A DNA stretch of 64,000 nucleotides from Brevundimonas mediterranea (lineage in GTDB: Bacteria; Pseudomonadota; Alphaproteobacteria; Caulobacterales; Caulobacteraceae). The notes under the pieces are model-generated. The model had not been told where the DNA came from. It made no database searches and was given only the letters and a program-made list of their open reading frames with translations. Positions 1-64,000 of the stretch are shown one piece after another. The stretch lies in assembly GCF_011064825.1 (NCBI RefSeq), contig NZ_CP048751.1, positions 1,860,001 to 1,924,000 of the forward strand, read 5' to 3'. The translations under genes and the position numbers were made by a program. Within the stretch, counting starts at the first letter, position 1, and every line of letters starts with the position of its first letter.

Positions 1-4915
<4,915 letters not shown>

Positions 4916-4928
4916 CGGGAGACCTTCC

Positions 4929-5645
4929 ATGCAAAATCTCAATCAACCCGATCCCGCCGAACTGCCGTCGACGGCCAAGCTGCTCAAGTCTACCGGCGTC
5001 GCCGTCGTCATCGCCTCGGCCCTGCTGGTCACCGTGGTCCTTCCAGCCGAGTACGGCGTCGATCCTACCCGCATCGGCTCGGTCTTCGGGCTGACCGAGA
5101 TGGGCCGGATCAAGCGCCAACTCGCCGTTGAAGCTGCGGCTGAAGCGGCCTCAACGGCGGCGGTCATTACATCCACGAGGACCGCGCCTGCCTTGCCGGC
5201 AGCCGCACCAGTGGGCTCACCAGACACCGCAACTCAGGAGCCGGCCAGGTCTGCCAAGACCGAAGCCGTCCCGCCAGCGGTCACGACCCAGACGGCAGCC
5301 GCAGCTACGACAACCAATGGCGCATCGGCGGGTCGCAGCCATCGCACGTCCCTGACCCTTGAGCCTGACGAGGGGGCCGAGATCAAAATGGCCATGGGGG
5401 ACGGCGCGAAGGCGAACTTCACCTGGTCCACCAGTGGCCCGGCGGTGAACTATGACACCCATGGTGACGGCCAAGGGATCACCTATCACGGCTATAGCAA
5501 GGGAACCTCCGCCCGCGAGACGGGGGTGCTAACGGCCGCTTTCGCGGGTCATCACGGCTGGTTCTGGCGTAACCGCAGCGGCGAGCGTGTCACCATCACG
5601 CTTCAAACCTCGGGCGACTACGAGAGCGTCGATTTCGTCGACTGA
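4929..5645 (+). CDS. Single-pass membrane-anchored protein of metal operon
   Basis: 238 residues with one TM helix (about residues 18-38). It is followed by an Ala/Thr/Pro-rich linker (about residues 60-145) and a compact C-terminal domain ending DYESVDFVD. The same small anchor protein is commonly found after HupE in alphaproteobacterial czc-like operons, where it is annotated only as a transmembrane anchor protein. The C-terminal domain probably faces the periplasm. It lies 13 bases after the HupE gene and ends the operon. The function is unknown. A periplasmic accessory role in metal export is inference from context. Confidence 0.75.
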   Translation: MQNLNQPDPAELPSTAKLLKSTGVAVVIASALLVTVVLPAEYGVDPTRIGSVFGLTEMGRIKRQLAVEAAAEAASTAAVITSTRTAPALPAAAPVGSPDTATQEPARSAKTEAVPPAVTTQTAAAATTTNGASAGRSHRTSLTLEPDEGAEIKMAMGDGAKANFTWSTSGPAVNYDTHGDGQGITYHGYSKGTSARETGVLTAAFAGHHGWFWRNRSGERVTITLQTSGDYESVDFVD

Positions 5646-5676
5646 GGCTTACGGTCGGATGTCTCCCGCCTTGGGC

Positions 5677-6996
5677 TCACTCCTTCGTCGTCGGCCATCG
5701 CGGGTGGCGCTCGTCGATGACGAAGGGATGGCTGTGCAACGCCTCTCCGGATTGACCGTCCAGATGCGGATCGTCTTCGGCCGGTGCGTCATGCCGATGC
5801 GGCAGGTCCGTCGGGTCGTTCGCAGGCCAGACTACAAATCCTAGGACCGTTCCGAACGCGCACAGGGCGGCCAGCACCAGAAAGGCCGCGCTGGGGTCCG
5901 CAGCCGCGCTGACCAGACCGGCGACCGGATAGGCGATCAGCCAGGCGGCGTGGGACAGGGCGAACTGCGCCGCGAACAGGGCCGGACGATCCTGTGCGTT
6001 GGAAGACCGACGCAAGGCGCGACCCGCCGGTGTGAGGGTCAGCGAATAGCCGACGCCCATGACGGCCCAGAGGATGAGCAGGGCGACATAGGTAGTCGCC
6101 AGCACCGATCCCCCAAGCAGCACCAGGGTCATGATCGCGGCGCCCCACAACATGGCGGTCCGGTCTGCGACCCGGTCCAGCAGGCGAGGCAGGGCGATCG
6201 CCGCCGCCATCGACCCCGCCCCGAAAGCCGCTAGCGCCCAGGCGGCGGCTTGGCCGGACATGGCGAAGCGGGACTGCACCAGGACGACCGTGTTGACGAA
6301 CACCATGGCCCCGCCGGCGGCCTCGGCGATGCTGATGGCGATCAGACCGCGCAGACGTGGCGTCAAAGCGAACAGGCGAACCCCGCCCGTGAGCCGCTGG
6401 ATGAAGGGTTTCTGAGCCGTCTGCGTCAGTACCGGCAGTGCAGCCGTGACGACGAAAAGGGCCGAGATAACGAAGCCGAGGGACGTCCCGGCGAACAGAT
6501 TGTTGTAGCTCATGAAGGCGAGGAGCACGGCCGCCAGCACGGGACTGGCCACGCTCTCGAGATCGGCCGCGAGGCGCGAGAGCGACAGGGCCTTGGTGTA
6601 TTCCGCCTCGTCAGGCAGCAGGTCGGGGATCATCGCCTGGAACGCCGGGGTGAAGGCCGCCGAGGCGACGTACAGCACCGTCATCAGGGCATAGACCTCC
6701 CAGGCCTCGCCAACGAACGGCAAGGCGCCGGCGACACAGGCCCGGACGACATCCAGCGAGACCAGCAGGGCCTTGCGGGGAAGCCTGGCCGCCAGGGCGC
6801 TCGCGAAGGGCGCGACGCCGATATAGGCGATCATCTTGATGGCCAGGGCCATCCCCAAGACTTCGCCGGCATTGGCCCCGGCCAGATCATGCGCCAGCAG
6901 ACCCAGCGCCACCGTCGCCATGCCCGTGCCGAGCAGGGCCGCGACCTGAGCCGTAAACAGGTGCCGATAACCGGCATGTCGGAGCGGGGAAAACAT
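5677..6996 (-). CDS. MFS transporter, EntS-like, His-rich tail
   Basis: 439 residues with twelve predicted TM helices of the major facilitator superfamily, beginning MFSPLRHAGYRHLFTAQ as in the EntS/MFS_3 branch. The cytosolic C-terminus is rich in His and Asp (HRHDAP, DDPHLDG, HSHPF), which is typical of NreB-type nickel exporters. It is divergent from the CsoR/RcnR-type repressor at 7064 and shares a 67-base promoter region with it, including a G-tract operator. Metal-controlled expression and nickel or cobalt export are inferred from the tail and the context. Confidence 0.82.
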   Translation of the reverse strand: MFSPLRHAGYRHLFTAQVAALLGTGMATVALGLLAHDLAGANAGEVLGMALAIKMIAYIGVAPFASALAARLPRKALLVSLDVVRACVAGALPFVGEAWEVYALMTVLYVASAAFTPAFQAMIPDLLPDEAEYTKALSLSRLAADLESVASPVLAAVLLAFMSYNNLFAGTSLGFVISALFVVTAALPVLTQTAQKPFIQRLTGGVRLFALTPRLRGLIAISIAEAAGGAMVFVNTVVLVQSRFAMSGQAAAWALAAFGAGSMAAAIALPRLLDRVADRTAMLWGAAIMTLVLLGGSVLATTYVALLILWAVMGVGYSLTLTPAGRALRRSSNAQDRPALFAAQFALSHAAWLIAYPVAGLVSAAADPSAAFLVLAALCAFGTVLGFVVWPANDPTDLPHRHDAPAEDDPHLDGQSGEALHSHPFVIDERHPRWPTTKE

Positions 6997-7034
6997 CGAA
7001 GATCATCCTGCGGGTCGAGCCAGGGGGCTAGCCT

Positions 7035-7053
7035 TATCCCCTCCGGGGGGATA
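7035..7053. promoter_or_regulatory. CsoR/RcnR-type operator
   Basis: An inverted repeat TATCCCC/GGGGATA with a 5-base centre lies between the divergent MFS and repressor genes. G/C tracts flanked by TA-containing inverted repeats are the known site type for CsoR/RcnR repressors. Its position could control both directions. Confidence 0.6.
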
Positions 7054-7063
7054 GCATCTTGCT

Positions 7064-7339
7064 ATGGCCCACGTCGTCCATAAATCCCATCCCGAGATCG
7101 TCAATCGGCTCAAACGCGCCGAGGGACATCTGCGGAAAACCATCGCCATGATCGAGGGCGGCCGCACCTGCCTCGACCTCGCCCAGCAGCTTCACGCAAT
7201 CGAGAAGGCCGTGGCGGCGGCCAAGAAGGCCCTGATCCACGATCACATCGACCATTGCCTCGCCCATGCGGCGGAGGGCGATCCGGCTGAGGCGCGGCAG
7301 GCCATGGCCGAGTTCAAAGACATCACCAAATACCTGTGA
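7064..7339 (+). CDS. Metal-sensing repressor, CsoR/RcnR/DmeR family
   Basis: 91 residues, all-helical, the normal length for the DUF156 family of tetrameric repressors that leave DNA on binding metal. The putative metal ligands are Cys36, His61 and Cys65, the spacing of the Cu(I) triad in CsoR. Extra His residues at positions 3, 6, 9, 59 and 64 resemble the nickel/cobalt sensors RcnR and DmeR. It directly precedes a NicO/RcnA-type exporter and faces an MFS exporter, so Ni/Co sensing is more likely than copper. The ligand assignment is by motif only. Confidence 0.9.
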   Translation: MAHVVHKSHPEIVNRLKRAEGHLRKTIAMIEGGRTCLDLAQQLHAIEKAVAAAKKALIHDHIDHCLAHAAEGDPAEARQAMAEFKDITKYL

Positions 7340-7346
7340 GACGCCG

Positions 7347-8459
7347 ATGACTCCGTTTGCGGACCTGCTCGCGCAGGGCTCGGCCCATGCCTGGCTGTTC
7401 ATTCCCTCGGCCCTCCTTCTCGGGGCGCTTCACGGTCTTGAGCCGGGGCATTCCAAGACCATGATGGCGGCCTTCATCGTCGCCGTGCGCGGGACGGTCT
7501 GGCAGGCGGTATTGCTCGGGCTTTCGGCGACCTTGTCGCACACGGCCATCGTCTGGGCGATCGCCCTGACCGGTCTTTACTTCGGTCAGTTCTTCGACAT
7601 CGAAGCCTCGGAGGGCTGGTTCCAACTGGCCTCGGCCGTGATCATCCTCGGTGTCGCCGCCTGGATGCTGTTGGCCACATGGCGCGAGCAGAACGCCGTC
7701 CATAACGAGCATGATCATGACCACACCCACGACGAGACGCGCTGGATCGACACGGGCCATGGCGTCGTCAGCCTGAGTATCTTCGAGGACGGTATTCCGC
7801 CGCGCTTCCGGTTTGCCCCCGATCACGGTCCTGTCCCGAGGGCCGGCGACATCAAGGTCGCCACCACGCGCGCGGACGGCTCCGTCCAGACATTCCACTT
7901 CGAGACACGCGACGGCTATCTCGAATCGGCTGACGTCATTCCCGAACCCCACGCCTTCACGGCGCGGCTGGTTCTGGGCCACGGCAATCACACCCATGAC
8001 TTCGACGTCGAGTTCGCCGAACACGATCACGAGCATGGTCATGACCACGGCGGCCTGGATGTCTCAAACCCCGGCCACCAGGACGCCCATGAACGCGCCC
8101 ACGCCAACGACATCAAGAAACGGTTCGCCAACCGCAAGGTGACCACCTGGCAGATCATGCTCTTCGGCCTGACAGGCGGCCTGATCCCGTGCCCGGCCTC
8201 GATCACCGTCCTGCTGCTCTGCCTGCAGCTGAAGCAGGTGGCCTTGGGTGCGACCCTCGTCCTGTGCTTTTCGATCGGATTGGCGGCGACCATGGTCACC
8301 GTCGGTGTCGCAGCGGCGATCGGGATGCGGCATGCGGAGAAGCGCTGGTCGGGAGGTTTCGCGGCTTTTGCGCGGAAAGCGCCCTATTTTTCAGGCGGGC
8401 TGATCGCCATCGTCGGCCTGGTTCTCACCTGGCAGGCCGTCATGGCCCTGGCCGGGTAG
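7347..8459 (+). CDS. NicO/RcnA-type nickel-cobalt exporter
   Basis: The start chosen is MTPFADLLAQG, seven bases after the repressor stop, giving 370 residues. An in-frame extension upstream would lie inside the repressor gene. There are six or so TM segments, the family motif HGLEPGHSKTMMAAF near residue 30, and GLTGGLIPCPASITVL near residue 270. Between the TM halves is a long hydrophilic loop with two His/Asp clusters (HNEHDHDHTHDE; EHDHEHGHDHGG). Such His-rich loops bind divalent metals in RcnA. It is probably co-transcribed with the repressor and derepressed by Ni/Co. Confidence 0.88.
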   Translation: MTPFADLLAQGSAHAWLFIPSALLLGALHGLEPGHSKTMMAAFIVAVRGTVWQAVLLGLSATLSHTAIVWAIALTGLYFGQFFDIEASEGWFQLASAVIILGVAAWMLLATWREQNAVHNEHDHDHTHDETRWIDTGHGVVSLSIFEDGIPPRFRFAPDHGPVPRAGDIKVATTRADGSVQTFHFETRDGYLESADVIPEPHAFTARLVLGHGNHTHDFDVEFAEHDHEHGHDHGGLDVSNPGHQDAHERAHANDIKKRFANRKVTTWQIMLFGLTGGLIPCPASITVLLLCLQLKQVALGATLVLCFSIGLAATMVTVGVAAAIGMRHAEKRWSGGFAAFARKAPYFSGGLIAIVGLVLTWQAVMALAG

Positions 8460-8466
8460 TTCCTTC

Positions 8467-8661
8467 ATGACCGGCACGCCCTGTATCGATATCTGCACCT
8501 TCGACGGCCGCTCGGGTCAGTGCGAAGGCTGTGGTCGAACGCGCCCGGAGATAGCGGGCTGGCGCAAGCTTAGTCCCTATCAGAAGAGAACCATCGAACG
8601 GGATCTGCCGCGTCGTCTCGCCAGGCTTTCAGCCAACCTCACACCGAAACCGACGGTGTGA
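8467..8661 (+). CDS. DUF1289 small Cys-rich protein
   Basis: 64 residues with the DUF1289 pattern: CIDIC near residue 5, then CEGCGRTRPEIAGW and a basic C-terminal helix. The four cysteines could bind a metal ion. The family is small, widespread in proteobacteria and of unknown role. It follows the exporter by seven bases and may be the last gene of that operon. Confidence 0.8.
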   Translation: MTGTPCIDICTFDGRSGQCEGCGRTRPEIAGWRKLSPYQKRTIERDLPRRLARLSANLTPKPTV

Positions 8662-8971
8662 AAAGAGACGTGAGGCCGTGGCCATCGCTCCGGTCCACCT
8701 TGCGGGTTACGGCGTTTGAGACCCGACGACGTCTCATTCTGACCGGCGCTGGCGAGATAGCGGTCGAGAATGAACTGGTCGAGAGGCACGCCGACCGCCC
8801 ATCTCGGGAGCTGTTTCGTGCTTCATCCTCGAACGCTATGCTTCCGCTTCTGGGTGCTTTTGCGAGTGATGCCGGTTCTTATCTAGCTGTACTGTAAGCC
8901 TTTTTGGAACCTTGAAGCTTTCGCGCGATTAGCGTTCGGGTCGCAACCGATGCCGACCGGAGCGAACCTCG
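8662..8971. other. Intergenic stretch without a supported gene
   Basis: About 310 bases between the DUF1289 gene and the polyketide synthase. Short open frames on both strands show no family signature. A GGAG ribosome site sits at about 8959, ahead of the ATG at 8972. No clear terminator or repeat is visible. Confidence 0.5.
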
Positions 8972-10093
8972 ATGCCGGCTTCCGCCAAACTTCTCTCCAT
9001 CGCGACCGCAAACGCGCCGAATGTCATGACCCAGACGGACGTGGTCCGGGTCGCTCAGGCGCTGTTTAGAGACCGGTTTCCCGGAATGGACCGGATGCTG
9101 CCCGTGTTCGACACTGCGGGGATCAGGACGCGGCAATCGGCCATGCCCCTGGATTGGTATCTCACTCCACGGAGTTGGCCGGAACGGACCCAGGCCTATC
9201 TCGACATCGCGGTCGGCATGTTCGCCAGAGCCGCGGAAGCGGCTCTCGATCAAGCAGGCCTGAAAGGTTCCGATGTCGACGTGGTCATCACGGTCTCATC
9301 GACGGGCATCGCCACGCCCAGCCTTGAGGCCCGCGCCATGGCCCGGATGGGATTTCGCTCCGATGCAGCGCGGGTCCCGGTCTTCGGCCTCGGCTGCGCC
9401 GGCGGAGCGACGGGCCTCGCCCTTGCGGGAAGGCTGGCCCAGGCCTCGCCGGGGGCCGTGATCCTCGTGGTCGTGGTCGAGCTCTGCACCCTTTCGTTCC
9501 GGATGGAGGATCTGACCAAGGCGGACATTGTTGCGACGGCGCTGTTCGGCGACGGGTCGGCCGCCTGTGTGGTGCGCTGCGGCGAGGCGGGCTTCGCCTC
9601 GATCGAGGCGGCGGGCGAACACACCTGGCCCGGAAGTCTGGACGTCATGGGCTGGCGCGTCGGCCCGACCGGTCTGGGCGTGATCTTCGACCGCGCCATT
9701 CCTCCGTTCGCCCGCGAAAACCTCCGACCGGCGATGGTCGGGATGCTCGAACGCCAGGGCCTGGAGCTTGAGGATGTTGATCGTTTCATCTGTCACCCGG
9801 GCGGAATGAAGGTCATCGACGCCCTGGAGGGATCCCTGTCCCTCGATCAGGGCAGTCTGGATCACGAACGGGAGGTTCTGGCCGACCACGGCAACATGTC
9901 CGCGCCGACGGTCCTCTACGTCCTCGACCGGGCGAGACGACAGGGCCTGCCGAACCGGTCGGTCGTGACCGCCCTGGGGCCAGGTTTCACCCTCAGCACC
10001 GTGACCCTGAGGGCGGCGGCGGATGCAGCCCTTCGTCGTCCTCGCCCTGGTGACCGCGCAGCGGCTCGGGGAACTGGTTCTGGCCGAGTATAA
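8972..10093 (+). CDS. Type III polyketide synthase (chalcone synthase-like)
   Basis: 373 residues, the usual size for homodimeric type III PKS. These enzymes extend acyl-CoA starters with malonyl-CoA to give pyrones or resorcinols. The thiolase-fold catalytic triad is visible: Cys142 in FGLGCAGGATG, His275 in FICHPGG and Asn308 in DHGNMSAPT. The C-terminus runs 71 bases into the following methyltransferase frame and becomes Arg-rich after about residue 345, so the natural stop may have shifted. The methyltransferase neighbour is the usual partner in bacterial alkylresorcinol/alkylpyrone operons. The product is unknown. Confidence 0.9.
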   Translation: MPASAKLLSIATANAPNVMTQTDVVRVAQALFRDRFPGMDRMLPVFDTAGIRTRQSAMPLDWYLTPRSWPERTQAYLDIAVGMFARAAEAALDQAGLKGSDVDVVITVSSTGIATPSLEARAMARMGFRSDAARVPVFGLGCAGGATGLALAGRLAQASPGAVILVVVVELCTLSFRMEDLTKADIVATALFGDGSAACVVRCGEAGFASIEAAGEHTWPGSLDVMGWRVGPTGLGVIFDRAIPPFARENLRPAMVGMLERQGLELEDVDRFICHPGGMKVIDALEGSLSLDQGSLDHEREVLADHGNMSAPTVLYVLDRARRQGLPNRSVVTALGPGFTLSTVTLRAAADAALRRPRPGDRAAARGTGSGRV

Positions 10094-10527
10094 CACTCAC
10101 CGTCTGCGCGCCCAGGGCGCCGTCGAGACGGGCGCGGACCACTACGTCTTCATCGTCCTCCTGCACGGGGCCTGGCTTCTGGGACTGTGGGCGTTCGCGT
10201 GGGACAGGCCGGTCAACCTTGCCCTGCTCGCCGTCTTCGTTCTGCTCCAGGCAGGCCGGGTCTGGGTGATCGCCACTCTCGGTTCCCGCTGGACGACCCG
10301 GATCATCACCTTGCCAGGCGCGCCGCTGGTCACTCGGGGGCCTTATCGCTTCGTCTCCCATCCCAACTATGTCGTGGTCGCCCTCGATCGCGGTCCTGCC
10401 GCTGGCCTTCGGACTGGTCGGCTATGCGATCATATTCAGCCTTCTCAACGCAGCGATGATGTGGGTGCGCATCCGCAGCGAGGCCCGGGCTCTTTCGGCG
10501 GCAACCGCCGGAGCGCAGCCGGGATAG
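10023..10527 (+). pseudogene. ICMT-family methyltransferase, frameshifted
   Basis: The first 120 residues read as a membrane methyltransferase of the isoprenylcysteine carboxyl methyltransferase type, reaching RGPYRFVSHPNYVVV. After about base 10380 the frame turns into unrelated sequence. The expected tail (SIAVLPLAFGLVGYAIIF, then FSLLNAAMMWVRIRSEARAL) continues in another frame to a stop at 10525. The junction CTCGATCGCG would be in frame as CTCGAGATCGCG, so a two-base deletion near 10387 explains it. Either the gene is dead or the assembly has an error. The intact protein would methylate the polyketide made by the upstream synthase. Confidence 0.75.
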
Positions 10528-10910
10528 GAGACCGCTCGAGGCCTTCCTGTCGTGTCAGCAGGCGCGGATCCTGGCGGTGAGCTTAGCAACTCTGGTGCGA
10601 AGCCCCGTCCACCAGCCAAGCGGCTTTTTGGTTTTAGGCGGTCCAGCAAGTTCGCGGCGCCTGGCTCAGGGCAGTGTGAACACCGTCTGGATCCAGCCGC
10701 TCGTCTGGGCATGTTCGAGCAGCTCGAAGATCGGGATCGCAAACAGGAAGATCAGGCCATTCCTGAGGGTGACCAGAAAAAAGATGGGGCGGACTTCGAG
10801 GGTCTCGGCGTCCCGCCACTTCGAGACGTCTGGCCAGAAACGAGGCGTGGCCGGCGAGCATGAGGAGCCATTTCAGGAGCCAACCTGACGCCCGCGGCGT
10901 ACCTCGCCAA
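10528..10910. other. Non-coding stretch with possible gene remnant
   Basis: No full gene is supported. On the minus strand, 10840 to 10666, one frame without a start reads FFLVTLRNGLIFLFAIPIFE followed by a polar tail ending at a stop (10668-10666). This looks like the C-terminus of a small membrane protein that has lost its front end. It may mark the boundary between the metal/polyketide genes and the conjugative backbone. Confidence 0.3.
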
Positions 10911-10914
10911 CAGT

Positions 10915-10982
10915 GAACCGGAGAAAAAGGAAGGGCGGAGGCGGCCGCCCCGAGCGGGGGTGGAACAGTCCAGGAGCCCGTG
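10915..10982 (+). promoter_or_regulatory. Purine-rich structured leader of radC-like gene
   Basis: The 5' region has a G/A-rich run (GAGAAAAAGGAAGGGCGGAG), a GC-rich segment able to fold (GGCGGCCGCC, CCCCGAGCGGGG) and CAGGAG shortly before the start. Comparable leaders precede the genes at 12640, 14883, 20366 and 21306. Rfam lists a radC RNA motif upstream of similar genes; identity with it was not tested. Confidence 0.4.
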
Positions 10983-11675
10983 ATGCGACCCTTGCCCTCA
11001 TCGACGCCCCAGCCTTCCGATCGTCTCTCGGCGTCGCTTTTTGATCTACCGGGAGCCCTTCAGCCGGAGTTGGACGACGCGTCCCTACTCTCCCTGCTGA
11101 TGACACGCACCTTGCCACAGCGTGACATTCCCCGGGCCGTTGAGACTTTGCTGAAGGTCTTCGGCTCGGTGGCAGCCGTCGTCGCTGCCGACCCGCCGGA
11201 ACTCGCCCGGGCCGCTTCACTGAACGCGACCACGATCACCGACCTCAAACTACTGCAGCAGTTGAGCGTCCGTCTGGCCCGGTCGGAAGCTTGCCGACGT
11301 CCCGTCGTATCGTCCTGGTCATGCCTTATAGCCTATGTGCGCTCAGCGTTGGCCCACGCACCCCGGGAGCAGTTCCGCGCCCTCTACCTGGATCGAAAGA
11401 ACGTCCTCCTCCGGGACGAATTCCTCGCAGAAGGGACCGTTGACCACGCGCCGGTCTACCCCCGGGAAGTTATCCGGCGCGCGCTCGAAGTCTCGGCCTC
11501 CGCGCTCATTCTGGTCCACAACCATCCGTCCGGCGATCCGACGCCTTCGCGCGCTGACATCGAAATGACGCGGCAGATCAACGATGCTGCGCGCGTCTTC
11601 GGCCTGCAGGTCCACGACCATCTCGTCATCGGCCGCCAGGGTACGGCGAGCTTCAAACAGCTCGGCCTGATCTGA
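10983..11675 (+). CDS. RadC/JAB-domain (JAMM) protein
   Basis: 230 residues. An N-terminal helix-hairpin-helix-like part is followed by a JAB/MPN domain with EFLAEGTVDHAPVYPREV near residue 145 and the metal motif HNHPSGDPTPSRAD near residue 180. RadC-like proteins are very common on plasmids and ICEs. Despite the name their role in repair is doubtful and their biochemical function is unsettled. GTG at 10980 directly precedes the ATG at 10983; the ATG is preferred. It opens the maintenance block of the element. Confidence 0.85.
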   Translation: MRPLPSSTPQPSDRLSASLFDLPGALQPELDDASLLSLLMTRTLPQRDIPRAVETLLKVFGSVAAVVAADPPELARAASLNATTITDLKLLQQLSVRLARSEACRRPVVSSWSCLIAYVRSALAHAPREQFRALYLDRKNVLLRDEFLAEGTVDHAPVYPREVIRRALEVSASALILVHNHPSGDPTPSRADIEMTRQINDAARVFGLQVHDHLVIGRQGTASFKQLGLI

Positions 11676-11682
11676 GGCCGCC

Positions 11683-12588
11683 ATGACCCTGAAAGCCATC
11701 GTCACCGCCCTGGGCGGCGACCTTTACGCCGGGGGCTCACGCGCCAGCATCCCCGCACCCGGTCACAGCACGGCGGATCGTTCGGTTTCTCTGATGCTGG
11801 CCGATGATCGCGTCATCATCCACGGATTCGGCGGCGCCGACTGGCGCACTGCCCGGGATGATCTTCGCGGTCGAGGCTTCATCGACGACGCCGGTCGGCT
11901 CACCGGCGGCGGGCGCGGACGGTCCTCATCGCCGAGACCGGACCGGCGCTTTCGCGTGGAGACCGCGTCGCGTCTGTGGACCGCGACGACGGGGCGAACA
12001 CCCCACGGTCCGGCCGCTCTCTATCTACAGCGGCGCGCCGTTCTGGCCGAGGACGCGGTCTCCAATCTTCGGCTGCACCCGGCCGCGCCACTCTCGGTGT
12101 ATCGGAGCGGCGGGCGCTCGCGTCCGGCTCTGATCGCCCGGATCAGCGACGCCGACGATCGTCTGACGGCGGTCGAACTGACATATCTCGAGACCAACGG
12201 GCTGCTCGCTGCCGGTCTGCGCCTGGCTCGCAAGACCGTGGGTCAGGTGCCCCCCGGCGCGGCCGTTCGCCTCTCGCCTGCGGCCGAAAACATGCTGGTG
12301 GGCGAAGGGGTCGTCACGACCTTGTCGGCAATGGACCGCTTCGGTCTTCCCGGCTGGGCCCTCATGGCCGCCAACAACCTCGCCGTCTGGAGCCCGCCCG
12401 CCTGCGTGCGCAGGGTCCTGATCGCCGCCGATCGAGGCGAGGCCGGTGAGGCGGCGGCGTCCCGGCTCCGCCGCCGCCTGGTCCGCGATGGACTTGATGT
12501 CGAGGCGTCATGGCCCGACCCGCCGTTCGGCGACTGGAACGAGGTCGCGGTCGCGGCAACGTCGCAAAAGGGGGAGCGAGGGCGCTGA
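11683..12588 (+). CDS. Toprim-domain protein (plasmid primase/DUF7146-like)
   Basis: 301 residues starting seven bases after the RadC-like gene. The N-terminal part resembles the zinc-finger/DUF7146 region of mobile-element primases (IPAPGHSTADRSVSLML), although zinc ligands are not obvious. The C-terminal toprim fold shows MLVGEGVVTTLSAM with the catalytic Glu near residue 208 and LIAADRGEAGEAAA near residue 248. Such proteins replace DNA primase-helicase functions on ICEs and plasmids. Activity is not provable here, as the domain order is minimal. Confidence 0.75.
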   Translation: MTLKAIVTALGGDLYAGGSRASIPAPGHSTADRSVSLMLADDRVIIHGFGGADWRTARDDLRGRGFIDDAGRLTGGGRGRSSSPRPDRRFRVETASRLWTATTGRTPHGPAALYLQRRAVLAEDAVSNLRLHPAAPLSVYRSGGRSRPALIARISDADDRLTAVELTYLETNGLLAAGLRLARKTVGQVPPGAAVRLSPAAENMLVGEGVVTTLSAMDRFGLPGWALMAANNLAVWSPPACVRRVLIAADRGEAGEAAASRLRRRLVRDGLDVEASWPDPPFGDWNEVAVAATSQKGERGR

Positions 12589-12639
12589 GGGGCGCCGGAG
12601 CGGCAGGGATGGGCCCCGACGCCCGGCAGGAGAGACCTC
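12589..12639 (+). promoter_or_regulatory. Leader upstream of parB-like gene
   Basis: A GC-rich leader (GGGGCGCCGGAGCGGCAGGG, then GGCAGGAGAGACCTC) stands between the toprim stop and the ATG at 12640. It resembles the other purine-rich leaders of this block and contains a strong GGAGAG ribosome site. Confidence 0.35.
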
Positions 12640-14718
12640 ATGAGCGACCTCGTTCCCGTCATCACCCCAACAACCTCTATTCCTGAAACCCCGACCCCGG
12701 CCGTCATCTTCACGCCCGTGGAACGCATCGTCCGCCTCGGGGATCTCGGCATCGCGCGAGAGAACCTGCGCTATGGCGAACCGCCCGACGACGATATTCC
12801 GACCCTGGCCGCTACCCTGAAGGCGGCCGGTCAGTTGCAGCCCGTGACCGTCAGGCCCGGTCGCGGCAAAAAGGAGCAGCCGTTCATGGCCCTCGACGGT
12901 CGTCGTCGTCGTCTGGCGCTGGCTATCCTGCTGGAGGCCGGCGACATCGACGAGGACTATCCGGTCCGGACCTATGTCGAGACCGATCCGGCGCGCCAGG
13001 CGGCGGCGGTCCTGCTGACCAATACCGCCGTCCCGGTCCACGTGGCCGACGTCATCGCGGCCATCGGCCGGATGCTGAAGTCGAAACTGACGATCACCGC
13101 CATGGCGCGGGCGCTCGGTTATGACGAGATCGAGATCAAACGGCTGGCCGCCTTGTCCGGGGTCGCGCCGGCCGCTCTGGTGGCGCTGAAGGCGGGCCGC
13201 ATCACCCTTCGCCAGACCCGGTTGCTGGCACGGCTGCCGGATCGCCAGGAGCAGGAGGCTCTCGCCCAGATGACCTTGGACGGCCATGGGTTTCAGGAAT
13301 GGCGGGTCAGCGAACGTCTCGACGACAGCCGGGTCACCACGCGCGATCGCCGCTGCGCCCTGGTCGATCCTCGGGCCTATGCCGACGCCGGGGGGCGGAC
13401 GGAGAGCGATCTGTTCGGCGAGCTTCCGCCGGTCCTGCTCGACCCGGACATTCTGACCGACGTCTGGACCCGTCGCGCACGCGGGATCGCGGCCGTGTTC
13501 GAGGCCGAAGGGATCTCGGTTCACGTGACCGCCGGCCCGGAGCCAGAGCTTACCGATGATCTGGAGGCGCTCGGTTATGTGTATGGCGGTTCACTCCCCG
13601 CCGAAGAGATGGCGCGCTATCGGGCGCAGCGGGAGGTGTTCAACGATCGGACAGAGAAAGCGCGCATCGCCCTGGCGGACGTCGAGCACCCCGACGTCGC
13701 CGATCTGGCGATCGTCGATATGATCCACGCCAGGATCGCATCAGACCAGACTGGATGCGGGGGCCGGGTCGTAACGACGATGGTCCTGTGGCCGGCCGCG
13801 GAGGCAGGCGTCGATGTCCGCTGCTACACGCCGGAGGAACCCGAGATCGACGATGAGGATGAGGACGCCGCGCCGGAGGCCGCGCGTCGGACCTCGGCGC
13901 CACCGGCCTATGTCCCGCCGGAAGTCGAGGCTCCGGAGCCGGAGACCGAAGGCGTGAACCACGCCCTTCACACCGTGCGGACCGATGTAGCGACGCGCGG
14001 CCTGATCCGCGCCTTGGCCGACGATCCCGGGGCGGGGCTGACGGCCTTGATCGCCCGGCTGTTCACCGTCCTCGTCCGGCGCGCCCACATCGGGCGCGTG
14101 GACTCAGCCCTGGCCATCACGGCCTGTGGGTTCAATCCCGCCAATGGCCGGGTCATTGAGACCCTGGACGGGGACGTGCGTCGCCGGCTCGAAGATCGCC
14201 GCACGGCCTGGGAAGCGTCCGGCAAGACGGTGATCGGCTGGGTGCATGGGCTGGCCCACGGCGAGAAGATGGGATTGCTGGCGGAGTTGACCGCCATCAG
14301 CCTCGACGTCCGGGAGGAGAAGACCTTCTCCATCCGCCGCAGCGCCCGGGCCGAGGCGGCGGAGCTGGCCGCTCTCTGCCAGGCGGACATCACTCTACAC
14401 TGGACACCCGACGCCCCCTTCCTGCAGCCCCACTCCAAGGGCCTGCTGACCGGCATGCTCGAGACCATGGGCGCAGAGGACGAGCGGGCGAAGACGCTCC
14501 GCAAGACCGAGCTGGTCGACTGGGTGGCCGAACAGGCCGCGCAACGGACCTGGGCTCCGGCCGCCCTGTCCTGGGCCGCCCCGATCGACGCCGATCAGGA
14601 CGCCCCGGACGTCGAGGACCAGGCCGCCGGCGATGGCGTCGATGAGGACGACGAGGGGGCCGGCGCCTTCGTCGTCACTCCGGCGGGCAAGGCGGCCCTG
14701 GACGTCGCCGCCGCCTGA
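12640..14718 (+). CDS. ParB/RepB-family nuclease-like partition protein
   Basis: 692 residues. The N-terminal ParB/Srx domain (about residues 25-130) includes a GRRRR version of the ParB GERR box. It is followed by a KorB-like HTH region (about 145-225, ITAMARALGYDEIEIKRLAA) and a long C-terminal region with an acidic linker (residues 400-430) and an acidic tail. Such large ParB-like proteins are typical of alphaproteobacterial plasmids and ICEs. No ParA gene is visible nearby, so classical partition is uncertain, and regulation of transfer or DNA binding is an alternative. A strong terminator follows. Confidence 0.85.
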   Translation: MSDLVPVITPTTSIPETPTPAVIFTPVERIVRLGDLGIARENLRYGEPPDDDIPTLAATLKAAGQLQPVTVRPGRGKKEQPFMALDGRRRRLALAILLEAGDIDEDYPVRTYVETDPARQAAAVLLTNTAVPVHVADVIAAIGRMLKSKLTITAMARALGYDEIEIKRLAALSGVAPAALVALKAGRITLRQTRLLARLPDRQEQEALAQMTLDGHGFQEWRVSERLDDSRVTTRDRRCALVDPRAYADAGGRTESDLFGELPPVLLDPDILTDVWTRRARGIAAVFEAEGISVHVTAGPEPELTDDLEALGYVYGGSLPAEEMARYRAQREVFNDRTEKARIALADVEHPDVADLAIVDMIHARIASDQTGCGGRVVTTMVLWPAAEAGVDVRCYTPEEPEIDDEDEDAAPEAARRTSAPPAYVPPEVEAPEPETEGVNHALHTVRTDVATRGLIRALADDPGAGLTALIARLFTVLVRRAHIGRVDSALAITACGFNPANGRVIETLDGDVRRRLEDRRTAWEASGKTVIGWVHGLAHGEKMGLLAELTAISLDVREEKTFSIRRSARAEAAELAALCQADITLHWTPDAPFLQPHSKGLLTGMLETMGAEDERAKTLRKTELVDWVAEQAAQRTWAPAALSWAAPIDADQDAPDVEDQAAGDGVDEDDEGAGAFVVTPAGKAALDVAAA

Positions 14719-14731
14719 TTATCCGCACACG

Positions 14732-14772
14732 GAAACACCGCCCCGGCGACCTGCCGGGACGGTGTTTCTCTG
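14732..14772 (+). terminator. Rho-independent terminator after parB-like gene
   Basis: Stem GAAACACCG/CGGTGTTTC extended by CCCGGC/GCCGGG around a five-base loop, followed by a T-rich TCTGT. It sits 14 bases after the ParB stop and separates it from the next transcription unit. Confidence 0.8.
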
Positions 14773-14794
14773 TCGTCGTGCGCGTCGACGCGAC

Positions 14795-14882
14795 TGTCGG
14801 GGAGACGAAGGGAGGGCGGGGCGAAGCGAGCCTGGAGGACCGAGAGGGAGGAGCCCTCCGCTCCAGGCGATCGGAGCCTTCC
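14795..14882 (+). promoter_or_regulatory. Purine-rich leader of the strawberry-notch gene
   Basis: Reads GGGGAGACGAAGGGAGGGCG, then hairpin-capable GGAGCCCTCCGCTCC and CGATCGGAGCCTTCC directly before the ATG at 14883. It is similar in layout to the leader before gcrA (GAGCCGATCGGGCTC, then CGGAGCTTCCC). Confidence 0.45.
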
Positions 14883-17800
14883 ATGTCAACGATCCGCAAC
14901 CTGTCGCTGTTCGCCGACCTCGCCGTCGGGAATCTCCCCGCCAACATCCTGGCCGCTGCCCGTGCATTGGCCATCCATCTTGCCCGCTCGCGCCCGCTGG
15001 ATCGACGTCTCGTGGCCGAGGTGATGACCACCGCGTTCGGAGCGTCCGACGCCGAGGGCGGCTGGACCTGGCGCGACGCCTATGACGCTATCGAGGCCGC
15101 GACGGTGCTTCAGATCCGCCGCCTCGCGCCGCAGATCGCCCGGCTCGAGGACGCCCCGGCCGAGATCGCCGCTCTGCTCGCCGCGGTCTCAGCGCTTGGC
15201 CTGACCCACAGCCGGCGCAGTGAGGAACAGGTCGCGCTGGACCAGTTCTCCACCCCGCCCCAACTCGCCGCCCTCGCGGTGCTGGCGTCGCAGGTTCGGC
15301 CGGGCGACCTCGTGCTGGAGCCCTCGGCCGGGACCGGATTGCTGGCCGTAGTGGCCGAAGCGTGCGGGGCGAGCCTGACGTTAAACGAGCTTGCGCCCAC
15401 GCGCGCCGCGCTCCTCGACGGACTGTTCGCCAAGGCGACGCGCCGGCGGCACGATGGCCGCCATCTACCCGACCTCCTCGGGGACGCCGGGGCGTTCGAC
15501 GTCGTGGTCTGCAACCCGCCGTTCTCGGATCTTCAGGCCCATCTTATCGCGTCGGTCAAGGTTCTGGCGGACGGCGGCCGGATGGCGGCGATCGTGCCCC
15601 TCACCGCCCTTGCCGACACCGATCTGAGGCGGGTGCTCGAAGGCCACGGCGTCATGGTGGCCGCCGTGGCGTTTCCCGCGCGCGCTTTCGCCAAACACGG
15701 CACCTCGGTCGAGACCGGCCTGCTGGTTATGGATCGCGGCGGGACAGCCGTCTGGGACGGCCTTCTTCACCAACCCGAGGATCTGGAGGCGACCGCCCGG
15801 ATTCTCGCGAGCCTTCCGAATCGCGGCACCGCCCGCCCGCGCGTGCGGTTGACGTTGGACGCCGCCGCCTTCCTCGCGCCGCGCGACCGCGGGCTGGCCC
15901 TTCCCGCAGGCCGACTGGCCTTCCTGGCCGGAGCAACACCCCTGGCCTATGAGGCGCGGCCCTGGGCTGGAGAGGGCCGGGACGTCGGCCTCTATCAGGC
16001 GCATGCCCTGGCGCGGATCGTCCTGCCCGATCCCCGGCCTCACCCTTCACCCCTGGTCGAATCCGGGCCCATGGCCTCAGTCGCGCCGCCCGCGCCGACC
16101 TACCGGCCGGTGTTGCCGCCGGCGGTGCTCAACCAGGGCCGGATCTCCGACGCCCAAACGGAGACGGTGATCTACGCCGGCGAGGCCCATGCGGCCTTCC
16201 TGCCCGGCCGGTTCCGCCTCGGCGAAGCACCGCATGAGGTGGCGCTCGTGCGCGATGATCAAAGCGAAGCGTTCGCCTTCCGTCGGGGTTTCTTCCTCGG
16301 CGACGGCACCGGCTGCGGCAAGGGGCGGCAGATCGCCGCCATCGTCGCAGACAACATGAGCCAGGGGCGCGTGCGCGCAGTCTGGCTCTCCCGCAATGAC
16401 GCCCTGCTGGAGGACGCCCGGCGCGACTGGGGCGCCATCGGCGGCGGGGCCCACGACATCGTGCCGCTGTCGAGCTGGAAGCAGGGAGACGGGGTCCGGC
16501 TGGACCGGGGTATTCTGTTCACCACCTACGCGACCCTGCGTCAGCCGGCGCGGGGCGTCCGTCCCTCCCGCCTCGACCAGATCGTCGCCTGGCTGGGCGA
16601 GGACTTCGACGGCGTCATCGCCTTCGATGAAGCCCACGCCATGGCCAACGCGGCCGGTGGCGGCAAGGGCGCGCGGGGGACGAAGAAGGCCTCGCTGCAG
16701 GGCATGGCGGGGCTGGCGCTGCAGAACCGTCTGCCGAACGCCAGGATACTTTATGTCTCGGCCACGGGCGCCACCACGGCCGAGAACCTCGCCTATGCCG
16801 CACGTCTTGGCCTGTGGGGCGGGCCCGAAGCGCCGTTCATGTCCCGCGCCGACTTCCTGGACGCCATGGACCGGGGCGGGGTCGCGGCCATGGAGCTGGT
16901 CGCACGCGAGCTCAAGGCGCTCGGGCTTTATGTGGCGCGATCGCTGTCGTTCGAGGGCGTCGAGTACGAACCCCTGGTCCATCCGCTGATGCCAGACGAC
17001 GTCGGCGTATGGGACCAGTGGGCCGACGCCTTCCAGCTGATCCACGCCAATCTGGCAGAGGCGCTGAAGGCGACCGGTCTCAGCGACGACGCTGGCAAGC
17101 CGAAGAGCGCGATGGCGGCTTCCGCGGTCCACTCCGCTTTCGAGGGCGCTAAACTGCGCTTCTTCGGTCACCTTCTGGCTGGCCTGAAGGCGCCGAGCCT
17201 GATCGCGTCAATCCGCGACGACCTCGCCTCGGAGCGCTCGGCCGTGGTCCAGATTGTCTCCACAAACGAGGCGGTGATGGAGCGGCGGCTGTCCTCGATC
17301 CCGCCCGAGGAATGGAACAACCTCTCCATCGACCTGACGCCGCGAGAATACGTCCTCGACTATTTGCGCGAGGCCTTTCCCGTGCATCTGATGGAGGCGG
17401 TCGAGGACGATGACGGCAATGTCACCATGGTCCCGGTCATAGACGACGGTCGTCCCGCCCTCAGTCAGGAGGCGTTGGCCCGACGCGAGGCCCTGATCGA
17501 GAAGATGGCCTTGCTGCCCGCTGTGCCGGGCGTGCTCGACGCCCTGCTGGAAGCTTTCGGGACCGACGCGGTCGCCGAGATCACGGGCCGGTCGCGCCGG
17601 GTGGTGAGGGACGGTCGTCGCGTCGTGGATCGGCGGGGCGCCTCCGCGGCCCGCGCCGAGACCGACGCTTTCATGTCGGGCCGCAAGCGGGTGCTGATCT
17701 TCTCCGACGCCGGCGGAACCGGCCGCAGCTACCATGCCGACCTGTCGGCTCCGAACCAGCAGCGGCGGGTCCACTATCTGGTCGAACCGGGCTGGCGGGC

Positions 17801-19142
17801 CGACGCCGCCATCCAGGGCCTTGGCCGCTCCCACCGGACGCATCAGGCATCCGCGCCCCTGTTCCGGCCCGTCACCACCGACATCCAGGGCGAGAAGCGG
17901 TTCACCTCGACGATCGCGCGCCGGCTGGACTCTCTGGGCGCGCTCACGCGCGGCGAACGGCGCACCGCCGGAGCCGGCCTGTTCCGCGCCGAGGACAATC
18001 TGGAGAGCCCTTGGGCGCGCCGGGCATTGCTGGTCTTCTACGGCGCACTGGCCTTCGGGGAGCTGGACTCGATGACGCTTGAGACCTTCGTGGCCAAGAC
18101 GAGCTTGAAGCTGCTCGACGACGACGGCGGCCTCAAACCCTCCGACGACCTGCCGCCGATCCATACCTTCCTGAACCGGCTTCTGGCGCTGCGCATCGCC
18201 GACCAGAACGCCTTGTTCGCGGACTTCGACCGCATCCTGTCCGGCATCCTCGATCGAGCCGCCGCCTCCGGTGAACTGGACCGCGGGCTGGAGGACATCG
18301 AGGCCGAGGAACTGGAGGTCACGGATCAGGAAGTGATCCGGACCGATGTCTCGACCGGCGCCGAGACGGCTCTGGTGACCTTCTCGCTCAAGGTAAGGCG
18401 CGAGATCCTCGTCGCCGACGCCGCCCTGACTTGGGCGAAGGATGTCGCCCACCAGCTGGTCGTCAACGAGAAGTCGGGCCGCGCCGCGATTGCGGAACTC
18501 GGCTTGACCACCTCGACGGACGAGAACCGCCTGATCACCGCCGTGCGGCTGGTTCGGCCCGACGATCGCCAGACGATGGCCGAGAAGACGTTCGAGGAGT
18601 CGGCGTGGAAGCCAGCGGAGGTTTCGACCTGGCGGCGGGTCTGGGACCAAGAGGTCGCCGGGACCGACCCTTGGCGGACGCGCGAACTGACGCTTGCCAC
18701 GGGATTGCTGTTGCCGATTTGGGGCCGGTTGCCGGCGCGGGGTTGCTCGGTTCGCCGGGTCCGGGCGCCGGACGGACGCCGCTGGCTGGGGCGGGTTCTG
18801 GACCAGGTTCAGGCTCGAACTCTGAAGACGAGCCTGGGTCTGACCGACGTCGCCGAGGTTTGGGCGGACGGCGCGAGAACCGCCGCCACGATCCTCGACC
18901 GCAACGTCCAGCTATCGCTGGAGGGCGGGCTGTGGCTGAAGCGGTCCCGCGTTATGGACCGCTGGCGCATCGAGGTGGTGGGAGGCCGGACGGATCGCGA
19001 CGCCCTGGTCGTCTCGGGCTGTTTCGTGGAGATCATCGCCTACACGCCTCGGGTCTTCGTCCCGGTTGAGCGGCCGACCGTGTTGGAGGCGGTGCTGCGC
19101 CGCCATCCGGTTCAGACCGTCCTCGACGGGCAGGCCGCCTGA
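14883..19142 (+). CDS. DNA methylase-strawberry notch helicase-like fusion
   Basis: 1419 residues from MSTIRNLSLFADL. An upstream in-frame Met at 14778 would translate the conserved leader and is rejected. Part one is an N6-adenine methylase fold with motif I LEPSAGTGLLAVVAEACG near residue 145 and catalytic NPPF near residue 210. Part two is a bacterial strawberry-notch SF2 ATPase with a Walker A-like GDGTGCGKGRQ near residue 474, DEAH in FDEAHAMANA near residue 581 and motif VI GLGRSHRTHQ near residue 978. Such fusions are standard on alphaproteobacterial plasmids and ICEs. Modification of incoming DNA or anti-restriction is plausible but unproven. Confidence 0.88.
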   Translation: MSTIRNLSLFADLAVGNLPANILAAARALAIHLARSRPLDRRLVAEVMTTAFGASDAEGGWTWRDAYDAIEAATVLQIRRLAPQIARLEDAPAEIAALLAAVSALGLTHSRRSEEQVALDQFSTPPQLAALAVLASQVRPGDLVLEPSAGTGLLAVVAEACGASLTLNELAPTRAALLDGLFAKATRRRHDGRHLPDLLGDAGAFDVVVCNPPFSDLQAHLIASVKVLADGGRMAAIVPLTALADTDLRRVLEGHGVMVAAVAFPARAFAKHGTSVETGLLVMDRGGTAVWDGLLHQPEDLEATARILASLPNRGTARPRVRLTLDAAAFLAPRDRGLALPAGRLAFLAGATPLAYEARPWAGEGRDVGLYQAHALARIVLPDPRPHPSPLVESGPMASVAPPAPTYRPVLPPAVLNQGRISDAQTETVIYAGEAHAAFLPGRFRLGEAPHEVALVRDDQSEAFAFRRGFFLGDGTGCGKGRQIAAIVADNMSQGRVRAVWLSRNDALLEDARRDWGAIGGGAHDIVPLSSWKQGDGVRLDRGILFTTYATLRQPARGVRPSRLDQIVAWLGEDFDGVIAFDEAHAMANAAGGGKGARGTKKASLQGMAGLALQNRLPNARILYVSATGATTAENLAYAARLGLWGGPEAPFMSRADFLDAMDRGGVAAMELVARELKALGLYVARSLSFEGVEYEPLVHPLMPDDVGVWDQWADAFQLIHANLAEALKATGLSDDAGKPKSAMAASAVHSAFEGAKLRFFGHLLAGLKAPSLIASIRDDLASERSAVVQIVSTNEAVMERRLSSIPPEEWNNLSIDLTPREYVLDYLREAFPVHLMEAVEDDDGNVTMVPVIDDGRPALSQEALARREALIEKMALLPAVPGVLDALLEAFGTDAVAEITGRSRRVVRDGRRVVDRRGASAARAETDAFMSGRKRVLIFSDAGGTGRSYHADLSAPNQQRRVHYLVEPGWRADAAIQGLGRSHRTHQASAPLFRPVTTDIQGEKRFTSTIARRLDSLGALTRGERRTAGAGLFRAEDNLESPWARRALLVFYGALAFGELDSMTLETFVAKTSLKLLDDDGGLKPSDDLPPIHTFLNRLLALRIADQNALFADFDRILSGILDRAAASGELDRGLEDIEAEELEVTDQEVIRTDVSTGAETALVTFSLKVRREILVADAALTWAKDVAHQLVVNEKSGRAAIAELGLTTSTDENRLITAVRLVRPDDRQTMAEKTFEESAWKPAEVSTWRRVWDQEVAGTDPWRTRELTLATGLLLPIWGRLPARGCSVRRVRAPDGRRWLGRVLDQVQARTLKTSLGLTDVAEVWADGARTAATILDRNVQLSLEGGLWLKRSRVMDRWRIEVVGGRTDRDALVVSGCFVEIIAYTPRVFVPVERPTVLEAVLRRHPVQTVLDGQAA

Positions 19143-19147
19143 GCGGG

Positions 19148-19579
19148 TCAGACCGGCGTCGCCTTCGGCGGGGACCGGGACGGGTTCAGAAGGGGGACGC
19201 CGCGACCCGTCACATCCTTGATATTGGCGGTGACGAGCGTCAGACCGTGGACCAGCGCGGTCGCGGCCAGGGCGGTATCCTCCTCGTCGCCGTCGCGCTC
19301 GGCCAGCATCCGGCCCCAGACGGCGGCCACGGCTTCGTCGATGGGCAGGATGCGGCCCGCATAGGCGGCGATGACCGCGTCCACGCCCTGTGTGATCGCC
19401 GCGGCGGCAGGATGGTCAGCGGCTGTCGCCCGCTCCGCTCCGTATCGCAACTCGCGGACAGTCATGGCGCTGATGCAGAGCTCGTGGTCATCGACCGACC
19501 GGAGCCAGGCCAGGATGTTGGCGGACGGTTTGGGCTTGCTGCTCTGGCTGACGACGTTGGTGTCAAGCAGATAGATCAT
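19148..19579 (-). CDS. vapC: VapC-type PIN-domain toxin
   Basis: 143 residues of PIN fold with the acidic active-site set Asp6 (LLDTNVVSQ), Glu43 (TVRELRYG), Asp101 and a final TAN/KD near residue 120. VapC toxins are Mg-dependent RNases that usually cut tRNA or rRNA. It overlaps the upstream DUF433 antitoxin by four bases (ATGA), the normal arrangement of a toxin-antitoxin pair. It is convergent with the strawberry-notch gene, five bases away. The likely role is maintenance of the element. Confidence 0.9.
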   Translation of the reverse strand: MIYLLDTNVVSQSSKPKPSANILAWLRSVDDHELCISAMTVRELRYGAERATAADHPAAAAITQGVDAVIAAYAGRILPIDEAVAAVWGRMLAERDGDEEDTALAATALVHGLTLVTANIKDVTGRGVPLLNPSRSPPKATPV

Positions 19580-20184
19580 CCCCTCGGCCGCATGAATGGC
19601 TCGAGCCCGCCAAGGTCGGCTCCCTGCATCGCGCGCTTCGCCGACGTCGCCGGGTAAGGGCGACCGGATTTGGGATGGGCGCGCGCATAAGCGGTCGCCG
19701 CCTTGATCTTGGCGAGCGACAGCGACGGGTAGTCCTCGAGGATCTCCTCATCGGTGGCTCCGCCTGCCGAGAGCGCCGCTAGGCGGTGGACCTCGATGTC
19801 GGTGCCTCTTACGACGGGAGCGCCGTGTTTGATCTCGATGGCGCGATCCACAGCCTCCAGCGCCTTCAGGCGTTGCGCGACATTTGTCCGATGCCGCTTC
19901 AACTGCACGATGAGCGGCCCGACAGAAACACTGGCGGACTGCGGAGACTCCTTGATCACGGCGACATACAGGTCGTCGAGCGCGGAAGGCGTCAGGGTGT
20001 GGCGATAGGTGGCCACCATGTCGAGATAGACGAGATCGGTCAGGCCGACGCATCGCACAGCGCGCTTGGCCGGACCTGAGGCCTCTGGCTTGAGTGGTCG
20101 GCGGTTGACGTCGCGTTTGATCGCGTCGAGCGGTTGATCAAGGACGAACGCCGCTTCGGGCAGAGTCCACTGGGGATCGGGCAT
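19576..20184 (-). CDS. DUF433-domain antitoxin of the VapC pair
   Basis: 202 residues. The N-terminal half looks like a MerR/HTH-type DNA-binding segment (TLPEAAFVLDQPLDAIKRDV). The C-terminal half is a DUF433 domain with VVRGTDIEVHRLAAL near residue 125 and EEILEDYPSLSLAKIKAA. DUF433 proteins are known antitoxins of PIN toxins. An AGGAGG ribosome site lies eight bases upstream. A palindrome covers its promoter, consistent with self-repression. Confidence 0.85.
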   Translation of the reverse strand: MPDPQWTLPEAAFVLDQPLDAIKRDVNRRPLKPEASGPAKRAVRCVGLTDLVYLDMVATYRHTLTPSALDDLYVAVIKESPQSASVSVGPLIVQLKRHRTNVAQRLKALEAVDRAIEIKHGAPVVRGTDIEVHRLAALSAGGATDEEILEDYPSLSLAKIKAATAYARAHPKSGRPYPATSAKRAMQGADLGGLEPFMRPRG

Positions 20185-20202
20185 CGAACAAGCCTCCTAA
20201 TA

Positions 20203-20237
20203 TGATCCAATATAGGATCACATTGTGGGTTCGGCAA
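20203..20237 (-). promoter_or_regulatory. Promoter and operator of the DUF433-VapC operon
   Basis: On the minus strand a -35 TTGCCG (20237-20232) and -10 TATATT (20214-20209) are separated by 17 bases. The perfect inverted repeat TGATCC/GGATCA (20203-20220) is centred exactly on the -10 box, the position expected for toxin-antitoxin autorepression. Confidence 0.65.
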
Positions 20238-20277
20238 TGTCGGTGAGGCCCAGGATCGCGTGCGCGACCGAACACCG

Positions 20278-20365
20278 TCCAAAGGAGCGGAGGAAGGGAG
20301 TTTCCGGGTGAAGCGGGATTGGGGAGATCGGCTCCCCGACGGCTTCGGATATCCAGGAGACTGAC
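20278..20365 (+). promoter_or_regulatory. Purine-rich leader of SSB-like genes
   Basis: Starts CCAAAGGAGCGGAGGAAGGG, then GGGGAGATCGGCTCCCC, a foldable GC-rich segment, and ends CCAGGAGACTGAC before the ATG. Similar in composition to the leaders at 14795 and 21239. Confidence 0.45.
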
Positions 20366-20722
20366 ATGCAAAACGTGATGTTCACCGGCCGATTGGCGGC
20401 CGACCCCCAGATCACCGACGACTTCGGCAAGGCGGTGTTTCGCCTGCTTGAAAGCCGCGGCGTCGACAACGCCGGCAAGGATCGGCTGGTCGGCGTCAAC
20501 TGCGTGAGCTGGTCCAAAGGCCTCAACGAGAAGGTCATAGCCCGGGGCCTCGCGCAGGGGTGTGAGGCCGTGGTCATCGGCGCTTTCATCGACACCGCCT
20601 ACGCGGCCAAGAACGGGACCGAGCGGACGGCCAAGGAACTGGTCATCAACCGGCTCACCGTCCTCGACTGGGCCGAGGAACGCGACATCCAGGACAGCAG
20701 CGCCGACCGCGCCGCCGCCTGA
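20366..20722 (+). CDS. OB-fold SSB-like protein
   Basis: 118 residues beginning MQNVMFTGRLAADPQI, the start pattern of single-strand DNA-binding proteins. A central NCVSWSKGLNEKV and AVVIGAFIDTAYA strand pattern follow. It lacks the acidic C-terminal tip of true SSB, so it may not recruit repair proteins. An AGGAGA ribosome site precedes the ATG. It is followed after 35 bases by a second, full SSB. It could be an accessory ssDNA-binding protein of the mobile element. Confidence 0.7.
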   Translation: MQNVMFTGRLAADPQITDDFGKAVFRLLESRGVDNAGKDRLVGVNCVSWSKGLNEKVIARGLAQGCEAVVIGAFIDTAYAAKNGTERTAKELVINRLTVLDWAEERDIQDSSADRAAA

Positions 20723-20757
20723 TCCCTCATCAACATTCAATTCTCAGGAGACTGACC

Positions 20758-21186
20758 ATGCAAACCGTGATCATCGAAGGCTATCTGACGGCCAACCCCT
20801 CCGTCCTCTCGGCTCAAGGCTCGGGCAAGAAGCGGGCAAGCTTCCGCGTGCTCGAGACTACCCGTTTCCGCAAGGCCGACGGCACGCCCGGCGAACGCAC
20901 GACCGGCTTCAACTGCATCTGCTTCAACGAGGCGACGGCCGAGAAATACATCGGCCCGTTCGCCCGCAAAGGCAGCCGCGTCGTGATCCAGGGTCATGTC
21001 GAGAACGACACCTGGACCGGCAAGGACGGTGTCGAACACTACGACATGCGCGTGATCGTCGGGGATATCCGACTGAAGAACCGGCGCGAAGCTTCCGATG
21101 GCGCCGCCGAGGACGAGGGCGACTCCGGTCGCCAGGTCCAGGAGCCGGCCAGTGGCTACGACCTAAACGACGACATCCCGTTCTAG
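20758..21186 (+). CDS. ssb: Single-stranded DNA-binding protein
   Basis: 142 residues. OB fold with NCICFNEATAEKYIGPFARKG and VIQGHVENDTWTGKDG (about residues 58-100), followed by a flexible acidic linker and the tip DLNDDIPF, which matches the protein-recruiting end of bacterial SSB. Mobile elements often carry their own SSB to protect transferred single strands. It shares a strong AGGAG start site with the previous gene and is followed by a terminator. Confidence 0.88.
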   Translation: MQTVIIEGYLTANPSVLSAQGSGKKRASFRVLETTRFRKADGTPGERTTGFNCICFNEATAEKYIGPFARKGSRVVIQGHVENDTWTGKDGVEHYDMRVIVGDIRLKNRREASDGAAEDEGDSGRQVQEPASGYDLNDDIPF

Positions 21187-21204
21187 ACAGCGGGCGAATG
21201 AGAG

Positions 21205-21238
21205 CGGCCCGGCGCGCGAGCGTCGGGCCGTTTCCTTT
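21205..21238 (+). terminator. Rho-independent terminator after ssb
   Basis: Stem CGGCCCG/CGGGCCG with extra GCG pairing and a short loop, followed by TTTCCTTT. It lies 18 bases after the ssb stop. Confidence 0.8.
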
Positions 21239-21305
21239 GGGGAGGGAGGGAAAGGCAGGGCGGCGCAGGGCGAGCCGATCGGGCTCGTCAGCATCGGAGC
21301 TTCCC
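21239..21305 (+). promoter_or_regulatory. Purine-rich hairpin leader of gcrA-like gene
   Basis: GGGGAGGGAGGGAAAGGCAG followed by a small hairpin GAGCC-GATCG-GGCTC and CGGAGCTTCCC ending at the ATG. It begins right after the ssb terminator, so a promoter, if present, must lie within or very close to the leader. Confidence 0.5.
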
Positions 21306-21770
21306 ATGACCGCCTCTGCCTGGACCGATGACCGCATCGGTCGTCTGAAGACACTCTGGCTCGAGGGCCAGACCGCCGAGCAGATCGCCCGCGATCTCGC
21401 CAATGGCATCACGCGCAGCGCCGTGCTCGGCAAGGTCCATCGCATAGGTCTGTCGGCGGGCCGTTCCGGCCGCCCGCCCAAAGGCTCTGACGCCCGTCCG
21501 AAGCCGGTCGGCCTCTCGCCGGCCAGGTCCCTGGCGACCCGGCCGATCGACGCTCGTCCCGTAGTCGCGGCTGAACATGGCCTGGCAACAGTCCTCTCGG
21601 TGCGGCGCTGCCAGTGCCGTTGGCCTTTCGGTGAGCCCGGAGCCGCTGACTTCAGTCTGTGCGGTCAACCGGTGACCCGGGGGGCCTTCTGTGCCTTGCA
21701 TGCCGCCGTCGCCTATCGGCCGGCGGCGGACACTCCCCGCACCCTCGACCGGCTGGCGCTTCTCGACTGA
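21306..21770 (+). CDS. GcrA-family cell-cycle regulator paralogue
   Basis: 154 residues. The N-terminal DNA-binding region WTDDRIGRLKTLWLEGQTAE and RSAVLGKVHRIGLS is the hallmark of GcrA, a sigma70-binding activator of the Caulobacterales that responds to CcrM methylation. The C-terminal Cys/His zinc-like region (CQCRWPFGEPG, FSLCGQP, FCALHAAVAY) matches the RNA-polymerase-binding part. It stands among plasmid maintenance genes, so it is an element-borne extra copy rather than the chromosomal regulator. It has its own leader and terminator. It could tie element gene expression to the host cell cycle. Confidence 0.85.
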   Translation: MTASAWTDDRIGRLKTLWLEGQTAEQIARDLANGITRSAVLGKVHRIGLSAGRSGRPPKGSDARPKPVGLSPARSLATRPIDARPVVAAEHGLATVLSVRRCQCRWPFGEPGAADFSLCGQPVTRGAFCALHAAVAYRPAADTPRTLDRLALLD

Positions 21771-21807
21771 GATCCGTCACGCCCTTGCTGCAATCTGAGA
21801 CGATCTG

Positions 21808-21840
21808 AACGGCGGCCTCGACGAGGTCGCCGTTTGTATT
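21808..21840 (+). terminator. Terminator after gcrA-like gene
   Basis: Stem AACGGCG/CGCCGTT with further CC/GG pairing, followed by TGTATTT. It starts 38 bases after the stop. Confidence 0.7.
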
Positions 21841-22153
21841 TGGCCCGGGCAGCCAAGATCGGGCCGCCCGCTTGTCGGCCTCTGGCCGATCGAGGTCCCG
21901 ACGCGGCCCCGGCCGCTGAGTTGAAAGTCGCCCGTCAGATTCTGCGCTGGGACCCGCGACGACTACGCGCGCCTTGCTTCTGGCTGGAATTCCCGAAAAA
22001 AAGGCGGCGCATGTCCTCGACATGGACGCCCGCAAGCGTGACATCAGCGGCCCCGTTCAGGGGGCGATGGAGGCCTTTCTTGGCAGGCTGGCGTCCCGTC
22101 GGCTGGACCGGTTCCGCCGCAGAATAAGGGCCCGTAGACAGGCCGTCCTCTCT
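21841..22153. other. Stretch without a well-supported gene
   Basis: Frames on both strands are open but none has a family signature or a convincing ribosome site. One plus-strand frame from 21974 reads an Arg-rich basic peptide (GIPEKKAAHVLDMDARKRDI) and runs into the antisense of the next gene. It may be a decayed gene. Confidence 0.4.
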
Positions 22154-22375
22154 TCAGTGAACCGTCTCCCAGCCTCGCATCGGCGTGACGTCGTGGGAGC
22201 CCTCGGTTTGCACGAGAAGCTCCACGTCGCGGCCTGAGAGATGGATTTGCCGCGTCAGCTTTAATCCGGCGTCCTCCGCATCGACACGGAAGTCATATTC
22301 ACCGATCTGCCGATCGTCTTTCATGACGCGCCATCCGCCTTGGGTTCGCAGCACGGCGACGGTGATCTTCTCCAT
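22154..22375 (-). CDS. Small DUF2188-like protein
   Basis: 73 residues from MEKITVAVLRTQGG. A GGAG ribosome site lies six bases upstream; the GTG 39 bases further up is less likely. The pattern of a GGWRV strand, a short turn and a helix with DAEDAGLKL resembles the DUF2188 family of small alpha/beta proteins of unknown function. It stands alone on the minus strand. Confidence 0.55.
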   Translation of the reverse strand: MEKITVAVLRTQGGWRVMKDDRQIGEYDFRVDAEDAGLKLTRQIHLSGRDVELLVQTEGSHDVTPMRGWETVH

Positions 22376-22414
22376 ACCAGGCTCCGACGTTTGAAGGACG
22401 GGTTGATTTAGCAC

Positions 22415-22772
22415 CGCTGGTTTCTCTCATGCCAGTGAGTGAGCATCGGACTATTGCCTGCGGCGCCCTCAGACGTTCGCAACCGCGTAGCGCCGCCGGC
22501 TCGCCGACGCCGACGGACGGGAAGAGCGTTGTCTTGTCTTCCGTATCGGCGCAACGGCGCCGAGTGGTGTCGTCGTCGCGAAGGGCGACGACGACTTACC
22601 CCCACACAACGCCCTCCGATTTTGTCACAGCACCCCGGAAGTCAACGGCTTCGCCTTATTCCCTCCACGGAGGGCAAGCGGCCCTCCGCTCCGGTGACTG
22701 CCGGGGACCCCGCTGTGGCCAAAACCGGGGTCGTTGCGCATGGGGCGCTCGACATTCTCCAGGAATGTTCCA
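22415..22772 (+). promoter_or_regulatory. Leader with perfect 11-bp hairpin
   Basis: 358 bases without a supported gene. At 22569-22595 the arms GTCGTCGTCGC and GCGACGACGAC form a perfect 11-bp stem with loop GAAGG and no T-run, so an RNA control structure is likelier than a plain terminator. Further down, CCCTCCACGGAGGG and GGCCCTCCGCTCC could also pair. An AGGAA ribosome site precedes the ATG at 22773. Confidence 0.4.
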
Positions 22773-23513
22773 ATGACCCGTTTCAACACTTCATCCTCCG
22801 CCTTGGCCGACCTGTCCGCTTCCCTGGACGAGGGAGGTTCGCTTCCGACCGAAGATGCCCTGGTTCAACTCGGGCGCGCGCTCATGACCGAGCTGATCGA
22901 CGTCATCTCTGACACCGCGCTGGAGGATTTCCAGAACGATATCGTCGAGACCTACGGCGCCAACAACACCATTCTCGACAACCTGCATATCTATACCGCC
23001 TTCAGCGCGCTCGATCCTCTGACCCAGGACAAGGTGTCGAAGCTGACGGGGTCCGTGCTGGAGAGCCGGACCAGCCGCAGTTCACCGGCGGGGCTGGCAG
23101 CTGGCCGCAGCTCGGTGTCCCGGTCTCAGATCGAGCGCCCGCTGCTGGAGCCGGGCGAGATCCGCGCCCTTCCAGACGACATCCAGTTGGTGTTCGCCGC
23201 CGGCGCCCGGCCGCTGCGGACGACCAAGCTCCTCTACGACGTCCGCGAACCGTTTCGGACGCGTGCGCAAGACGTCGCGCCCGATCAGGTCGCGCGGCTG
23301 GATGCGCCGCCCGGAGCTCCGCACCCATGGGCCGGTCGCCGTAGTCTGGGCGAGGATGCAGAGGCGTCTCTGCCGCTGTTCAAGGAAGTGGCCGCAGCGA
23401 TGGACGACAAGAAGGTCGCAGCGCGGGTGGCCGATATCTACGGGCGGGTGGCGCAGGAGATGGCCGCGCAGGATGCGGCGCTCGATCATTTGCGAGGTCT
23501 AGGCGATGGCTAG
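22773..23513 (+). pseudogene. Chimeric ORF: unknown N-terminus joined to TraG C-terminus
   Basis: 246 residues in one frame but from two sources. Residues 1-53 or so (ALADLSASLDEGGSLPTEDA, then LGRALMTELIDVISDTALE) resemble the start of DUF2493-type proteins on related elements. From about residue 55 it is the C-terminal end of a TraG/VirD4 coupling protein: YGANNTILDN, DPLTQDKVSKLTG, ERPLLEPGEIRALPDD and VREPFRTRA. The coupling-protein ATPase domain with its Walker motifs is missing. The most economical explanation is an in-frame deletion that removed the relaxase and most of traG. An eight-base overlap with the next gene, as in intact loci, is kept. Confidence 0.7.
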
Positions 23514-23943
23514 GAAAGAAGCGGCGAGCGCCCGTGTGCAGGTTTATCTAACCGATCCCAAGGTCGTGTCTGGTCTCAACCGGGAGGCCCGTAGCGGCAA
23601 GATGCCGCTCAGTCAGGCGGCCGGGCGTGCCATCGCCCGTGGACTGCAGAAGAGCCCCCAGGCCGATCCCGAGGATCGCCTGCTGCAGCTCGAACGGTCC
23701 CTTCGCGACCATATGCGATCCACGGCTCGCGACATGCAGATCGTCCAGGAATTGCTTATCGAGGTGGCCCGCGCCTTCTTCGTCCGGCTCCCCGACGCTA
23801 TCGTCGACGAGGACCCCACGGTCCAGGCGGCCGTCGATCGTCGTATCGAACGACTCCTGGACGCCACGGCCGCCCGCATCGTCGCCGGACGGACTGATCG
23901 TCCCGTGCCAGACGAAGGCCGGGCGTTCGGCCAGGCCAACTGA
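23506..23943 (+). CDS. CopG-like conjugation-locus protein
   Basis: 145 residues. The N-terminus RVQVYLTDPKVVSGLNREAR resembles a ribbon-helix-helix DNA-binding domain. The rest is helical with a coiled-coil character (LLQLERSLRDHMRSTARDMQ). Genes of this type sit between traG and trbB in many alphaproteobacterial trb loci and are labelled CopG family. It overlaps the preceding gene by eight bases and trbB by one (TGATG), so it belongs to the transfer operon. Confidence 0.65.
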   Translation: MARKEAASARVQVYLTDPKVVSGLNREARSGKMPLSQAAGRAIARGLQKSPQADPEDRLLQLERSLRDHMRSTARDMQIVQELLIEVARAFFVRLPDAIVDEDPTVQAAVDRRIERLLDATAARIVAGRTDRPVPDEGRAFGQAN

Positions 23944-24899
23944 TGGCGGTCCATCCGATCATCGCCGAGCGCAAGCTCGAGGCGCTGCGCCATGCATTGG
24001 GCGACACCATTCTGGCGGCCCTGGTCGAGCCGGCGGTCGTCGAAATCCTCGCCAATCCCGACGGCCGTCTGATCCTCGACCTCAGCGGCGAAGGGCGGCT
24101 GGATACGGGCGCGACCCTGTCGGCCGAGTCGCGGGAGCGGGTGATCCGCCTGATCGCGGATTATGTCGGCGAGACGGTCACGCGCGACGATCCCCGGCTC
24201 GCTGGGGTCCTGCCCGGCACAGGTGAGCGGTTTCAGGGGATGCTGCCGCCCGTCACCAGCGCGCCTGCGTTCTCGATCCGCAAACGGCCCTCGGTGATCT
24301 GGAGTCTGGAAGACTATGTCCGCGACGGAGTCATGACCGATCAACAGGCGGTCGTGTTGCGTGACGCTGCGGAGCAGCGACTCAATATCCTCATCTCGGG
24401 AGGCACCGGATCCGGCAAGACCACCCTCGCCAATGCCGTGCTCGCTGAGCCGGCCTTCGCCCAGGATCGGGTCTTCCTCGTCGAGGATACGCCAGAGCTT
24501 CAGTGTTCGGCCTGGGACACGGTGTCGGTGCTGACCCGCCGTCAGCCGATCCCGATCGGCGTGGTCGATCTGGTCAGGGATGCGCTCCGGATGCGACCCG
24601 ATCGGATCGTCGTCGGCGAAATGCGGGACGGGGCGGCGGCGTTGGAGACACTCAAGAGCTGGAATACGGGCCATCCCGGCGGACTTTCGACCCTCCACGC
24701 CAACTCGGCCGACGACGTTCTGCGTCGCGTCGAGGACCTGATTGCCGAGGTTTCCTCGCGCACGCCGCGTCGAGCGATCGCCCAGGCCGTCGATAGGATT
24801 GTCCACATCCGACGCACCGCCTCCGGACGGCAGGTCCAGGCCGTACTCGGTGTCGAGCCTTTGGGCGACGACGGCTACGCGATTAGTGTCCTGGCCTGA
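23943..24899 (+). CDS. trbB: P-type conjugative transfer ATPase TrbB
   Basis: 318 residues, the full length for TrbB, a hexameric VirB11-like ATPase at the cytoplasmic base of the type IV secretion channel. Walker A GGTGSGKTT is near residue 153, the Asp box EDTPELQ near 182, Walker B IVVGEMRDG near 222, and the His box GGLSTLHANS near 240. It is the last transfer gene before the metal cargo. In related loci trbC follows at once, but here trbC is 14 kb away. A diverged copy of the last 45 codons lies at 38664. Confidence 0.95.
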   Translation: MAVHPIIAERKLEALRHALGDTILAALVEPAVVEILANPDGRLILDLSGEGRLDTGATLSAESRERVIRLIADYVGETVTRDDPRLAGVLPGTGERFQGMLPPVTSAPAFSIRKRPSVIWSLEDYVRDGVMTDQQAVVLRDAAEQRLNILISGGTGSGKTTLANAVLAEPAFAQDRVFLVEDTPELQCSAWDTVSVLTRRQPIPIGVVDLVRDALRMRPDRIVVGEMRDGAAALETLKSWNTGHPGGLSTLHANSADDVLRRVEDLIAEVSSRTPRRAIAQAVDRIVHIRRTASGRQVQAVLGVEPLGDDGYAISVLA

Positions 24900-24935
24900 T
24901 TTTCGTCGAACTCGAAACTACAAAGTCTGAATTTT

Positions 24936-24949
24936 GTTGCGCACTGGGA
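24936..24949 (+). repeat. Possible left inverted repeat of cargo block
   Basis: GTTGC-GC-ACTGGGA, 36 bases after the trbB stop, matches the complement of TCCCAGTGCAAC at 38509-38520 except for a two-base insertion. The pair brackets exactly the merR-to-arsH cargo. It is short and could be chance. Confidence 0.35.
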
Positions 24950-25009
24950 AGGTCGGCTTTCGGGAAGTCACGTCTGGAACGGCACTCGCGCGGCTCCAAC
25001 TAGGTCGTG

Positions 25010-25453
25010 CTACGACCTCGTCCCGCAGCAAGAAGATGACCGCACGTAGCTCAAATCTTCCAAAATTACGCAATCAGGTCCGGGGCCGCCGACACAGGCC
25101 GCGTCGCAGTCGGTCACGAGCTTGGTGAGATCGGCTTCCAGCGCTTTGAGCTCCGAGAGCTTGGTCTGGACGTCCTCCAGATTCCGTCGCGCGAGGTCGC
25201 GGGCGTCCACACACGAGCGGTCGCCGTTCTCGAGCAGGTCGACCAGGCTCCGCACCTGATCGATAGGAAAGCCCAACTCCCTGCAGCGGCGGATGAAGGT
25301 CAGTCGCTTGAGGTCAGCGTCGCCATAGGTGCGATGCCCGCCGTCGCGACGCTCGGCGCGGCGCACCAGACCGATCTCCTCGTAATAGCGGATCGTCGGC
25401 GGGTTGGTCCCGCTGCGCTTGGCGAGAGCTCCGATAGAGAGAGCACGGTCCAT
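25010..25453 (-). CDS. MerR-family heavy-metal regulator (ZntR/PbrR-like)
   Basis: 147 residues. The N-terminal winged helix (residues 1-70, IRYYEEIGLVRRAERRDGGH) is followed by a dimerisation helix and a C-terminal metal loop. Cys81, Cys116, Cys120 and Cys128 match the spacing of the zinc, lead or cadmium ligands of ZntR/PbrR. It is divergent from the 25552 gene, and a promoter with the over-long 19-base spacer typical of MerR activation lies between them. A hairpin AGGTCGT-GCT-ACGACCT (25002-25018) covers its stop. Confidence 0.9.
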   Translation of the reverse strand: MDRALSIGALAKRSGTNPPTIRYYEEIGLVRRAERRDGGHRTYGDADLKRLTFIRRCRELGFPIDQVRSLVDLLENGDRSCVDARDLARRNLEDVQTKLSELKALEADLTKLVTDCDAACVGGPGPDCVILEDLSYVRSSSCCGTRS

Positions 25454-25475
25454 GTCGTCATCCGGAAAATAGGGC

Positions 25476-25506
25476 TTGAAGCTAAAGTTACTTGAAGTCC
25501 TACAAG
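25476..25506 (+). promoter_or_regulatory. MerR-type promoter with 19-bp spacer
   Basis: A -35 TTGAAG (25476-25481) and -10 TACAAG (25501-25506) are 19 bases apart. A dyad AAGT-T-ACTT (25485-25493) lies within the spacer. MerR activators untwist exactly this kind of promoter. It faces the membrane protein and permease genes. Confidence 0.7.
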
Positions 25507-25551
25507 GCGTCCAATGGAACGGTGCATCGGACCCGTTCAGGAGCGTGAGAC

Positions 25552-25899
25552 ATGGCAGCCAAGGACGTTCCGATCGCCTGCACTCTGGGCGCCGGCGACT
25601 ATCAGGAGAGAGTTCGGTGGATCGCCGATCTCAACCAGCGCAGCCTTCAGAGCCATCGCCGGGACGACCTGACGCTGCACATCGACTACGAAGCCGGCGC
25701 GCTCGCGGATGTCGAAGAACTCGTCCGTAAGGAAACCGCCTGCTGCGCCTTCCTGACCTTTGAGATTGAGCCGCGGCTGGGGTCCGTCTGTCTCGTGGTC
25801 ACGGCGCCGGAAGACGCCCGTCTCGCCGCCGACACCCTGTTCGAAGACTTTATCGCCTCGGGTCCGTCGACCCAGGCCCAAACCCGTGGATGCTGCTGA
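25552..25899 (+). CDS. Small unknown protein of MerR-controlled operon
   Basis: 115 residues with no recognised domain. Features are IACTLGAGDYQERVRWIADL at the start, KETACCAFLTFEIEP with a Cys pair near residue 65, and CC at the very C-terminus. Similar proteins accompany merR genes in alphaproteobacteria, and thiol binding of metal in the cytoplasm is a reasonable guess. It is the first gene after the MerR-type promoter and is followed after two bases by a membrane protein gene. Confidence 0.65.
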   Translation: MAAKDVPIACTLGAGDYQERVRWIADLNQRSLQSHRRDDLTLHIDYEAGALADVEELVRKETACCAFLTFEIEPRLGSVCLVVTAPEDARLAADTLFEDFIASGPSTQAQTRGCC

Positions 25900-25901
25900 T
25901 C

Positions 25902-26294
25902 ATGACCTCTCTGACCCCCGGCGCGCCGTTGAACGCCGAGCCCGCCAAGGGCGACCCGAACCAGAAGGCGGTCGGCGTCGGCTCCATCGTCGCGACTACG
26001 GGCGCCGTTCTCGGATGTGCGGCCTGCTGCGTCGTGCCGCTGGCCTTCCCGGTGCTGGCTCTGGGCGCCTCAGGCGCCGTCCTGGCCTGGTTCGCGGGAG
26101 CCCATATGTGGATCACGGGCGTCGCCTTCATGATCGTGCTCGCTGCTTGGGGTTGGTTGGCGTGGCGGACTTTCCGCCGCGGTCATCCGCTGGCGCGATC
26201 GACCGTAATCATGATGGCTCTTTCAACTCTCATGCTCGCCCTGGCCCTCGTCTGGCCCCGGATCGAACCCGCGCTGATGGCGATGCTGCGATGA
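25902..26294 (+). CDS. MerT/MerC-like small membrane protein
   Basis: 130 residues from MTSLTPGAPLN. Three or four TM helices are predicted, the first carrying LGCAACCVVPLAFPV near residue 35. A Cys pair followed by Pro in a first helix is the metal-entry motif of MerT/MerC mercury carriers, but no MerA or MerP is visible here. It overlaps the next gene by four bases. Metal import or sensing for a non-mercury ion is possible. Confidence 0.6.
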   Translation: MTSLTPGAPLNAEPAKGDPNQKAVGVGSIVATTGAVLGCAACCVVPLAFPVLALGASGAVLAWFAGAHMWITGVAFMIVLAAWGWLAWRTFRRGHPLARSTVIMMALSTLMLALALVWPRIEPALMAMLR

Positions 26295-26575
26295 CCCTCG
26301 AAACGACACCGAAGAAGAAGATCAGACCGCCTTGGGTCGTTCTCGGTCTGGCGGGCGCCTGCGTGGCCTGCTGCGCCGTGCCGATCGCGGCGCTAGTACT
26401 GGGCGGTGCGACCCTGGCCGCCGCAGGCGTCGCCCTGAGCCAGAGCTGGGATGCGATCGCCTGCGGCGCGCTGATGCTGATCGTTCTGGGCGCCGCTCTT
26501 GTTTTGATGCGGCCGAAACGCCCGGCCCCATCCTGCAGCGTGGACGGGTCCTGCGGCTGCAAAGAAAAGGCCTGA
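26291..26575 (+). CDS. Small membrane protein with CACC motif and Cys tail
   Basis: 94 residues starting at the ATGA overlap with the preceding gene. Two TM segments; the first has GACVACCAVPIAALVLG, again a Cys-Cys-x-Pro type motif. The tail CSVDGSCGCKEKA holds three cysteines. It is related in style to the preceding protein, perhaps as a partner in a metal-carrier pair. No family assignment is certain. Confidence 0.6.
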   Translation: MTLETTPKKKIRPPWVVLGLAGACVACCAVPIAALVLGGATLAAAGVALSQSWDAIACGALMLIVLGAALVLMRPKRPAPSCSVDGSCGCKEKA

Positions 26576-26627
26576 GCATCGCGGGAGTGACTTGGCTGTG
26601 AATGCGCCAACGCCTAAACATTTGCGA

Positions 26628-28571
26628 ATGATAACCGCTCTTAAGAACCGTCTCCGCGCCTTGGCTTTGGGGTTGCTCGCTCTCGGCCTGGTTGGAGCGG
26701 CTCCGACGACCGCGTCCGCCCAAGAAGCGGCGTCTTCACAGACGGCATGGCGTCTTCTCGACTATCTCGCGGTGGACTACAGCGGAGCGGTCCAGAACGG
26801 CCAGGTCATAAGCCCGCCCGAATACGCGGAGATGAATGAGTTCGCGGCCCAGGTGCGCGAACGGATCACAGCCCTCCCGGTCCATGCGGCTCAGCCGGGG
26901 CTGGTCAGCAAGGCCCGGGCGCTTGAAGCTGCGATCACCGCCAAGCAAGATCCCACGGTCGTGGCCGGTCAGGCGCATGCTTTGGCCGCTGAGTTGCTTG
27001 TCGCCTATCCTACACCCCTGGCGCCCATCCGGACGCCGGATCTTCCCCGAGGGGCGGCGCTCTACGCGCAAAACTGCGCCGCCTGCCACGGCGCGACGGG
27101 CGGCGGCGACGGGCCTTTGGCGGCCGATCTCGACCCGCCGGCCATCGCCTTTGCAGATCTCGATCGGGCGCGGCAACGCAGTGCGTTCGGCCTGTATCAG
27201 GTCATCAATCAGGGTCTCGACGGCACGGCGATGGCGAGCTTCGCCCATCTGTCGACCGACGAGCAGTGGGACCTGGCCTTCTACGTCGGACGCTTCGCCT
27301 TCACTGAGGAGCGGGCCGCCGCCGGCGAGAAGCTCTGGAACGAGGATGCGGCGGTGCGCGCCCGCTTTCCGGATCTCAAGGCCCTGTCCCAGATCACGCC
27401 GGCCGCCCTGGCCGTCGCCGTGGGGCCCTCCAAGGCTGACGCCCTGACCGCTTATCTGAGGCGGCATCCCGAGGCCGTCGTCCAACAGACCACGGGCTCG
27501 CTCGACATAGCACGCCAGAAGCTGCGCGAAAGTCTGGCGGCCTATGAGGCGGGCGACAAACGCAAGGCGACGGATCTCGCGCTCGCCGCCTATCTCGACG
27601 GCTTCGAGCCGGTCGAACCTTCGCTGACGGCGCGCAACAACGCCCTCATGCTGCGCATCGAAACCGCCATGGGCCAGGTGCGCGGCGCGATCAGCCGAAA
27701 CGCGCCCGTCGCCGAACTGCGAGGCGAGATCGAGACGCTGGACGAATTGTTCGCCGAGGCCGCTCGCGCCCTTGCGCCCGATCAGGCCAGCAACGCGTCG
27801 AGCTTCGTGGGCGCGTTCGCGGTCCTCCTGCGCGAGGGTCTGGAAGCCTTGCTGATCGTGGTGGCGATGATCGCCTTTCTCCGCAAGGCGGAGCGCACCG
27901 ATGTGCTTCCTTATGTGCATGGCGGCTGGGTGGCGGCGCTGCTCGCCGGCGGACTGACCTGGGGGGCGGCGACCTATCTGATCACCATCAGCGGCGCCAG
28001 CCGCGAGCTGACGGAGGGCTTCGGCTCGTTGATCGCCTCGGTGGTGCTGATCTCCGTGGGCCTTTGGATGCACGGCAAGGCGCAGGCCGACGCCTGGCAG
28101 GTTTACATCCGAGAGAAGCTGTCGACGGCCCTGTCGAAGAAGTCGGCCTGGTTCCTGTTCCTGCTCGCCTTCATCGTGGTCTACCGCGAAGTGTTCGAGA
28201 CGATCCTCTTCCTGACCGCCCTCTGGACCCAGGGCGGCGGTGCAGCGATGCTGGCCGGCATCGGCGCTGCGGCCATGGTTCTCGTTGTCGTGACCTGGGT
28301 CATGCTGCGCCTCAGCCGCAGCCTGCCGATCGCGAAATTCTTCCAGTACAGCGCCATCCTGATGGCGGCCCTCGCGGTGGTTCTCGCCGGCAAGGGGGTA
28401 GCGGCCTTGCAGGAAGCCGGGCTGATCAGCCTGCATCCATTGGCCTTGCCGCGTGTCGACTGGCTGGGCTTCTATCCGACCCTTGAAGGTGTCCTCGCCC
28501 AACTCCTGGCCATCGCTGCGCTGGCGTTCGGTTTCATCGTGGCGACGCGAAAGACCAAGGATCTGACATGA
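26628..28571 (+). CDS. Cytochrome c-FTR1 iron/lead permease (PbrT-like)
   Basis: 647 residues from MITALKNRLRALALG; an earlier TTG or GTG is possible but would put residues before the signal peptide. A signal peptide ends near TASA. A class I cytochrome c domain carries CAACH near residue 150. A helical linker leads to seven TM helices of the FTR1 family with the two REGLE/REVFE iron-binding motifs near residues 400 and 519. This fusion occurs in iron uptake and in the lead-uptake protein PbrT. The nearby PbrR-like regulator favours a metal-resistance role, though iron uptake remains possible. Confidence 0.85.
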   Translation: MITALKNRLRALALGLLALGLVGAAPTTASAQEAASSQTAWRLLDYLAVDYSGAVQNGQVISPPEYAEMNEFAAQVRERITALPVHAAQPGLVSKARALEAAITAKQDPTVVAGQAHALAAELLVAYPTPLAPIRTPDLPRGAALYAQNCAACHGATGGGDGPLAADLDPPAIAFADLDRARQRSAFGLYQVINQGLDGTAMASFAHLSTDEQWDLAFYVGRFAFTEERAAAGEKLWNEDAAVRARFPDLKALSQITPAALAVAVGPSKADALTAYLRRHPEAVVQQTTGSLDIARQKLRESLAAYEAGDKRKATDLALAAYLDGFEPVEPSLTARNNALMLRIETAMGQVRGAISRNAPVAELRGEIETLDELFAEAARALAPDQASNASSFVGAFAVLLREGLEALLIVVAMIAFLRKAERTDVLPYVHGGWVAALLAGGLTWGAATYLITISGASRELTEGFGSLIASVVLISVGLWMHGKAQADAWQVYIREKLSTALSKKSAWFLFLLAFIVVYREVFETILFLTALWTQGGGAAMLAGIGAAAMVLVVVTWVMLRLSRSLPIAKFFQYSAILMAALAVVLAGKGVAALQEAGLISLHPLALPRVDWLGFYPTLEGVLAQLLAIAALAFGFIVATRKTKDLT

Positions 28572-29539
28572 CGACTGCCGAACTCCGCGAAACACTGGAA
28601 ACGCGCCAGGTCTGGATCTATTTCGCCGCCGTACTGGCAGCCGTAGCGGCCGGCCTGCTGATCCCGGGCACCGAGGCCCTGGAAGGCGCAATCAATCCGG
28701 CGCTGGCCCTGATGCTGTTCGTCACCTTCCTCCAGGTTCCGGTCGCGGCGCTCGGCCGTGCGCTTCGCGAACTTCGGTTCATGGGCGCCTTGCTGGCCGT
28801 CAACTTCATCGCCGTGCCCTTACTCGTCCTCGGCCTGGTCCAGTTCCTGCCGGCCGATCCTCTGATCCGTCTTGGCGTGCTGATGGTGCTGCTCTGCCCG
28901 TGCATCGACTACGTCGTGACGTTTGCCCATTTGGGGAAGGCAGACGCCCGGCTGCTGCTGGCTTCGACACCGGTTCTGCTGATCGCGCAGATGGTACTGC
29001 TGCCGATCTATCTGCGCCTGTTCCTAGGGGCCGAGGCGGCGGCCTACGTCCAGCCCGGCCCGTTCGTCCATGCTTTCATCTGGCTGATCGTCATACCTTT
29101 CGTTCTGGCGGCTCTGGTTCAGGCCTGGGCCGCGCGGAGTGCGACGGGCGAGCGGGTCTCGTCGGGGCTGGGCCTCGCGCCGGTGCCGGCGACAGCACTC
29201 GTTCTGTTCATCGTGGTCGCCGCCGTCGTGCCGCAACTCGGGCAAACTCTAGACAGAACCCTGAGTGTGGTTCCGGTCTACATCGCCTTTGCCGTGCTGG
29301 CTCCGCTGATTGGCTGGGTGGTGGCGCGTCTCGCGCGCTTGACCCCCGAGGCCGGTCGAGCGGTCGCCTTTTGCGCAGGCACCCGCAACTCGCTGGTGGT
29401 CTTGCCGCTGGCGCTCGTCGTGCCCGGGGCCATCCCCCTGGTCCCCGCCATCATCGTCACCCAAACCTTGATCGAGCTGCTGGCAGAACTGGTCTACATC
29501 CGCATTATGCCTCGACTGGGTGGCGACACCGACGCCTGA
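28568..29539 (+). CDS. BASS/ACR3-superfamily arsenic-resistance-type transporter
   Basis: 323 residues and about ten TM helices. Motifs are LMLFVTFLQVP near residue 50, LLCPCIDYVVTFAHLG near residue 113 and CAGTRNSLVVLPLAL near residue 270. They match the branch often annotated as arsenic resistance protein in the bile-acid:sodium symporter superfamily. It overlaps the FTR1 gene by ATGA and so belongs to the MerR-controlled operon. A second, canonical Acr3 lies at 36209, so the substrate here may be a different oxyanion or metal. Confidence 0.75.
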   Translation: MTTAELRETLETRQVWIYFAAVLAAVAAGLLIPGTEALEGAINPALALMLFVTFLQVPVAALGRALRELRFMGALLAVNFIAVPLLVLGLVQFLPADPLIRLGVLMVLLCPCIDYVVTFAHLGKADARLLLASTPVLLIAQMVLLPIYLRLFLGAEAAAYVQPGPFVHAFIWLIVIPFVLAALVQAWAARSATGERVSSGLGLAPVPATALVLFIVVAAVVPQLGQTLDRTLSVVPVYIAFAVLAPLIGWVVARLARLTPEAGRAVAFCAGTRNSLVVLPLALVVPGAIPLVPAIIVTQTLIELLAELVYIRIMPRLGGDTDA

Positions 29540-29640
29540 ACCAAGCTGCGGCGAGGAGATCCTGCCGGGATTGCGGGATCAACCGCGCAATCTGATCAAA
29601 CCCCATTCAATGGCCCGAAGCCGTCGTCGATGACGCCGTT

Positions 29641-30258
29641 ATGGGATTGTCGCGAGAACGACATTTCACCGTGACTCATCTCCGGCATCAGCTGGCCATG
29701 GTCCAGGTGTTCGAGCAGGTCGAGAACAAGGATGGTCGATCCAGAGAGATCGATAGGGCGGACGACTTCGCGGCCCTCGTTCGGCGACTGCGTCTGCCCT
29801 TGCTCAACTTCTTCTCACGACGATCCGGCTCCCGAACGGACGCCGAGGAAATGGTCCAGGATCTGTTCGTGCGTCTGCTGCGCCGGGCCGATCTCCTGAC
29901 CCTGGACAACGTCGATGGCTATGTCTTCGAAGCCGCCGCCAACGTTGCGCGCGACCGAGGACGCTATGAGCTTTCGCGCGGAGGAGGGCGACATGTCGAT
30001 ATCAATACCCTGTCTGCCGAGAGCGAAGAGCCGGGCGCTGAGCGTATCGTCGCCGGCCGTCAGAGGCTGACACGGATGCTCGCCGCCCTCGACGCCCTGC
30101 CGCCCCGCGCCCGGACGATCGTTATCCTGCGCCGGTTTGAAAACCTGACCTACGCCCAGATCGCCGAAAGGCTGGGGATTTCCGTGAGCGCGGTAGAGAA
30201 GCATATGGTGCGCTCAATGTCGGCGCTGCGACAGGACCTGGGAAAGATTTCCGATTGA
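29641..30258 (+). CDS. ECF sigma factor, FecI-like
   Basis: 205 residues (or 186 if the Met at 29698 is used; neither start has a strong ribosome site). Region 2 (residues 45-100, SRTDAEEMVQDLFVRLLRRA) and region 4 HTH (about 150-195, YAQIAERLGISVSAVEKHM) are complete. FecI-type sigma factors are switched on when an outer-membrane receptor signals through FecR. Both partners follow directly, the FecR gene starting on TGATG. Confidence 0.88.
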   Translation: MGLSRERHFTVTHLRHQLAMVQVFEQVENKDGRSREIDRADDFAALVRRLRLPLLNFFSRRSGSRTDAEEMVQDLFVRLLRRADLLTLDNVDGYVFEAAANVARDRGRYELSRGGGRHVDINTLSAESEEPGAERIVAGRQRLTRMLAALDALPPRARTIVILRRFENLTYAQIAERLGISVSAVEKHMVRSMSALRQDLGKISD

Positions 30259-31244
30259 TGTCTCCCGCCTCGCCGACCCCCGACAACGATGACCATGACG
30301 ACCCCGCCGCCTTCTGGTTCGCGCGGATGAACAGCGGTGCGCGACCCGGCCAGGCCGACGAAGAGGGTTTTCGCGCCTGGATCGAGGCGGACCCTGACAA
30401 CAAGCAGGCGTATCGCCAGTGCCAGATCGCCTGGGGCGCGCTGGGCGTTGAAGCGGGCGCGCCGGATGTTCTGGCCCTTCGCGCGAGGGCGTTGAAATCT
30501 GACTCCGGCGCCGTGACGCGCAGGCGAGCCCTGTTCGGCCTGACCGGAGGTGCCGTCGCTGCGGCGGGGGCCGGTGTCTGGGTCCTGTCCGCTTCGTCCC
30601 CAGCGAGTGCCCTGATCGTCACCGGGGCGGGGCAGAGAATGACCGCGCCCCTGCCAGACGGATCGGAGGTGACCTTGGCGCCCCTGACCCGTCTGCGGCT
30701 CGACTATGCCTCTGATCGCCGTCGCGTTCGCCTCGAGGAAGGGCAGGCCTACTTCAATGTCCTCGCCGACGGCGATCGTCCGTTGACGGTAATCGCGGGG
30801 GATCGGGCGATGAGCGCCGGGGCCAGCCGGTTCCAGGTCAGCCTGTTGGACGAGGGGCCGGACATCGTCGTGGAGGAGGGCGCCCTGACGGTCGCCGACC
30901 GGCGCAACGGCTCCCGCATAGTGGCCAATCTCGCGGCCGGTCAGCGGGGCACCGGAGAGGGCGCCGAATTGCGCATTGCTTCTGTCGACGTCGAGAGCGC
31001 CACGGCATGGCGCCTGGGGCGTTTGGTCGTTCGCGATAAGCCCTTGAGCGAGGTGGTCGAGACCTTCAATCGCTACTCCTCCGATCATCTGGTGATCGGC
31101 GACGACAGGGCCGGCAAGGTGCGGATTTCCGGGTCTTTCCGCTACGACGCAGGGCGGGAGTTCGCCCAGGGTCTGGCCAGCGGTTTCGATCTAGACGTTG
31201 TTCAGACCCCGGACGGAACATGGCGGATCGACGCCTCTGACTGA
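30258..31244 (+). CDS. FecR-family anti-sigma/sigma regulator
   Basis: 328 residues. There is a cytoplasmic N-terminal DUF4880 part (DPAAFWFARMNSG, FRAWIEADPDNKQAYRQ), one TM helix near residue 100, the periplasmic FecR domain (GQRMTAPLPDGSEVTLAPLT) and a C-terminal STN-like segment. It relays the receptor signal through the inner membrane to the sigma factor. It overlaps the sigma gene by one base. Confidence 0.88.
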   Translation: MSPASPTPDNDDHDDPAAFWFARMNSGARPGQADEEGFRAWIEADPDNKQAYRQCQIAWGALGVEAGAPDVLALRARALKSDSGAVTRRRALFGLTGGAVAAAGAGVWVLSASSPASALIVTGAGQRMTAPLPDGSEVTLAPLTRLRLDYASDRRRVRLEEGQAYFNVLADGDRPLTVIAGDRAMSAGASRFQVSLLDEGPDIVVEEGALTVADRRNGSRIVANLAAGQRGTGEGAELRIASVDVESATAWRLGRLVVRDKPLSEVVETFNRYSSDHLVIGDDRAGKVRISGSFRYDAGREFAQGLASGFDLDVVQTPDGTWRIDASD

Positions 31245-31353
31245 ACGGCGACGCTTCGATGAAATTTCCAAGACGGGGTGGGGATCAGGGCAGTGCCTTC
31301 CGTTCCTGGGAGTGAGCCGGCGCACGTCCGGCACTGCATCTCATGGGGCTACA

Positions 31354-33858
31354 ATGACCAACACCACTCCGCTCGCCGGCGCCCTCAGGCGCGGCCTCCT
31401 CGCCTGTGTCGCCGTCGCCGCGCTCGGTGTCTCGGCGCCCGCCATGGCCCAGACAGCCGCCAATCAGCCGGTCGCCTTCTCAATCGAAAGCCAGCCGCTT
31501 GAAACGGCTCTGACGAGCTTTGCGCGCACCGCCGACGTTCAGGTGCTGTTCGCGCCTGAACTGGTTCGTGGAAAGCGCGCAAACCGAGTCTCGGGATTGA
31601 TGTCGCCGTCCCAAGCTCTCGGCCAGATCCTCGCCGGATCCGGCCTGGTCGCGACGCCGGTGGGCGAGCGCACCTTTTCTGTTTCAGCGGGCGGAACCGA
31701 GACGAGCGACGCGGCCCAACTCGACGATGTGATCGTCACGGCGCAGAAGCGCGAGCAACGCATCCAAGACGTGCCTCTGGCGGTGACGGTCATCGATGGC
31801 GATGACGCTGCACGGCGCGGCATCGACAGCGTCACCGGCCTGGTCGATGAGGTTCCGGGGGTCTCGGTCAACTACGCCTTCGGCGGAACGAACTACGGCC
31901 TAATCTCTATCCGCGGCATCGGCGGCGCCGATGACTATAAGCCGAATGGCAACCCCTCGGTCGCCCTGCACATCGACGGCGTCTACCAGACCTCCAACGC
32001 CTATCTGGGCATGCCTCTGTTCGACCTGGAGCGCGTGGAAGTCCTGAAGGGGCCTCAAGGCACACTGTATGGCCGCAACACCACCGCTGGCGTCATCAAC
32101 GCCATCACCCGAGGTCCGACCGACGTGCGGGAGGGAAGCGCCCGGGTCGAGTACGGCAGCTATGACTACACCGCCTTCGAAACCGCCTTCGGCGGCCCGG
32201 TGACGGAAAGGGTCGGCGTGCGGGTGGCGATCCTGGCCGAACAGGGCGGCGGCTTCATGGACGGCGCCGGGGCCGGCGATCTTGCGGGCTTCCGCCTCTC
32301 GGTCGGCGGGGTGGTGCAGAACCAGATGCCGCCGATCCTCGATCCCGGCCGTCGAGAAGGCTTCGGCGACAAGGACCTCGTCGCTGGTCGTGCGACGGTG
32401 GCGATCGAACTCGCGCCCCAGACGGATCTGACCATCAAACTGTTCGGCAGTCGGGATCGTGGCGAGACGCGCCAGTACGACCGGATCTCGGCGGCGCTCG
32501 ACACCAACATCGCCAACGCCGGCGAGAACGATGACCCCTACGAGTTCTATTCGGCCGAATATCCAACACAGGACATCGACATCTACGGTCTGTCGGCGAC
32601 CCTGGAGCATGAGCTCGGCGATAACCTCAACCTCACGATCGTCGCGGGCGCCCAAGGCACCACGCGATCGGTTCAGGGCAACGGCGACGGCTCGCCCTAT
32701 CCGGCGTCCCGCTTCGACGCCGACGAAGAGCTGAGCCAGGCCTCCTTGGAGGTCCGACTGGGCGACGACACCGGCGGGCGGTTCGACTGGATCCTCGGCG
32801 GGTTCCTCGTCTCCGACGAGATCGACTTCGACACCCGCTGGACCAGCTACACGGCGCGCACGATGTACGACAATCTGCACAAGCAGACGCGCGACAGCCT
32901 CGCCGCCTTCGGCCAGATCGACTTCCGGGTCACCGAGCGGCTGCAGCTGTCCGGCGGCCTGCGCTACACCCGCGACGAGGCGACCTTCAGCGGCCGCAAC
33001 GACGACCTCAATCCCTGGGGTATCTCGACCTTCACGACCACCTTCGCCACCACCAACCCCTTCATCTGGGATCGCGCGTTCGAGGACGACAATGTTTCGG
33101 GCCGCATCACAGCCAAGTACGACGTGACGTCCAGCCTCAACGTCTTCGTCTCGGCCGGCACCGGCTACCGCGCCGGCGGTTTCGATGGCACCTCGATCTT
33201 CACCCAGGCCGAGACCCTGCCGTTCGAGTCCGAGACGGTCACCGCCTATGAAGCCGGGCTGCGCTGGACCACCGGCCGCCTGCGCGTCTCACTTGACGCC
33301 TTCGCCTATGAGTTCGAGGAGCTCCAGGCCACGACCCGCCTGGCCAACGACACCAATGGCCGAGCCAACGTCGGCGAGGCCGAGACCTCGGGCATCGATT
33401 TCGCCATCAACGCCGTCCTGTTCGAGACGGACACCCAGACCCTGGACGTCGATCTCTCGGCCGCCTTCCTGGACTCGGAAATCATCTCGTTCAGCTCGGC
33501 GCGCGTGGCCGACGTCCTGGCCACCGTCGGCGATCCCCTGCCGGGCGCGCCGGACGTGACCGCCACGTTGTCGTTCAACCACGGCTTGACCCTGTCGAAC
33601 GGCTGGAGGATCAACTCGCGCCTGGGCGTCGCGCACCACGGCGAGGAATCCAACCGCCTGAACGCCATCCCGGGCAATACGGCGGAGGCCTATACGCTGG
33701 TGAACGCCCGGGTCGAACTGGCGTCCACGGCCGACTGGGCGGTCTACGCCTACGGTCGCAACATCACCGACGAGGTCTATTTCCCGGAGTTGAACGGCGC
33801 GTCGCGTCTGGTCGGCGCACCGGCCACCTATGGCGTCGGATTGCGCTACGCCTTCTGA
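31354..33858 (+). CDS. TonB-dependent receptor with STN signalling domain
   Basis: 834 residues from [14 protein letters not shown]; an earlier in-frame start would overlap FecR. A signal peptide ends at AMAQ. An STN domain (about residues 35-110, [19 protein letters not shown]) is followed by the TonB box/plug ([37 protein letters not shown]) and a 22-strand barrel ending in the aromatic RYAF. The STN domain signals to FecR. The ligand is unknown. The adjacent PhoD gene suggests a phosphoester or phosphate-containing substrate. Confidence 0.92.
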
Positions 33859-33927
33859 CGACCATCCGCGCCGTCGCCTTCATCCCCGGCGGCGGCGCGG
33901 ACCCACCTTTGCGCGACAGGACGCCTC

Positions 33928-35352
33928 ATGCCGCCGCTGAACCGCCGAACCCTGATGGGCGCAAGTCTTCTCGCCCTCGCGCCCGCCGTCGCGGCCGCCC
34001 AGTCGAACCTCGACTGGGTCGGCATCAAACGCCTGATGCAGGGGCCAGTCCTGGGTTGGGCGCGCGGCGAGGAGGCTGTCGTCTGGACGCGGGCCAGCGG
34101 TCCTTGGCCGATCTGCATCGAATACGACGTCGATCCCCAGTTCCCGGACCCACGTCGCAGCCCGGTCCTGGCCGCCGATGTCGTGGAGGACTTCATCCAG
34201 GTTCATCGGCTTGAAGGGCTGGAGCCTGGCCGTACCTACGCCTACCGCGTCATTGTCGATGGCAAACCCAATCCGGACGACTTGGGACTGGAACCTTGGA
34301 CATTGACGGCGGCGCCCGAACAGGCGGCCCGGTTCAGGCTGGCCTTCGGATCCTGCGCCCGCCGCGCCCGCTATCCTGTCCAGCCGATCTGGCGCGCAGT
34401 TGAGACTGCCCGACCCGACCTCTTTGTCTGGGCCGGAGACGCGGTCTATGCCGACAGCCTGGACCCGGAGATCCTCGCCGAGGAATATCGCCGCCAGCGC
34501 GATCTGCCTGAGATCCGACGGTTCATGGCGACCACGCCCCAATTCTGCATCTGGGATGACCACGACTATGGGCTGAACGACCAGGATCGTCGTCATCCCG
34601 GCAAGGTCGCCGCGCTGGAAATCTTCAAACGCTACTGGCCCAACCCGTCCGCCGGCCTGCCCGGCACGCCGGGCGCCTTCTTCCGGTGGTCTCAGGGCGG
34701 GGTCGATTTCTTCTTCTTGGACGTCCGTTATCACCGGGACCCGAACATGGGCCCGAACGTCGCCGGCAAGACCATGCTGGGCGAGCAGCAGCGCGACTGG
34801 CTGATGGCCGGGCTCAGCGCTAGCCGTGCGCCATTCAAGGTGTTGATCTCCGGTTCCGGCTGGAATGACGGCAAGGCCGAGGGTGCGGATGCCTGGTCCT
34901 CGTTCACCCATGAGCGGGACGCCATCTTCGAACACATCATGGCCGAGAGGATCCCCGGCGTCCTGCTGCTCTCGGGCGATACGCATTTCGGCGAGATGAA
35001 CTGCCTGCCCTGGTCGGACCGCGGCGGCTACGATCTGTACGAATTCGTCAGTTCGCCGCTGGCTCAGGATACCGTCGACCTCTACCTGACGGGCCGCCCG
35101 GTCATGCGGGTGCGCCAGGCATTCTCTAACGACGTCAATTTCGGCGTCGTTGACTTCGATTTGACCTTGCCGGATCCCACGGTCCGGTTCGAACTGCGTG
35201 ACGAGGCCGGACAGTCGGTTTGGCCCGCGGTAGTCGTGAAGGCATCGGAACTGCGGAACGGCGTGAGCTCCTGGCTGGACAAGCTTGACGCCACCTCGAA
35301 GCGACGTTGGGCTGACGTGGCCGCTGGGCTCGGCTATTATTCCTCTCGCTGA
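33928..35352 (+). CDS. PhoD-like alkaline phosphatase/phosphodiesterase
   Basis: 474 residues with a Tat-like N-terminus (NRRTLMGASLLALAPAVAAA), then a fibronectin-like PhoD N-domain and the metallophosphatase core. Metal-binding motifs are FGSCARRARYPVQPIW, VWAGDAVYADS, IWDDHDYGLND and LLLSGDTHFGEMN. PhoD enzymes are Ca/Fe-dependent periplasmic phosphodiesterases. It lies 69 bases after the TonB receptor, so receptor and enzyme probably act together in phosphoester use. Confidence 0.9.
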   Translation: MPPLNRRTLMGASLLALAPAVAAAQSNLDWVGIKRLMQGPVLGWARGEEAVVWTRASGPWPICIEYDVDPQFPDPRRSPVLAADVVEDFIQVHRLEGLEPGRTYAYRVIVDGKPNPDDLGLEPWTLTAAPEQAARFRLAFGSCARRARYPVQPIWRAVETARPDLFVWAGDAVYADSLDPEILAEEYRRQRDLPEIRRFMATTPQFCIWDDHDYGLNDQDRRHPGKVAALEIFKRYWPNPSAGLPGTPGAFFRWSQGGVDFFFLDVRYHRDPNMGPNVAGKTMLGEQQRDWLMAGLSASRAPFKVLISGSGWNDGKAEGADAWSSFTHERDAIFEHIMAERIPGVLLLSGDTHFGEMNCLPWSDRGGYDLYEFVSSPLAQDTVDLYLTGRPVMRVRQAFSNDVNFGVVDFDLTLPDPTVRFELRDEAGQSVWPAVVVKASELRNGVSSWLDKLDATSKRRWADVAAGLGYYSSR

Positions 35353-35408
35353 CGACTTGGCTGACTGATCGGCTGACGCTTCAGATTATCGTCTGGAACT
35401 CAGTAGTG

Positions 35409-35423
35409 ATTGCTTCGATCAAT
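35409..35423. promoter_or_regulatory. Possible ArsR operator
   Basis: ATTG-N7-CAAT lies 20 bases before the arsR start, and a further ATTCC...GGAAAT pair follows at about 35425-35443. The AT-rich block in a GC-rich region and its place suit an autorepressor site. Confidence 0.4.
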
Positions 35424-35443
35424 AATTCCGTTAATCTGGAAAT

Positions 35444-35779
35444 ATGGAATCAGAAGACGCAATCCTGGCGCTTGCCGCCCTCGCCCAATCGACCCGGCTG
35501 GAAACCTTCCGCCTTCTGGTGCGCCATGAACCGGGGGGGGCGCCGGCCGGCGAGATCGCCCAGACTTTGGCCGTGCCGGCCAACACCCTGTCGGCGCACT
35601 TGGGCGTCCTGACCCGCGCGGGCTTGATCAAGTCGGAGCGGCGAAGTCGGTCGATCATCTACCGCGCAGACCTGGACCGGTTCCGAGACCTGGTCCTGTT
35701 CCTGCTCAAGGACTGCTGCGGGGGCAGGGCCGACCTCTGCGAGCCCCTGCTGGCCGAGCTCGCGCCCTGCTGCCCCTGA
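35444..35779 (+). CDS. arsR: ArsR-family arsenic repressor
   Basis: 111 residues of winged-helix fold (LAALAQSTRLETFRLLVRHE, ANTLSAHLGVLTRAGLIKSE). Cys residues in KDCCGGRADLC near the C-terminus are likely As(III) ligands, as in the C-terminal-Cys branch of ArsR proteins. It is the first gene of a five-gene arsenic operon; arsC starts seven bases downstream. Confidence 0.9.
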   Translation: MESEDAILALAALAQSTRLETFRLLVRHEPGGAPAGEIAQTLAVPANTLSAHLGVLTRAGLIKSERRSRSIIYRADLDRFRDLVLFLLKDCCGGRADLCEPLLAELAPCCP

Positions 35780-35786
35780 GGATCCC

Positions 35787-36212
35787 GTGGACATCGTCAT
35801 CTATCACAACCCCGCCTGCGGGACGTCGCGCAACGCGCTCGAGCTGATCCGGCATGTCGGCGTCGAGCCGCATGTCGTCGAGTATCTGAAGACGCCACCG
35901 TCGCGGACCATGGTCGCCTGGCTGGCCGAACGGGCCGGCAAGCCGCTGCGCGACCTGTTGCGCGAGAAGGGAACGCCCTACGCCGAACTGGGCCTCGGGG
36001 ACCCGGGCCTGACAGACAATCAGTTGCTCGATGCGATCGAGGCTCATCCGATCCTGCTCAATCGCCCGATCGTCGTCAGTCCTATCGGCGTCGGGCTGTG
36101 CCGACCGTCCGAGATCGTTCTGGACCTCCTGCCCGCCGACGATCTCAAGCCCTTCACCAAGGAGGACGGCGAGGTCGTCATCGACGCCGCCGGCCAGCGG
36201 GCGAGGCGATGA
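35787..36212 (+). CDS. arsC: Glutaredoxin-type arsenate reductase
   Basis: 141 residues with a GTG start. The active-site motif is [10 protein letters not shown] with catalytic Cys11, the signature of the glutaredoxin-dependent ArsC class. [17 protein letters not shown] further on contains the conserved Arg of the arsenate site. It reduces arsenate to arsenite in the cytosol. It overlaps acr3 by ATGA. Confidence 0.93.
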
Positions 36213-37294
36213 TCGACACCCCCGTGGCGGACGATGCGCCGCGTCGCCTGTCCTTTCTCGACCGCTGGCTGACGCTGTGGATCTTCGTGGCCATGGGCCT
36301 GGGCGTGGCTCTGGGAACCTTGGCGCCGGGCCTGCCGACCTGGGTCGACAGCCTCTCGATCGGCTCGACCAACATCCCGATCGCCATCGGCCTGATCCTC
36401 ATGATGTACCCGCCGCTGGCCAAGGTCCGGTACGAGGAACTTCCGCGCGTCTTCGCCGACAAGCGGGTGCTGGCCCTGTCCCTGTTCCAGAACTGGGTGC
36501 TGGGCCCGGTCCTCATGTTCGCCCTGGCGGTGATCTTCCTGCGCGATCAGCCGGACTACATGACTGGCGTCATCCTGATCGGGCTGGCGCGCTGCATCGC
36601 CATGGTGCTGGTCTGGAACCAGCTGGCACGCGGCGACAACCAGTATGTCGCCGGCCTCGTCGCCTTCAACTCGATCTTCCAGATCCTGTTCTTCAGCCTC
36701 TACGCCTGGTTCTTCCTCACAGTCCTGCCGCCCCTGTTCGGCCTGCAGGGCAGCGTGGTGGACGTCAGCGTCTGGACCATCGCCGGGGCGGTGCTTGTCT
36801 ACCTCGGTCTTCCATTCCTGGCCGGCTTCCTGACCCGTCGCAGCCTGATCGCCCGCCGCGGCGCCGACTGGTACGAGCGGCGCTTCCTGCCGCGCATCGG
36901 GCCGATCACCCTGATCGCCCTGCTGTTCACCATCGTGGTCATGTTCAGCCTCAAGGGCGGCGAGGTGGTGGCTTTGCCGCTGGACGCCCTGCGCATCGCC
37001 ACTCCCCTGACGATCTACTTCCTCGTCATGTTCGTGGTCAGCTTCCTCATGGGCAAGCTGATAGAGGCCGACTATCCGCGCACAACCGCCCTGGCCTTTA
37101 CTGCGGCCTCGAACAATTTCGAGCTGGCCATCGCGGTGGCCATCGCAGCCTTCGGGCTGACCTCGCCCGTCGCCTTCGCGGCCGTCATCGGTCCCCTGGT
37201 CGAGGTGCCGGTGCTGATCCTGCTGGTGTCGGTTGCGCTGTGGATGGGCCGCCGCTGGTTCCCGGACACCGCCCCGCCGGCGGACGCCGCCTGA
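36209..37294 (+). CDS. Acr3-type arsenite efflux permease
   Basis: 361 residues and ten TM helices. The conserved Cys in [16 protein letters not shown] near residue 129 and the Glu in [16 protein letters not shown] are the functional residues of Acr3. It exports arsenite made by ArsC, using the proton gradient. It is translationally coupled at both ends (ATGA before, TGATG after). Confidence 0.95.
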
Positions 37295-37710
37295 TGGTCG
37301 TCCTGCATCTGCTGGACGCGGATGACGCCGGCCTGATCGCGACCCTGCGTGGCGCGGGTCTGCCGGACCCCGGTGACGGCCGCTACTTCAGCGCCGATCA
37401 CTACGGCGCGGTCATCGGCTACGTCGGACTGGAAGGGGAGGGACGCGACCTGCTGCTGCGCTCCTTGGTCGTCCTTGCCGACCAGAAGGCCCGCGGCCTG
37501 GGAAGTCGGGTGCTGGCCGCCGCCGAGACCGCCGCCGGCGACCTGGGCGCTGCACATCTGCACCTGCTCACCACGACGGCCGAGCGCTTCTTCACCCGGC
37601 ACGGCTTCGTCGTCGCCGATCGGGCGTCTGCACCGCCCGCGATCCGGCGAACCGGCGAGTTCGCGGATCTCTGCCCGGCGTCGGCCGCCTACCTGACCAA
37701 GGACCTCTGA
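37294..37710 (+). CDS. arsN2: ArsN2-type GNAT acetyltransferase
   Basis: 138 residues of GNAT fold with [20 protein letters not shown] (acetyl-CoA loop) near residue 55 and [12 protein letters not shown] near residue 100. ArsN-type enzymes in ars operons acetylate arsenic-containing compounds or have related unknown substrates. It shares one-base overlaps with acr3 and arsH. Confidence 0.82.
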
Positions 37711-38462
37711 TGACCTTCGCCCGCCTACGGTCGCTGCCGGATCCGGATCATCTGCCGGCTCTGGACGCGGCTCATCTGTCTGCCGAGCCTGCCCGTGGAC
37801 TGGGTCCGACAGACCCGGCACCGCGGATTCTGCTCTTGTATGGATCGCTGCGCGAACGGTCCTACTCACGGCTCTGCGTTGAGGAAGCGGCCCGTCTGCT
37901 GCAGCGGATGGGATGCGAGACCCGCATTTTCGACCCCTGTGACCTTCCTCTGCCGGGCGCGCCTGGCGACGATGACCACCCGGCGGTGCGCGAGCTACGC
38001 GAGCACGCCTTCTGGTCAGAGGGCATGGTCTGGTGCAGTCCGGAACGGCACGGCCAGGTCTCCGGGGTGATGAAGCTGCAGATCGATCACCTGCCGTTGA
38101 GCCTGGGCGGCATGCGCCCGACCCAGGGCCGGACGCTCGCTGTCATGCAGGTGTCGGGCGGGTCCCAGAGCTTCAACGCCGTCAACACCCTGCGCCTCCT
38201 GGGCCGCTGGATGCGGATGGTCACCGTCCCCAACCAGTCGAGCGTGGCCAAGGCCTTCCAGGAGTTCGACGAGGCCGGCCGGATGAAGCCATCGGCCTAC
38301 TATGAGCGGATCGTCGATGTGATGGAGGAACTGGTGCGCTTCACCATTCTGGTCCGGCCCCACGCCGTCCAGCTCGTAGACCGATATTCCGAACGGAAGG
38401 CCGCCGGGGTTCCGGTCGAGATCACCTCGGATCTCTCCGCAATCGCTGCAGCACCCCCCTGA
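37710..38462 (+). CDS. arsH: ArsH NADPH-dependent FMN organoarsenical oxidase
   Basis: 250 residues of flavodoxin-like fold. [20 protein letters not shown] binds FMN phosphate near residue 45. [20 protein letters not shown] and [17 protein letters not shown] follow as in ArsH. ArsH oxidises trivalent organoarsenicals. It ends the operon; the stop codon lies in the loop of a CCCCC/GGGGG hairpin. Confidence 0.92.
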
Positions 38463-38508
38463 AGGGGGCGGGGCGTTCGATACCGGAAAGTTAAGCCCCG
38501 GCCCCCTG

Positions 38509-38520
38509 TCCCAGTGCAAC
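38509..38520 (-). repeat. Possible right inverted repeat of cargo block
   Basis: TCCCAGTGCAAC, 46 bases after the arsH stop, is the inverse partner of the sequence at 24936-24949. See that entry. Confidence 0.35.
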
Positions 38521-38663
38521 GTCAAATTTTTGCAGTGACCCGAATAGCTGCTTGTGGCGCGCACTTCAGACCTCAGCCGCGTCTCAGACCTCTCGATTCA
38601 AGCTGCCGCTGGCTCACCCCGAAAGGGCCTTTCGGGGAGGCGGGCGGCCAAAACTTTCTCCTG
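38521..38663. other. Cargo/trb junction with perfect hairpin
   Basis: No gene. At 38617-38637 the arms CCCCGAAAG and CTTTCGGGG form a 9-bp stem with a three-base loop and no T-run. This stretch separates the right cargo end from the trbB remnant and has no visible counterpart on the left. Confidence 0.4.
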
Positions 38664-38799
38664 GATGCCTCGCCGCACCATCATCGACGATCGATTGGAT
38701 GGCCACATCCGGCGGATCGGCGCAGGGCGGAAGGTCCAGGCTGTGCTCTGTGTCGAGCCGTTGGGCGACGACGGCTACGCGATAAGCATCCCGGCCTAA
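38664..38799 (+). pseudogene. Diverged 3' fragment of a second trbB
   Basis: The frame ending at 38799 reads HIRRIGAGRKVQAVL and VEPLGDDGYAIS, matching the last residues of the intact TrbB at 23943 (HIRRTASGRQVQAVL, VEPLGDDGYAIS). The DNA is clearly homologous over about 100 bases but differs at many sites, so it is not a fresh direct repeat. Its start (MPRRTI, compared with TPRRAI) is degraded. It stands exactly where trbB should end, in front of trbC. Confidence 0.85.
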
Positions 38800-38864
38800 G
38801 GCCAATCTTTCACCTGAAATTGAGGCGGCGTCGTTTGGCAACGAGCGCTGTCGGACACGAAACC

Positions 38865-38971
38865 CAAGTCGTGAAAAGTCGCCATCGCAGTCGGGGCGAC
38901 TTTCGGACCGCAAGTCATCACAAGTCGTATTTTGAGTCTTTGCGAGTTGTCGGACAGTCGTTTGCAAGTCG
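38865..38971 (+). repeat. Cluster of CAAGTCG-like short repeats
   Basis: CAAGTCG or CAAGTCA occurs at 38865, 38911, 38921 and 38965. AAAGTCG lies at 38875, CAGTCG at 38888 and 38955, and an inverted GCGACTTTC at 38896. They fill the region upstream of trbC and may be binding sites of a transfer regulator. Spacing is irregular, so this is not a CRISPR. Confidence 0.6.
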
Positions 38972-38984
38972 CGTAAAATAATCG

Positions 38985-39010
38985 ATCCACAGAGTTGACA
39001 ACCTGTGGAT
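38985..39010. promoter_or_regulatory. Large palindromic operator over a -35-like box before trbC
   Basis: Outer arms ATCCACAG (38985-38992) and CTGTGGAT (39003-39010) and inner arms GTTG and CAAC surround a single A; only one extra base breaks the symmetry. TTGACA (38995-39000) lies inside, so a bound protein would block a promoter. The outer arms also resemble inverted DnaA boxes. No convincing -10 was found. Confidence 0.6.
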
Positions 39011-39068
39011 ATATTTGCTTGCAATGTGGTGCATCGCGCTGAGACGCGCTGAACACAGGAAGCAAGAC

Positions 39069-39389
39069 ATGCGTGGAAGACTTGGGCGCCGCCTGTTCGG
39101 CGCGATGATGACGTGCGGCCTGATGATGGCCGGGCCGGCCCTGGCCGGAGGTTCAGGGATGCCCTGGGAAGGGCCGCTCCAGCAGGTGGTCCAGTCCATC
39201 ACCGGGCCCGTGGTCCAGGCCGCAGCGGTCGTGGCGGTGGTCGTCTTCGGCGCCGGCATCGCGATGAGCGAGAACGGATCCTCGATGCGACGCGGCCTAG
39301 GCATCATGTTCGGCCTTTGCATTGCCTTCGCGGCCTCGACCTTCTTCCTCGACTTCTTCGGCTTCGCCGGCGGGGCGGAGATCGGATGA
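39069..39389 (+). CDS. trbC: Conjugative pilin TrbC
   Basis: 106 residues from MRGRLGRRLFG with an AGGAAG ribosome site. There is a signal peptide (cleavage near LAGG), then two hydrophobic helices with a short polar turn, as in VirB2/TrbC pilins that form the transfer pilus. It opens the downstream half of the trb operon and overlaps trbD by ATGA. Confidence 0.9.
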   Translation: MRGRLGRRLFGAMMTCGLMMAGPALAGGSGMPWEGPLQQVVQSITGPVVQAAAVVAVVVFGAGIAMSENGSSMRRGLGIMFGLCIAFAASTFFLDFFGFAGGAEIG

Positions 39390-39667
39390 TGGCCGGCTCC
39401 CTCCAGGACGGACGACCGGAGGGCTGGGATCTTCCGGTCGCCCAGGCCCTGAGCGAGCCGGTCCTCATGGCCGGGATGCCTCGGGACTACGCCATCGCCA
39501 TGGGGACGATCGCGGTGGTGCTCGGCCTGGCCCTGCGGATCTGGTGGCTCGGCCTTCTGTGGTGGGCCGTCGCCCACGCGATCGGCTTGTGGGCCGCCAG
39601 GGCAGACCGCCGGTTCTTCGATGTGCTTCGGCGCCACCTCGCCCTGCCTGGCCATCTGGACGCGTGA
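39386..39667 (+). CDS. trbD: Conjugative transfer protein TrbD
   Basis: 93 residues with one or two TM segments (AIAMGTIAVVLGLALRIWWL), the VirB3/TrbD family. It is an inner-membrane component that partners the TrbE ATPase. Its start overlaps trbC, and trbE follows after seven bases. Confidence 0.85.
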   Translation: MMAGSLQDGRPEGWDLPVAQALSEPVLMAGMPRDYAIAMGTIAVVLGLALRIWWLGLLWWAVAHAIGLWAARADRRFFDVLRRHLALPGHLDA

Positions 39668-39674
39668 GGGGCCG

Positions 39675-42098
39675 ATGCGCTTTCTAGAAGAACATCGCAG
39701 ACGCCCGGCGGCTCTGGCCGACCATCTGCCCTGGGCCGCCCTGGTCGCGCCGGGCGTGATCCTCAACAAGGACGGCTCCTTCACCACGGGCTTCCGGTTC
39801 CGGGGACCGGACCTGGAATCCTCGACCGAGGACGAGCTGATGGCCGTCCGGGCGCGTCTGAACAATGCGCTGAAGCGTCTCGGAACAGGCTGGTGCCTGC
39901 ATATGGAGGCGCGCCGCCGTGAGGCCGCCCCCTATCCGGAGAGCGCGTTCGACCTGGATGTCGCCTGGCTTCTCGACGAGGAACGTCGGAGCCGCTTCGA
40001 GGCTGGCGACCCGGCCTTCGAGACGGATTTTCGCCTGGCCCTGACCTGGCTGCCGCCGGCCGACGAGACGCGGAGAATGGAGCGCTGGCTGTTCGACGGC
40101 CTGGCCAAGGGCGGCGCGGACTGGCGCCAGGCCCTGGCGGTCTTCACCCGGGAGGCGGCGACGACGCTCGACCTCCTGTCGGACGCCCTGCCCGAGATTG
40201 CTCCGCTCGACGACACCGACCTGCTGACCTGGTTGCACGACTGCGTGTCGCCGAGGAGCTTCCCGGTCGCCGCGCCGGATTCGCCGATGTATCTGGACGC
40301 TTGGCTGGCGGACGCCGACCTTTCCGGCGGGATCGCCCCGCGTCTCGGCGACCGCTGCCTCAAGGTCGTGTCCGTGCGCGGCCTGCCGTCGGTGACCCGG
40401 CCCGGGCTGCTCGATGCGCTCGGCGCCCTGCCGTTTCCCTACCGCTGGACGGCGCGCTGGATCGGTCTCGACAAACCGGCGGCCGAGCGCGAGATCGTCA
40501 AACTGAGGAAGCGCTGGTTCGCCAAACGCAAGGGTGTGGGCGTCCTGCTGCGCGAAGCGATCACCAAGGAGGAGGTGCCGCTCCTCGATACCGACGCGGC
40601 CTCCAAGACCGAGGAGTGCGACGGCGCTCTGGCCGCCTTGGGGGCCGAGGCCTGCGCTTTCGGCTATCTGACCCTGACGGTGACCGTGCTTGACGCCACG
40701 GAGGCCGGCGCCGCCGCCAAGGCGCGGGCCATCGAGGCCGCGTTGAACGCTCAGGGGCTGCTGGCCCGGATCGAGGACCTCAATTCCGTGGAGGCCTGGC
40801 TTGGCTCCCTGCCGGGCGAGCCCTATGCCGACGTCCGCCGACCGCTCGTCTCGACCCTGAATCTGGCCGATCTGCTGCCGGTGTCGGCGGTCTGGGCCGG
40901 CCCGTCCGTGGACCTCAATCTGGACGGCCCACCGCTGGCGACGGCCCGGACGACGGGATCCACACCTTTCCGGCTGGTGCTCCACGTCGGCGATGTCGGT
41001 CATGCCATGGTGGTCGGACCAACGGGCTCGGGCAAGAGCGCGCTACTCTCGTTTCTGGCCTTGCAGTGGTTCCGCTACCCGGACGCCCGCGTGGTCTTCT
41101 TCGACAAGGGTCGATCGGCGCGGGCAGCGACCCTGGCGGCCGGCGGTTGCTGGCGTGCGCTCGAGCCCGGCGCGCGGTTCTCGCTGCAGCCTCTGGCGCG
41201 CATCAACCAGGAGATTGAAAGGGCCTGGGCGTCGGAATGGATCGCAGAGACCGTCCGGCTCGCGGGGCTGGAGCCTGTGCCAAGGATCCGTGAAGAGATC
41301 TGGGCGGCGCTCGCGGCCCTGGCCGACGCCCCCGTGGCGCAGCGCACCCTGACGGTCTTCTGCGCCCTGGTGCAGGACAAGGCGGTCGCCGCCGCGCTGG
41401 AGCCCCTGACACTCAAAGGTCCGCACGGCGCCCTGCTCGACGGAGAGGGCGAGGTGCTGGTTCCCAGTCGGTTCGACACCTTCGAGCTGGAAAGCCTGAT
41501 GGCCACGCCCTCGGCCGTGGCGCCGGTCCTCTCGGCGCTCTTCCATCATCTCGAAGGCAGCTTCGACGGTCGACCCACACTGCTGGTGCTCGACGAGGCC
41601 TGGCTCTTCCTCGGCGAGACGGCCTTCGCCGCCAAGATCAGGGAGTGGCTCAAGACGCTGCGCAAAAAGCGGGTCGCCGTCGTGTTCGCGACCCAGAGTC
41701 TGGACGACGTGGCCGCCTCGCCGATCGCGACCAGTCTGATCGAGAGCTGCCCGACCCAGGTCTTCCTGCCCAACCCCCGCGCGCTCGAACCGTCTTCAGC
41801 CCGCCTCTATCAGGGGTTCGGCCTGAACCGGCGCCAGCTTGAGCTGATCGCCTTCGCCACGCCCAAGCGGGCCTATTACTGGCGCCAGCCGCGCGGCCGA
41901 CGCCTGTTCGATCTGCCCCTGACCGGCGTGGCCCTCGCCCTGTGCGGGGCCAGCGCGCCGGAAGACCAGACCCTCATCGACCACATCCTCGCCGCCTCCG
42001 GAGAGGCCGGCTTCGCGCGGGAATTTCTCACAGCCAAGGGAGTGCACAATGTTGATGCAGTTTTCGACGCCTTCGCCCGACCGCTCGCGGCCGAATAG
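39675..42098 (+). CDS. trbE: Conjugative transfer ATPase TrbE (VirB4)
   Basis: 807 residues from MRFLEEHRRRPAAL. Walker A GPTGSGKSALL is near residue 447 and Walker B LLVLDEAWLFL near residue 637, with the downstream FATQSLDDVA. The N-terminal CagE/VirB4 domain is complete. VirB4 ATPases power pilus assembly and substrate passage at the inner membrane. The last 50 bases overlap trbJ in another frame. Confidence 0.95.
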   Translation: MRFLEEHRRRPAALADHLPWAALVAPGVILNKDGSFTTGFRFRGPDLESSTEDELMAVRARLNNALKRLGTGWCLHMEARRREAAPYPESAFDLDVAWLLDEERRSRFEAGDPAFETDFRLALTWLPPADETRRMERWLFDGLAKGGADWRQALAVFTREAATTLDLLSDALPEIAPLDDTDLLTWLHDCVSPRSFPVAAPDSPMYLDAWLADADLSGGIAPRLGDRCLKVVSVRGLPSVTRPGLLDALGALPFPYRWTARWIGLDKPAAEREIVKLRKRWFAKRKGVGVLLREAITKEEVPLLDTDAASKTEECDGALAALGAEACAFGYLTLTVTVLDATEAGAAAKARAIEAALNAQGLLARIEDLNSVEAWLGSLPGEPYADVRRPLVSTLNLADLLPVSAVWAGPSVDLNLDGPPLATARTTGSTPFRLVLHVGDVGHAMVVGPTGSGKSALLSFLALQWFRYPDARVVFFDKGRSARAATLAAGGCWRALEPGARFSLQPLARINQEIERAWASEWIAETVRLAGLEPVPRIREEIWAALAALADAPVAQRTLTVFCALVQDKAVAAALEPLTLKGPHGALLDGEGEVLVPSRFDTFELESLMATPSAVAPVLSALFHHLEGSFDGRPTLLVLDEAWLFLGETAFAAKIREWLKTLRKKRVAVVFATQSLDDVAASPIATSLIESCPTQVFLPNPRALEPSSARLYQGFGLNRRQLELIAFATPKRAYYWRQPRGRRLFDLPLTGVALALCGASAPEDQTLIDHILAASGEAGFAREFLTAKGVHNVDAVFDAFARPLAAE

Positions 42099-42798
42099 GC
42101 CGGTCCAGATCGTGGCCGCCGGCCTCGTCGCCGTCAGCCTGCTGGCGACCGCGACCCCGGCGCCTGCACAACAGGTCGTCTTTGACCCCCGCAACCACAT
42201 CGAAAATGCGCTTCAGGCGGCGCGTCAGCTGGAGAGCCTGGCCAACGAGGCCAGGAGCCTTGCGGCCTCGCCTTACAGCCACCTAACCGGCAACAGCCAG
42301 TCGTTGCGCGACATGGCCGAACTGGCCCGTACGGCGCGCGGGATCGCCAGCTCTGTTAGCGGCCTGGAGCAGCAATTCCAGAGCCTCTATCCCGATGACC
42401 TGTCTGGATCGGACATGCTGCGGCTTCTGGAACAGGGTCAGGCCCGGACCGCCAACGCCCGGCGAACGGCCGAGGATGTGGCTCGCACGGCGGCCGAGCT
42501 CGAACGTCTTGGACAGGGCCGCAATCAGCGGCTGACGGGCGCCCTCTCGGCCAGCGAGGCCGCTTCAGGCCAGACCGCCGCGATCCAGTCGTCGAACCAG
42601 ATGCTGGCTGTCCTCGCCGAGGATCTGGCGGCGCTGCGCACCATCATGCTGGCCCAGTCCCGGCTTCTGGCCGAGGCGACGGCGCGGGACGCCGCGACCC
42701 AGGCTTCGGGGGACGAGGCCCGTCGCCGCCGCTGGGCGGGCTCGGCCGGAACGCCCGCCGCACCGACCTTTGATCCCCTGTCGCACGCGCGGGACTGA
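42049..42798 (+). CDS. trbJ: Conjugative transfer protein TrbJ
   Basis: 249 residues with a signal peptide ending at APAQQ, then VVFDPRNHIENALQAARQLE and long coiled-coil helices, as in the TrbJ/VirB5 family of periplasmic or pilus-tip proteins. The 50-base overlap with trbE is unusually long. No trbK entry-exclusion gene fits in the 11-base gap before trbL. Confidence 0.9.
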   Translation: MLMQFSTPSPDRSRPNRPVQIVAAGLVAVSLLATATPAPAQQVVFDPRNHIENALQAARQLESLANEARSLAASPYSHLTGNSQSLRDMAELARTARGIASSVSGLEQQFQSLYPDDLSGSDMLRLLEQGQARTANARRTAEDVARTAAELERLGQGRNQRLTGALSASEAASGQTAAIQSSNQMLAVLAEDLAALRTIMLAQSRLLAEATARDAATQASGDEARRRRWAGSAGTPAAPTFDPLSHARD

Positions 42799-42809
42799 GG
42801 AGCGGGAGG

Positions 42810-44225
42810 ATGTCGGTCGGAGTAGAAACCCCCAATGAGCTGATGGTGGTGTTCTCCAACACCATATCGGCCGGGTTCGACGCCCTGCAAGGCGCGGTCA
42901 ACGGCGTCTTCGGGCTCCTGATCGTCCTGGTCGTCGCCCTGACCGGTATCCAGTGGGCGATGTCTTCCAATCGCGAAGTCCTGGCCTCTGGCTTTGGAAA
43001 GGTGCTGCTGATCGGAGCCTTCGCCTGGCTGATCAACGACTGGCAACAGCTGTCCGAGACGATCTACGCCGGGTTCATTGAACTGGGTCTGACGGCCGGC
43101 GGCGGTTCGCTCAGCCGCGCGGACTTCCTCAACCCCGGCGCCATCCTGGCCCAGGGCTGGGAGATTGTGAAGGCGCTGGGCGAGACGCCGGCGCCCGTCG
43201 ACAATCCGCTCGACGTTGTGGGCAACATGGCTGACGCCCTGATCCTGGGCCTGGCCATGATCGGCATCATGCTGGCCTTCGCCGTGCTGGCCCTTCAGAT
43301 CATCGTGGCCCTGCTCGAGTTCAAGATCGTCACTCTGGGCGGCTTCATCCTTCTGCCTTTCGGCATCTGGAACAAGTCCGCCTTCCTGGCGGAGCGGCCC
43401 CTCGGATACGTCGTGTCCTCGGGCCTCAAGGTGCTCGCCCTGGCCATCGTGATCTCCGGGGCCCGGACCGTCTTCGATCAGCTCCAGCCCTCGGCCAATC
43501 CCGACATCTATGAAGCGCTGAGCATCCTGGTCGCTTCGATCCTTCTGGCCATGCTGTCGATGTTCATCCCCAATCTGGCCTCGGCCCTGGTGACGGGCGG
43601 GCCGGCCCTGGGCGCCGGAGCCGCCATCACGGCCGGAATCGCCGTCGGCGGCAGCACCGCCCTGGCCGGAGCCGGGATCGCGGGTGCGGGCACGGCGGTC
43701 GCAGGCGGCGCGGCGAAGATGGCGGGGCCGGCGCGGGCCGCAGCCGGCGCTGGAGCGGGCCGGTCTCCGACCCCGCCGATGTCGCCTCCGCCATCCACAC
43801 CTCCCAAACCCTCCAATGACAATCCCTCACCGTCGGGTCCGCGCCGACCGTCGGGCGGGGCGATGTCCGCCGCGCCGACATTTCCCTCCAACGGCGTCTC
43901 CGAACCTGCGGTCGCCTGGCAACCTCGCCAAACGTCGGGATCGCCTTCGGGAGAAGCGTCGGGATCCGGCGGCGCGGCCAATGACGGCGCCGGTGCCGTG
44001 GCGCGGCCCGGCAGGCCCGCCGAAAAGATCGCGGCGGAGGCCCAGGCCGCCCGGTCCGATTTCCATCGGGCGGCCTCAGGATCGACCTCGTCAGGCGGAT
44101 CGAGACCGCCGGCCCGCGCCCAGGCACTGCAAGCCTTCTTCGTCGCCAACGCCGGGCGCGGGCTCATGCCTGCCGGCGAAACCAGCGGCGTCCTGTCTCC
44201 CAATCTGAGAACCGAGGAGTCCTGA
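42810..44225 (+). CDS. trbL: Conjugative transfer membrane protein TrbL
   Basis: 471 residues. Six or so TM helices lie in residues 25-300 (VFGLLIVLVVALTGIQWAM, LGLAMIGIMLAFAVLAL, KIVTLGGFILLPFGIWN). They are followed by a Gly/Ala stretch and a Pro/Ser-rich cytosolic tail (residues 320-471). This is the VirB6/TrbL layout of the inner-membrane channel component. Confidence 0.93.
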   Translation: MSVGVETPNELMVVFSNTISAGFDALQGAVNGVFGLLIVLVVALTGIQWAMSSNREVLASGFGKVLLIGAFAWLINDWQQLSETIYAGFIELGLTAGGGSLSRADFLNPGAILAQGWEIVKALGETPAPVDNPLDVVGNMADALILGLAMIGIMLAFAVLALQIIVALLEFKIVTLGGFILLPFGIWNKSAFLAERPLGYVVSSGLKVLALAIVISGARTVFDQLQPSANPDIYEALSILVASILLAMLSMFIPNLASALVTGGPALGAGAAITAGIAVGGSTALAGAGIAGAGTAVAGGAAKMAGPARAAAGAGAGRSPTPPMSPPPSTPPKPSNDNPSPSGPRRPSGGAMSAAPTFPSNGVSEPAVAWQPRQTSGSPSGEASGSGGAANDGAGAVARPGRPAEKIAAEAQAARSDFHRAASGSTSSGGSRPPARAQALQAFFVANAGRGLMPAGETSGVLSPNLRTEES

Positions 44226-44227
44226 CC

Positions 44228-44911
44228 ATGCACCCCTTCTTTCGTCCCAAACGCGCCCTGGCCTCGGCGCCCGAGACGACCCCCTATCAGCGCGCCGGCC
44301 AGATCTGGGACGACCGGATGGGGCTGTCCCTGGCCCATGCTCGCAACTGGCGCCGTATCGCCGTCGCCAATCTGGTCCTCGCCGGTTTCCTTGGCGCGGG
44401 TTGGTGGGTCCAGGCCGACAGGGCCATAGTCAAACCCTTCGTAGTCGAGGTCTCCGACTGGGGCGAGACCCAGCGGATCACGGCGATCGGCGGCCGCTAC
44501 GAACCGACCGAGGCCCAGATCGGCCATGCCCTGGCCGGCTGGGTGCGCGATGTCCGCTCCAAATCCATCGACCCCATCGTCATCCGGCAGAACTGGCTTC
44601 GGGCCTACGACCTGATGACGCCGAAGGCGGCGAGCTTCCTCAACGCCTGGGCCCAGACCCATGACCCGTTCGCCGAGGTCGGGCGCGAGGCTGTCAACGT
44701 CGAGGTGCTGAACGTCGTGCGGCGCACCGAGCGGACCTACGACCTGCAATGGCGCGAGACCCGCTTCGTCAACGGCCAGCAGGCCGGTGTCGAGCGCTGG
44801 CGCGCCCTGATCACAACCACGACCCAGCCGCCCCGCACGGAGGCCGAGCTGATGAAGAACCCCCTTGGACTGAAAATCGAGGACGTATCATGGACCCCCG
44901 ACGCTTCCTGA
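44228..44911 (+). CDS. trbF: Conjugative transfer protein TrbF (VirB8)
   Basis: 227 residues: a short cytosolic part, one TM helix (about 42-62, IAVANLVLAGFLGAGWWV) and a periplasmic VirB8 domain (WVRDVRSKSIDPIVIRQNWL). It nucleates channel assembly. It begins three bases after trbL and overlaps trbG by 22 bases. Confidence 0.92.
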   Translation: MHPFFRPKRALASAPETTPYQRAGQIWDDRMGLSLAHARNWRRIAVANLVLAGFLGAGWWVQADRAIVKPFVVEVSDWGETQRITAIGGRYEPTEAQIGHALAGWVRDVRSKSIDPIVIRQNWLRAYDLMTPKAASFLNAWAQTHDPFAEVGREAVNVEVLNVVRRTERTYDLQWRETRFVNGQQAGVERWRALITTTTQPPRTEAELMKNPLGLKIEDVSWTPDAS

Positions 44912-45918
44912 TCCTGGCCGGCCTGGGCCTCAGTCTGTCCGGCTGCGCCGTGTTCGGCCGAATCGCTGGGCCGCCGCCGGTGTCGCCCCTGCCTGTCTTT
45001 GCGGCCGAGGCCACAGCGGCCACGGAGACCGAGTCCCTGCCGCAGATGACGGCGCCGGTCGACGTGGAGCCGGTCTCCGATCCGACGCCGGTGGCCGCCG
45101 AAACTGTCGGTGTTCCCTACGAGGCGCAGCCGACGGCCGTGGCGCCCGCGACCGGCCTGACCGGCCGCCGCGCCATCGTCGCCGCCAATCTGGACGCCCG
45201 GGCCCCGTCCCGTTCGGACGCCTTCGTTGGCGGGGTCCAGGTGTTCGCCTGGTCTCCGGGTCGGGTGTTCGAGGTCTGGACAGCGCCTCTGCGGGTCACC
45301 ACCCTGACTCTGGCGGCCGGCGAGACCCTGATCTCCAAGGCGGCCGGCGATACCGTCCGCTGGCAGATCGGCGAGACCAGCTCAGGCGACGGCGCAGGTC
45401 AGCGAACCCACGTCCTGCTCAAGCCGCTGCAACGAGGGCTCGAGACCAACCTGGTCCTGACCACCAACCGGCGGGTCTATTTCATCGACCTGAAGAGCGG
45501 TGACGCCTCAGGGTTCAATGCCGCGATCGCGTGGGACACCGAGGCGATGGATCCCCCGACCAGGGCGCCGATCGCCGAGGCGGCAGAGATCCGCGTGTCG
45601 GACCCGGTGGCGATGCCGGAGGGACCGATCGACGCCCGTTACCGGATAGAGCCGCAAGGGCGCCGTGCACGGTGGACGCCGGCTTCGGTCTTCAACGACG
45701 GGCAGCGCACCTTCATCACCTTCAATCCCGATCTTCAGATCGACGAGGCGCCGGCCCTGTTCGTGATCGCCGCCGACGGCGAGAGCCAGATGGTCAACTA
45801 CCGCCAGGCCGGGGGTCTGTTCATCGTCGATCGCGTCTTTGATCGCGCCGAGCTCAGGCTCGGCGATCGTCGCCCCCAGATCGTTCGTATCCGCCGCCTC
45901 CAGGGAGCCGCCCGATGA
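44890..45918 (+). CDS. trbG: Conjugative transfer outer-membrane protein TrbG (VirB9)
   Basis: 342 residues with a lipoprotein-type signal ending LSLSGC (Cys19 or so), then the two-domain VirB9 structure with GRVFEVWTAPLRVTTLTLAAGE and the C-terminal AALFVIAADGESQMVNYRQA-like segment. It forms the outer-membrane core with TrbI. ATGA overlap with trbI. Confidence 0.92.
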   Translation: MDPRRFLILAGLGLSLSGCAVFGRIAGPPPVSPLPVFAAEATAATETESLPQMTAPVDVEPVSDPTPVAAETVGVPYEAQPTAVAPATGLTGRRAIVAANLDARAPSRSDAFVGGVQVFAWSPGRVFEVWTAPLRVTTLTLAAGETLISKAAGDTVRWQIGETSSGDGAGQRTHVLLKPLQRGLETNLVLTTNRRVYFIDLKSGDASGFNAAIAWDTEAMDPPTRAPIAEAAEIRVSDPVAMPEGPIDARYRIEPQGRRARWTPASVFNDGQRTFITFNPDLQIDEAPALFVIAADGESQMVNYRQAGGLFIVDRVFDRAELRLGDRRPQIVRIRRLQGAAR

Positions 45919-47132
45919 CCTCTTTCCAGGATAGCCCCCACAATCCCGACGACGTCGCTTCCTCGGCAGCGTCCGGCGTCGGCCCTGAGGTCAGACCCGA
46001 CCTGGCCAGCGCGGCGAAGGCGCCGCCGCCCGGCCTGTCGATGCGGGCGCCGCGGCCGCCGGTCACCCGGCTGCGTAAGTCGGTCGTCCAGACGATCGTG
46101 ATCGGCGGCGTGATCCTCGTCTCCGGCTCCTTGGCCTGGGCCTTCGTCGTCCAACCGGAACTGCGCGACAGCGCCCGGCTCCGCGCCGTCGAAGGCCGGG
46201 AGGACCAGGCCCGGGGCTCCGTTCGGCCCTCCGAAGCGGTCACCGATCAGCCGGCGACCTATGACCGGCTGCCCGAGCCCCGCGTTGGGACCGAGCCCGA
46301 GACGGCTGAGCCTGGTGTTCCGCCACCGCCGCCCGCGCCGGGCCGGTATAGCGCCGGTTATGCGCCATCGCGGACGACCCGGGCGACCGGGCCAAGTCCG
46401 GGCGAACAGGCGGCGCGATCGGGCTTGTTCTTCGAGGGGCAATCGACCGGGGCCGGTCCTGCCGCGCGTGCCGGGACGGCTCCAGCGACGGCCGGCGCTC
46501 GTGCGGACGCTGCGGACGTCGGCGCCACCTATAATGGCCACACCCTCACGGCGCCGCTGTCACCCTATGAGCTGAAGGCCGGCGCGATCATTCCTGCGGT
46601 CCTGTTGACCGGGGTGGACACCGCGCGCGCCGGGCCGGTCGTCGCGACGGTGTCGCAGAATGTCTATGACACTGTCAGCGGCCGCCATCTCGTCCTGCCC
46701 CAAGGGACCCGGCTTATCGGCCGTCATGAGGGCGAAAGCGCCTATGGCGACCGGAGGGCCTTCCTGACCTGGGACCGGCTGATCCTGCCCAACGGCAAGA
46801 GCTTGGTGCTGACCGGTGAGCCCGGCGTTGATGCGCAAGGCGCCGTGGGCGTGAGCGGCCATGTCGATCGGCGGCTATTCCCCTTGCTGGTCGGAACCCT
46901 GTTCGCCGGCGCGATCACCACCCTCGGCCAAATCGCCCGTGACGGAGATGGCGAGGGTTCGGGCGGCCTGCTCGGCGACGCCGGGGACGCCGCCGCCATC
47001 GAGGGCTCCCAGGTCGGGGGGCGGCTCGTGGACCGGGAGCTGGACGTCCGGCCGTCGATCCGTCTGCGCGCCGGCGCTGCGGTCCGCGTGATGATCACCC
47101 GCGACCTGATCCTGGAGCCGTACCGGCCATGA
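45915..47132 (+). CDS. trbI: Conjugative transfer protein TrbI (VirB10)
   Basis: 405 residues. There is a cytosolic Pro-rich N-terminus, a TM helix near residue 60 (VIGGVILVSGSLAWAFVV), a Pro/Gly/Ala linker, and the TraB/VirB10 barrel domain with LKAGAIIPAVLLTGVDTA and LPQGTRLIGRHEGES. It spans both membranes and senses ATPase state. It overlaps traF by four bases. Confidence 0.93.
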   Translation: MTSFQDSPHNPDDVASSAASGVGPEVRPDLASAAKAPPPGLSMRAPRPPVTRLRKSVVQTIVIGGVILVSGSLAWAFVVQPELRDSARLRAVEGREDQARGSVRPSEAVTDQPATYDRLPEPRVGTEPETAEPGVPPPPPAPGRYSAGYAPSRTTRATGPSPGEQAARSGLFFEGQSTGAGPAARAGTAPATAGARADAADVGATYNGHTLTAPLSPYELKAGAIIPAVLLTGVDTARAGPVVATVSQNVYDTVSGRHLVLPQGTRLIGRHEGESAYGDRRAFLTWDRLILPNGKSLVLTGEPGVDAQGAVGVSGHVDRRLFPLLVGTLFAGAITTLGQIARDGDGEGSGGLLGDAGDAAAIEGSQVGGRLVDRELDVRPSIRLRAGAAVRVMITRDLILEPYRP

Positions 47133-47644
47133 CCTGGACCCCGCTCGATACTGGAAACCGCTGGGCCGTGCTCGGCGTCACCGTCTTCTTCCTCACCCTG
47201 GGCGCCCTGATCGCCGACCAGACGCCAGCCCTCGCTTTGGTCAACGAGAGCCCCAGCGTACCGCGTGGCCTGTATCTGCGACATCCAGGCGGCGCGCCGG
47301 AGAGGGGCGCGATGGTCGCTCTGCCCCAACCCCCCATCGCCCGGCGCTACCTGGGCGCGCTCGGCATGCCGGACGAGGTCCTTTTGATCAAACGGGTCGC
47401 GGCCGTCGGCGGCGATCCCGTCTGCCGGCAGGGAGCCTGGGTTCGGATACCGGGCCGGATGGCCCCGGTTCTGGATCGTGATCGTCGTGGCACGGCTCTG
47501 CCCGCTTGGACCGGGTGCCGCCGGCTCGCGCCGGACGAGCTCTTCCTGCTCGGCGATACGCCGGGAAGTTTCGACAGTCGCTATTTTGGCCCCGTCCGGA
47601 CCCGAGACCTCGAGGGGGTGTTTCGGGAGACCCTGACATGGTGA
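47129..47644 (+). CDS. traF: TraF-type S26 signal peptidase
   Basis: 171 residues with one N-terminal TM helix and the S26 catalytic dyad Ser43 (SPSVPRGLY) and Lys88 (LLIKRVAAVGGD). FLLGDTPGSFDSRYFG completes the fold. TraF matures and cyclises the TrbC pilin in P-type systems. The last seven bases overlap the transglycosylase gene. Confidence 0.9.
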   Translation: MTWTPLDTGNRWAVLGVTVFFLTLGALIADQTPALALVNESPSVPRGLYLRHPGGAPERGAMVALPQPPIARRYLGALGMPDEVLLIKRVAAVGGDPVCRQGAWVRIPGRMAPVLDRDRRGTALPAWTGCRRLAPDELFLLGDTPGSFDSRYFGPVRTRDLEGVFRETLTW

Positions 47645-48243
47645 GACCCTTTTTGGCCGCTCTGGCCCTGGCGCTTGCAGCGAGTAACGCATCCGCTCAA
47701 ACGGTCGACTGGCGCAACGCCGGCGGCGATCTGTTCGGCCGTCCCGCCGCGCAGCCTGTGTCGGAAGTGGCGGGCGTCGATGACCTCACGCCCCGACTTC
47801 CGCCCCTGTCCCAGCCGTTCATGGACGCGATCGCCGTCGCCGCCGAGCGCCACGGTATCGACCCCAAGATGCTTCATGCCCTGGTGATCGTGGAATCCGC
47901 ATACCGGGTCGATGCCGTGTCTCCGGTCGGGGCCGGCGGCCTGACGCAGTTGATGCCGGGAACGGCGGCGGATCTCGCGGTAAGAGACCGGTTCGATCCG
48001 ATCGAGAACCTCAACGGCGGAGCGGATTATCTGGCCCGGCAGCTGCTCCGCTTCGGGGACGTCCGGCTTGCGTTCGCGGCGTATAATTCTGGGCCGGATC
48101 GTGTCGCCAGACTTGGGCGCATACCGAACATTGCGGAGACGCAAGCCTATGTCGCCGCAGCCGTTGACTGCTACCTCGCGCTCTCGGCCGGGAGGGGCGC
48201 CCGCAATTCCCGGCAGTGCCGGGTGCCGGAGACTGATCGATGA
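47638..48243 (+). CDS. Lytic transglycosylase (VirB1-like)
   Basis: 201 residues with a signal peptide ending near ASAQ and a C-terminal SLT domain. The catalytic Glu86 is in IVESAYRVDAVSPVGAGG, followed by LTQLMPGTA and LAFAAYNSGPDRV. It opens the peptidoglycan for channel assembly. It overlaps traF at the front and the next gene at ATGA. Confidence 0.9.
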   Translation: MVRPFLAALALALAASNASAQTVDWRNAGGDLFGRPAAQPVSEVAGVDDLTPRLPPLSQPFMDAIAVAAERHGIDPKMLHALVIVESAYRVDAVSPVGAGGLTQLMPGTAADLAVRDRFDPIENLNGGADYLARQLLRFGDVRLAFAAYNSGPDRVARLGRIPNIAETQAYVAAAVDCYLALSAGRGARNSRQCRVPETDR

Positions 48244-48521
48244 TACCCGCCACAGAACCGGTGGCGGCGGTGACTGACGCGGCCGATGAGGATCTGCTGA
48301 CCCGCAAGGAAGCGTCCGCCTTCCTGATCCAGTTCGGCATCCGCATGAAACCCGAGACCCTCGCTCGGCTGTGGTCCACCGGAGGCAACGGCCCTCCCTG
48401 TCTCCACGTTCGGCACAGGCCCTACTATCCGCGTGGCGTGCTTCGCGCTTGGGCGTTGGATCAGGTCAGCGACCTTCGCGCGTCTGCCCCGCCCGCGGCC
48501 AGGGGTCGGCGTCATGGCTGA
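48240..48521 (+). CDS. Small HTH/excisionase-like protein
   Basis: 93 residues, with LLTRKEASAFLIQFGIRMK and ETLARLWSTGGNGPP resembling the MerR/excisionase-type winged helix of AlpA-like proteins. RHRPYYPRGVLRAWALDQV is the typical following strand and helix. It is coupled to the transglycosylase by ATGA and probably ends the transfer operon as a regulator. Confidence 0.6.
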   Translation: MIPATEPVAAVTDAADEDLLTRKEASAFLIQFGIRMKPETLARLWSTGGNGPPCLHVRHRPYYPRGVLRAWALDQVSDLRASAPPAARGRRHG

Positions 48522-48720
48522 GGCGGGATTGGAAGGGTTTAGAACGGAGTGGGCGCCCAGCGTCGCGGACCTGCTGGTCGACCCGGCGGTCAGCTTCGCC
48601 CTGAAGGACGTTCTTCGCACCTGGGAGGTTCGAGATCCGGTCGATGCGGCGCGGGACGCCCGGTTGCTGGCCGAGGTTCTGGAGCGCCGGGCGGACGAGG
48701 CGGTGTCATGGACAGTGTGA
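48514..48720 (+). CDS. Small unknown protein in transfer tail
   Basis: 68 residues, helical and acidic (FRTEWAPSVADLLVDPAVSF, ARDARLLAEVLERRADEAVS). No family recognised. It overlaps both the previous and the next gene by several bases, which favours it being real and coupled. Confidence 0.5.
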   Translation: MAEAGLEGFRTEWAPSVADLLVDPAVSFALKDVLRTWEVRDPVDAARDARLLAEVLERRADEAVSWTV

Positions 48721-49112
48721 GCGAGCCGCCTCCGTTCGACGCGTTGGAAGACCGGATTCTCCCCTGGTCGCAGGTGAAGGTGATCTGCGGTCTGAGCCGG
48801 ACGACGGTCTGGCGCATGCAGAAGACCGGAGATTTCCCGGCCTGCGTCCAGGTCTCGCAAAACCGAGTCGGATGGTGGCAGAGCGAGCTGCTGGCGTGGC
48901 GACGGGCGAGGACACCGAGGCGTCTGCCGGAGCCCCGGGCCATAGTGGAGAGGCCGGAGCCGGTTAGACCGCCAGTCAGGAGAACCCTGGAAGAGCCGCC
49001 TAGAAGACCGGCGCCTGAGGCTGCGACCGGTTCGGATCAGCCCGTCAGGAGCCGTCGGAAACGGAAATCTGGTGTTCCGGAAAACCAGGCTGCGTTCGAC
49101 TTCGGAGGCTAG
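48708..49112 (+). CDS. AlpA-family DNA-binding protein
   Basis: 134 residues. The N-terminal AlpA domain (ILPWSQVKVICGLSRTTVWR, GDFPACVQVSQNRVGWWQSE) is followed by a long Arg/Pro-rich basic tail ending AAFDFGG. AlpA proteins are small HTH regulators of prophages and mobile elements. In-frame extension upstream to 48549 would overlap the previous gene fully and is rejected. Confidence 0.75.
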   Translation: MDSVSEPPPFDALEDRILPWSQVKVICGLSRTTVWRMQKTGDFPACVQVSQNRVGWWQSELLAWRRARTPRRLPEPRAIVERPEPVRPPVRRTLEEPPRRPAPEAATGSDQPVRSRRKRKSGVPENQAAFDFGG

Positions 49113-49121
49113 CGGGCGGAC

Positions 49122-49138
49122 CGGGTCGATTAGACCCG
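49122..49138. terminator. Hairpin between convergent genes
   Basis: CGGGTC-GATTA-GACCCG lies between the AlpA stop and the stop of the convergent gene. There is no T-run, so termination in either direction is only possible. Confidence 0.4.
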
Positions 49139-49375
49139 CTTGAAACGGACGCGGTCGGCGCCGGCGATCAGGAAGGCGTCGAAGCCGGCGTCGCCCCAGG
49201 CCTTGCGCTGAACGTGGGTCGTGGCCGGGTCGGTTGTGTTCGCCCACCACTGCGGCAGGCCCGCGCTCTTGGGTAGCATATAGCCGATCTTGCGCTCCAT
49301 CTCGGCGAAGGAGAGCTCGAGTTCATCGGTCTTCTGCTTGCGAAGATAATCCCGGAGCGGATCGTATTTGGCCAT
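49130..49375 (-). CDS. DUF7662-like small protein
   Basis: 81 residues starting YDPLRDYLRKQKTDELELSF with IGYMLPKSAGLPQWWANTTD and QRKAWGDAGFDA. This short conserved layout is found in many mobile-element and defence neighbourhoods. Its function is unknown; it could be DNA binding. It is convergent with the AlpA gene. Confidence 0.65.
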   Translation of the reverse strand: MAKYDPLRDYLRKQKTDELELSFAEMERKIGYMLPKSAGLPQWWANTTDPATTHVQRKAWGDAGFDAFLIAGADRVRFKRV

Positions 49376-49456
49376 GGCGGTCTTTCATAGCTCAACGCGC
49401 CATAGAGGGGGCGGCGGGAAGGTGCCAGGCCTGAGTGCCCACCGCAGGCGCTTGGG

Positions 49457-50029
49457 TCAGTCCGGCGTGTCCGAACTCTGCAACCTTGCGAGCAGCGGCG
49501 AAAGCATTTTGAGCGTGTATTCGCGAACCCGATGAGCGTCCGCAGGCTGCTGCTCGTTGAGGTCCCCGATGTGCGCCAGCGCCATGCGCACAAAGGACAT
49601 GCAGACGATCGCGCGCCGTTCCGGGACGGTCAGCGCCCGGAGCGGCCGCATCAGCCCCTCGATCACCGCGTCGGTACGCAGGTCGAGCTCGGCAAGTCCT
49701 TCGGCTGAGCGGATGTCGGGCCGCCAGGCTTGTCGCGCGTCGAGCTTGCCCTGATGGCTCCACTCCAGGCTGGCCAGGCCGTCCTCTTCAACCTGATCGG
49801 CGAGCGTCCGCAAAAGGCTGGCCGCCTCGAACCGCCGATCCCGGCTGCTGCTCTTATAGGTCACTCCGCTCATGGCGGCCGCGACGAAGGCCTCGGCGAT
49901 GTCCCAGCCGGTCTCGGCGCGGGGCTGATCCAGGGCGGCTGAGTCGAACTCCCTGAGTTTGAAAAAGGCGCTCAGAGCAAGATCGTAAACCTGCGCCTTG
50001 TACTTCATACGCTCCGGAATGCCGCTCAT
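49457..50029 (-). CDS. Unknown helical protein
   Basis: 190 residues, mostly helical, with no recognised domain. Visible are YDLALSAFFKLREFDSAALD, two central helices and MLSPLLARLQSSDTPD at the end. It has no close operon partner; 81 bases separate it from the DUF7662 gene on the same strand. Confidence 0.5.
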   Translation of the reverse strand: MSGIPERMKYKAQVYDLALSAFFKLREFDSAALDQPRAETGWDIAEAFVAAAMSGVTYKSSSRDRRFEAASLLRTLADQVEEDGLASLEWSHQGKLDARQAWRPDIRSAEGLAELDLRTDAVIEGLMRPLRALTVPERRAIVCMSFVRMALAHIGDLNEQQPADAHRVREYTLKMLSPLLARLQSSDTPD

Positions 50030-50147
50030 AACGCTTCTGCTCCAACGATCTGCCGTCGACGCCTTTAGCGATTACCGCGACGGTCTTGTCGAGCCTTTGG
50101 GGTTCATGGGGAAGGGCGGCGCGCCTTGGCCTCCGACGACCGGCTGG

Positions 50148-50588
50148 TTAGTTACCGCCCTCGGGGGCGCGTCTCGCGCGGAGCAGATCTCCGATAGAGC
50201 GGCCACCGACACGGCAGACGGCGATGACGCGGTCGTGTACGATGACGCGGCCGCTCCTGCCGCGGCGTGCGTCGCAGACCACATTCTGTCCGAACGCGAC
50301 CTGTCGCAGAAGCGACTGGGATAGCCGTCCGTCAGGCGAGTGGAGTTCGGGCGCGTCGAAATCCGCCAGCCGCACTTCGATCCAGCTATTGGGATCTCTG
50401 GAGCTGCCGACGCACAAACTGTCCCCGTCGCCGACATAGCGCACCGATCCCGTGAACGGCTGACCCGGCTGGGAGGGGAGCCGCCCCTCGCAAGGATCGG
50501 CCGATGCGGGTGTCGCCATAGCAGCCAGGAACAGGGCGCATAGCGCGAGAGCCGGGAGGCTGAGGAGGGGGCGGTACGTGTTGGGCAT
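50148..50588 (-). CDS. Secreted thermonuclease-family (SNase-like) protein
   Basis: 146 residues with a signal peptide ending ASADP, followed by SVRYVGDGDSLCVG, RLADFDAPELHS and VVCDARRGRSGRVI, as in staphylococcal-nuclease-fold proteins (OB fold). The usual catalytic Arg/Glu set is only partly visible, so activity is uncertain. It is close to the conjugation genes, like many SNase-like plasmid proteins. Confidence 0.75.
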   Translation of the reverse strand: MPNTYRPLLSLPALALCALFLAAMATPASADPCEGRLPSQPGQPFTGSVRYVGDGDSLCVGSSRDPNSWIEVRLADFDAPELHSPDGRLSQSLLRQVAFGQNVVCDARRGRSGRVIVHDRVIAVCRVGGRSIGDLLRARRAPEGGN

Positions 50589-50760
50589 GAGCCTCGACAG
50601 GGTTGTGACAGACGGCGAAACAGCTGTCGCTGCTGAGCGATCTTTTCGGCTCGCACAAGTTCAGGAACAGAAGTCGCCCGAGTAGGGATGCAAGGTCATT
50701 GCACGCGAATTGATGATCGTTACACGATAGGGTGGCGTAAAAAAGCGGGACGGGGGAAGC

Positions 50761-53739
50761 ATGATTAGTCGAGGTTCTGAGTGGCGCCGTTGGGAGCCTC
50801 ACATCCATGCGCCCGGGACCGTGATGAACAATCAGTTCACCGGCCCCACGGCGTGGGAGGATTATCTATCCGCGCTTGAAAGGGCCACGCCGCTCATCGA
50901 GGCGATCGCCGTCACCGACTATTATGTCACCGACACCTATGAGCGGGTGTTGCAGCACAAGGCCGACGGGCGATTGCCGAAGGCGACGCTGATATTTCCC
51001 AATGTCGAGCTGAGACTGGATGTGGCGACCGCGAAGGGCGGATTCGTAAATCTGCATCTGTTCGTCAGCCCCGAGGACCCGGACCATATCGCCGAACTGC
51101 AGCGCCTTCTATCCCGGCTGCACTTCACCGTGCAGCAGGATCGCTACGACTGCACCCGCGCCGACCTGATACGCCTGGGCAAGAAGGCCGACCCGAACAT
51201 AACCGACGACGGCGCCGCGCTCTCCTACGGGGCGAACCAGTTCAAGGTCAATTTCCGGCAACTGCGCGAGGTGTTCGGCGAGAGCGGATGGGCCAAGAAG
51301 AACGTCCTGATCGCCGTCGCCGGCGGCGCCACCGATGGCACATCGGGCGTGAGGGAGGCCGCCGACCAGACCATTCGTCGCGAGATCGAGGGATTTGCCG
51401 ACATCATATTCGCCAGCAGCCAGGCGCAGCGGGAGTTCTGGCTCGGTCAAAAGGATCTCGACGCCCAGGCGATCCGCGCCCGATATGGCGGTTTGAAGCC
51501 CTGCCTTCATGGCAGTGACGCGCACAGGCTCGAAGACGTCGCCACGCCGTTCGGCGACCGATTCTCATGGGTCAAGGGCGGGCTGGAATTCGACACGCTG
51601 CGACAGGCCTGCATCGACCCCCGGGGCCGGGCCCATGTCGGCGCCGAGCCGCCGAAGTCCGCAACGCCGTCCCAGGTTATTTCCGAGATTGAAATACTCG
51701 ACGCGCCTTGGCTCCAGACGTCGACCATCCCTCTGAACTCCGGCCTGGTGGCCATTATTGGCGCGCGGGGATCGGGCAAGACGGCCCTGGCGGACATGAT
51801 CGCGGCGGGCTGCGATTCCATATCGGACGAGGCCTGGGCCGCCGATGAATGGGCGAACCCCTCGTTCCTGGTGCGCGCCCGGCCTCTTATCGGCCAGGCC
51901 AAGGTGAAGGTCAGTTGGGCGGCGGGCGCTCCAGGCACGCGGTCGTTGGATGGGGCCGATGCCAACGGCCCGCTGAGCTATCCTCGGGCGCGATACCTGT
52001 CCCAGCAGTTCGTCGAGGAACTGTGCTCATCCAGCGGCCTGACCGACGGACTCCTCCGCGAGATCGAGAGAGTGATCTTCGAGGCCCATCCCGATCATGA
52101 TCGTGACGGTGCGTTGGACTTCGCCGAACTGCTGGAACATCGCGCTTCACGCCATCGTCTGGCGCGCGATCGTGAGGCCGAGGCCGTCTCCCAGATCTCG
52201 GAGCGGATCGGCACTGAACTCGAGAAGGAAAAGCTGGTCGCCAGCTATGAGGCCATGGTCGCGCAGAAGCGGCAACTGGTCGACGCCTATACCGCCGACC
52301 GCGCCAAGCTTGTTTCGGCGGGCAGCGAAAAGAGGGCTCAGCGTCACACCGAGCTGGCTGGCGCGGCCAACGAGGTCAGGACCAAGTTGCGGCGGTTCAC
52401 AAACCAGCGGCAGACCTTCCTGGCCCTTCAGGATGAGGTGAGGGACCTTCGGCGCAACCAGGCGCCGGAGACACTGCGGCAAACCCAGGCCAGACATACG
52501 CACAGTGGAATGTCGAACGACCAGTGGGCCGCTTTCATTCTGGATTATACCGGGAAGGTCGATGACGACCTGAACGACTACGTCAAATGGGTTGATGGCA
52601 AGATCGCGGGGCTGAAGGGCGCTGCACCGCCAGCCGGTGATGCGAACACGGCGTTCTTTGCTGATGAGACAGACCTGACGACGCTGTCGCAGGCGGTCCT
52701 GGAAGCCGAGATGGGGCGGCTGGAAAAACTGGTCAGCTCCGACAAGGAAACGCAGCGGCAATACACGGCGCTGTCGGGCCGGATCGCGACCGAGACTGCG
52801 GCGATGCAGACCCTCGCGGCCAAACTTCAAGACAGCCAAGGCGCCAAGGATCGTGCCCGGGATCTGCAGGCCGAACGCGAAGAGGCCTATGGCCGGGCTT
52901 TCGACGCCCTCATCGCCGAACAAACCGTTCTGGAGGAATTGTACGGGCCCTTGATGGCGCGTCTGGCGGCGGCCTCCGGGACGTTGAAGAAGCTGTCCTT
53001 CTCTGTCGCGCGGGTCGCCGACGTGGCCCAGTGGGCGGGGCAGGCCGAGGAGGGTTTGATCGATCTCCGCAAGGGCGGGGCGTTCCGAGGCAAGGGCACC
53101 TTGCTTCAGAAGGCCAACGAGGTCCTCAAGCGGGCTTGGGAGACAGGGTCGTCAGCTGAGGTGGTGTCGGCGATGGCGGAGTTTCGTCGGCTTTATCAGA
53201 AGGAACTGCTCGACCACTCGCCGGTCGCCCACACCGAGCAGCTGGAGTTTCGGGCCTGGTCGAAACGCTTCGCTCAATGGCTGTTCAGCACTGGTCATAT
53301 CGAGATCCACTACGGCATCGAATATGATGGCGTGGATATCCGCAAGCTGTCTCCCGGAACCCGCGGCATCGTCCTGTTGCTGCTCTATCTGGCGTTGGAC
53401 GATGGCGATGGCCGCCCGCTGATCATCGACCAGCCGGAGGAGAACCTCGACCCGAAATCCGTCTTCGAAGAGTTGGTGGGTCTGTTCATCGAAGCCAAAT
53501 CGAACCGCCAGGTGATCATGGTGACGCATAACGCCAACCTTGTGATCAACACTGACGCCGATCAGATCATCATCGCTGAGTCAGGGCCGCATCCGCACGG
53601 TGCCTTGCCGCCGATCACCTATCAGTCCGGTGGCCTGGAGAACGCTGACATCAGAAAAGCGGTTTGCGACATCTTGGAAGGTGGGGAAGGCGCCTTCCAG
53701 GAACGAGCCCGCAGATTGAGAGTCAGGCTGGAGCGATGA
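50761..53739 (+). CDS. TrlF/Ppl-like PHP-domain SMC-type ATPase
   Basis: 992 residues. An N-terminal PHP-phosphoesterase domain has EPHIHAPGT near residue 13, AVTDYY near 54 and HGSDAH near 250, the metal-binding His/Asp sets. An ABC/SMC-like ATPase follows with Walker A GARGSGKTALAD near residue 337, long coiled coil (residues 460-800), LSPGTRGIVLLLLYLAL as signature and Walker B LIIDQPEENLDP near 888, then MVTHNANLVIN. Proteins of this architecture are labelled TrlF, and a PHP-ATPase called Ppl was reported as antiphage. A GGGGGAAG ribosome site precedes the ATG. The HNH gene follows by 54 bases. Confidence 0.85.
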   Translation: MISRGSEWRRWEPHIHAPGTVMNNQFTGPTAWEDYLSALERATPLIEAIAVTDYYVTDTYERVLQHKADGRLPKATLIFPNVELRLDVATAKGGFVNLHLFVSPEDPDHIAELQRLLSRLHFTVQQDRYDCTRADLIRLGKKADPNITDDGAALSYGANQFKVNFRQLREVFGESGWAKKNVLIAVAGGATDGTSGVREAADQTIRREIEGFADIIFASSQAQREFWLGQKDLDAQAIRARYGGLKPCLHGSDAHRLEDVATPFGDRFSWVKGGLEFDTLRQACIDPRGRAHVGAEPPKSATPSQVISEIEILDAPWLQTSTIPLNSGLVAIIGARGSGKTALADMIAAGCDSISDEAWAADEWANPSFLVRARPLIGQAKVKVSWAAGAPGTRSLDGADANGPLSYPRARYLSQQFVEELCSSSGLTDGLLREIERVIFEAHPDHDRDGALDFAELLEHRASRHRLARDREAEAVSQISERIGTELEKEKLVASYEAMVAQKRQLVDAYTADRAKLVSAGSEKRAQRHTELAGAANEVRTKLRRFTNQRQTFLALQDEVRDLRRNQAPETLRQTQARHTHSGMSNDQWAAFILDYTGKVDDDLNDYVKWVDGKIAGLKGAAPPAGDANTAFFADETDLTTLSQAVLEAEMGRLEKLVSSDKETQRQYTALSGRIATETAAMQTLAAKLQDSQGAKDRARDLQAEREEAYGRAFDALIAEQTVLEELYGPLMARLAAASGTLKKLSFSVARVADVAQWAGQAEEGLIDLRKGGAFRGKGTLLQKANEVLKRAWETGSSAEVVSAMAEFRRLYQKELLDHSPVAHTEQLEFRAWSKRFAQWLFSTGHIEIHYGIEYDGVDIRKLSPGTRGIVLLLLYLALDDGDGRPLIIDQPEENLDPKSVFEELVGLFIEAKSNRQVIMVTHNANLVINTDADQIIIAESGPHPHGALPPITYQSGGLENADIRKAVCDILEGGEGAFQERARRLRVRLER

Positions 53740-53793
53740 GGTGCTGAATAGGCTAAGTTCGGTCGAGCCGTTTGCTGGCGCGCGTCGCGCGAG

Positions 53794-54558
53794 ATGAGGC
53801 CGTCGGAAACGACGATCAAAAGGCTCTTCGCGACGTCGGGGAATCTCTGCGCCTTTCCAAGGTGCGACTTGCCCATCGTCGAAGCCGTGGGGACGATCAC
53901 CGGCGAAATCTGCCATATCCGGGCGCGAAATGAGGGCGGCCCCCGCTTCGACGTCACCCAGAGCGAGGACGAACGGCAGGGCTTCGAAAACCTGGTTCTG
54001 CTATGCCGTCGACACCATAAAATGGTGGATGCCGAACCCGATGTCTATTCCGTAGAGGCGCTCGAGGAGATCAAGCGGATCCGAGAAGGTGATATGGGAC
54101 GGCCCGAACAGGCTACCGATGCTTTCTATGCGAAGATCCTCCTCGGCGACCTTCGGCGCATCGAGGTGACCAACAATAGTGGCAACGTCGTCATCGACAG
54201 CCCCGGCGCGATCATAGCCAAAACCGTCAATGTGAAGACCACCCGTAACACGGTAAAGATTCAGCCCGCGGCGGGCACGATCGGGGCCGATCTCAAGGCG
54301 AGCCGGTATACTCAGCACCTGATCAGCCGATACAATGAATTCGCGAGCGCCGATAAAACGCGCGACACGAAGTTCAGTTACGAGGCTATTTCCAAGAATA
54401 TTGAAGCGAACTTCAGAGGCCCCTGGAGGATGCTGGCGATCGAGGACTTCGACGCCCTGTGCGTCTATCTTCAGCAGAGGATCAGCCGAACGCGCATCGC
54501 CAAGTCAAACGCGGCTAAAGGGATGAAGGCCTTCTCCAGCTTCGAGGACTATACCTAA
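53794..54558 (+). CDS. HNH endonuclease-like protein
   Basis: 254 residues. The N-terminus carries an HNH-like zinc fold: CAFPRC near residue 19, GEICHIRARNEGGPRFD near 38 and ENLVLLCRRHHKMVD near 65, with the expected Cys, His and Asn. The C-terminal two thirds has a beta-rich repeat-like linker (NNSGNVVIDSPGAIIAKTVN) and a helical domain of unknown role, perhaps a sensor. It is downstream of the TrlF-like gene and may be its partner. Confidence 0.78.
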   Translation: MRPSETTIKRLFATSGNLCAFPRCDLPIVEAVGTITGEICHIRARNEGGPRFDVTQSEDERQGFENLVLLCRRHHKMVDAEPDVYSVEALEEIKRIREGDMGRPEQATDAFYAKILLGDLRRIEVTNNSGNVVIDSPGAIIAKTVNVKTTRNTVKIQPAAGTIGADLKASRYTQHLISRYNEFASADKTRDTKFSYEAISKNIEANFRGPWRMLAIEDFDALCVYLQQRISRTRIAKSNAAKGMKAFSSFEDYT

Positions 54559-54726
54559 AGGGCGAGCTGAGCGACGATGCGGCACGGCGAGACGCATTGG
54601 CGCCGATGTGACCGCACCTCTGCCGAAGGCGGACTTTAGCTTTACCAGCCGACTCACCAAGTCACGACCGATACTGGCGCACCGACTGTGTGCAATCCTT
54701 CCTGATTCGGAGTTGGCGGGACGGAA

Positions 54727-56127
54727 ATGGCCCAGAAACCTCAGCGCATCATCGAGGTGGCGGTGATCGACAAGGTCGGTCCGATCACGGCCGAGCGGCT
54801 GATGGCGATGTCCGAGGCTGAGTGGGGCCTGCTGAGGCAACGCATTACCGACGCTCGGCGAGGACGGGATCACCGATCCATTGCCGCCTGTCTTCGTTGC
54901 GGCGGCGCCGTCTTCATCAAGGCGCGCGCCTTCCGTCAAAAACGGCTTCCCTATTTCGCCCACTTCAAGGGCGCCGTTGCCGCCTGTCCTTGGTTTACCG
55001 GCGATACCCAGGACCCCGATAGCCTGAAGGCGGGCCAGTACCACGGTCACCAGGAAAGCCCGGCGCACCGGCTGATCTGCGAGCAGATCGCCCAACTTGC
55101 CAAACAGGATCCAAGCTGCACGCGGGTGGCAGTAGACACCTATCTTGCACCTACCGCCGGCGGCCATGGCCGATACCCGGACGTACTCGTGACGTATACT
55201 AACGGCCGCACGGTCGCCTTCGAGATCCAGTTGTCCAACACCTTCCAGACGGAGATTTCCGACCGGTCACTGCATTACAGGCGCGAAGGGGTCGGTTTGA
55301 TCTGGGTTCTGTTGGGGCACGAACTCCAGTCGGGCGATCTGCCGCAGTCGTTCCGTGACGTAATCCTCCGCCATCGGGACAACGCCTTCGTGCTCGATCA
55401 GGCGGCCATAGAGACGTCTCTAGCCGCTCGACGCCTGATGCTAACCTGCTTCCTGCGGAAGTCGGACGGCAGCTTCGGCGACGAGAGACAGGTCGCTGTC
55501 AATGATCTCACTTTTCCTGAAACCGGCTGGCCCTACTATGAGGATCGGGTCACGCCGAGTTTGCTGGCGCGAGGGGAGGCCGTGCGCGCGCCTTGGAAGG
55601 TGGCGCTGCAGGCCCGCACTGATTTCTCCTACTCGGAGCTCACGACGCCGGCGTTCATTGCGGCCAACAGCGATCTGTGTGCGCGCGTGCCCGGTCTGGC
55701 GCTTTGGCAGCATCAAAACCTCGATCGTTGGCAATTTGCGCACTTCATCGCGGTGATGTTCTCGACACTTCGCTACGCCGCGGGGGCGTTCAAGAACTAC
55801 GCTTCCCGACAGCCGAACATCCAGGCGATGCTCAACAGCAAGTTGTCGGGACACCCCCTCATGCCCTTCGCGCCGGTTCTTCAAACGGTGCTCGCCCGAA
55901 CCTCGGCAGGCCCCCTGCTCGAGGGCACCGTCGGCGTGCACCTCCGAAGGGCACTCGAGTTGGGCGAGGGCAATCTAGTGCTAGAGGCGCATGCGATCTG
56001 GCCGGCGATTCACGTCTTGCTGCCAGAAGTTTTCGATGGGGCGCTGCGGCTACAGCTGGAGACTCTTGGCGCCCTTCCGGCCTGGGCGAAGTCGAGCACC
56101 GACCATCTGGCTTATTCTTACGAATGA
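54727..56127 (+). CDS. CoiA-like PD-(D/E)XK nuclease (DUF6035-like)
   Basis: 466 residues. A zinc-finger-like start CLRCGGAVFIKARAFRQKR and FAHFKG (residues 57-82) is followed by HQESPAHRLICEQIAQLAK and the nuclease core YPDVLVTYTNG plus FEIQLSNTFQTEISDR (about 150-180), as in competence protein CoiA and DUF6035. The C-terminal 270 residues have no assignment. It stands alone between two apparent units. A role in foreign DNA handling is inference. Confidence 0.7.
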   Translation: MAQKPQRIIEVAVIDKVGPITAERLMAMSEAEWGLLRQRITDARRGRDHRSIAACLRCGGAVFIKARAFRQKRLPYFAHFKGAVAACPWFTGDTQDPDSLKAGQYHGHQESPAHRLICEQIAQLAKQDPSCTRVAVDTYLAPTAGGHGRYPDVLVTYTNGRTVAFEIQLSNTFQTEISDRSLHYRREGVGLIWVLLGHELQSGDLPQSFRDVILRHRDNAFVLDQAAIETSLAARRLMLTCFLRKSDGSFGDERQVAVNDLTFPETGWPYYEDRVTPSLLARGEAVRAPWKVALQARTDFSYSELTTPAFIAANSDLCARVPGLALWQHQNLDRWQFAHFIAVMFSTLRYAAGAFKNYASRQPNIQAMLNSKLSGHPLMPFAPVLQTVLARTSAGPLLEGTVGVHLRRALELGEGNLVLEAHAIWPAIHVLLPEVFDGALRLQLETLGALPAWAKSSTDHLAYSYE

Positions 56128-56202
56128 TCCCGCCGGCCGGACGCCAAGCAGGCGTCGCCAAGGCCGTTCCGCACACACCTCCGCGCACACCGTTCACCCG
56201 AC

Positions 56203-56236
56203 TGGACAATACATGCACACAACGATATTGTTGTGT
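56203..56236 (+). promoter_or_regulatory. Promoter with 7-bp palindrome, likely autoregulated
   Basis: A -35 TGGACA (56203-56208) and -10 TATTGT (56226-56231) are 17 bases apart. The perfect inverted repeat ACACAAC/GTTGTGT (56217-56236, six-base centre) covers the -10 box and ends two bases before the ATG at 56239. The transcript would be nearly leaderless. The XRE protein encoded second in the operon is the obvious candidate repressor. Confidence 0.65.
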
Positions 56237-56238
56237 TC

Positions 56239-56703
56239 ATGATCCCTTCCCTTATTGATCCGGGCTTTGGCGCGCCTTGGGCGGTTCTGCCTTCGGGCGT
56301 CCACGAGACGACGCTGGAGGAGGTTGCCGCCCGGTTCGCCACCACGCCACACCGACAGTGGTTGTTCGGTGGTTTTCAACGGGCGGTGGAGGCGCTCCGG
56401 CTCGCCGGATGCCGTGCCGTCTACCTCGATGGCAGCTTCACCACAGCGAAAGACCACCCCGGTGATTTCGACGGCTGCTGGGATCATGCGGGGATGGACT
56501 TTTCCTTGCTTGACCCCGTTCTCCAGAACTTCGCCGGCAAGCGCGAGGCTCAAAAAGCCAAATATCTCGGCGAGATGTTTCCGGCCTTCGCCCCGAACGG
56601 CGCGACGGGCACCTTCCTCGATTTCTTCCAGATCGAGAAACATTCGGGCCAGCCCAAAGGCATTTTGCGGCTGACGCTCGCGACCTCGAAAGGGGCGTTG
56701 TAA
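56239..56703 (+). CDS. DUF6932/MNT-like nucleotidyltransferase
   Basis: 154 residues from MIPSLIDPGFG; a GTG two codons earlier lies in the operator and is less likely. VYLDGSFTTAKDHPGDFDGC near residue 60 has the GS...DxD pattern of minimal nucleotidyltransferases, and the family is annotated DUF6932. Such enzymes are toxins or antitoxins in MNT-type modules. It overlaps the XRE-ImmA/IrrE gene by one base (TAATG). Confidence 0.75.
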   Translation: MIPSLIDPGFGAPWAVLPSGVHETTLEEVAARFATTPHRQWLFGGFQRAVEALRLAGCRAVYLDGSFTTAKDHPGDFDGCWDHAGMDFSLLDPVLQNFAGKREAQKAKYLGEMFPAFAPNGATGTFLDFFQIEKHSGQPKGILRLTLATSKGAL

Positions 56704-57962
56704 TGATCACGAACGAAAGACAGTACCGGTCCACGCGCGCGGCGCTGGACCAGCTGAAAGCCTCGGCGGGCGCGCCGGCGGCCACCAACGTCGATCCCGC
56801 GTTCGCCGTCATCGCGCGCGGTGCGCTCCAAAGCCAAGTGGCGGAACTCGAAGCCGATGTCGCCCTTTACGAGGCCCTGAAGTCAGGAGCGCAGACGACG
56901 TTCTCGGCCGCACGCCTTGCCGATCTCCCCGAGACGCTCATCCGCGCACGGATCGCGAGAGGCATGAGCCAGAAGGATCTCGCGGATTTTCTGGGGCTGA
57001 AGGAACAACAGGTCCAGCGATACGAAGCCGAACGCTATCGATCCGCGAGCCTTGAGCGTTTGATCGAGGTCTCCGATGCGCTCGACGTGCGCATCGAGAA
57101 CCGTGCGTCGCTCGCCGGGAACGGGAGCCTGGAGTCGGTCGATCCCACCGCCTGGCAGGCTTTCCCTCTGGCCGAGATGTACAAGCGCGGTTGGTTCGAA
57201 GACTTCTCCGGAACGCTGACGCAGGCGCGCAAGTCCGCCGACCACCTCGTGCCGGCCTTCCTGCGGAGTGGCTCGGCCCGATTCGTCCCTGCCGGCTTGC
57301 ACCGGAAGTCTGTGCGGTCGAACGGCGCTGTGCACGAACCGGCGATCGCGGCATGGGAAGCGCGTGTGCGACAGCTGGCCGCCCGAAACCCGCCGACGGC
57401 AACCTTCGATCCCGCCTTGATCGATGATGCCTGGATCGCTGCCCTCGTCGCCCTGACCCTGGATGCCGACGGCCCACTGAAGGCCGTCGACCACCTGCGC
57501 CAGATCGGCATCGCCTTCGTTGTCGAACGGCATCTACCCGGAACCCTGCTGGACGGCGCAGCCATGGGCTCGTTCGACGGCTACGGGCTGATCGGCCTGA
57601 CGCTCCGCCATGACCGGCTGGACAATTTCTGGTTCACGCTTTTGCACGAGATCGGACACCTCAAGCTCCACATCGGCCCGGAAGCCTTTGCCGCCATCTT
57701 CGACGACACGGAGAGCCCGTCGGACGAGCGCCACGAAGAGGAGGCAGACGGCTTTGCACGGAACGCGCTGCTGCCTGTGGCTCAATGGGATCTCGCGGTG
57801 TCACGGTTCTCGCGCACGGAGAAAGCAGTGCTGACTGACGCCAAACGCTTCGGCGTCGGCCCAGCGGTCATCGCCGGCCGGGTTCGTCGCGAGGCTGGCG
57901 ACTACACTGTTCTCCGTTCTCTCGTCGGCGCCGGGGAAGTGCGCCGCCAATTTGGTCTTTGA
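56703..57962 (+). CDS. XRE regulator-ImmA/IrrE metallopeptidase fusion
   Basis: 419 residues. The N-terminal 75 are helical. The XRE HTH is at about 75-120 (RARIARGMSQKDLADFLGLK, EQQVQRYEAERYR). A central region is followed by the zinc-peptidase motif HEIGH near residue 317 in FTLLHEIGHLKLH, with a likely third ligand in EEEADGFARNALLP near residue 345. ImmA/IrrE peptidases cut repressors under stress. The fusion and the upstream palindrome suggest self-control of this operon. Confidence 0.88.
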   Translation: MITNERQYRSTRAALDQLKASAGAPAATNVDPAFAVIARGALQSQVAELEADVALYEALKSGAQTTFSAARLADLPETLIRARIARGMSQKDLADFLGLKEQQVQRYEAERYRSASLERLIEVSDALDVRIENRASLAGNGSLESVDPTAWQAFPLAEMYKRGWFEDFSGTLTQARKSADHLVPAFLRSGSARFVPAGLHRKSVRSNGAVHEPAIAAWEARVRQLAARNPPTATFDPALIDDAWIAALVALTLDADGPLKAVDHLRQIGIAFVVERHLPGTLLDGAAMGSFDGYGLIGLTLRHDRLDNFWFTLLHEIGHLKLHIGPEAFAAIFDDTESPSDERHEEEADGFARNALLPVAQWDLAVSRFSRTEKAVLTDAKRFGVGPAVIAGRVRREAGDYTVLRSLVGAGEVRRQFGL

Positions 57963-57969
57963 GGTTCAA

Positions 57970-59055
57970 ATGGCGATCGCCCCGACCCAGTATGTCCCCC
58001 TCCTGCGCTGGCGGATGGGCGAGTATCAGGCCCTGTTCAAACTCGCGGCCGGACTGAAGCCGGCGGTCGTTCCTCTAATCGAGGTCCTGCCGCCGGACTT
58101 CGATTTCGAGCAATGGCGGCCGAAGAAGGAGATCGACGACCACCTCGGTGGTTTCGCGGCCAAGCTGGAAAAGAAGTGGAGCGATCGTCCCGCGCTCATC
58201 GACGGCCGCCAGTTGGCCCCTGCGACCCGCATGGCGGACGGCCGGCACACGATGACGTTCCTGTTCGATGAGGCCCGCAAGCTTGGGGCCTCGTTGACGC
58301 CGGTCATCAACCTCGAGAGCGACGCTGCCTACCGGAAGGCGGTCCACGACATCGATGCTATCGACATGAACGGCGCGGTCCTGCGGTGCACGCTCGAGGA
58401 GGCGCTCGATCCAGACTTTGACGATCATGTTGATGCCTTGCTCAAAGCCTTGGCGATCGACATTGCCCAACTCGACATCGTACTGGATCTGGGGGCGCCA
58501 GCCTATTCGCCCCAAGGCCCGCTTGTGGGCGTCATACGCGCCGCCCTGAACGGCGCGAGAATGCTGTCCGCGCGTAGCGTTGTCGTTATGGCGGCGTCCT
58601 TCCCCGAGACGATGACCGAGCTCAAACTCCCGATCCAGACCGTGTCGCGCGAAGAGTGGCGGCTTTACGCAGCCTTGGTGACGGCCCAGTCGCCCCAGGA
58701 ACGACGTCCGTCCTTTGGCGACTATGCGGTCGCGGCGGTTAAATTCGCCCAAGGGGATATGCGATTTATGCGGGGATCCCCGAACGTACGCTATGCGGTG
58801 TCGGACGGCGGCTGGCTGGTCGCGCGCTCCAAACGCAAGAAGGGCGAGACTAACCAGGCCTACCCCGGCCTATGCGGTCTGATCCTAAGCTCGGGTCAGT
58901 ACCACGGCGCAACGTTCTCGGAAGGCAGCGCCTATATCGAGGATTGTCACGCTGGCGCCGCCAAGCGCGGCAACCCCACGGTCTGGAAGTGGGTGGCGAC
59001 CAACCACCATATCACTGTGGTCTTGGACGATCTCGCCAAACTGCCCGCGCCTTGA
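57970..59055 (+). CDS. Beta-family (T4 beta-like, PF14350) protein
   Basis: 361 residues from MAIAPTQYVPLLRWRMGEYQ. Further family features are KPAVVPLIEVLPP, LDIVLDLGAPAY and a C-terminal YPGLCGLILSSGQYHGATFS. The beta_protein family was named from phage T4 and has no settled biochemical role. It occurs often in defence islands. Seven bases after the peptidase gene; its last 44 bases overlap the convergent sce7726 gene. Confidence 0.8.
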   Translation: MAIAPTQYVPLLRWRMGEYQALFKLAAGLKPAVVPLIEVLPPDFDFEQWRPKKEIDDHLGGFAAKLEKKWSDRPALIDGRQLAPATRMADGRHTMTFLFDEARKLGASLTPVINLESDAAYRKAVHDIDAIDMNGAVLRCTLEEALDPDFDDHVDALLKALAIDIAQLDIVLDLGAPAYSPQGPLVGVIRAALNGARMLSARSVVVMAASFPETMTELKLPIQTVSREEWRLYAALVTAQSPQERRPSFGDYAVAAVKFAQGDMRFMRGSPNVRYAVSDGGWLVARSKRKKGETNQAYPGLCGLILSSGQYHGATFSEGSAYIEDCHAGAAKRGNPTVWKWVATNHHITVVLDDLAKLPAP

Positions 59056-59653
59056 GCGTTTCCCTGACCCGCGCGCCTAGCACGCGTCGCGGCAAGGCGG
59101 AGGCGAGAATAGGATACAGAGCATCGCGAGGTGCTCTGAGCGTGCGCTCCGGGTGCCCGAGATCGCGTAGCATTTGAACGATCTCCGGGCGCCACAGCAA
59201 GCGCGCGAGTGTCACCGGATCGATAGAGCGGTTGACCTTTTCGTCACGGATTCGCCTAAGCGCGACTTCACCGTTGGCGCACCGTCGCGCTAGCACGACC
59301 CCCCACCAGTCGGGCACGAGGAGCCGAGCCGCGTCGAGGTGACGTTCGGCCACGATGAGAGAGGCCTTATCGACGACTTCGCCATAAGCGCTGACTTGGA
59401 ACGGAAGGCGGGCCAGGGTATCCGCTTCGGCCTTGATCTCTAGCCCGCGGATGTGGCCGTTGATCACGGCGATATCGATCCGGCAGGATCCGTGATCGAG
59501 ACCGAGTTCATCGATCACGAGCGTATCAGCGCTGCGCATCGCGGAGCCGAGCATACGTGCATAGACTGCACGCCGTACGTCTCCATCTTTGAACAGGGTT
59601 GCCATACCCCGGCATAGCTCTCGGGAATTGCTCAGGGCAAGCGGTTTGGCCAT
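59012..59653 (-). CDS. sce7726-family protein
   Basis: 213 residues. ELGLDHGSCRIDIAVINGHI and RGLEIKAEADTLARLP, then QVSAYGEVVDKASLIV, are the hallmarks of the sce7726 family, which looks like a PD-(D/E)XK nuclease fold (D..ExK). A second Met at 59605 could be the start. It lies tail to tail with the beta-family gene, overlapping it by 44 bases. The same two families are neighbours in other genomes, so they are likely functional partners. Confidence 0.8.
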   Translation of the reverse strand: MAKPLALSNSRELCRGMATLFKDGDVRRAVYARMLGSAMRSADTLVIDELGLDHGSCRIDIAVINGHIRGLEIKAEADTLARLPFQVSAYGEVVDKASLIVAERHLDAARLLVPDWWGVVLARRCANGEVALRRIRDEKVNRSIDPVTLARLLWRPEIVQMLRDLGHPERTLRAPRDALYPILASALPRRVLGARVRETLKARAVWRDRPRPQ

Positions 59654-59711
59654 GCCAGCAAAGTCGTTGATCGACGCGACCGAACGAACTCAGGGCGACA
59701 AGGGGCGAAAA

Positions 59712-59825
59712 ATGCTAGTCAAGGATCAGTTGCCGCGCATCTTCCAGGCCAACCTTGCGCGACTGTTTGAGCGGGTGGTCCAGCCCGCGATGGAGGCGCT
59801 GCCGGTTCATTCGTCGCTCGAAAGC
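59712..59825 (+). pseudogene. Possible gene start cut by the IS element
   Basis: An ATG with AAGGGG eight bases upstream opens a frame MLVKDQLPRIFQANLARLFE that runs into the IS left end after 38 codons. The reverse strand can also be read here, as a tail of the gene to the right of the IS, so the assignment is undecided. Confidence 0.3.
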
Positions 59826-59988
59826 TGTCAATCGGCGTCTAAAAGGGACCCCCTATCGGCGTGCAATAGGGACCCCCTTTTGAGGTTCGGGATGGACGTC
59901 ACGAGCGCACCGCTTGCGAGGGTTGGGGCGTAGGGAGGGCGTAGCCCGACCGGAGGCTCAACCCTCGCCTGGCGTTCTTCGTGGAGGG

Positions 59989-60717
59989 TTAGCTGCGGTG
60001 TTTGAAGCGCCAGCTGTCGTTGCCGGTCTCGACGATGTCGCAGTGGTGGGTGATGCGGTCGAGCAGGGCCGTGGTCATCTTGGGATCGCCGAACACGGTC
60101 GGCCATTCGCCGAAGGCGAGGTTGGTCGTGACGATCACCGAGGTCCGCTCGTAGAGCTTGCTGATCAGGTGGAACAGCAGCTGGCCGCCCGAGCGGGCGA
60201 ACGGCAGGTAGCCAAGCTCGTCGAGGACCACGACGTCGAGGCGGCAGAGGTGAGCAGCCAGCGCACCGGCCTTGCCCAGGCGGGTCTCCTCCTCGAGGCG
60301 GTTCACCAGGTCGACGGTGTTGAAGTACCGGCCACGCGCCCCGGCCCGCACGACGTTGGCGATGATGGCGGTGGCCAGGTGGGTCTTGCCCGTGCCGGTC
60401 CCGCCGACCAGCACGATGTTGCGCCGGTTCGCCAGGAAGGCGCCGCTGTGAAGCGAGCGCACCAGCCCCTCGTTGATCGGCGTGTCGTCGAACACGAAGG
60501 CGTCGAGGTCCTTCACGGCGGGCAGCCTGGCCGCCGCCATCCGGTAACGGATGGAAGCCGCATGCCGGTGGGTCGTCTCGGCGCGCAGCAGGTCGGCGAG
60601 GATCTCCATGGTCGTGCGCTTGCGCTGCAGGCCCGTGGTGACCGCCTCGTCGAAGGCTCCGGCCATGCCCTTGAGGCCCAGGCCGGTCAGGGCCGCCATC
60701 ATCTCATGCCGCTGCAT
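59989..60717 (-). CDS. istB: IS21 helper ATPase IstB
   Basis: 242 residues from [17 protein letters not shown]+ ATPase with Walker [14 protein letters not shown] near residue 95 and Walker [15 protein letters not shown] near residue 160, then [10 protein letters not shown]. IstB activates the transposase. The start overlaps the istA end by 14 bases, as normal for IS21. Confidence 0.93.
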
Positions 60718-62253
60718 GCATGCCTCGCAAGCTGTCGTAGCGGTCGCAGTCCGCCAGAGGCGGATGCCGCAGCGCCAGGTCATCGGGCGTGACGATGCTC
60801 AGCGGCCGGGGCGGTTCGCGCCGGCGCGCCAGGATGTTGAGGATGACGTCGTCGCTGACGGTCCCGGCGGCGAGCGCCTCGCGCGCCGCGGCCTCGACCG
60901 GCTCCAGGCCGTCTTCCAGCACCGCCGCCAGAACCCGCACGAACCGGCGATCGGCTTCGTCGCCCGCACCCAGCTTGCGCCTCAGGCGGGCCAGCCCCGG
61001 CGGCAACTCCCAGTCCTGGAACGGCGCGCCATTGCGCAGGGCTCCGGGCTTGGTCGCCAGCACCGGGGGAGGTAGTGCCAGGGATCGTAGAGGGTCCGGT
61101 CACGACCGAAGAACCGGCGATGGTCGGCGACGACCTCACCCTCGCAGCGCACGACGATCCGGTCGGCATAGGCGCGGACCTGCACCGTACGGCGCCCGGC
61201 CTTCGCCATCACCGAGTAGCGGTTACGGTCGAAGCTGATCAGGCAGGTCCCCGTCACCGCGTGCTCGCTCTCGTGGAAGCCGTCGAACGGGCCCAGCATC
61301 GGCTGCAGCGCCGGCCGCTCGGCGGCCAGGGCCTGAGCAACCGTCAGCTCTTTCTGCTCGGGGTGCTGACGCAGCTCGCCCCAGCGCCGGCACTCCGCCT
61401 CCAGCCAGCCGTTCAGCTCCTCCAGGCTGGTGAAGCGCAGGCGCGGCTGGAAGAACCGTCCCCGGGCCGTCTGGACCTGGTGTTCGACCTGGCCCTTCTC
61501 CCAGCCCGCCGCCGGGGAGCAGGCCGTCGGCTCCACCATGTAGTGGCTCGCCATGACCAGGAAGCGCCGGTTGAACACCCGGTCCTTGCCCGTGAACACC
61601 GTCGTCACCGCCGTCTTCATGTTGTCGTAGATCCCGCGCGTCGGCACGCCGCCGAAGAAGGCGAACGCCCGCGCATGCGCGTCGAACAGCATCTCCTGGG
61701 TCTCGCGCGGATAGGCCCGAACATAGATCGCCCGCGAGGCGCACAGCCGCATGTGCGCCACCTTCACCCGCATCGGCTTGCCCGCGATCTCCACGTCCTC
61801 GTGGCTCCAGTCGAACTGGTAGGCCTCGCCCGGCCGGAACATCAGCGGGATGAACGATGGCGCGTCCGCCACGCCCCGGCGTCGCTTCAGCCGCCACCCC
61901 GCCGCGTAGCGCCGGACCGCGTCGTACGACCCGTCGAACCCCTCGCGCACCAGCAGGTCATGAACCCGCGTCATCCGCAGCTTCTCGCGCCGCGGCCGCG
62001 CCTCGTCCTCTTCCAGCAGCTCATCGAGCCTGGCCTGGAACGGCGCCAGCCTCGGCAACGGCTGCACCGCCCGCCGATAGGCGAACTCCGCATCCGGCTC
62101 CCGGATCGCCTTGCGCACCACCTTGCGCGACAATCGAAGGTCACGCGCGATCGCCTTGATCGCCTTCCCGGACGCAAACTCGCGCCGAATCCTCAACACC
62201 GTCTCCAACACCAACATCCCGAACTCGCCGCCTGACATCCGCCAAGCCGCCAC
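60704..62253 (-). pseudogene. istA: IS21 transposase IstA, frameshifted
   Basis: From 62253 the DDE integrase-type transposase reads well: HTH KAIKAIARDLRLSRKVVRKA, catalytic Asp in YQFDWSHEDV, Asp in GIYDNMKT and Glu in GWEKGQVEHQ. At a C-run near 61066 the frame breaks after PWHYLP. The expected tail (ALRNGAPFQDWELPPGLARL to [11 protein letters not shown]) continues in another frame to 60704. One base missing or two added in the homopolymer explains it; a sequencing error is possible. Confidence 0.85.
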
Positions 62254-62301
62254 CGTTAGACCTCAGGAATGAGGGGTCCTTATTCGACGCCGATCACACC
62301 G

Positions 62302-63351
62302 CTAACGGGGTCCCTTTTCCACGCCGATCCACAGCCAGAGGTCGGCGAGCGGCTGAGAGGCGATTGCGGCGACCAAATTTTCCCGATTGAGGCCGGCGAT
62401 CAGCGGCAGTAGCGCGGCGCGGAATTGTGGGACAGTCACGCCTGCCAGAATGCGGTAGTCAGCGAGCGCCGCGGGGTCGGCGTTGTCGATGGTCGCTTGA
62501 AGGGCCGTCCGAGTCGGCTCCTGAAGCTGCGGCCAGAAATCCGGAAAAGCGGCGATGAACGCGATGGCGCGAGGGCGGTTCGCCGGCTCGAGGTTGTCTA
62601 TGAGCCTGACGATCGCCAGCGATATATCCGGCCAGGCCTCAGCGGCGCGTTCGCGCACCGCGACCAGCGAGGGGATTATCTTGCGATGGAGCGGCTCCCA
62701 TTGCGCGGGCACGCCCTTGAGAATGGATTTTGCGAGCACCGTGCCGAAGTTGCGGACGTTCTGAGCGCGGACGCGCGCCAGGTAGCGCTGGTCGACATAG
62801 TCCAGGATGCGCGCGTATTCCGTTGGAAAGCCGGGCGACTGCACGTCGATGTCGTACAGCTCGAAGATCGCTTTGCCTTGCAAGGGCTCCTGCGACAGAA
62901 CAAGATCGACCGCATTGACGAGGTGAAGCCGCACCAGCTCGGGCGACGGCGCGAAGAGATCCGCCTCGGCCGAGAAGGCCGGGTGCGCGCAAAGATGTCT
63001 ATCTTCGCGCAGGCGCTCCAGATGCGTTCGGGCGATGCGATTGACGACCTGAGTGTTGGCCGTTGCGTCTTCGAGGATGCCTCCCTCAAGCTGAAGCAGC
63101 TTGGGGATATCGCCTGTGACGGTCGCGTTGTCCCACGCCTGAAGAAATGCCGTGGCGGCCGCATCGCCCATAGCGCTCAGCTCGCGATACTTGGCGATCA
63201 GGTCGTAGACCAGGGCGACCCAGGCTGAGGTGAGTGCGCCACGCAGCGCGCCGGCCTTGTAGGCTTTCACCGCATCAAGAAAATACACCTTCGACTGCGG
63301 ATGCCGAATTCGGGTGATGAGGATGTCGAGATCAACAAATCCAGTGTCCAC
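62302..63351 (-). CDS. HEPN-like protein, 3' end replaced by IS21
   Basis: 349 residues as read, but the last ten or so (WIGVEKGPR) come from the IS inverted repeat, so the original C-terminus is lost. The N-terminal helical region (AYKAGALRGALTSAWVALVY) followed by DRHLCAHPAF near residue 118 gives an R-x4-H motif typical of HEPN RNases. The remainder is an all-helical repeat of unknown type. It begins three bases after the gene upstream, so they formed one operon. It may be a broken defence effector. Confidence 0.6.
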   Translation of the reverse strand: MDTGFVDLDILITRIRHPQSKVYFLDAVKAYKAGALRGALTSAWVALVYDLIAKYRELSAMGDAAATAFLQAWDNATVTGDIPKLLQLEGGILEDATANTQVVNRIARTHLERLREDRHLCAHPAFSAEADLFAPSPELVRLHLVNAVDLVLSQEPLQGKAIFELYDIDVQSPGFPTEYARILDYVDQRYLARVRAQNVRNFGTVLAKSILKGVPAQWEPLHRKIIPSLVAVRERAAEAWPDISLAIVRLIDNLEPANRPRAIAFIAAFPDFWPQLQEPTRTALQATIDNADPAALADYRILAGVTVPQFRAALLPLIAGLNRENLVAAIASQPLADLWLWIGVEKGPR

Positions 63352-63354
63352 GGT

Positions 63355-64000
63355 TCAGACCCCTCCAATTATGTGTCGGTCCCCGCCGAGCGGGATGATC
63401 CAGCCACCAGCGCGGTCCGGTCGGGCGACCGCGAGCGGTCGCGGAAAGGTCTGGCGTGTGAGCGTGCGCAGCGCCTGTGCGAGTTCGGCATGGCCAAGGG
63501 GCTCGATCAGGTTGGCGACATGCAGGCGGAGCAGCCCGATGAACGGGGCGTCCTTGTCTTGCGGATCAATGGGAACGCCCTCGTCGATGGGATCGCGAAC
63601 CGACAGGTGAGCATCAGCGGGATTGGAATTGGCCACGCCCCAACGGGTGGCGACCGCGATCCGCTTTACGGTGACCTTTTGGCCTTTGACCGTCACGTCG
63701 ATGCGCCCGGCTTGTGTCCAGGCGCGCGCGAGTGCTTTCGCGGGGCCTCCCGGGTCGTGACAGCTCTTGGCCTCCGCGATCGTGAGCGAGGTCAGATCGG
63801 ATTTGCATGCGATCCAGTCAGGGAGGTCGCCTCGGGCGAGGCGCTTGATCCTGGCCTGCTTGCGGCGATCGAGATCGATCACTTGGTTGCCGAGATGGGC
63901 GAAAACGGAGAGGTCAAAATATCGTTCGAGATAAGCGCGGGCGACGAACCGCCCGAACAGGCCCGACAACGCGACCTTCACTTCGCGCGCCTGGCCCAGC
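63355..64000 (-). CDS. Possible PD-(D/E)XK nuclease-like protein, 5' partial
   Basis: The frame is open to the window end, so the true start may be outside; a GTG at 63981 is the last candidate inside. PDWIACKSDLTSLTIAEAKS near residue 55 resembles a PD...ExK nuclease core. The rest (GQKVTVKRIAVATRWG, ending GGDRHIIGGV) is unassigned. It is coupled to the HEPN-like gene by a three-base gap. Confidence 0.5.
   Translation of the reverse strand, partial: LGQAREVKVALSGLFGRFVARAYLERYFDLSVFAHLGNQVIDLDRRKQARIKRLARGDLPDWIACKSDLTSLTIAEAKSCHDPGGPAKALARAWTQAGRIDVTVKGQKVTVKRIAVATRWGVANSNPADAHLSVRDPIDEGVPIDPQDKDAPFIGLLRLHVANLIEPLGHAELAQALRTLTRQTFPRPLAVARPDRAGGWIIPLGGDRHIIGGV

Follow-up and report, generated by a model that had tools for sequence, protein, structure and literature searches.

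What is the compact group of four genes on the chromosome of Brevundimonas mediterranea, and does it defend its host against phages? It was noticed in a 64,000-nucleotide stretch of DNA (the window), where an earlier note had read it as a candidate defence or toxin-antitoxin unit. We find that the cassette is a real, conserved four-gene unit, made up of genes A, B and C and a convergent gene D. It is probably a chromosomal anti-phage unit of the abortive-infection type, in which a version of PD-lambda-2 carrying DUF6932 is joined to the beta-cII core of gop-beta-cII. The earlier functional reading is partly supported: homology and layout are established, and from them we infer the activity and the roles of the genes.

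Gene content and conservation of the cassette

The first three genes lie close together on the forward strand. Gene A (56239–56703, 154 aa) matches DUF6932 (E = 1.2e-31) and is a predicted minimal nucleotidyltransferase. It has one base in common (TAATG) with gene B (56703–57962, 419 aa), which encodes an Xre helix-turn-helix (HTH) fused to an ImmA/IrrE metallopeptidase. Seven bases separate B from gene C (57970–59055, 361 aa), which encodes a beta protein (PF14350, Beta_protein, 4e-69). Gene D, on the reverse strand (59012–59605 from its likely start, 197 aa), belongs to the sce7726/cII family (NF033832, sce7726_fam, 2e-39). Three tightly coupled genes and a convergent nuclease-like gene were what the earlier note had described, and all four were found, with matching families. 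Neighbourhood conservation, which it had proposed as a check, is equally clear: the 80 best relatives of B all have A upstream (80/80) and C, whole or partial, beside them (80/80), and 77 of the 80 also have D. These relatives span at least 11 phyla, as judged from record titles. Relatives of B are widespread (at least 541 in one scan), but none of the resources we searched gives the set a name. In phages, B relatives appeared in 4 of 50,697 records, at 24%–31% identity, and the beta protein in six records.

Gene A carries an intact GSx9DxD motif (residues 65–78). Across aligned relatives the residues of this active site vary little or not at all, so A is probably an enzyme. A structure model of A resembles nucleotidyltransferases, including a MntA-HepT entry (VIA-align fold comparison). 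In profile–profile comparison with ten small nucleotidyltransferases from the same order, A reached a probability of only 12% (P 0.0024), aligned in the catalytic register; this comparison beat six control pairs on probability and P, with a raw score of 23.9 against 25.0 for A with B. At E ≤ 0.01, DUF6932 was the sole Pfam match of A and PDC-M63A (5.9e-11) its sole PADLOC match, and a literature search for DUF6932 found no paper.

Gene B consists of an N-terminal helical domain, the Xre HTH (approximately residues 77–135) and the ImmA/IrrE domain, with HEIGH at residues 315–319 and Glu345. Its Pfam matches were HTH_3 (7e-12) and Peptidase_M78 (5e-12), and H315, E316, H319 and E345 are invariant in 54 of 54 relatives. 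A sequence–profile search of solved structures matched B to 434 Cro (1.8e-4); searches of solved structures with profiles of A, C and D gave no relevant match.

The ends of genes C and D share 44 bp in a tail-to-tail overlap (59012–59055), a length of 2 modulo 3, and this overlap is locked, occurring in the same reading phase in 77 of 77 relatives. D carries a PD-(D/E)XK-like motif, E49..D60..E72xK74 in the numbering of the 213-aa open reading frame, which is invariant in 62/62 relatives. That longer frame, starting at 59653, had been proposed earlier as the gene. We instead place the likeliest start at 59605, because a promoter-like element (TTGCCC-16-GCTAT, 59614–59640, reverse strand) ends 8 nt before that start codon and similar elements stand before D at many of the alphaproteobacterial loci inspected, though not at L100 or L111. 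D appears to have its own promoter.

A promoter with a presumed palindromic operator on its −10 box

The A-B-C operon has a promoter on the forward strand at 56203–56231, with a −35 box TGGACA (56203–56208), a 17-nt spacer and a −10 box TATTGT (56226–56231). Since the ATG of A (56239) stands 7 nt after the −10 box, the message is predicted to be leaderless. A 20-bp palindrome, ACACAAC-gatatt-GTTGTGT (56217–56236), covers the −10 box directly before this ATG. The palindromic, near-leaderless promoter of the earlier note was confirmed, and it recurs in relatives: 44 of 76 related loci have a −35 box with at least four of six matches at exactly the same spacing, and the operator arrangement, with at most one mismatch in the core, is found in 72 of 76, compared with 0.3% of mononucleotide shuffles. 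The operator is also nearly unique. The window contains a single exact copy of its core, where chance would give 0.43 sites at one mismatch or fewer, and the whole genome holds just one further exact core, with a GC-rich centre. We presume that the palindrome is the self-operator of B. Control of D by B through the same operator was considered and rejected, since in 77 loci even the best candidate site upstream of D departs from the operator at two to six positions; the presence of only that one other, GC-centred core in the genome argues against it further.

Relation to known systems

The earlier note knew of no named system with exactly this set. None was found here either, and the four-gene set was not described in the titles and abstract openings turned up by our literature searches, but the parts are not without named relatives: B and C match the validated PD-lambda-2, and C and D match the validated gop-beta-cII of satellite P4. 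The search with a defence-system tool that the note had called for gave the same picture, with PADLOC returning component relatives (PD-Lambda-2_B, PD-Lambda-2_C, cll and PDC-M63A) but no full named set.

PD-lambda-2 is described as a three-gene system that protects E. coli from phage, with a HigB-like first gene; its B is toxic alone and is neutralised by A, while C is required against lambda but dispensable for neutralisation (Vassallo et al. 2022, PMC9519451). The cassette shares its gene order, with a small first gene preceding B and the beta protein third (C against PD-Lambda-2_C, 7e-43). B is an Xre HTH joined to ImmA/IrrE in both. B matches PD-Lambda-2_B at 1.7e-79, confined to model positions 71–396, and outside the N-terminal domain the alignment of the two protein profiles spans 321 columns (E 1e-90). 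The N-terminal domains differ: comparing the profile of nine PD-lambda-2-type B proteins with B of the cassette gave P 0.002 over 20 columns only. We take the PD-lambda-2 domain to be of the HigA type. The first gene is DUF6932 here and HigB-like there, and the two beta proteins fall in separate clades of the phylogeny. A PD-lambda-2 relative, L071, consists of a HigB-like gene (its PF09907 match is weak, at 5e-5, below the cut-off), B and beta, and no match to D was found in it. Judged by these sequence comparisons, the cassette departs from PD-lambda-2 in having another first gene, another N-terminal domain on B and an added D.

The second relative, gop-beta-cII, protects E. coli against lambda and P1, and the toxicity of the P4 locus is attributed to Gop (Rousset et al. 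2022, PMC9122126). As in P4, beta is followed by a convergent sce7726/cII gene, in matching order and orientation; D matches the PADLOC cll model (1.9e-23) and is 26% identical to P4 cII over 196 aligned positions. Unlike in the cassette, P4 has Gop in place of A and B, whereas the gene upstream of beta here is the HTH-ImmA gene B. P4 beta and cII do not overlap, being separated by a 27-nt gap, and P4 beta lies in a distant clade. The idea that Gop is itself an ImmA-type peptidase was rejected: by eye it looks like a membrane hairpin with a coil, it lacks HExxH, and neither the B nor the ImmA profiles matched it meaningfully.

Other systems share single features with the cassette. A matches the first component of PDC-M63, a two-gene PADLOC candidate (PDC-M63AB), but none of the matches listed for A–D is to M63B. 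The type VII toxin-antitoxin system MntA-HepT also has a nucleotidyltransferase component with the GS..DxD motif seen in A; however, no HEPN family was found in A–D (Pfam, E ≤ 0.01), and A is paired with an HTH-metallopeptidase. For RosmerTA, B weakly matched several RmrA models (best 7e-11) in HTH or HExxH stretches, far below PD-Lambda-2_B, and no RmrT-named match was found among A–D (PADLOC).

Proposed mechanism and alternatives

MntA nucleotidylates HepT. In the mechanism we favour, the HTH of B, perhaps together with A, would bind the operator that covers the −10 box and so hold expression of A-B-C at a low, self-limiting level. The toxin-antitoxin core would consist of A and B: by analogy with PD-lambda-2, the metallopeptidase B would do the harm and A would keep it in check, perhaps by nucleotidylating B as MntA does HepT. 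The beta protein C would act as a switch that defence requires and restraint does not; it would free B on infection, or else the sensing of the phage would depend on it. D would be a nuclease-like partner of C under its own promoter, and the infected cell would stop growing or die. In favour of this mechanism are the matches to PD-lambda-2 and gop-beta-cII, the linkage of the four genes, the conserved active sites of A, B and D, the likeness of the model of A to nucleotidyltransferases, the near-unique operator and the defence families matched by neighbouring genes. Two-gene pairs of A with a short HTH also exist (L265 and L266, with the operator kept in L265), and are what would be expected of a toxin-antitoxin pair that took up the peptidase by fusion.

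A reversal of the first two roles is the most serious competitor, although we consider it somewhat less than an even prospect. Here the toxin would be A, a nucleotidyltransferase of the AbiEii/MenT kind with RNA or protein as its target, and B would be the antitoxin-repressor; on infection the ImmA domain would destroy antitoxin function and free A, while C and D would supply the trigger and a helper nuclease. The invariant active site of A fits this, as does the prediction that the cleavage targets of ImmA-Xre proteins are Xre repressors or antitoxins (Makarova 2009). The pairs of A with a short HTH, which have no peptidase, show the usual layout of a toxin with an HTH antitoxin. In the homologous PD-lambda-2, however, it is B that is reported as toxic alone and A that rescued (PMC9519451), and no AbiEi or AbiEii model of the type IV system AbiE matched A or B (PADLOC, E ≤ 0.01).

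It is unlikely, in our judgment, that C and D are the real effector, a nuclease paired with a protein that inhibits or targets it, and that A and B have only the regulatory task of sensing infection and lifting repression of the operon. Among 20 beta and sce7726 loci measured outside the four-gene set, several lack any A or B match (for example, L033, L035 and L040), and ImmA-only proteins stand directly before beta in nine loci; the invariant D motif and the apparent promoter of D point the same way. Against this, PD-lambda-2 is reported to protect with three genes, its relative L071 has no D match, and Gop, to which P4 toxicity is attributed (PMC9122126), is none of A, B or D. We regard it as quite improbable that the unit plays no part in defence and is simply an addiction module or the remains of a prophage, collected by defence islands, for all that the layout is toxin-antitoxin-like and the context mobile. 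Two homologous systems are reported to protect E. coli from phages, and the neighbours of these loci match far more defence families than a control does: the 145 genes around the loci match 199 PADLOC families at 1e-10, compared with two for 90 scattered genes of the same genome.

More widely, the cassette ties together, through a common beta core, two defence systems of E. coli that had been discovered independently. It also suggests a plug-in logic, in which peptidase and beta stay constant and the small first gene is exchanged in step with the N-terminus of its partner. More speculatively, and with rather more doubt than belief, PD-lambda-2, gop-beta-cII and the cassette could be branches of one modular superfamily built on beta and, in most branches, ImmA. 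Existing toxin-antitoxin pairs (HigB/HigA or DUF6932/Xre) would have been plugged in via antitoxin-ImmA fusion; here the nucleotidyltransferase would silence the protease covalently, beta would act as the switch upon infection, and a nuclease would be delivered by the antisense-locked beta-cII pair.

Genomic surroundings

An IS21-like element adjoins the cassette, and phage integrases make up 4 of the 145 neighbouring genes. A 10.8-kb stretch is 99.97% identical in B. vesicularis S00192, from which recent transfer might be argued. We rejected this, because the flank past the insertion sequence is also 100% identical, and S00192 is therefore probably just a very close strain.

Conservation of the four-gene unit

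The four genes of the unit recur together across distant bacteria. By profile search, gene A (56239-56703, forward strand) encodes a DUF6932 predicted nucleotidyltransferase, B (56703-57962, forward) an HTH domain with an ImmA/IrrE peptidase, C (57970-59055, forward) a beta protein, and D (59012-59605 with its likely start, on the opposite strand) an sce7726 protein. The genome collection was searched with a profile of B relatives; at least 541 of 595 stretches matching the pattern proved to encode one, and the 80 best were retained. Among these 80, searched with profiles made here and conditional on B, A lies directly upstream of B in all 80, C is present whole or as a piece in all 80, and D is present in 77. 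This bears out the conserved neighbourhood that the earlier note proposed as a check on the unit. Two loci without D stop at contig ends (L108, L170), and the third (L155) is apparently broken. Judged by their record titles, the best 80 come from at least 11 phyla (Pseudomonadota, Bacteroidota, Chloroflexota, Planctomycetota, Verrucomicrobiota, Actinomycetota, Nitrospirota, Acidobacteriota, Sumerlaeota, Hydrogenedentota and Margulisiibacteriota); many come from metagenome bins, with isolates present in Pseudomonadota and Bacteroidota. Three loci on plasmids (L030-L032) and a contig from a viral collection (L171) have all four genes as well.

The unit was rare in less selective genome samples. 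Beta occurred in 13 of 398 phylum genomes, with the full set identified in two of these 13 (G000, G855). DUF6932 occurred in 13 of 199 family genomes, with the full set in four (G000, G067, G171, G180), A-B-C without D in G091, and other contexts in the three inspected for this (G006, G155, G185). Residues 1-140 of B matched 6 of 289 class genomes.

Presumed operator and predicted leaderless start of A

A palindrome (56217-56236) with the core ACAAC-6-GTTGT stands directly before the ATG of A. We surveyed 76 of the best 80 loci (skipping L121, L139, L161 and L168) and found it with at most one mismatch in 72, compared with 0.3% of mononucleotide shuffles; the exceptions were L117, L118, L151 and L156. 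Of the 73 loci with no more than two mismatches, 65 have the first ATG 3-5 nt after the core; in 44 of 76, a -35 box matching at four or more of six positions stands at precisely the spacing of the window. The palindromic, near-leaderless layout first noticed in the window is shared by most of these relatives. In the window's genome (3.38 Mb) the operator is unique, save one GC-centred core. All 54 B proteins compared carry Q102, Q103 and Q105 in the presumed recognition helix, and the solved sequence nearest to B is 434 Cro, whose operator is ACAA..TTGT. The operator is shared by a stand-alone pair of A and an HTH protein (L265) and by two B+C loci (L034, with one mismatch, and L209), and was not found near L266, L263, L088, L089 or L090.

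Antisense overlap of C and D

Wherever both genes are present (77 of 77 loci), the ends of C and D overlap, by 32-98 nt and always 2 mod 3 when the 3'-most C piece is taken; the count is 76 of 77 with the best-scoring piece, a difference probably explained by the split of C into two pieces in L093, L100 and L110. Nine further four-gene loci show the same phase (L083 and L084 lie on contigs already counted), and the spacing from the C His-His codon to the D Trp codon is 31 nt in 64 of 72 measurable loci. Outside the four-gene set this lock loosens: among 20 loci with beta and sce7726, including the nearly identical L035 and L039, 11 overlap in phase 2, two in phase 1, three in phase 0 and four, including P4 gop-beta-cII, not at all. 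A simple ratchet, with both protein ends required and indels not free, could cause the phase lock; regulation through the complementary 3' ends of C and D is also possible.

Relation to named systems

The earlier note knew of no named system with exactly this set. In PADLOC, each gene individually matches a model (B, PD-Lambda-2_B, 1.7e-79; C, PD-Lambda-2_C, 7e-43; D, cll, 1.9e-23; A, PDC-M63A, 5.9e-11). The unit would work like PD-lambda-2, yet we do not file it there because two defining features differ: the first gene is HigB-like in PD-lambda-2 and DUF6932 here, and the N-terminal domain of B here is unlike that of PD-lambda-2 B. Outside the N-terminus, the alignment of PD-lambda-2-type B proteins (L071-L079) with B runs to 321 columns (E 1e-90); inside the N-terminus it is limited to 20. 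The PD-Lambda-2_B model matches 81 of 398 phylum genomes, and many of the matches extend over about positions 1-125 only, the pattern that we would expect of stand-alone HigA-like proteins.

A tree built from 65 beta proteins, rooted by midpoint only, places all 35 four-gene betas in a single clade with 39 members (support 97/82), the other four being from beta-D loci. Three PD-lambda-2-like betas (L071, L172, L175) group in a clade of their own (100/99); in L071, the locus whose first gene was checked, that gene is HigB-like and accompanies B and beta, and sce7726 has no match. The beta of P4 belongs to a distant clade (100/99), and that of L086 (A-B-C, no D) is a long branch not included in the four-gene clade. 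The tree suggests, short of proof, that the four-gene form was assembled once.

Parts of the unit also occur in other combinations. In L265 (1034-1920) and L266 (1028-1923), A is paired with a short HTH protein that corresponds to the N-terminal part of B alone, and a partial A lies beside a short HTH protein in L263 (1477-2135); these pairs, without the peptidase, are a candidate stand-alone toxin-antitoxin (TA) family. An HExxH-bearing ImmA-only protein (frames of 165-193 aa) lies directly upstream of beta in nine loci (L203, L205, L208, L211, L212, L214, L217, L218, L220), five with convergent sce7726 (L205, L212, L214, L217, L218), which is another arrangement of the same core. P4 Gop (L038, 247-648) appears by eye to be a two-helix membrane hairpin with a coil, unlike A and B. 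The exchange of modules around B and beta suggests, without proving it, plug-in use of TA pairs.

Two further DUF6932 contexts were observed. In L089 (5351-6765) and L090 (5367-6928) the gene abuts one of 316-322 aa, possibly as PDC-M63AB, and in L088 (6309-8839) it precedes an open frame of about 600 codons that resembles B, with an HTH and a partial match to the peptidase profile.

Proposed mechanism and defence context

We consider abortive infection of the TA type the most likely mechanism, with the A-B-C operon repressing itself at the operator of its leaderless start. By analogy, B would be the toxin, A its restraint, C a switch and D a nuclease partner. Least secure is which partner is toxin and which antitoxin, since the family of A differs from that of the PD-lambda-2 first gene. 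In published work, PD-lambda-2 B is toxic and rescued by A, with C required for defence (PMC9519451); gop-beta-cII guards against lambda and P1, Gop being toxic without beta (PMC9122126); Xre-ImmA proteins are predicted TA parts, in a paper also covering MNT-HEPN (PMC2701414); and for PDC-M63AB no defence was found in the host used (PMC12409345).

Relatives of the unit lie among defence genes. Neighbour genes numbered 187, of which 178 passed an upper limit of 900 aa; the 145 that were scanned against PADLOC at 1e-10 matched 199 families, and the 25 shown include GajA/GajB, AbiEi/AbiEii, PtuA, ThsB and PD-Lambda-3, each from one or two genes. As a control, 90 genes from ten scattered stretches of one genome, the window's own, matched two families (counts are of families, not genes). 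Within 6 kb of the unit in the window are a TrlF-family AAA-like ATPase upstream in the same island (50761-53739, forward; NF045780, 1.8e-209; Ppl_antiphage, 2.8e-32, below that model's cut-off), an HNH/SAVED-effector-like protein (53794-54558, forward; PDC-M68A, 1e-26) and a PD-T7-3-matching protein (62302-63351, reverse; 1.2e-29). A CoiA/DUF6035 protein (54727-56127, forward; profile match) also lies, like the HNH-like gene, between the ATPase and the unit.

Over a 10.8-kb stretch that includes the unit, identity to locus L083 of a close strain is 99.97%, and an insertion of about 2.5 kb (59826-62333) is missing from L083. The two minus-strand genes of this insertion look by eye like IS21 istA/istB, and the insertion lies upstream of D, about 220 bp from its likely start, leaving the putative D promoter intact.
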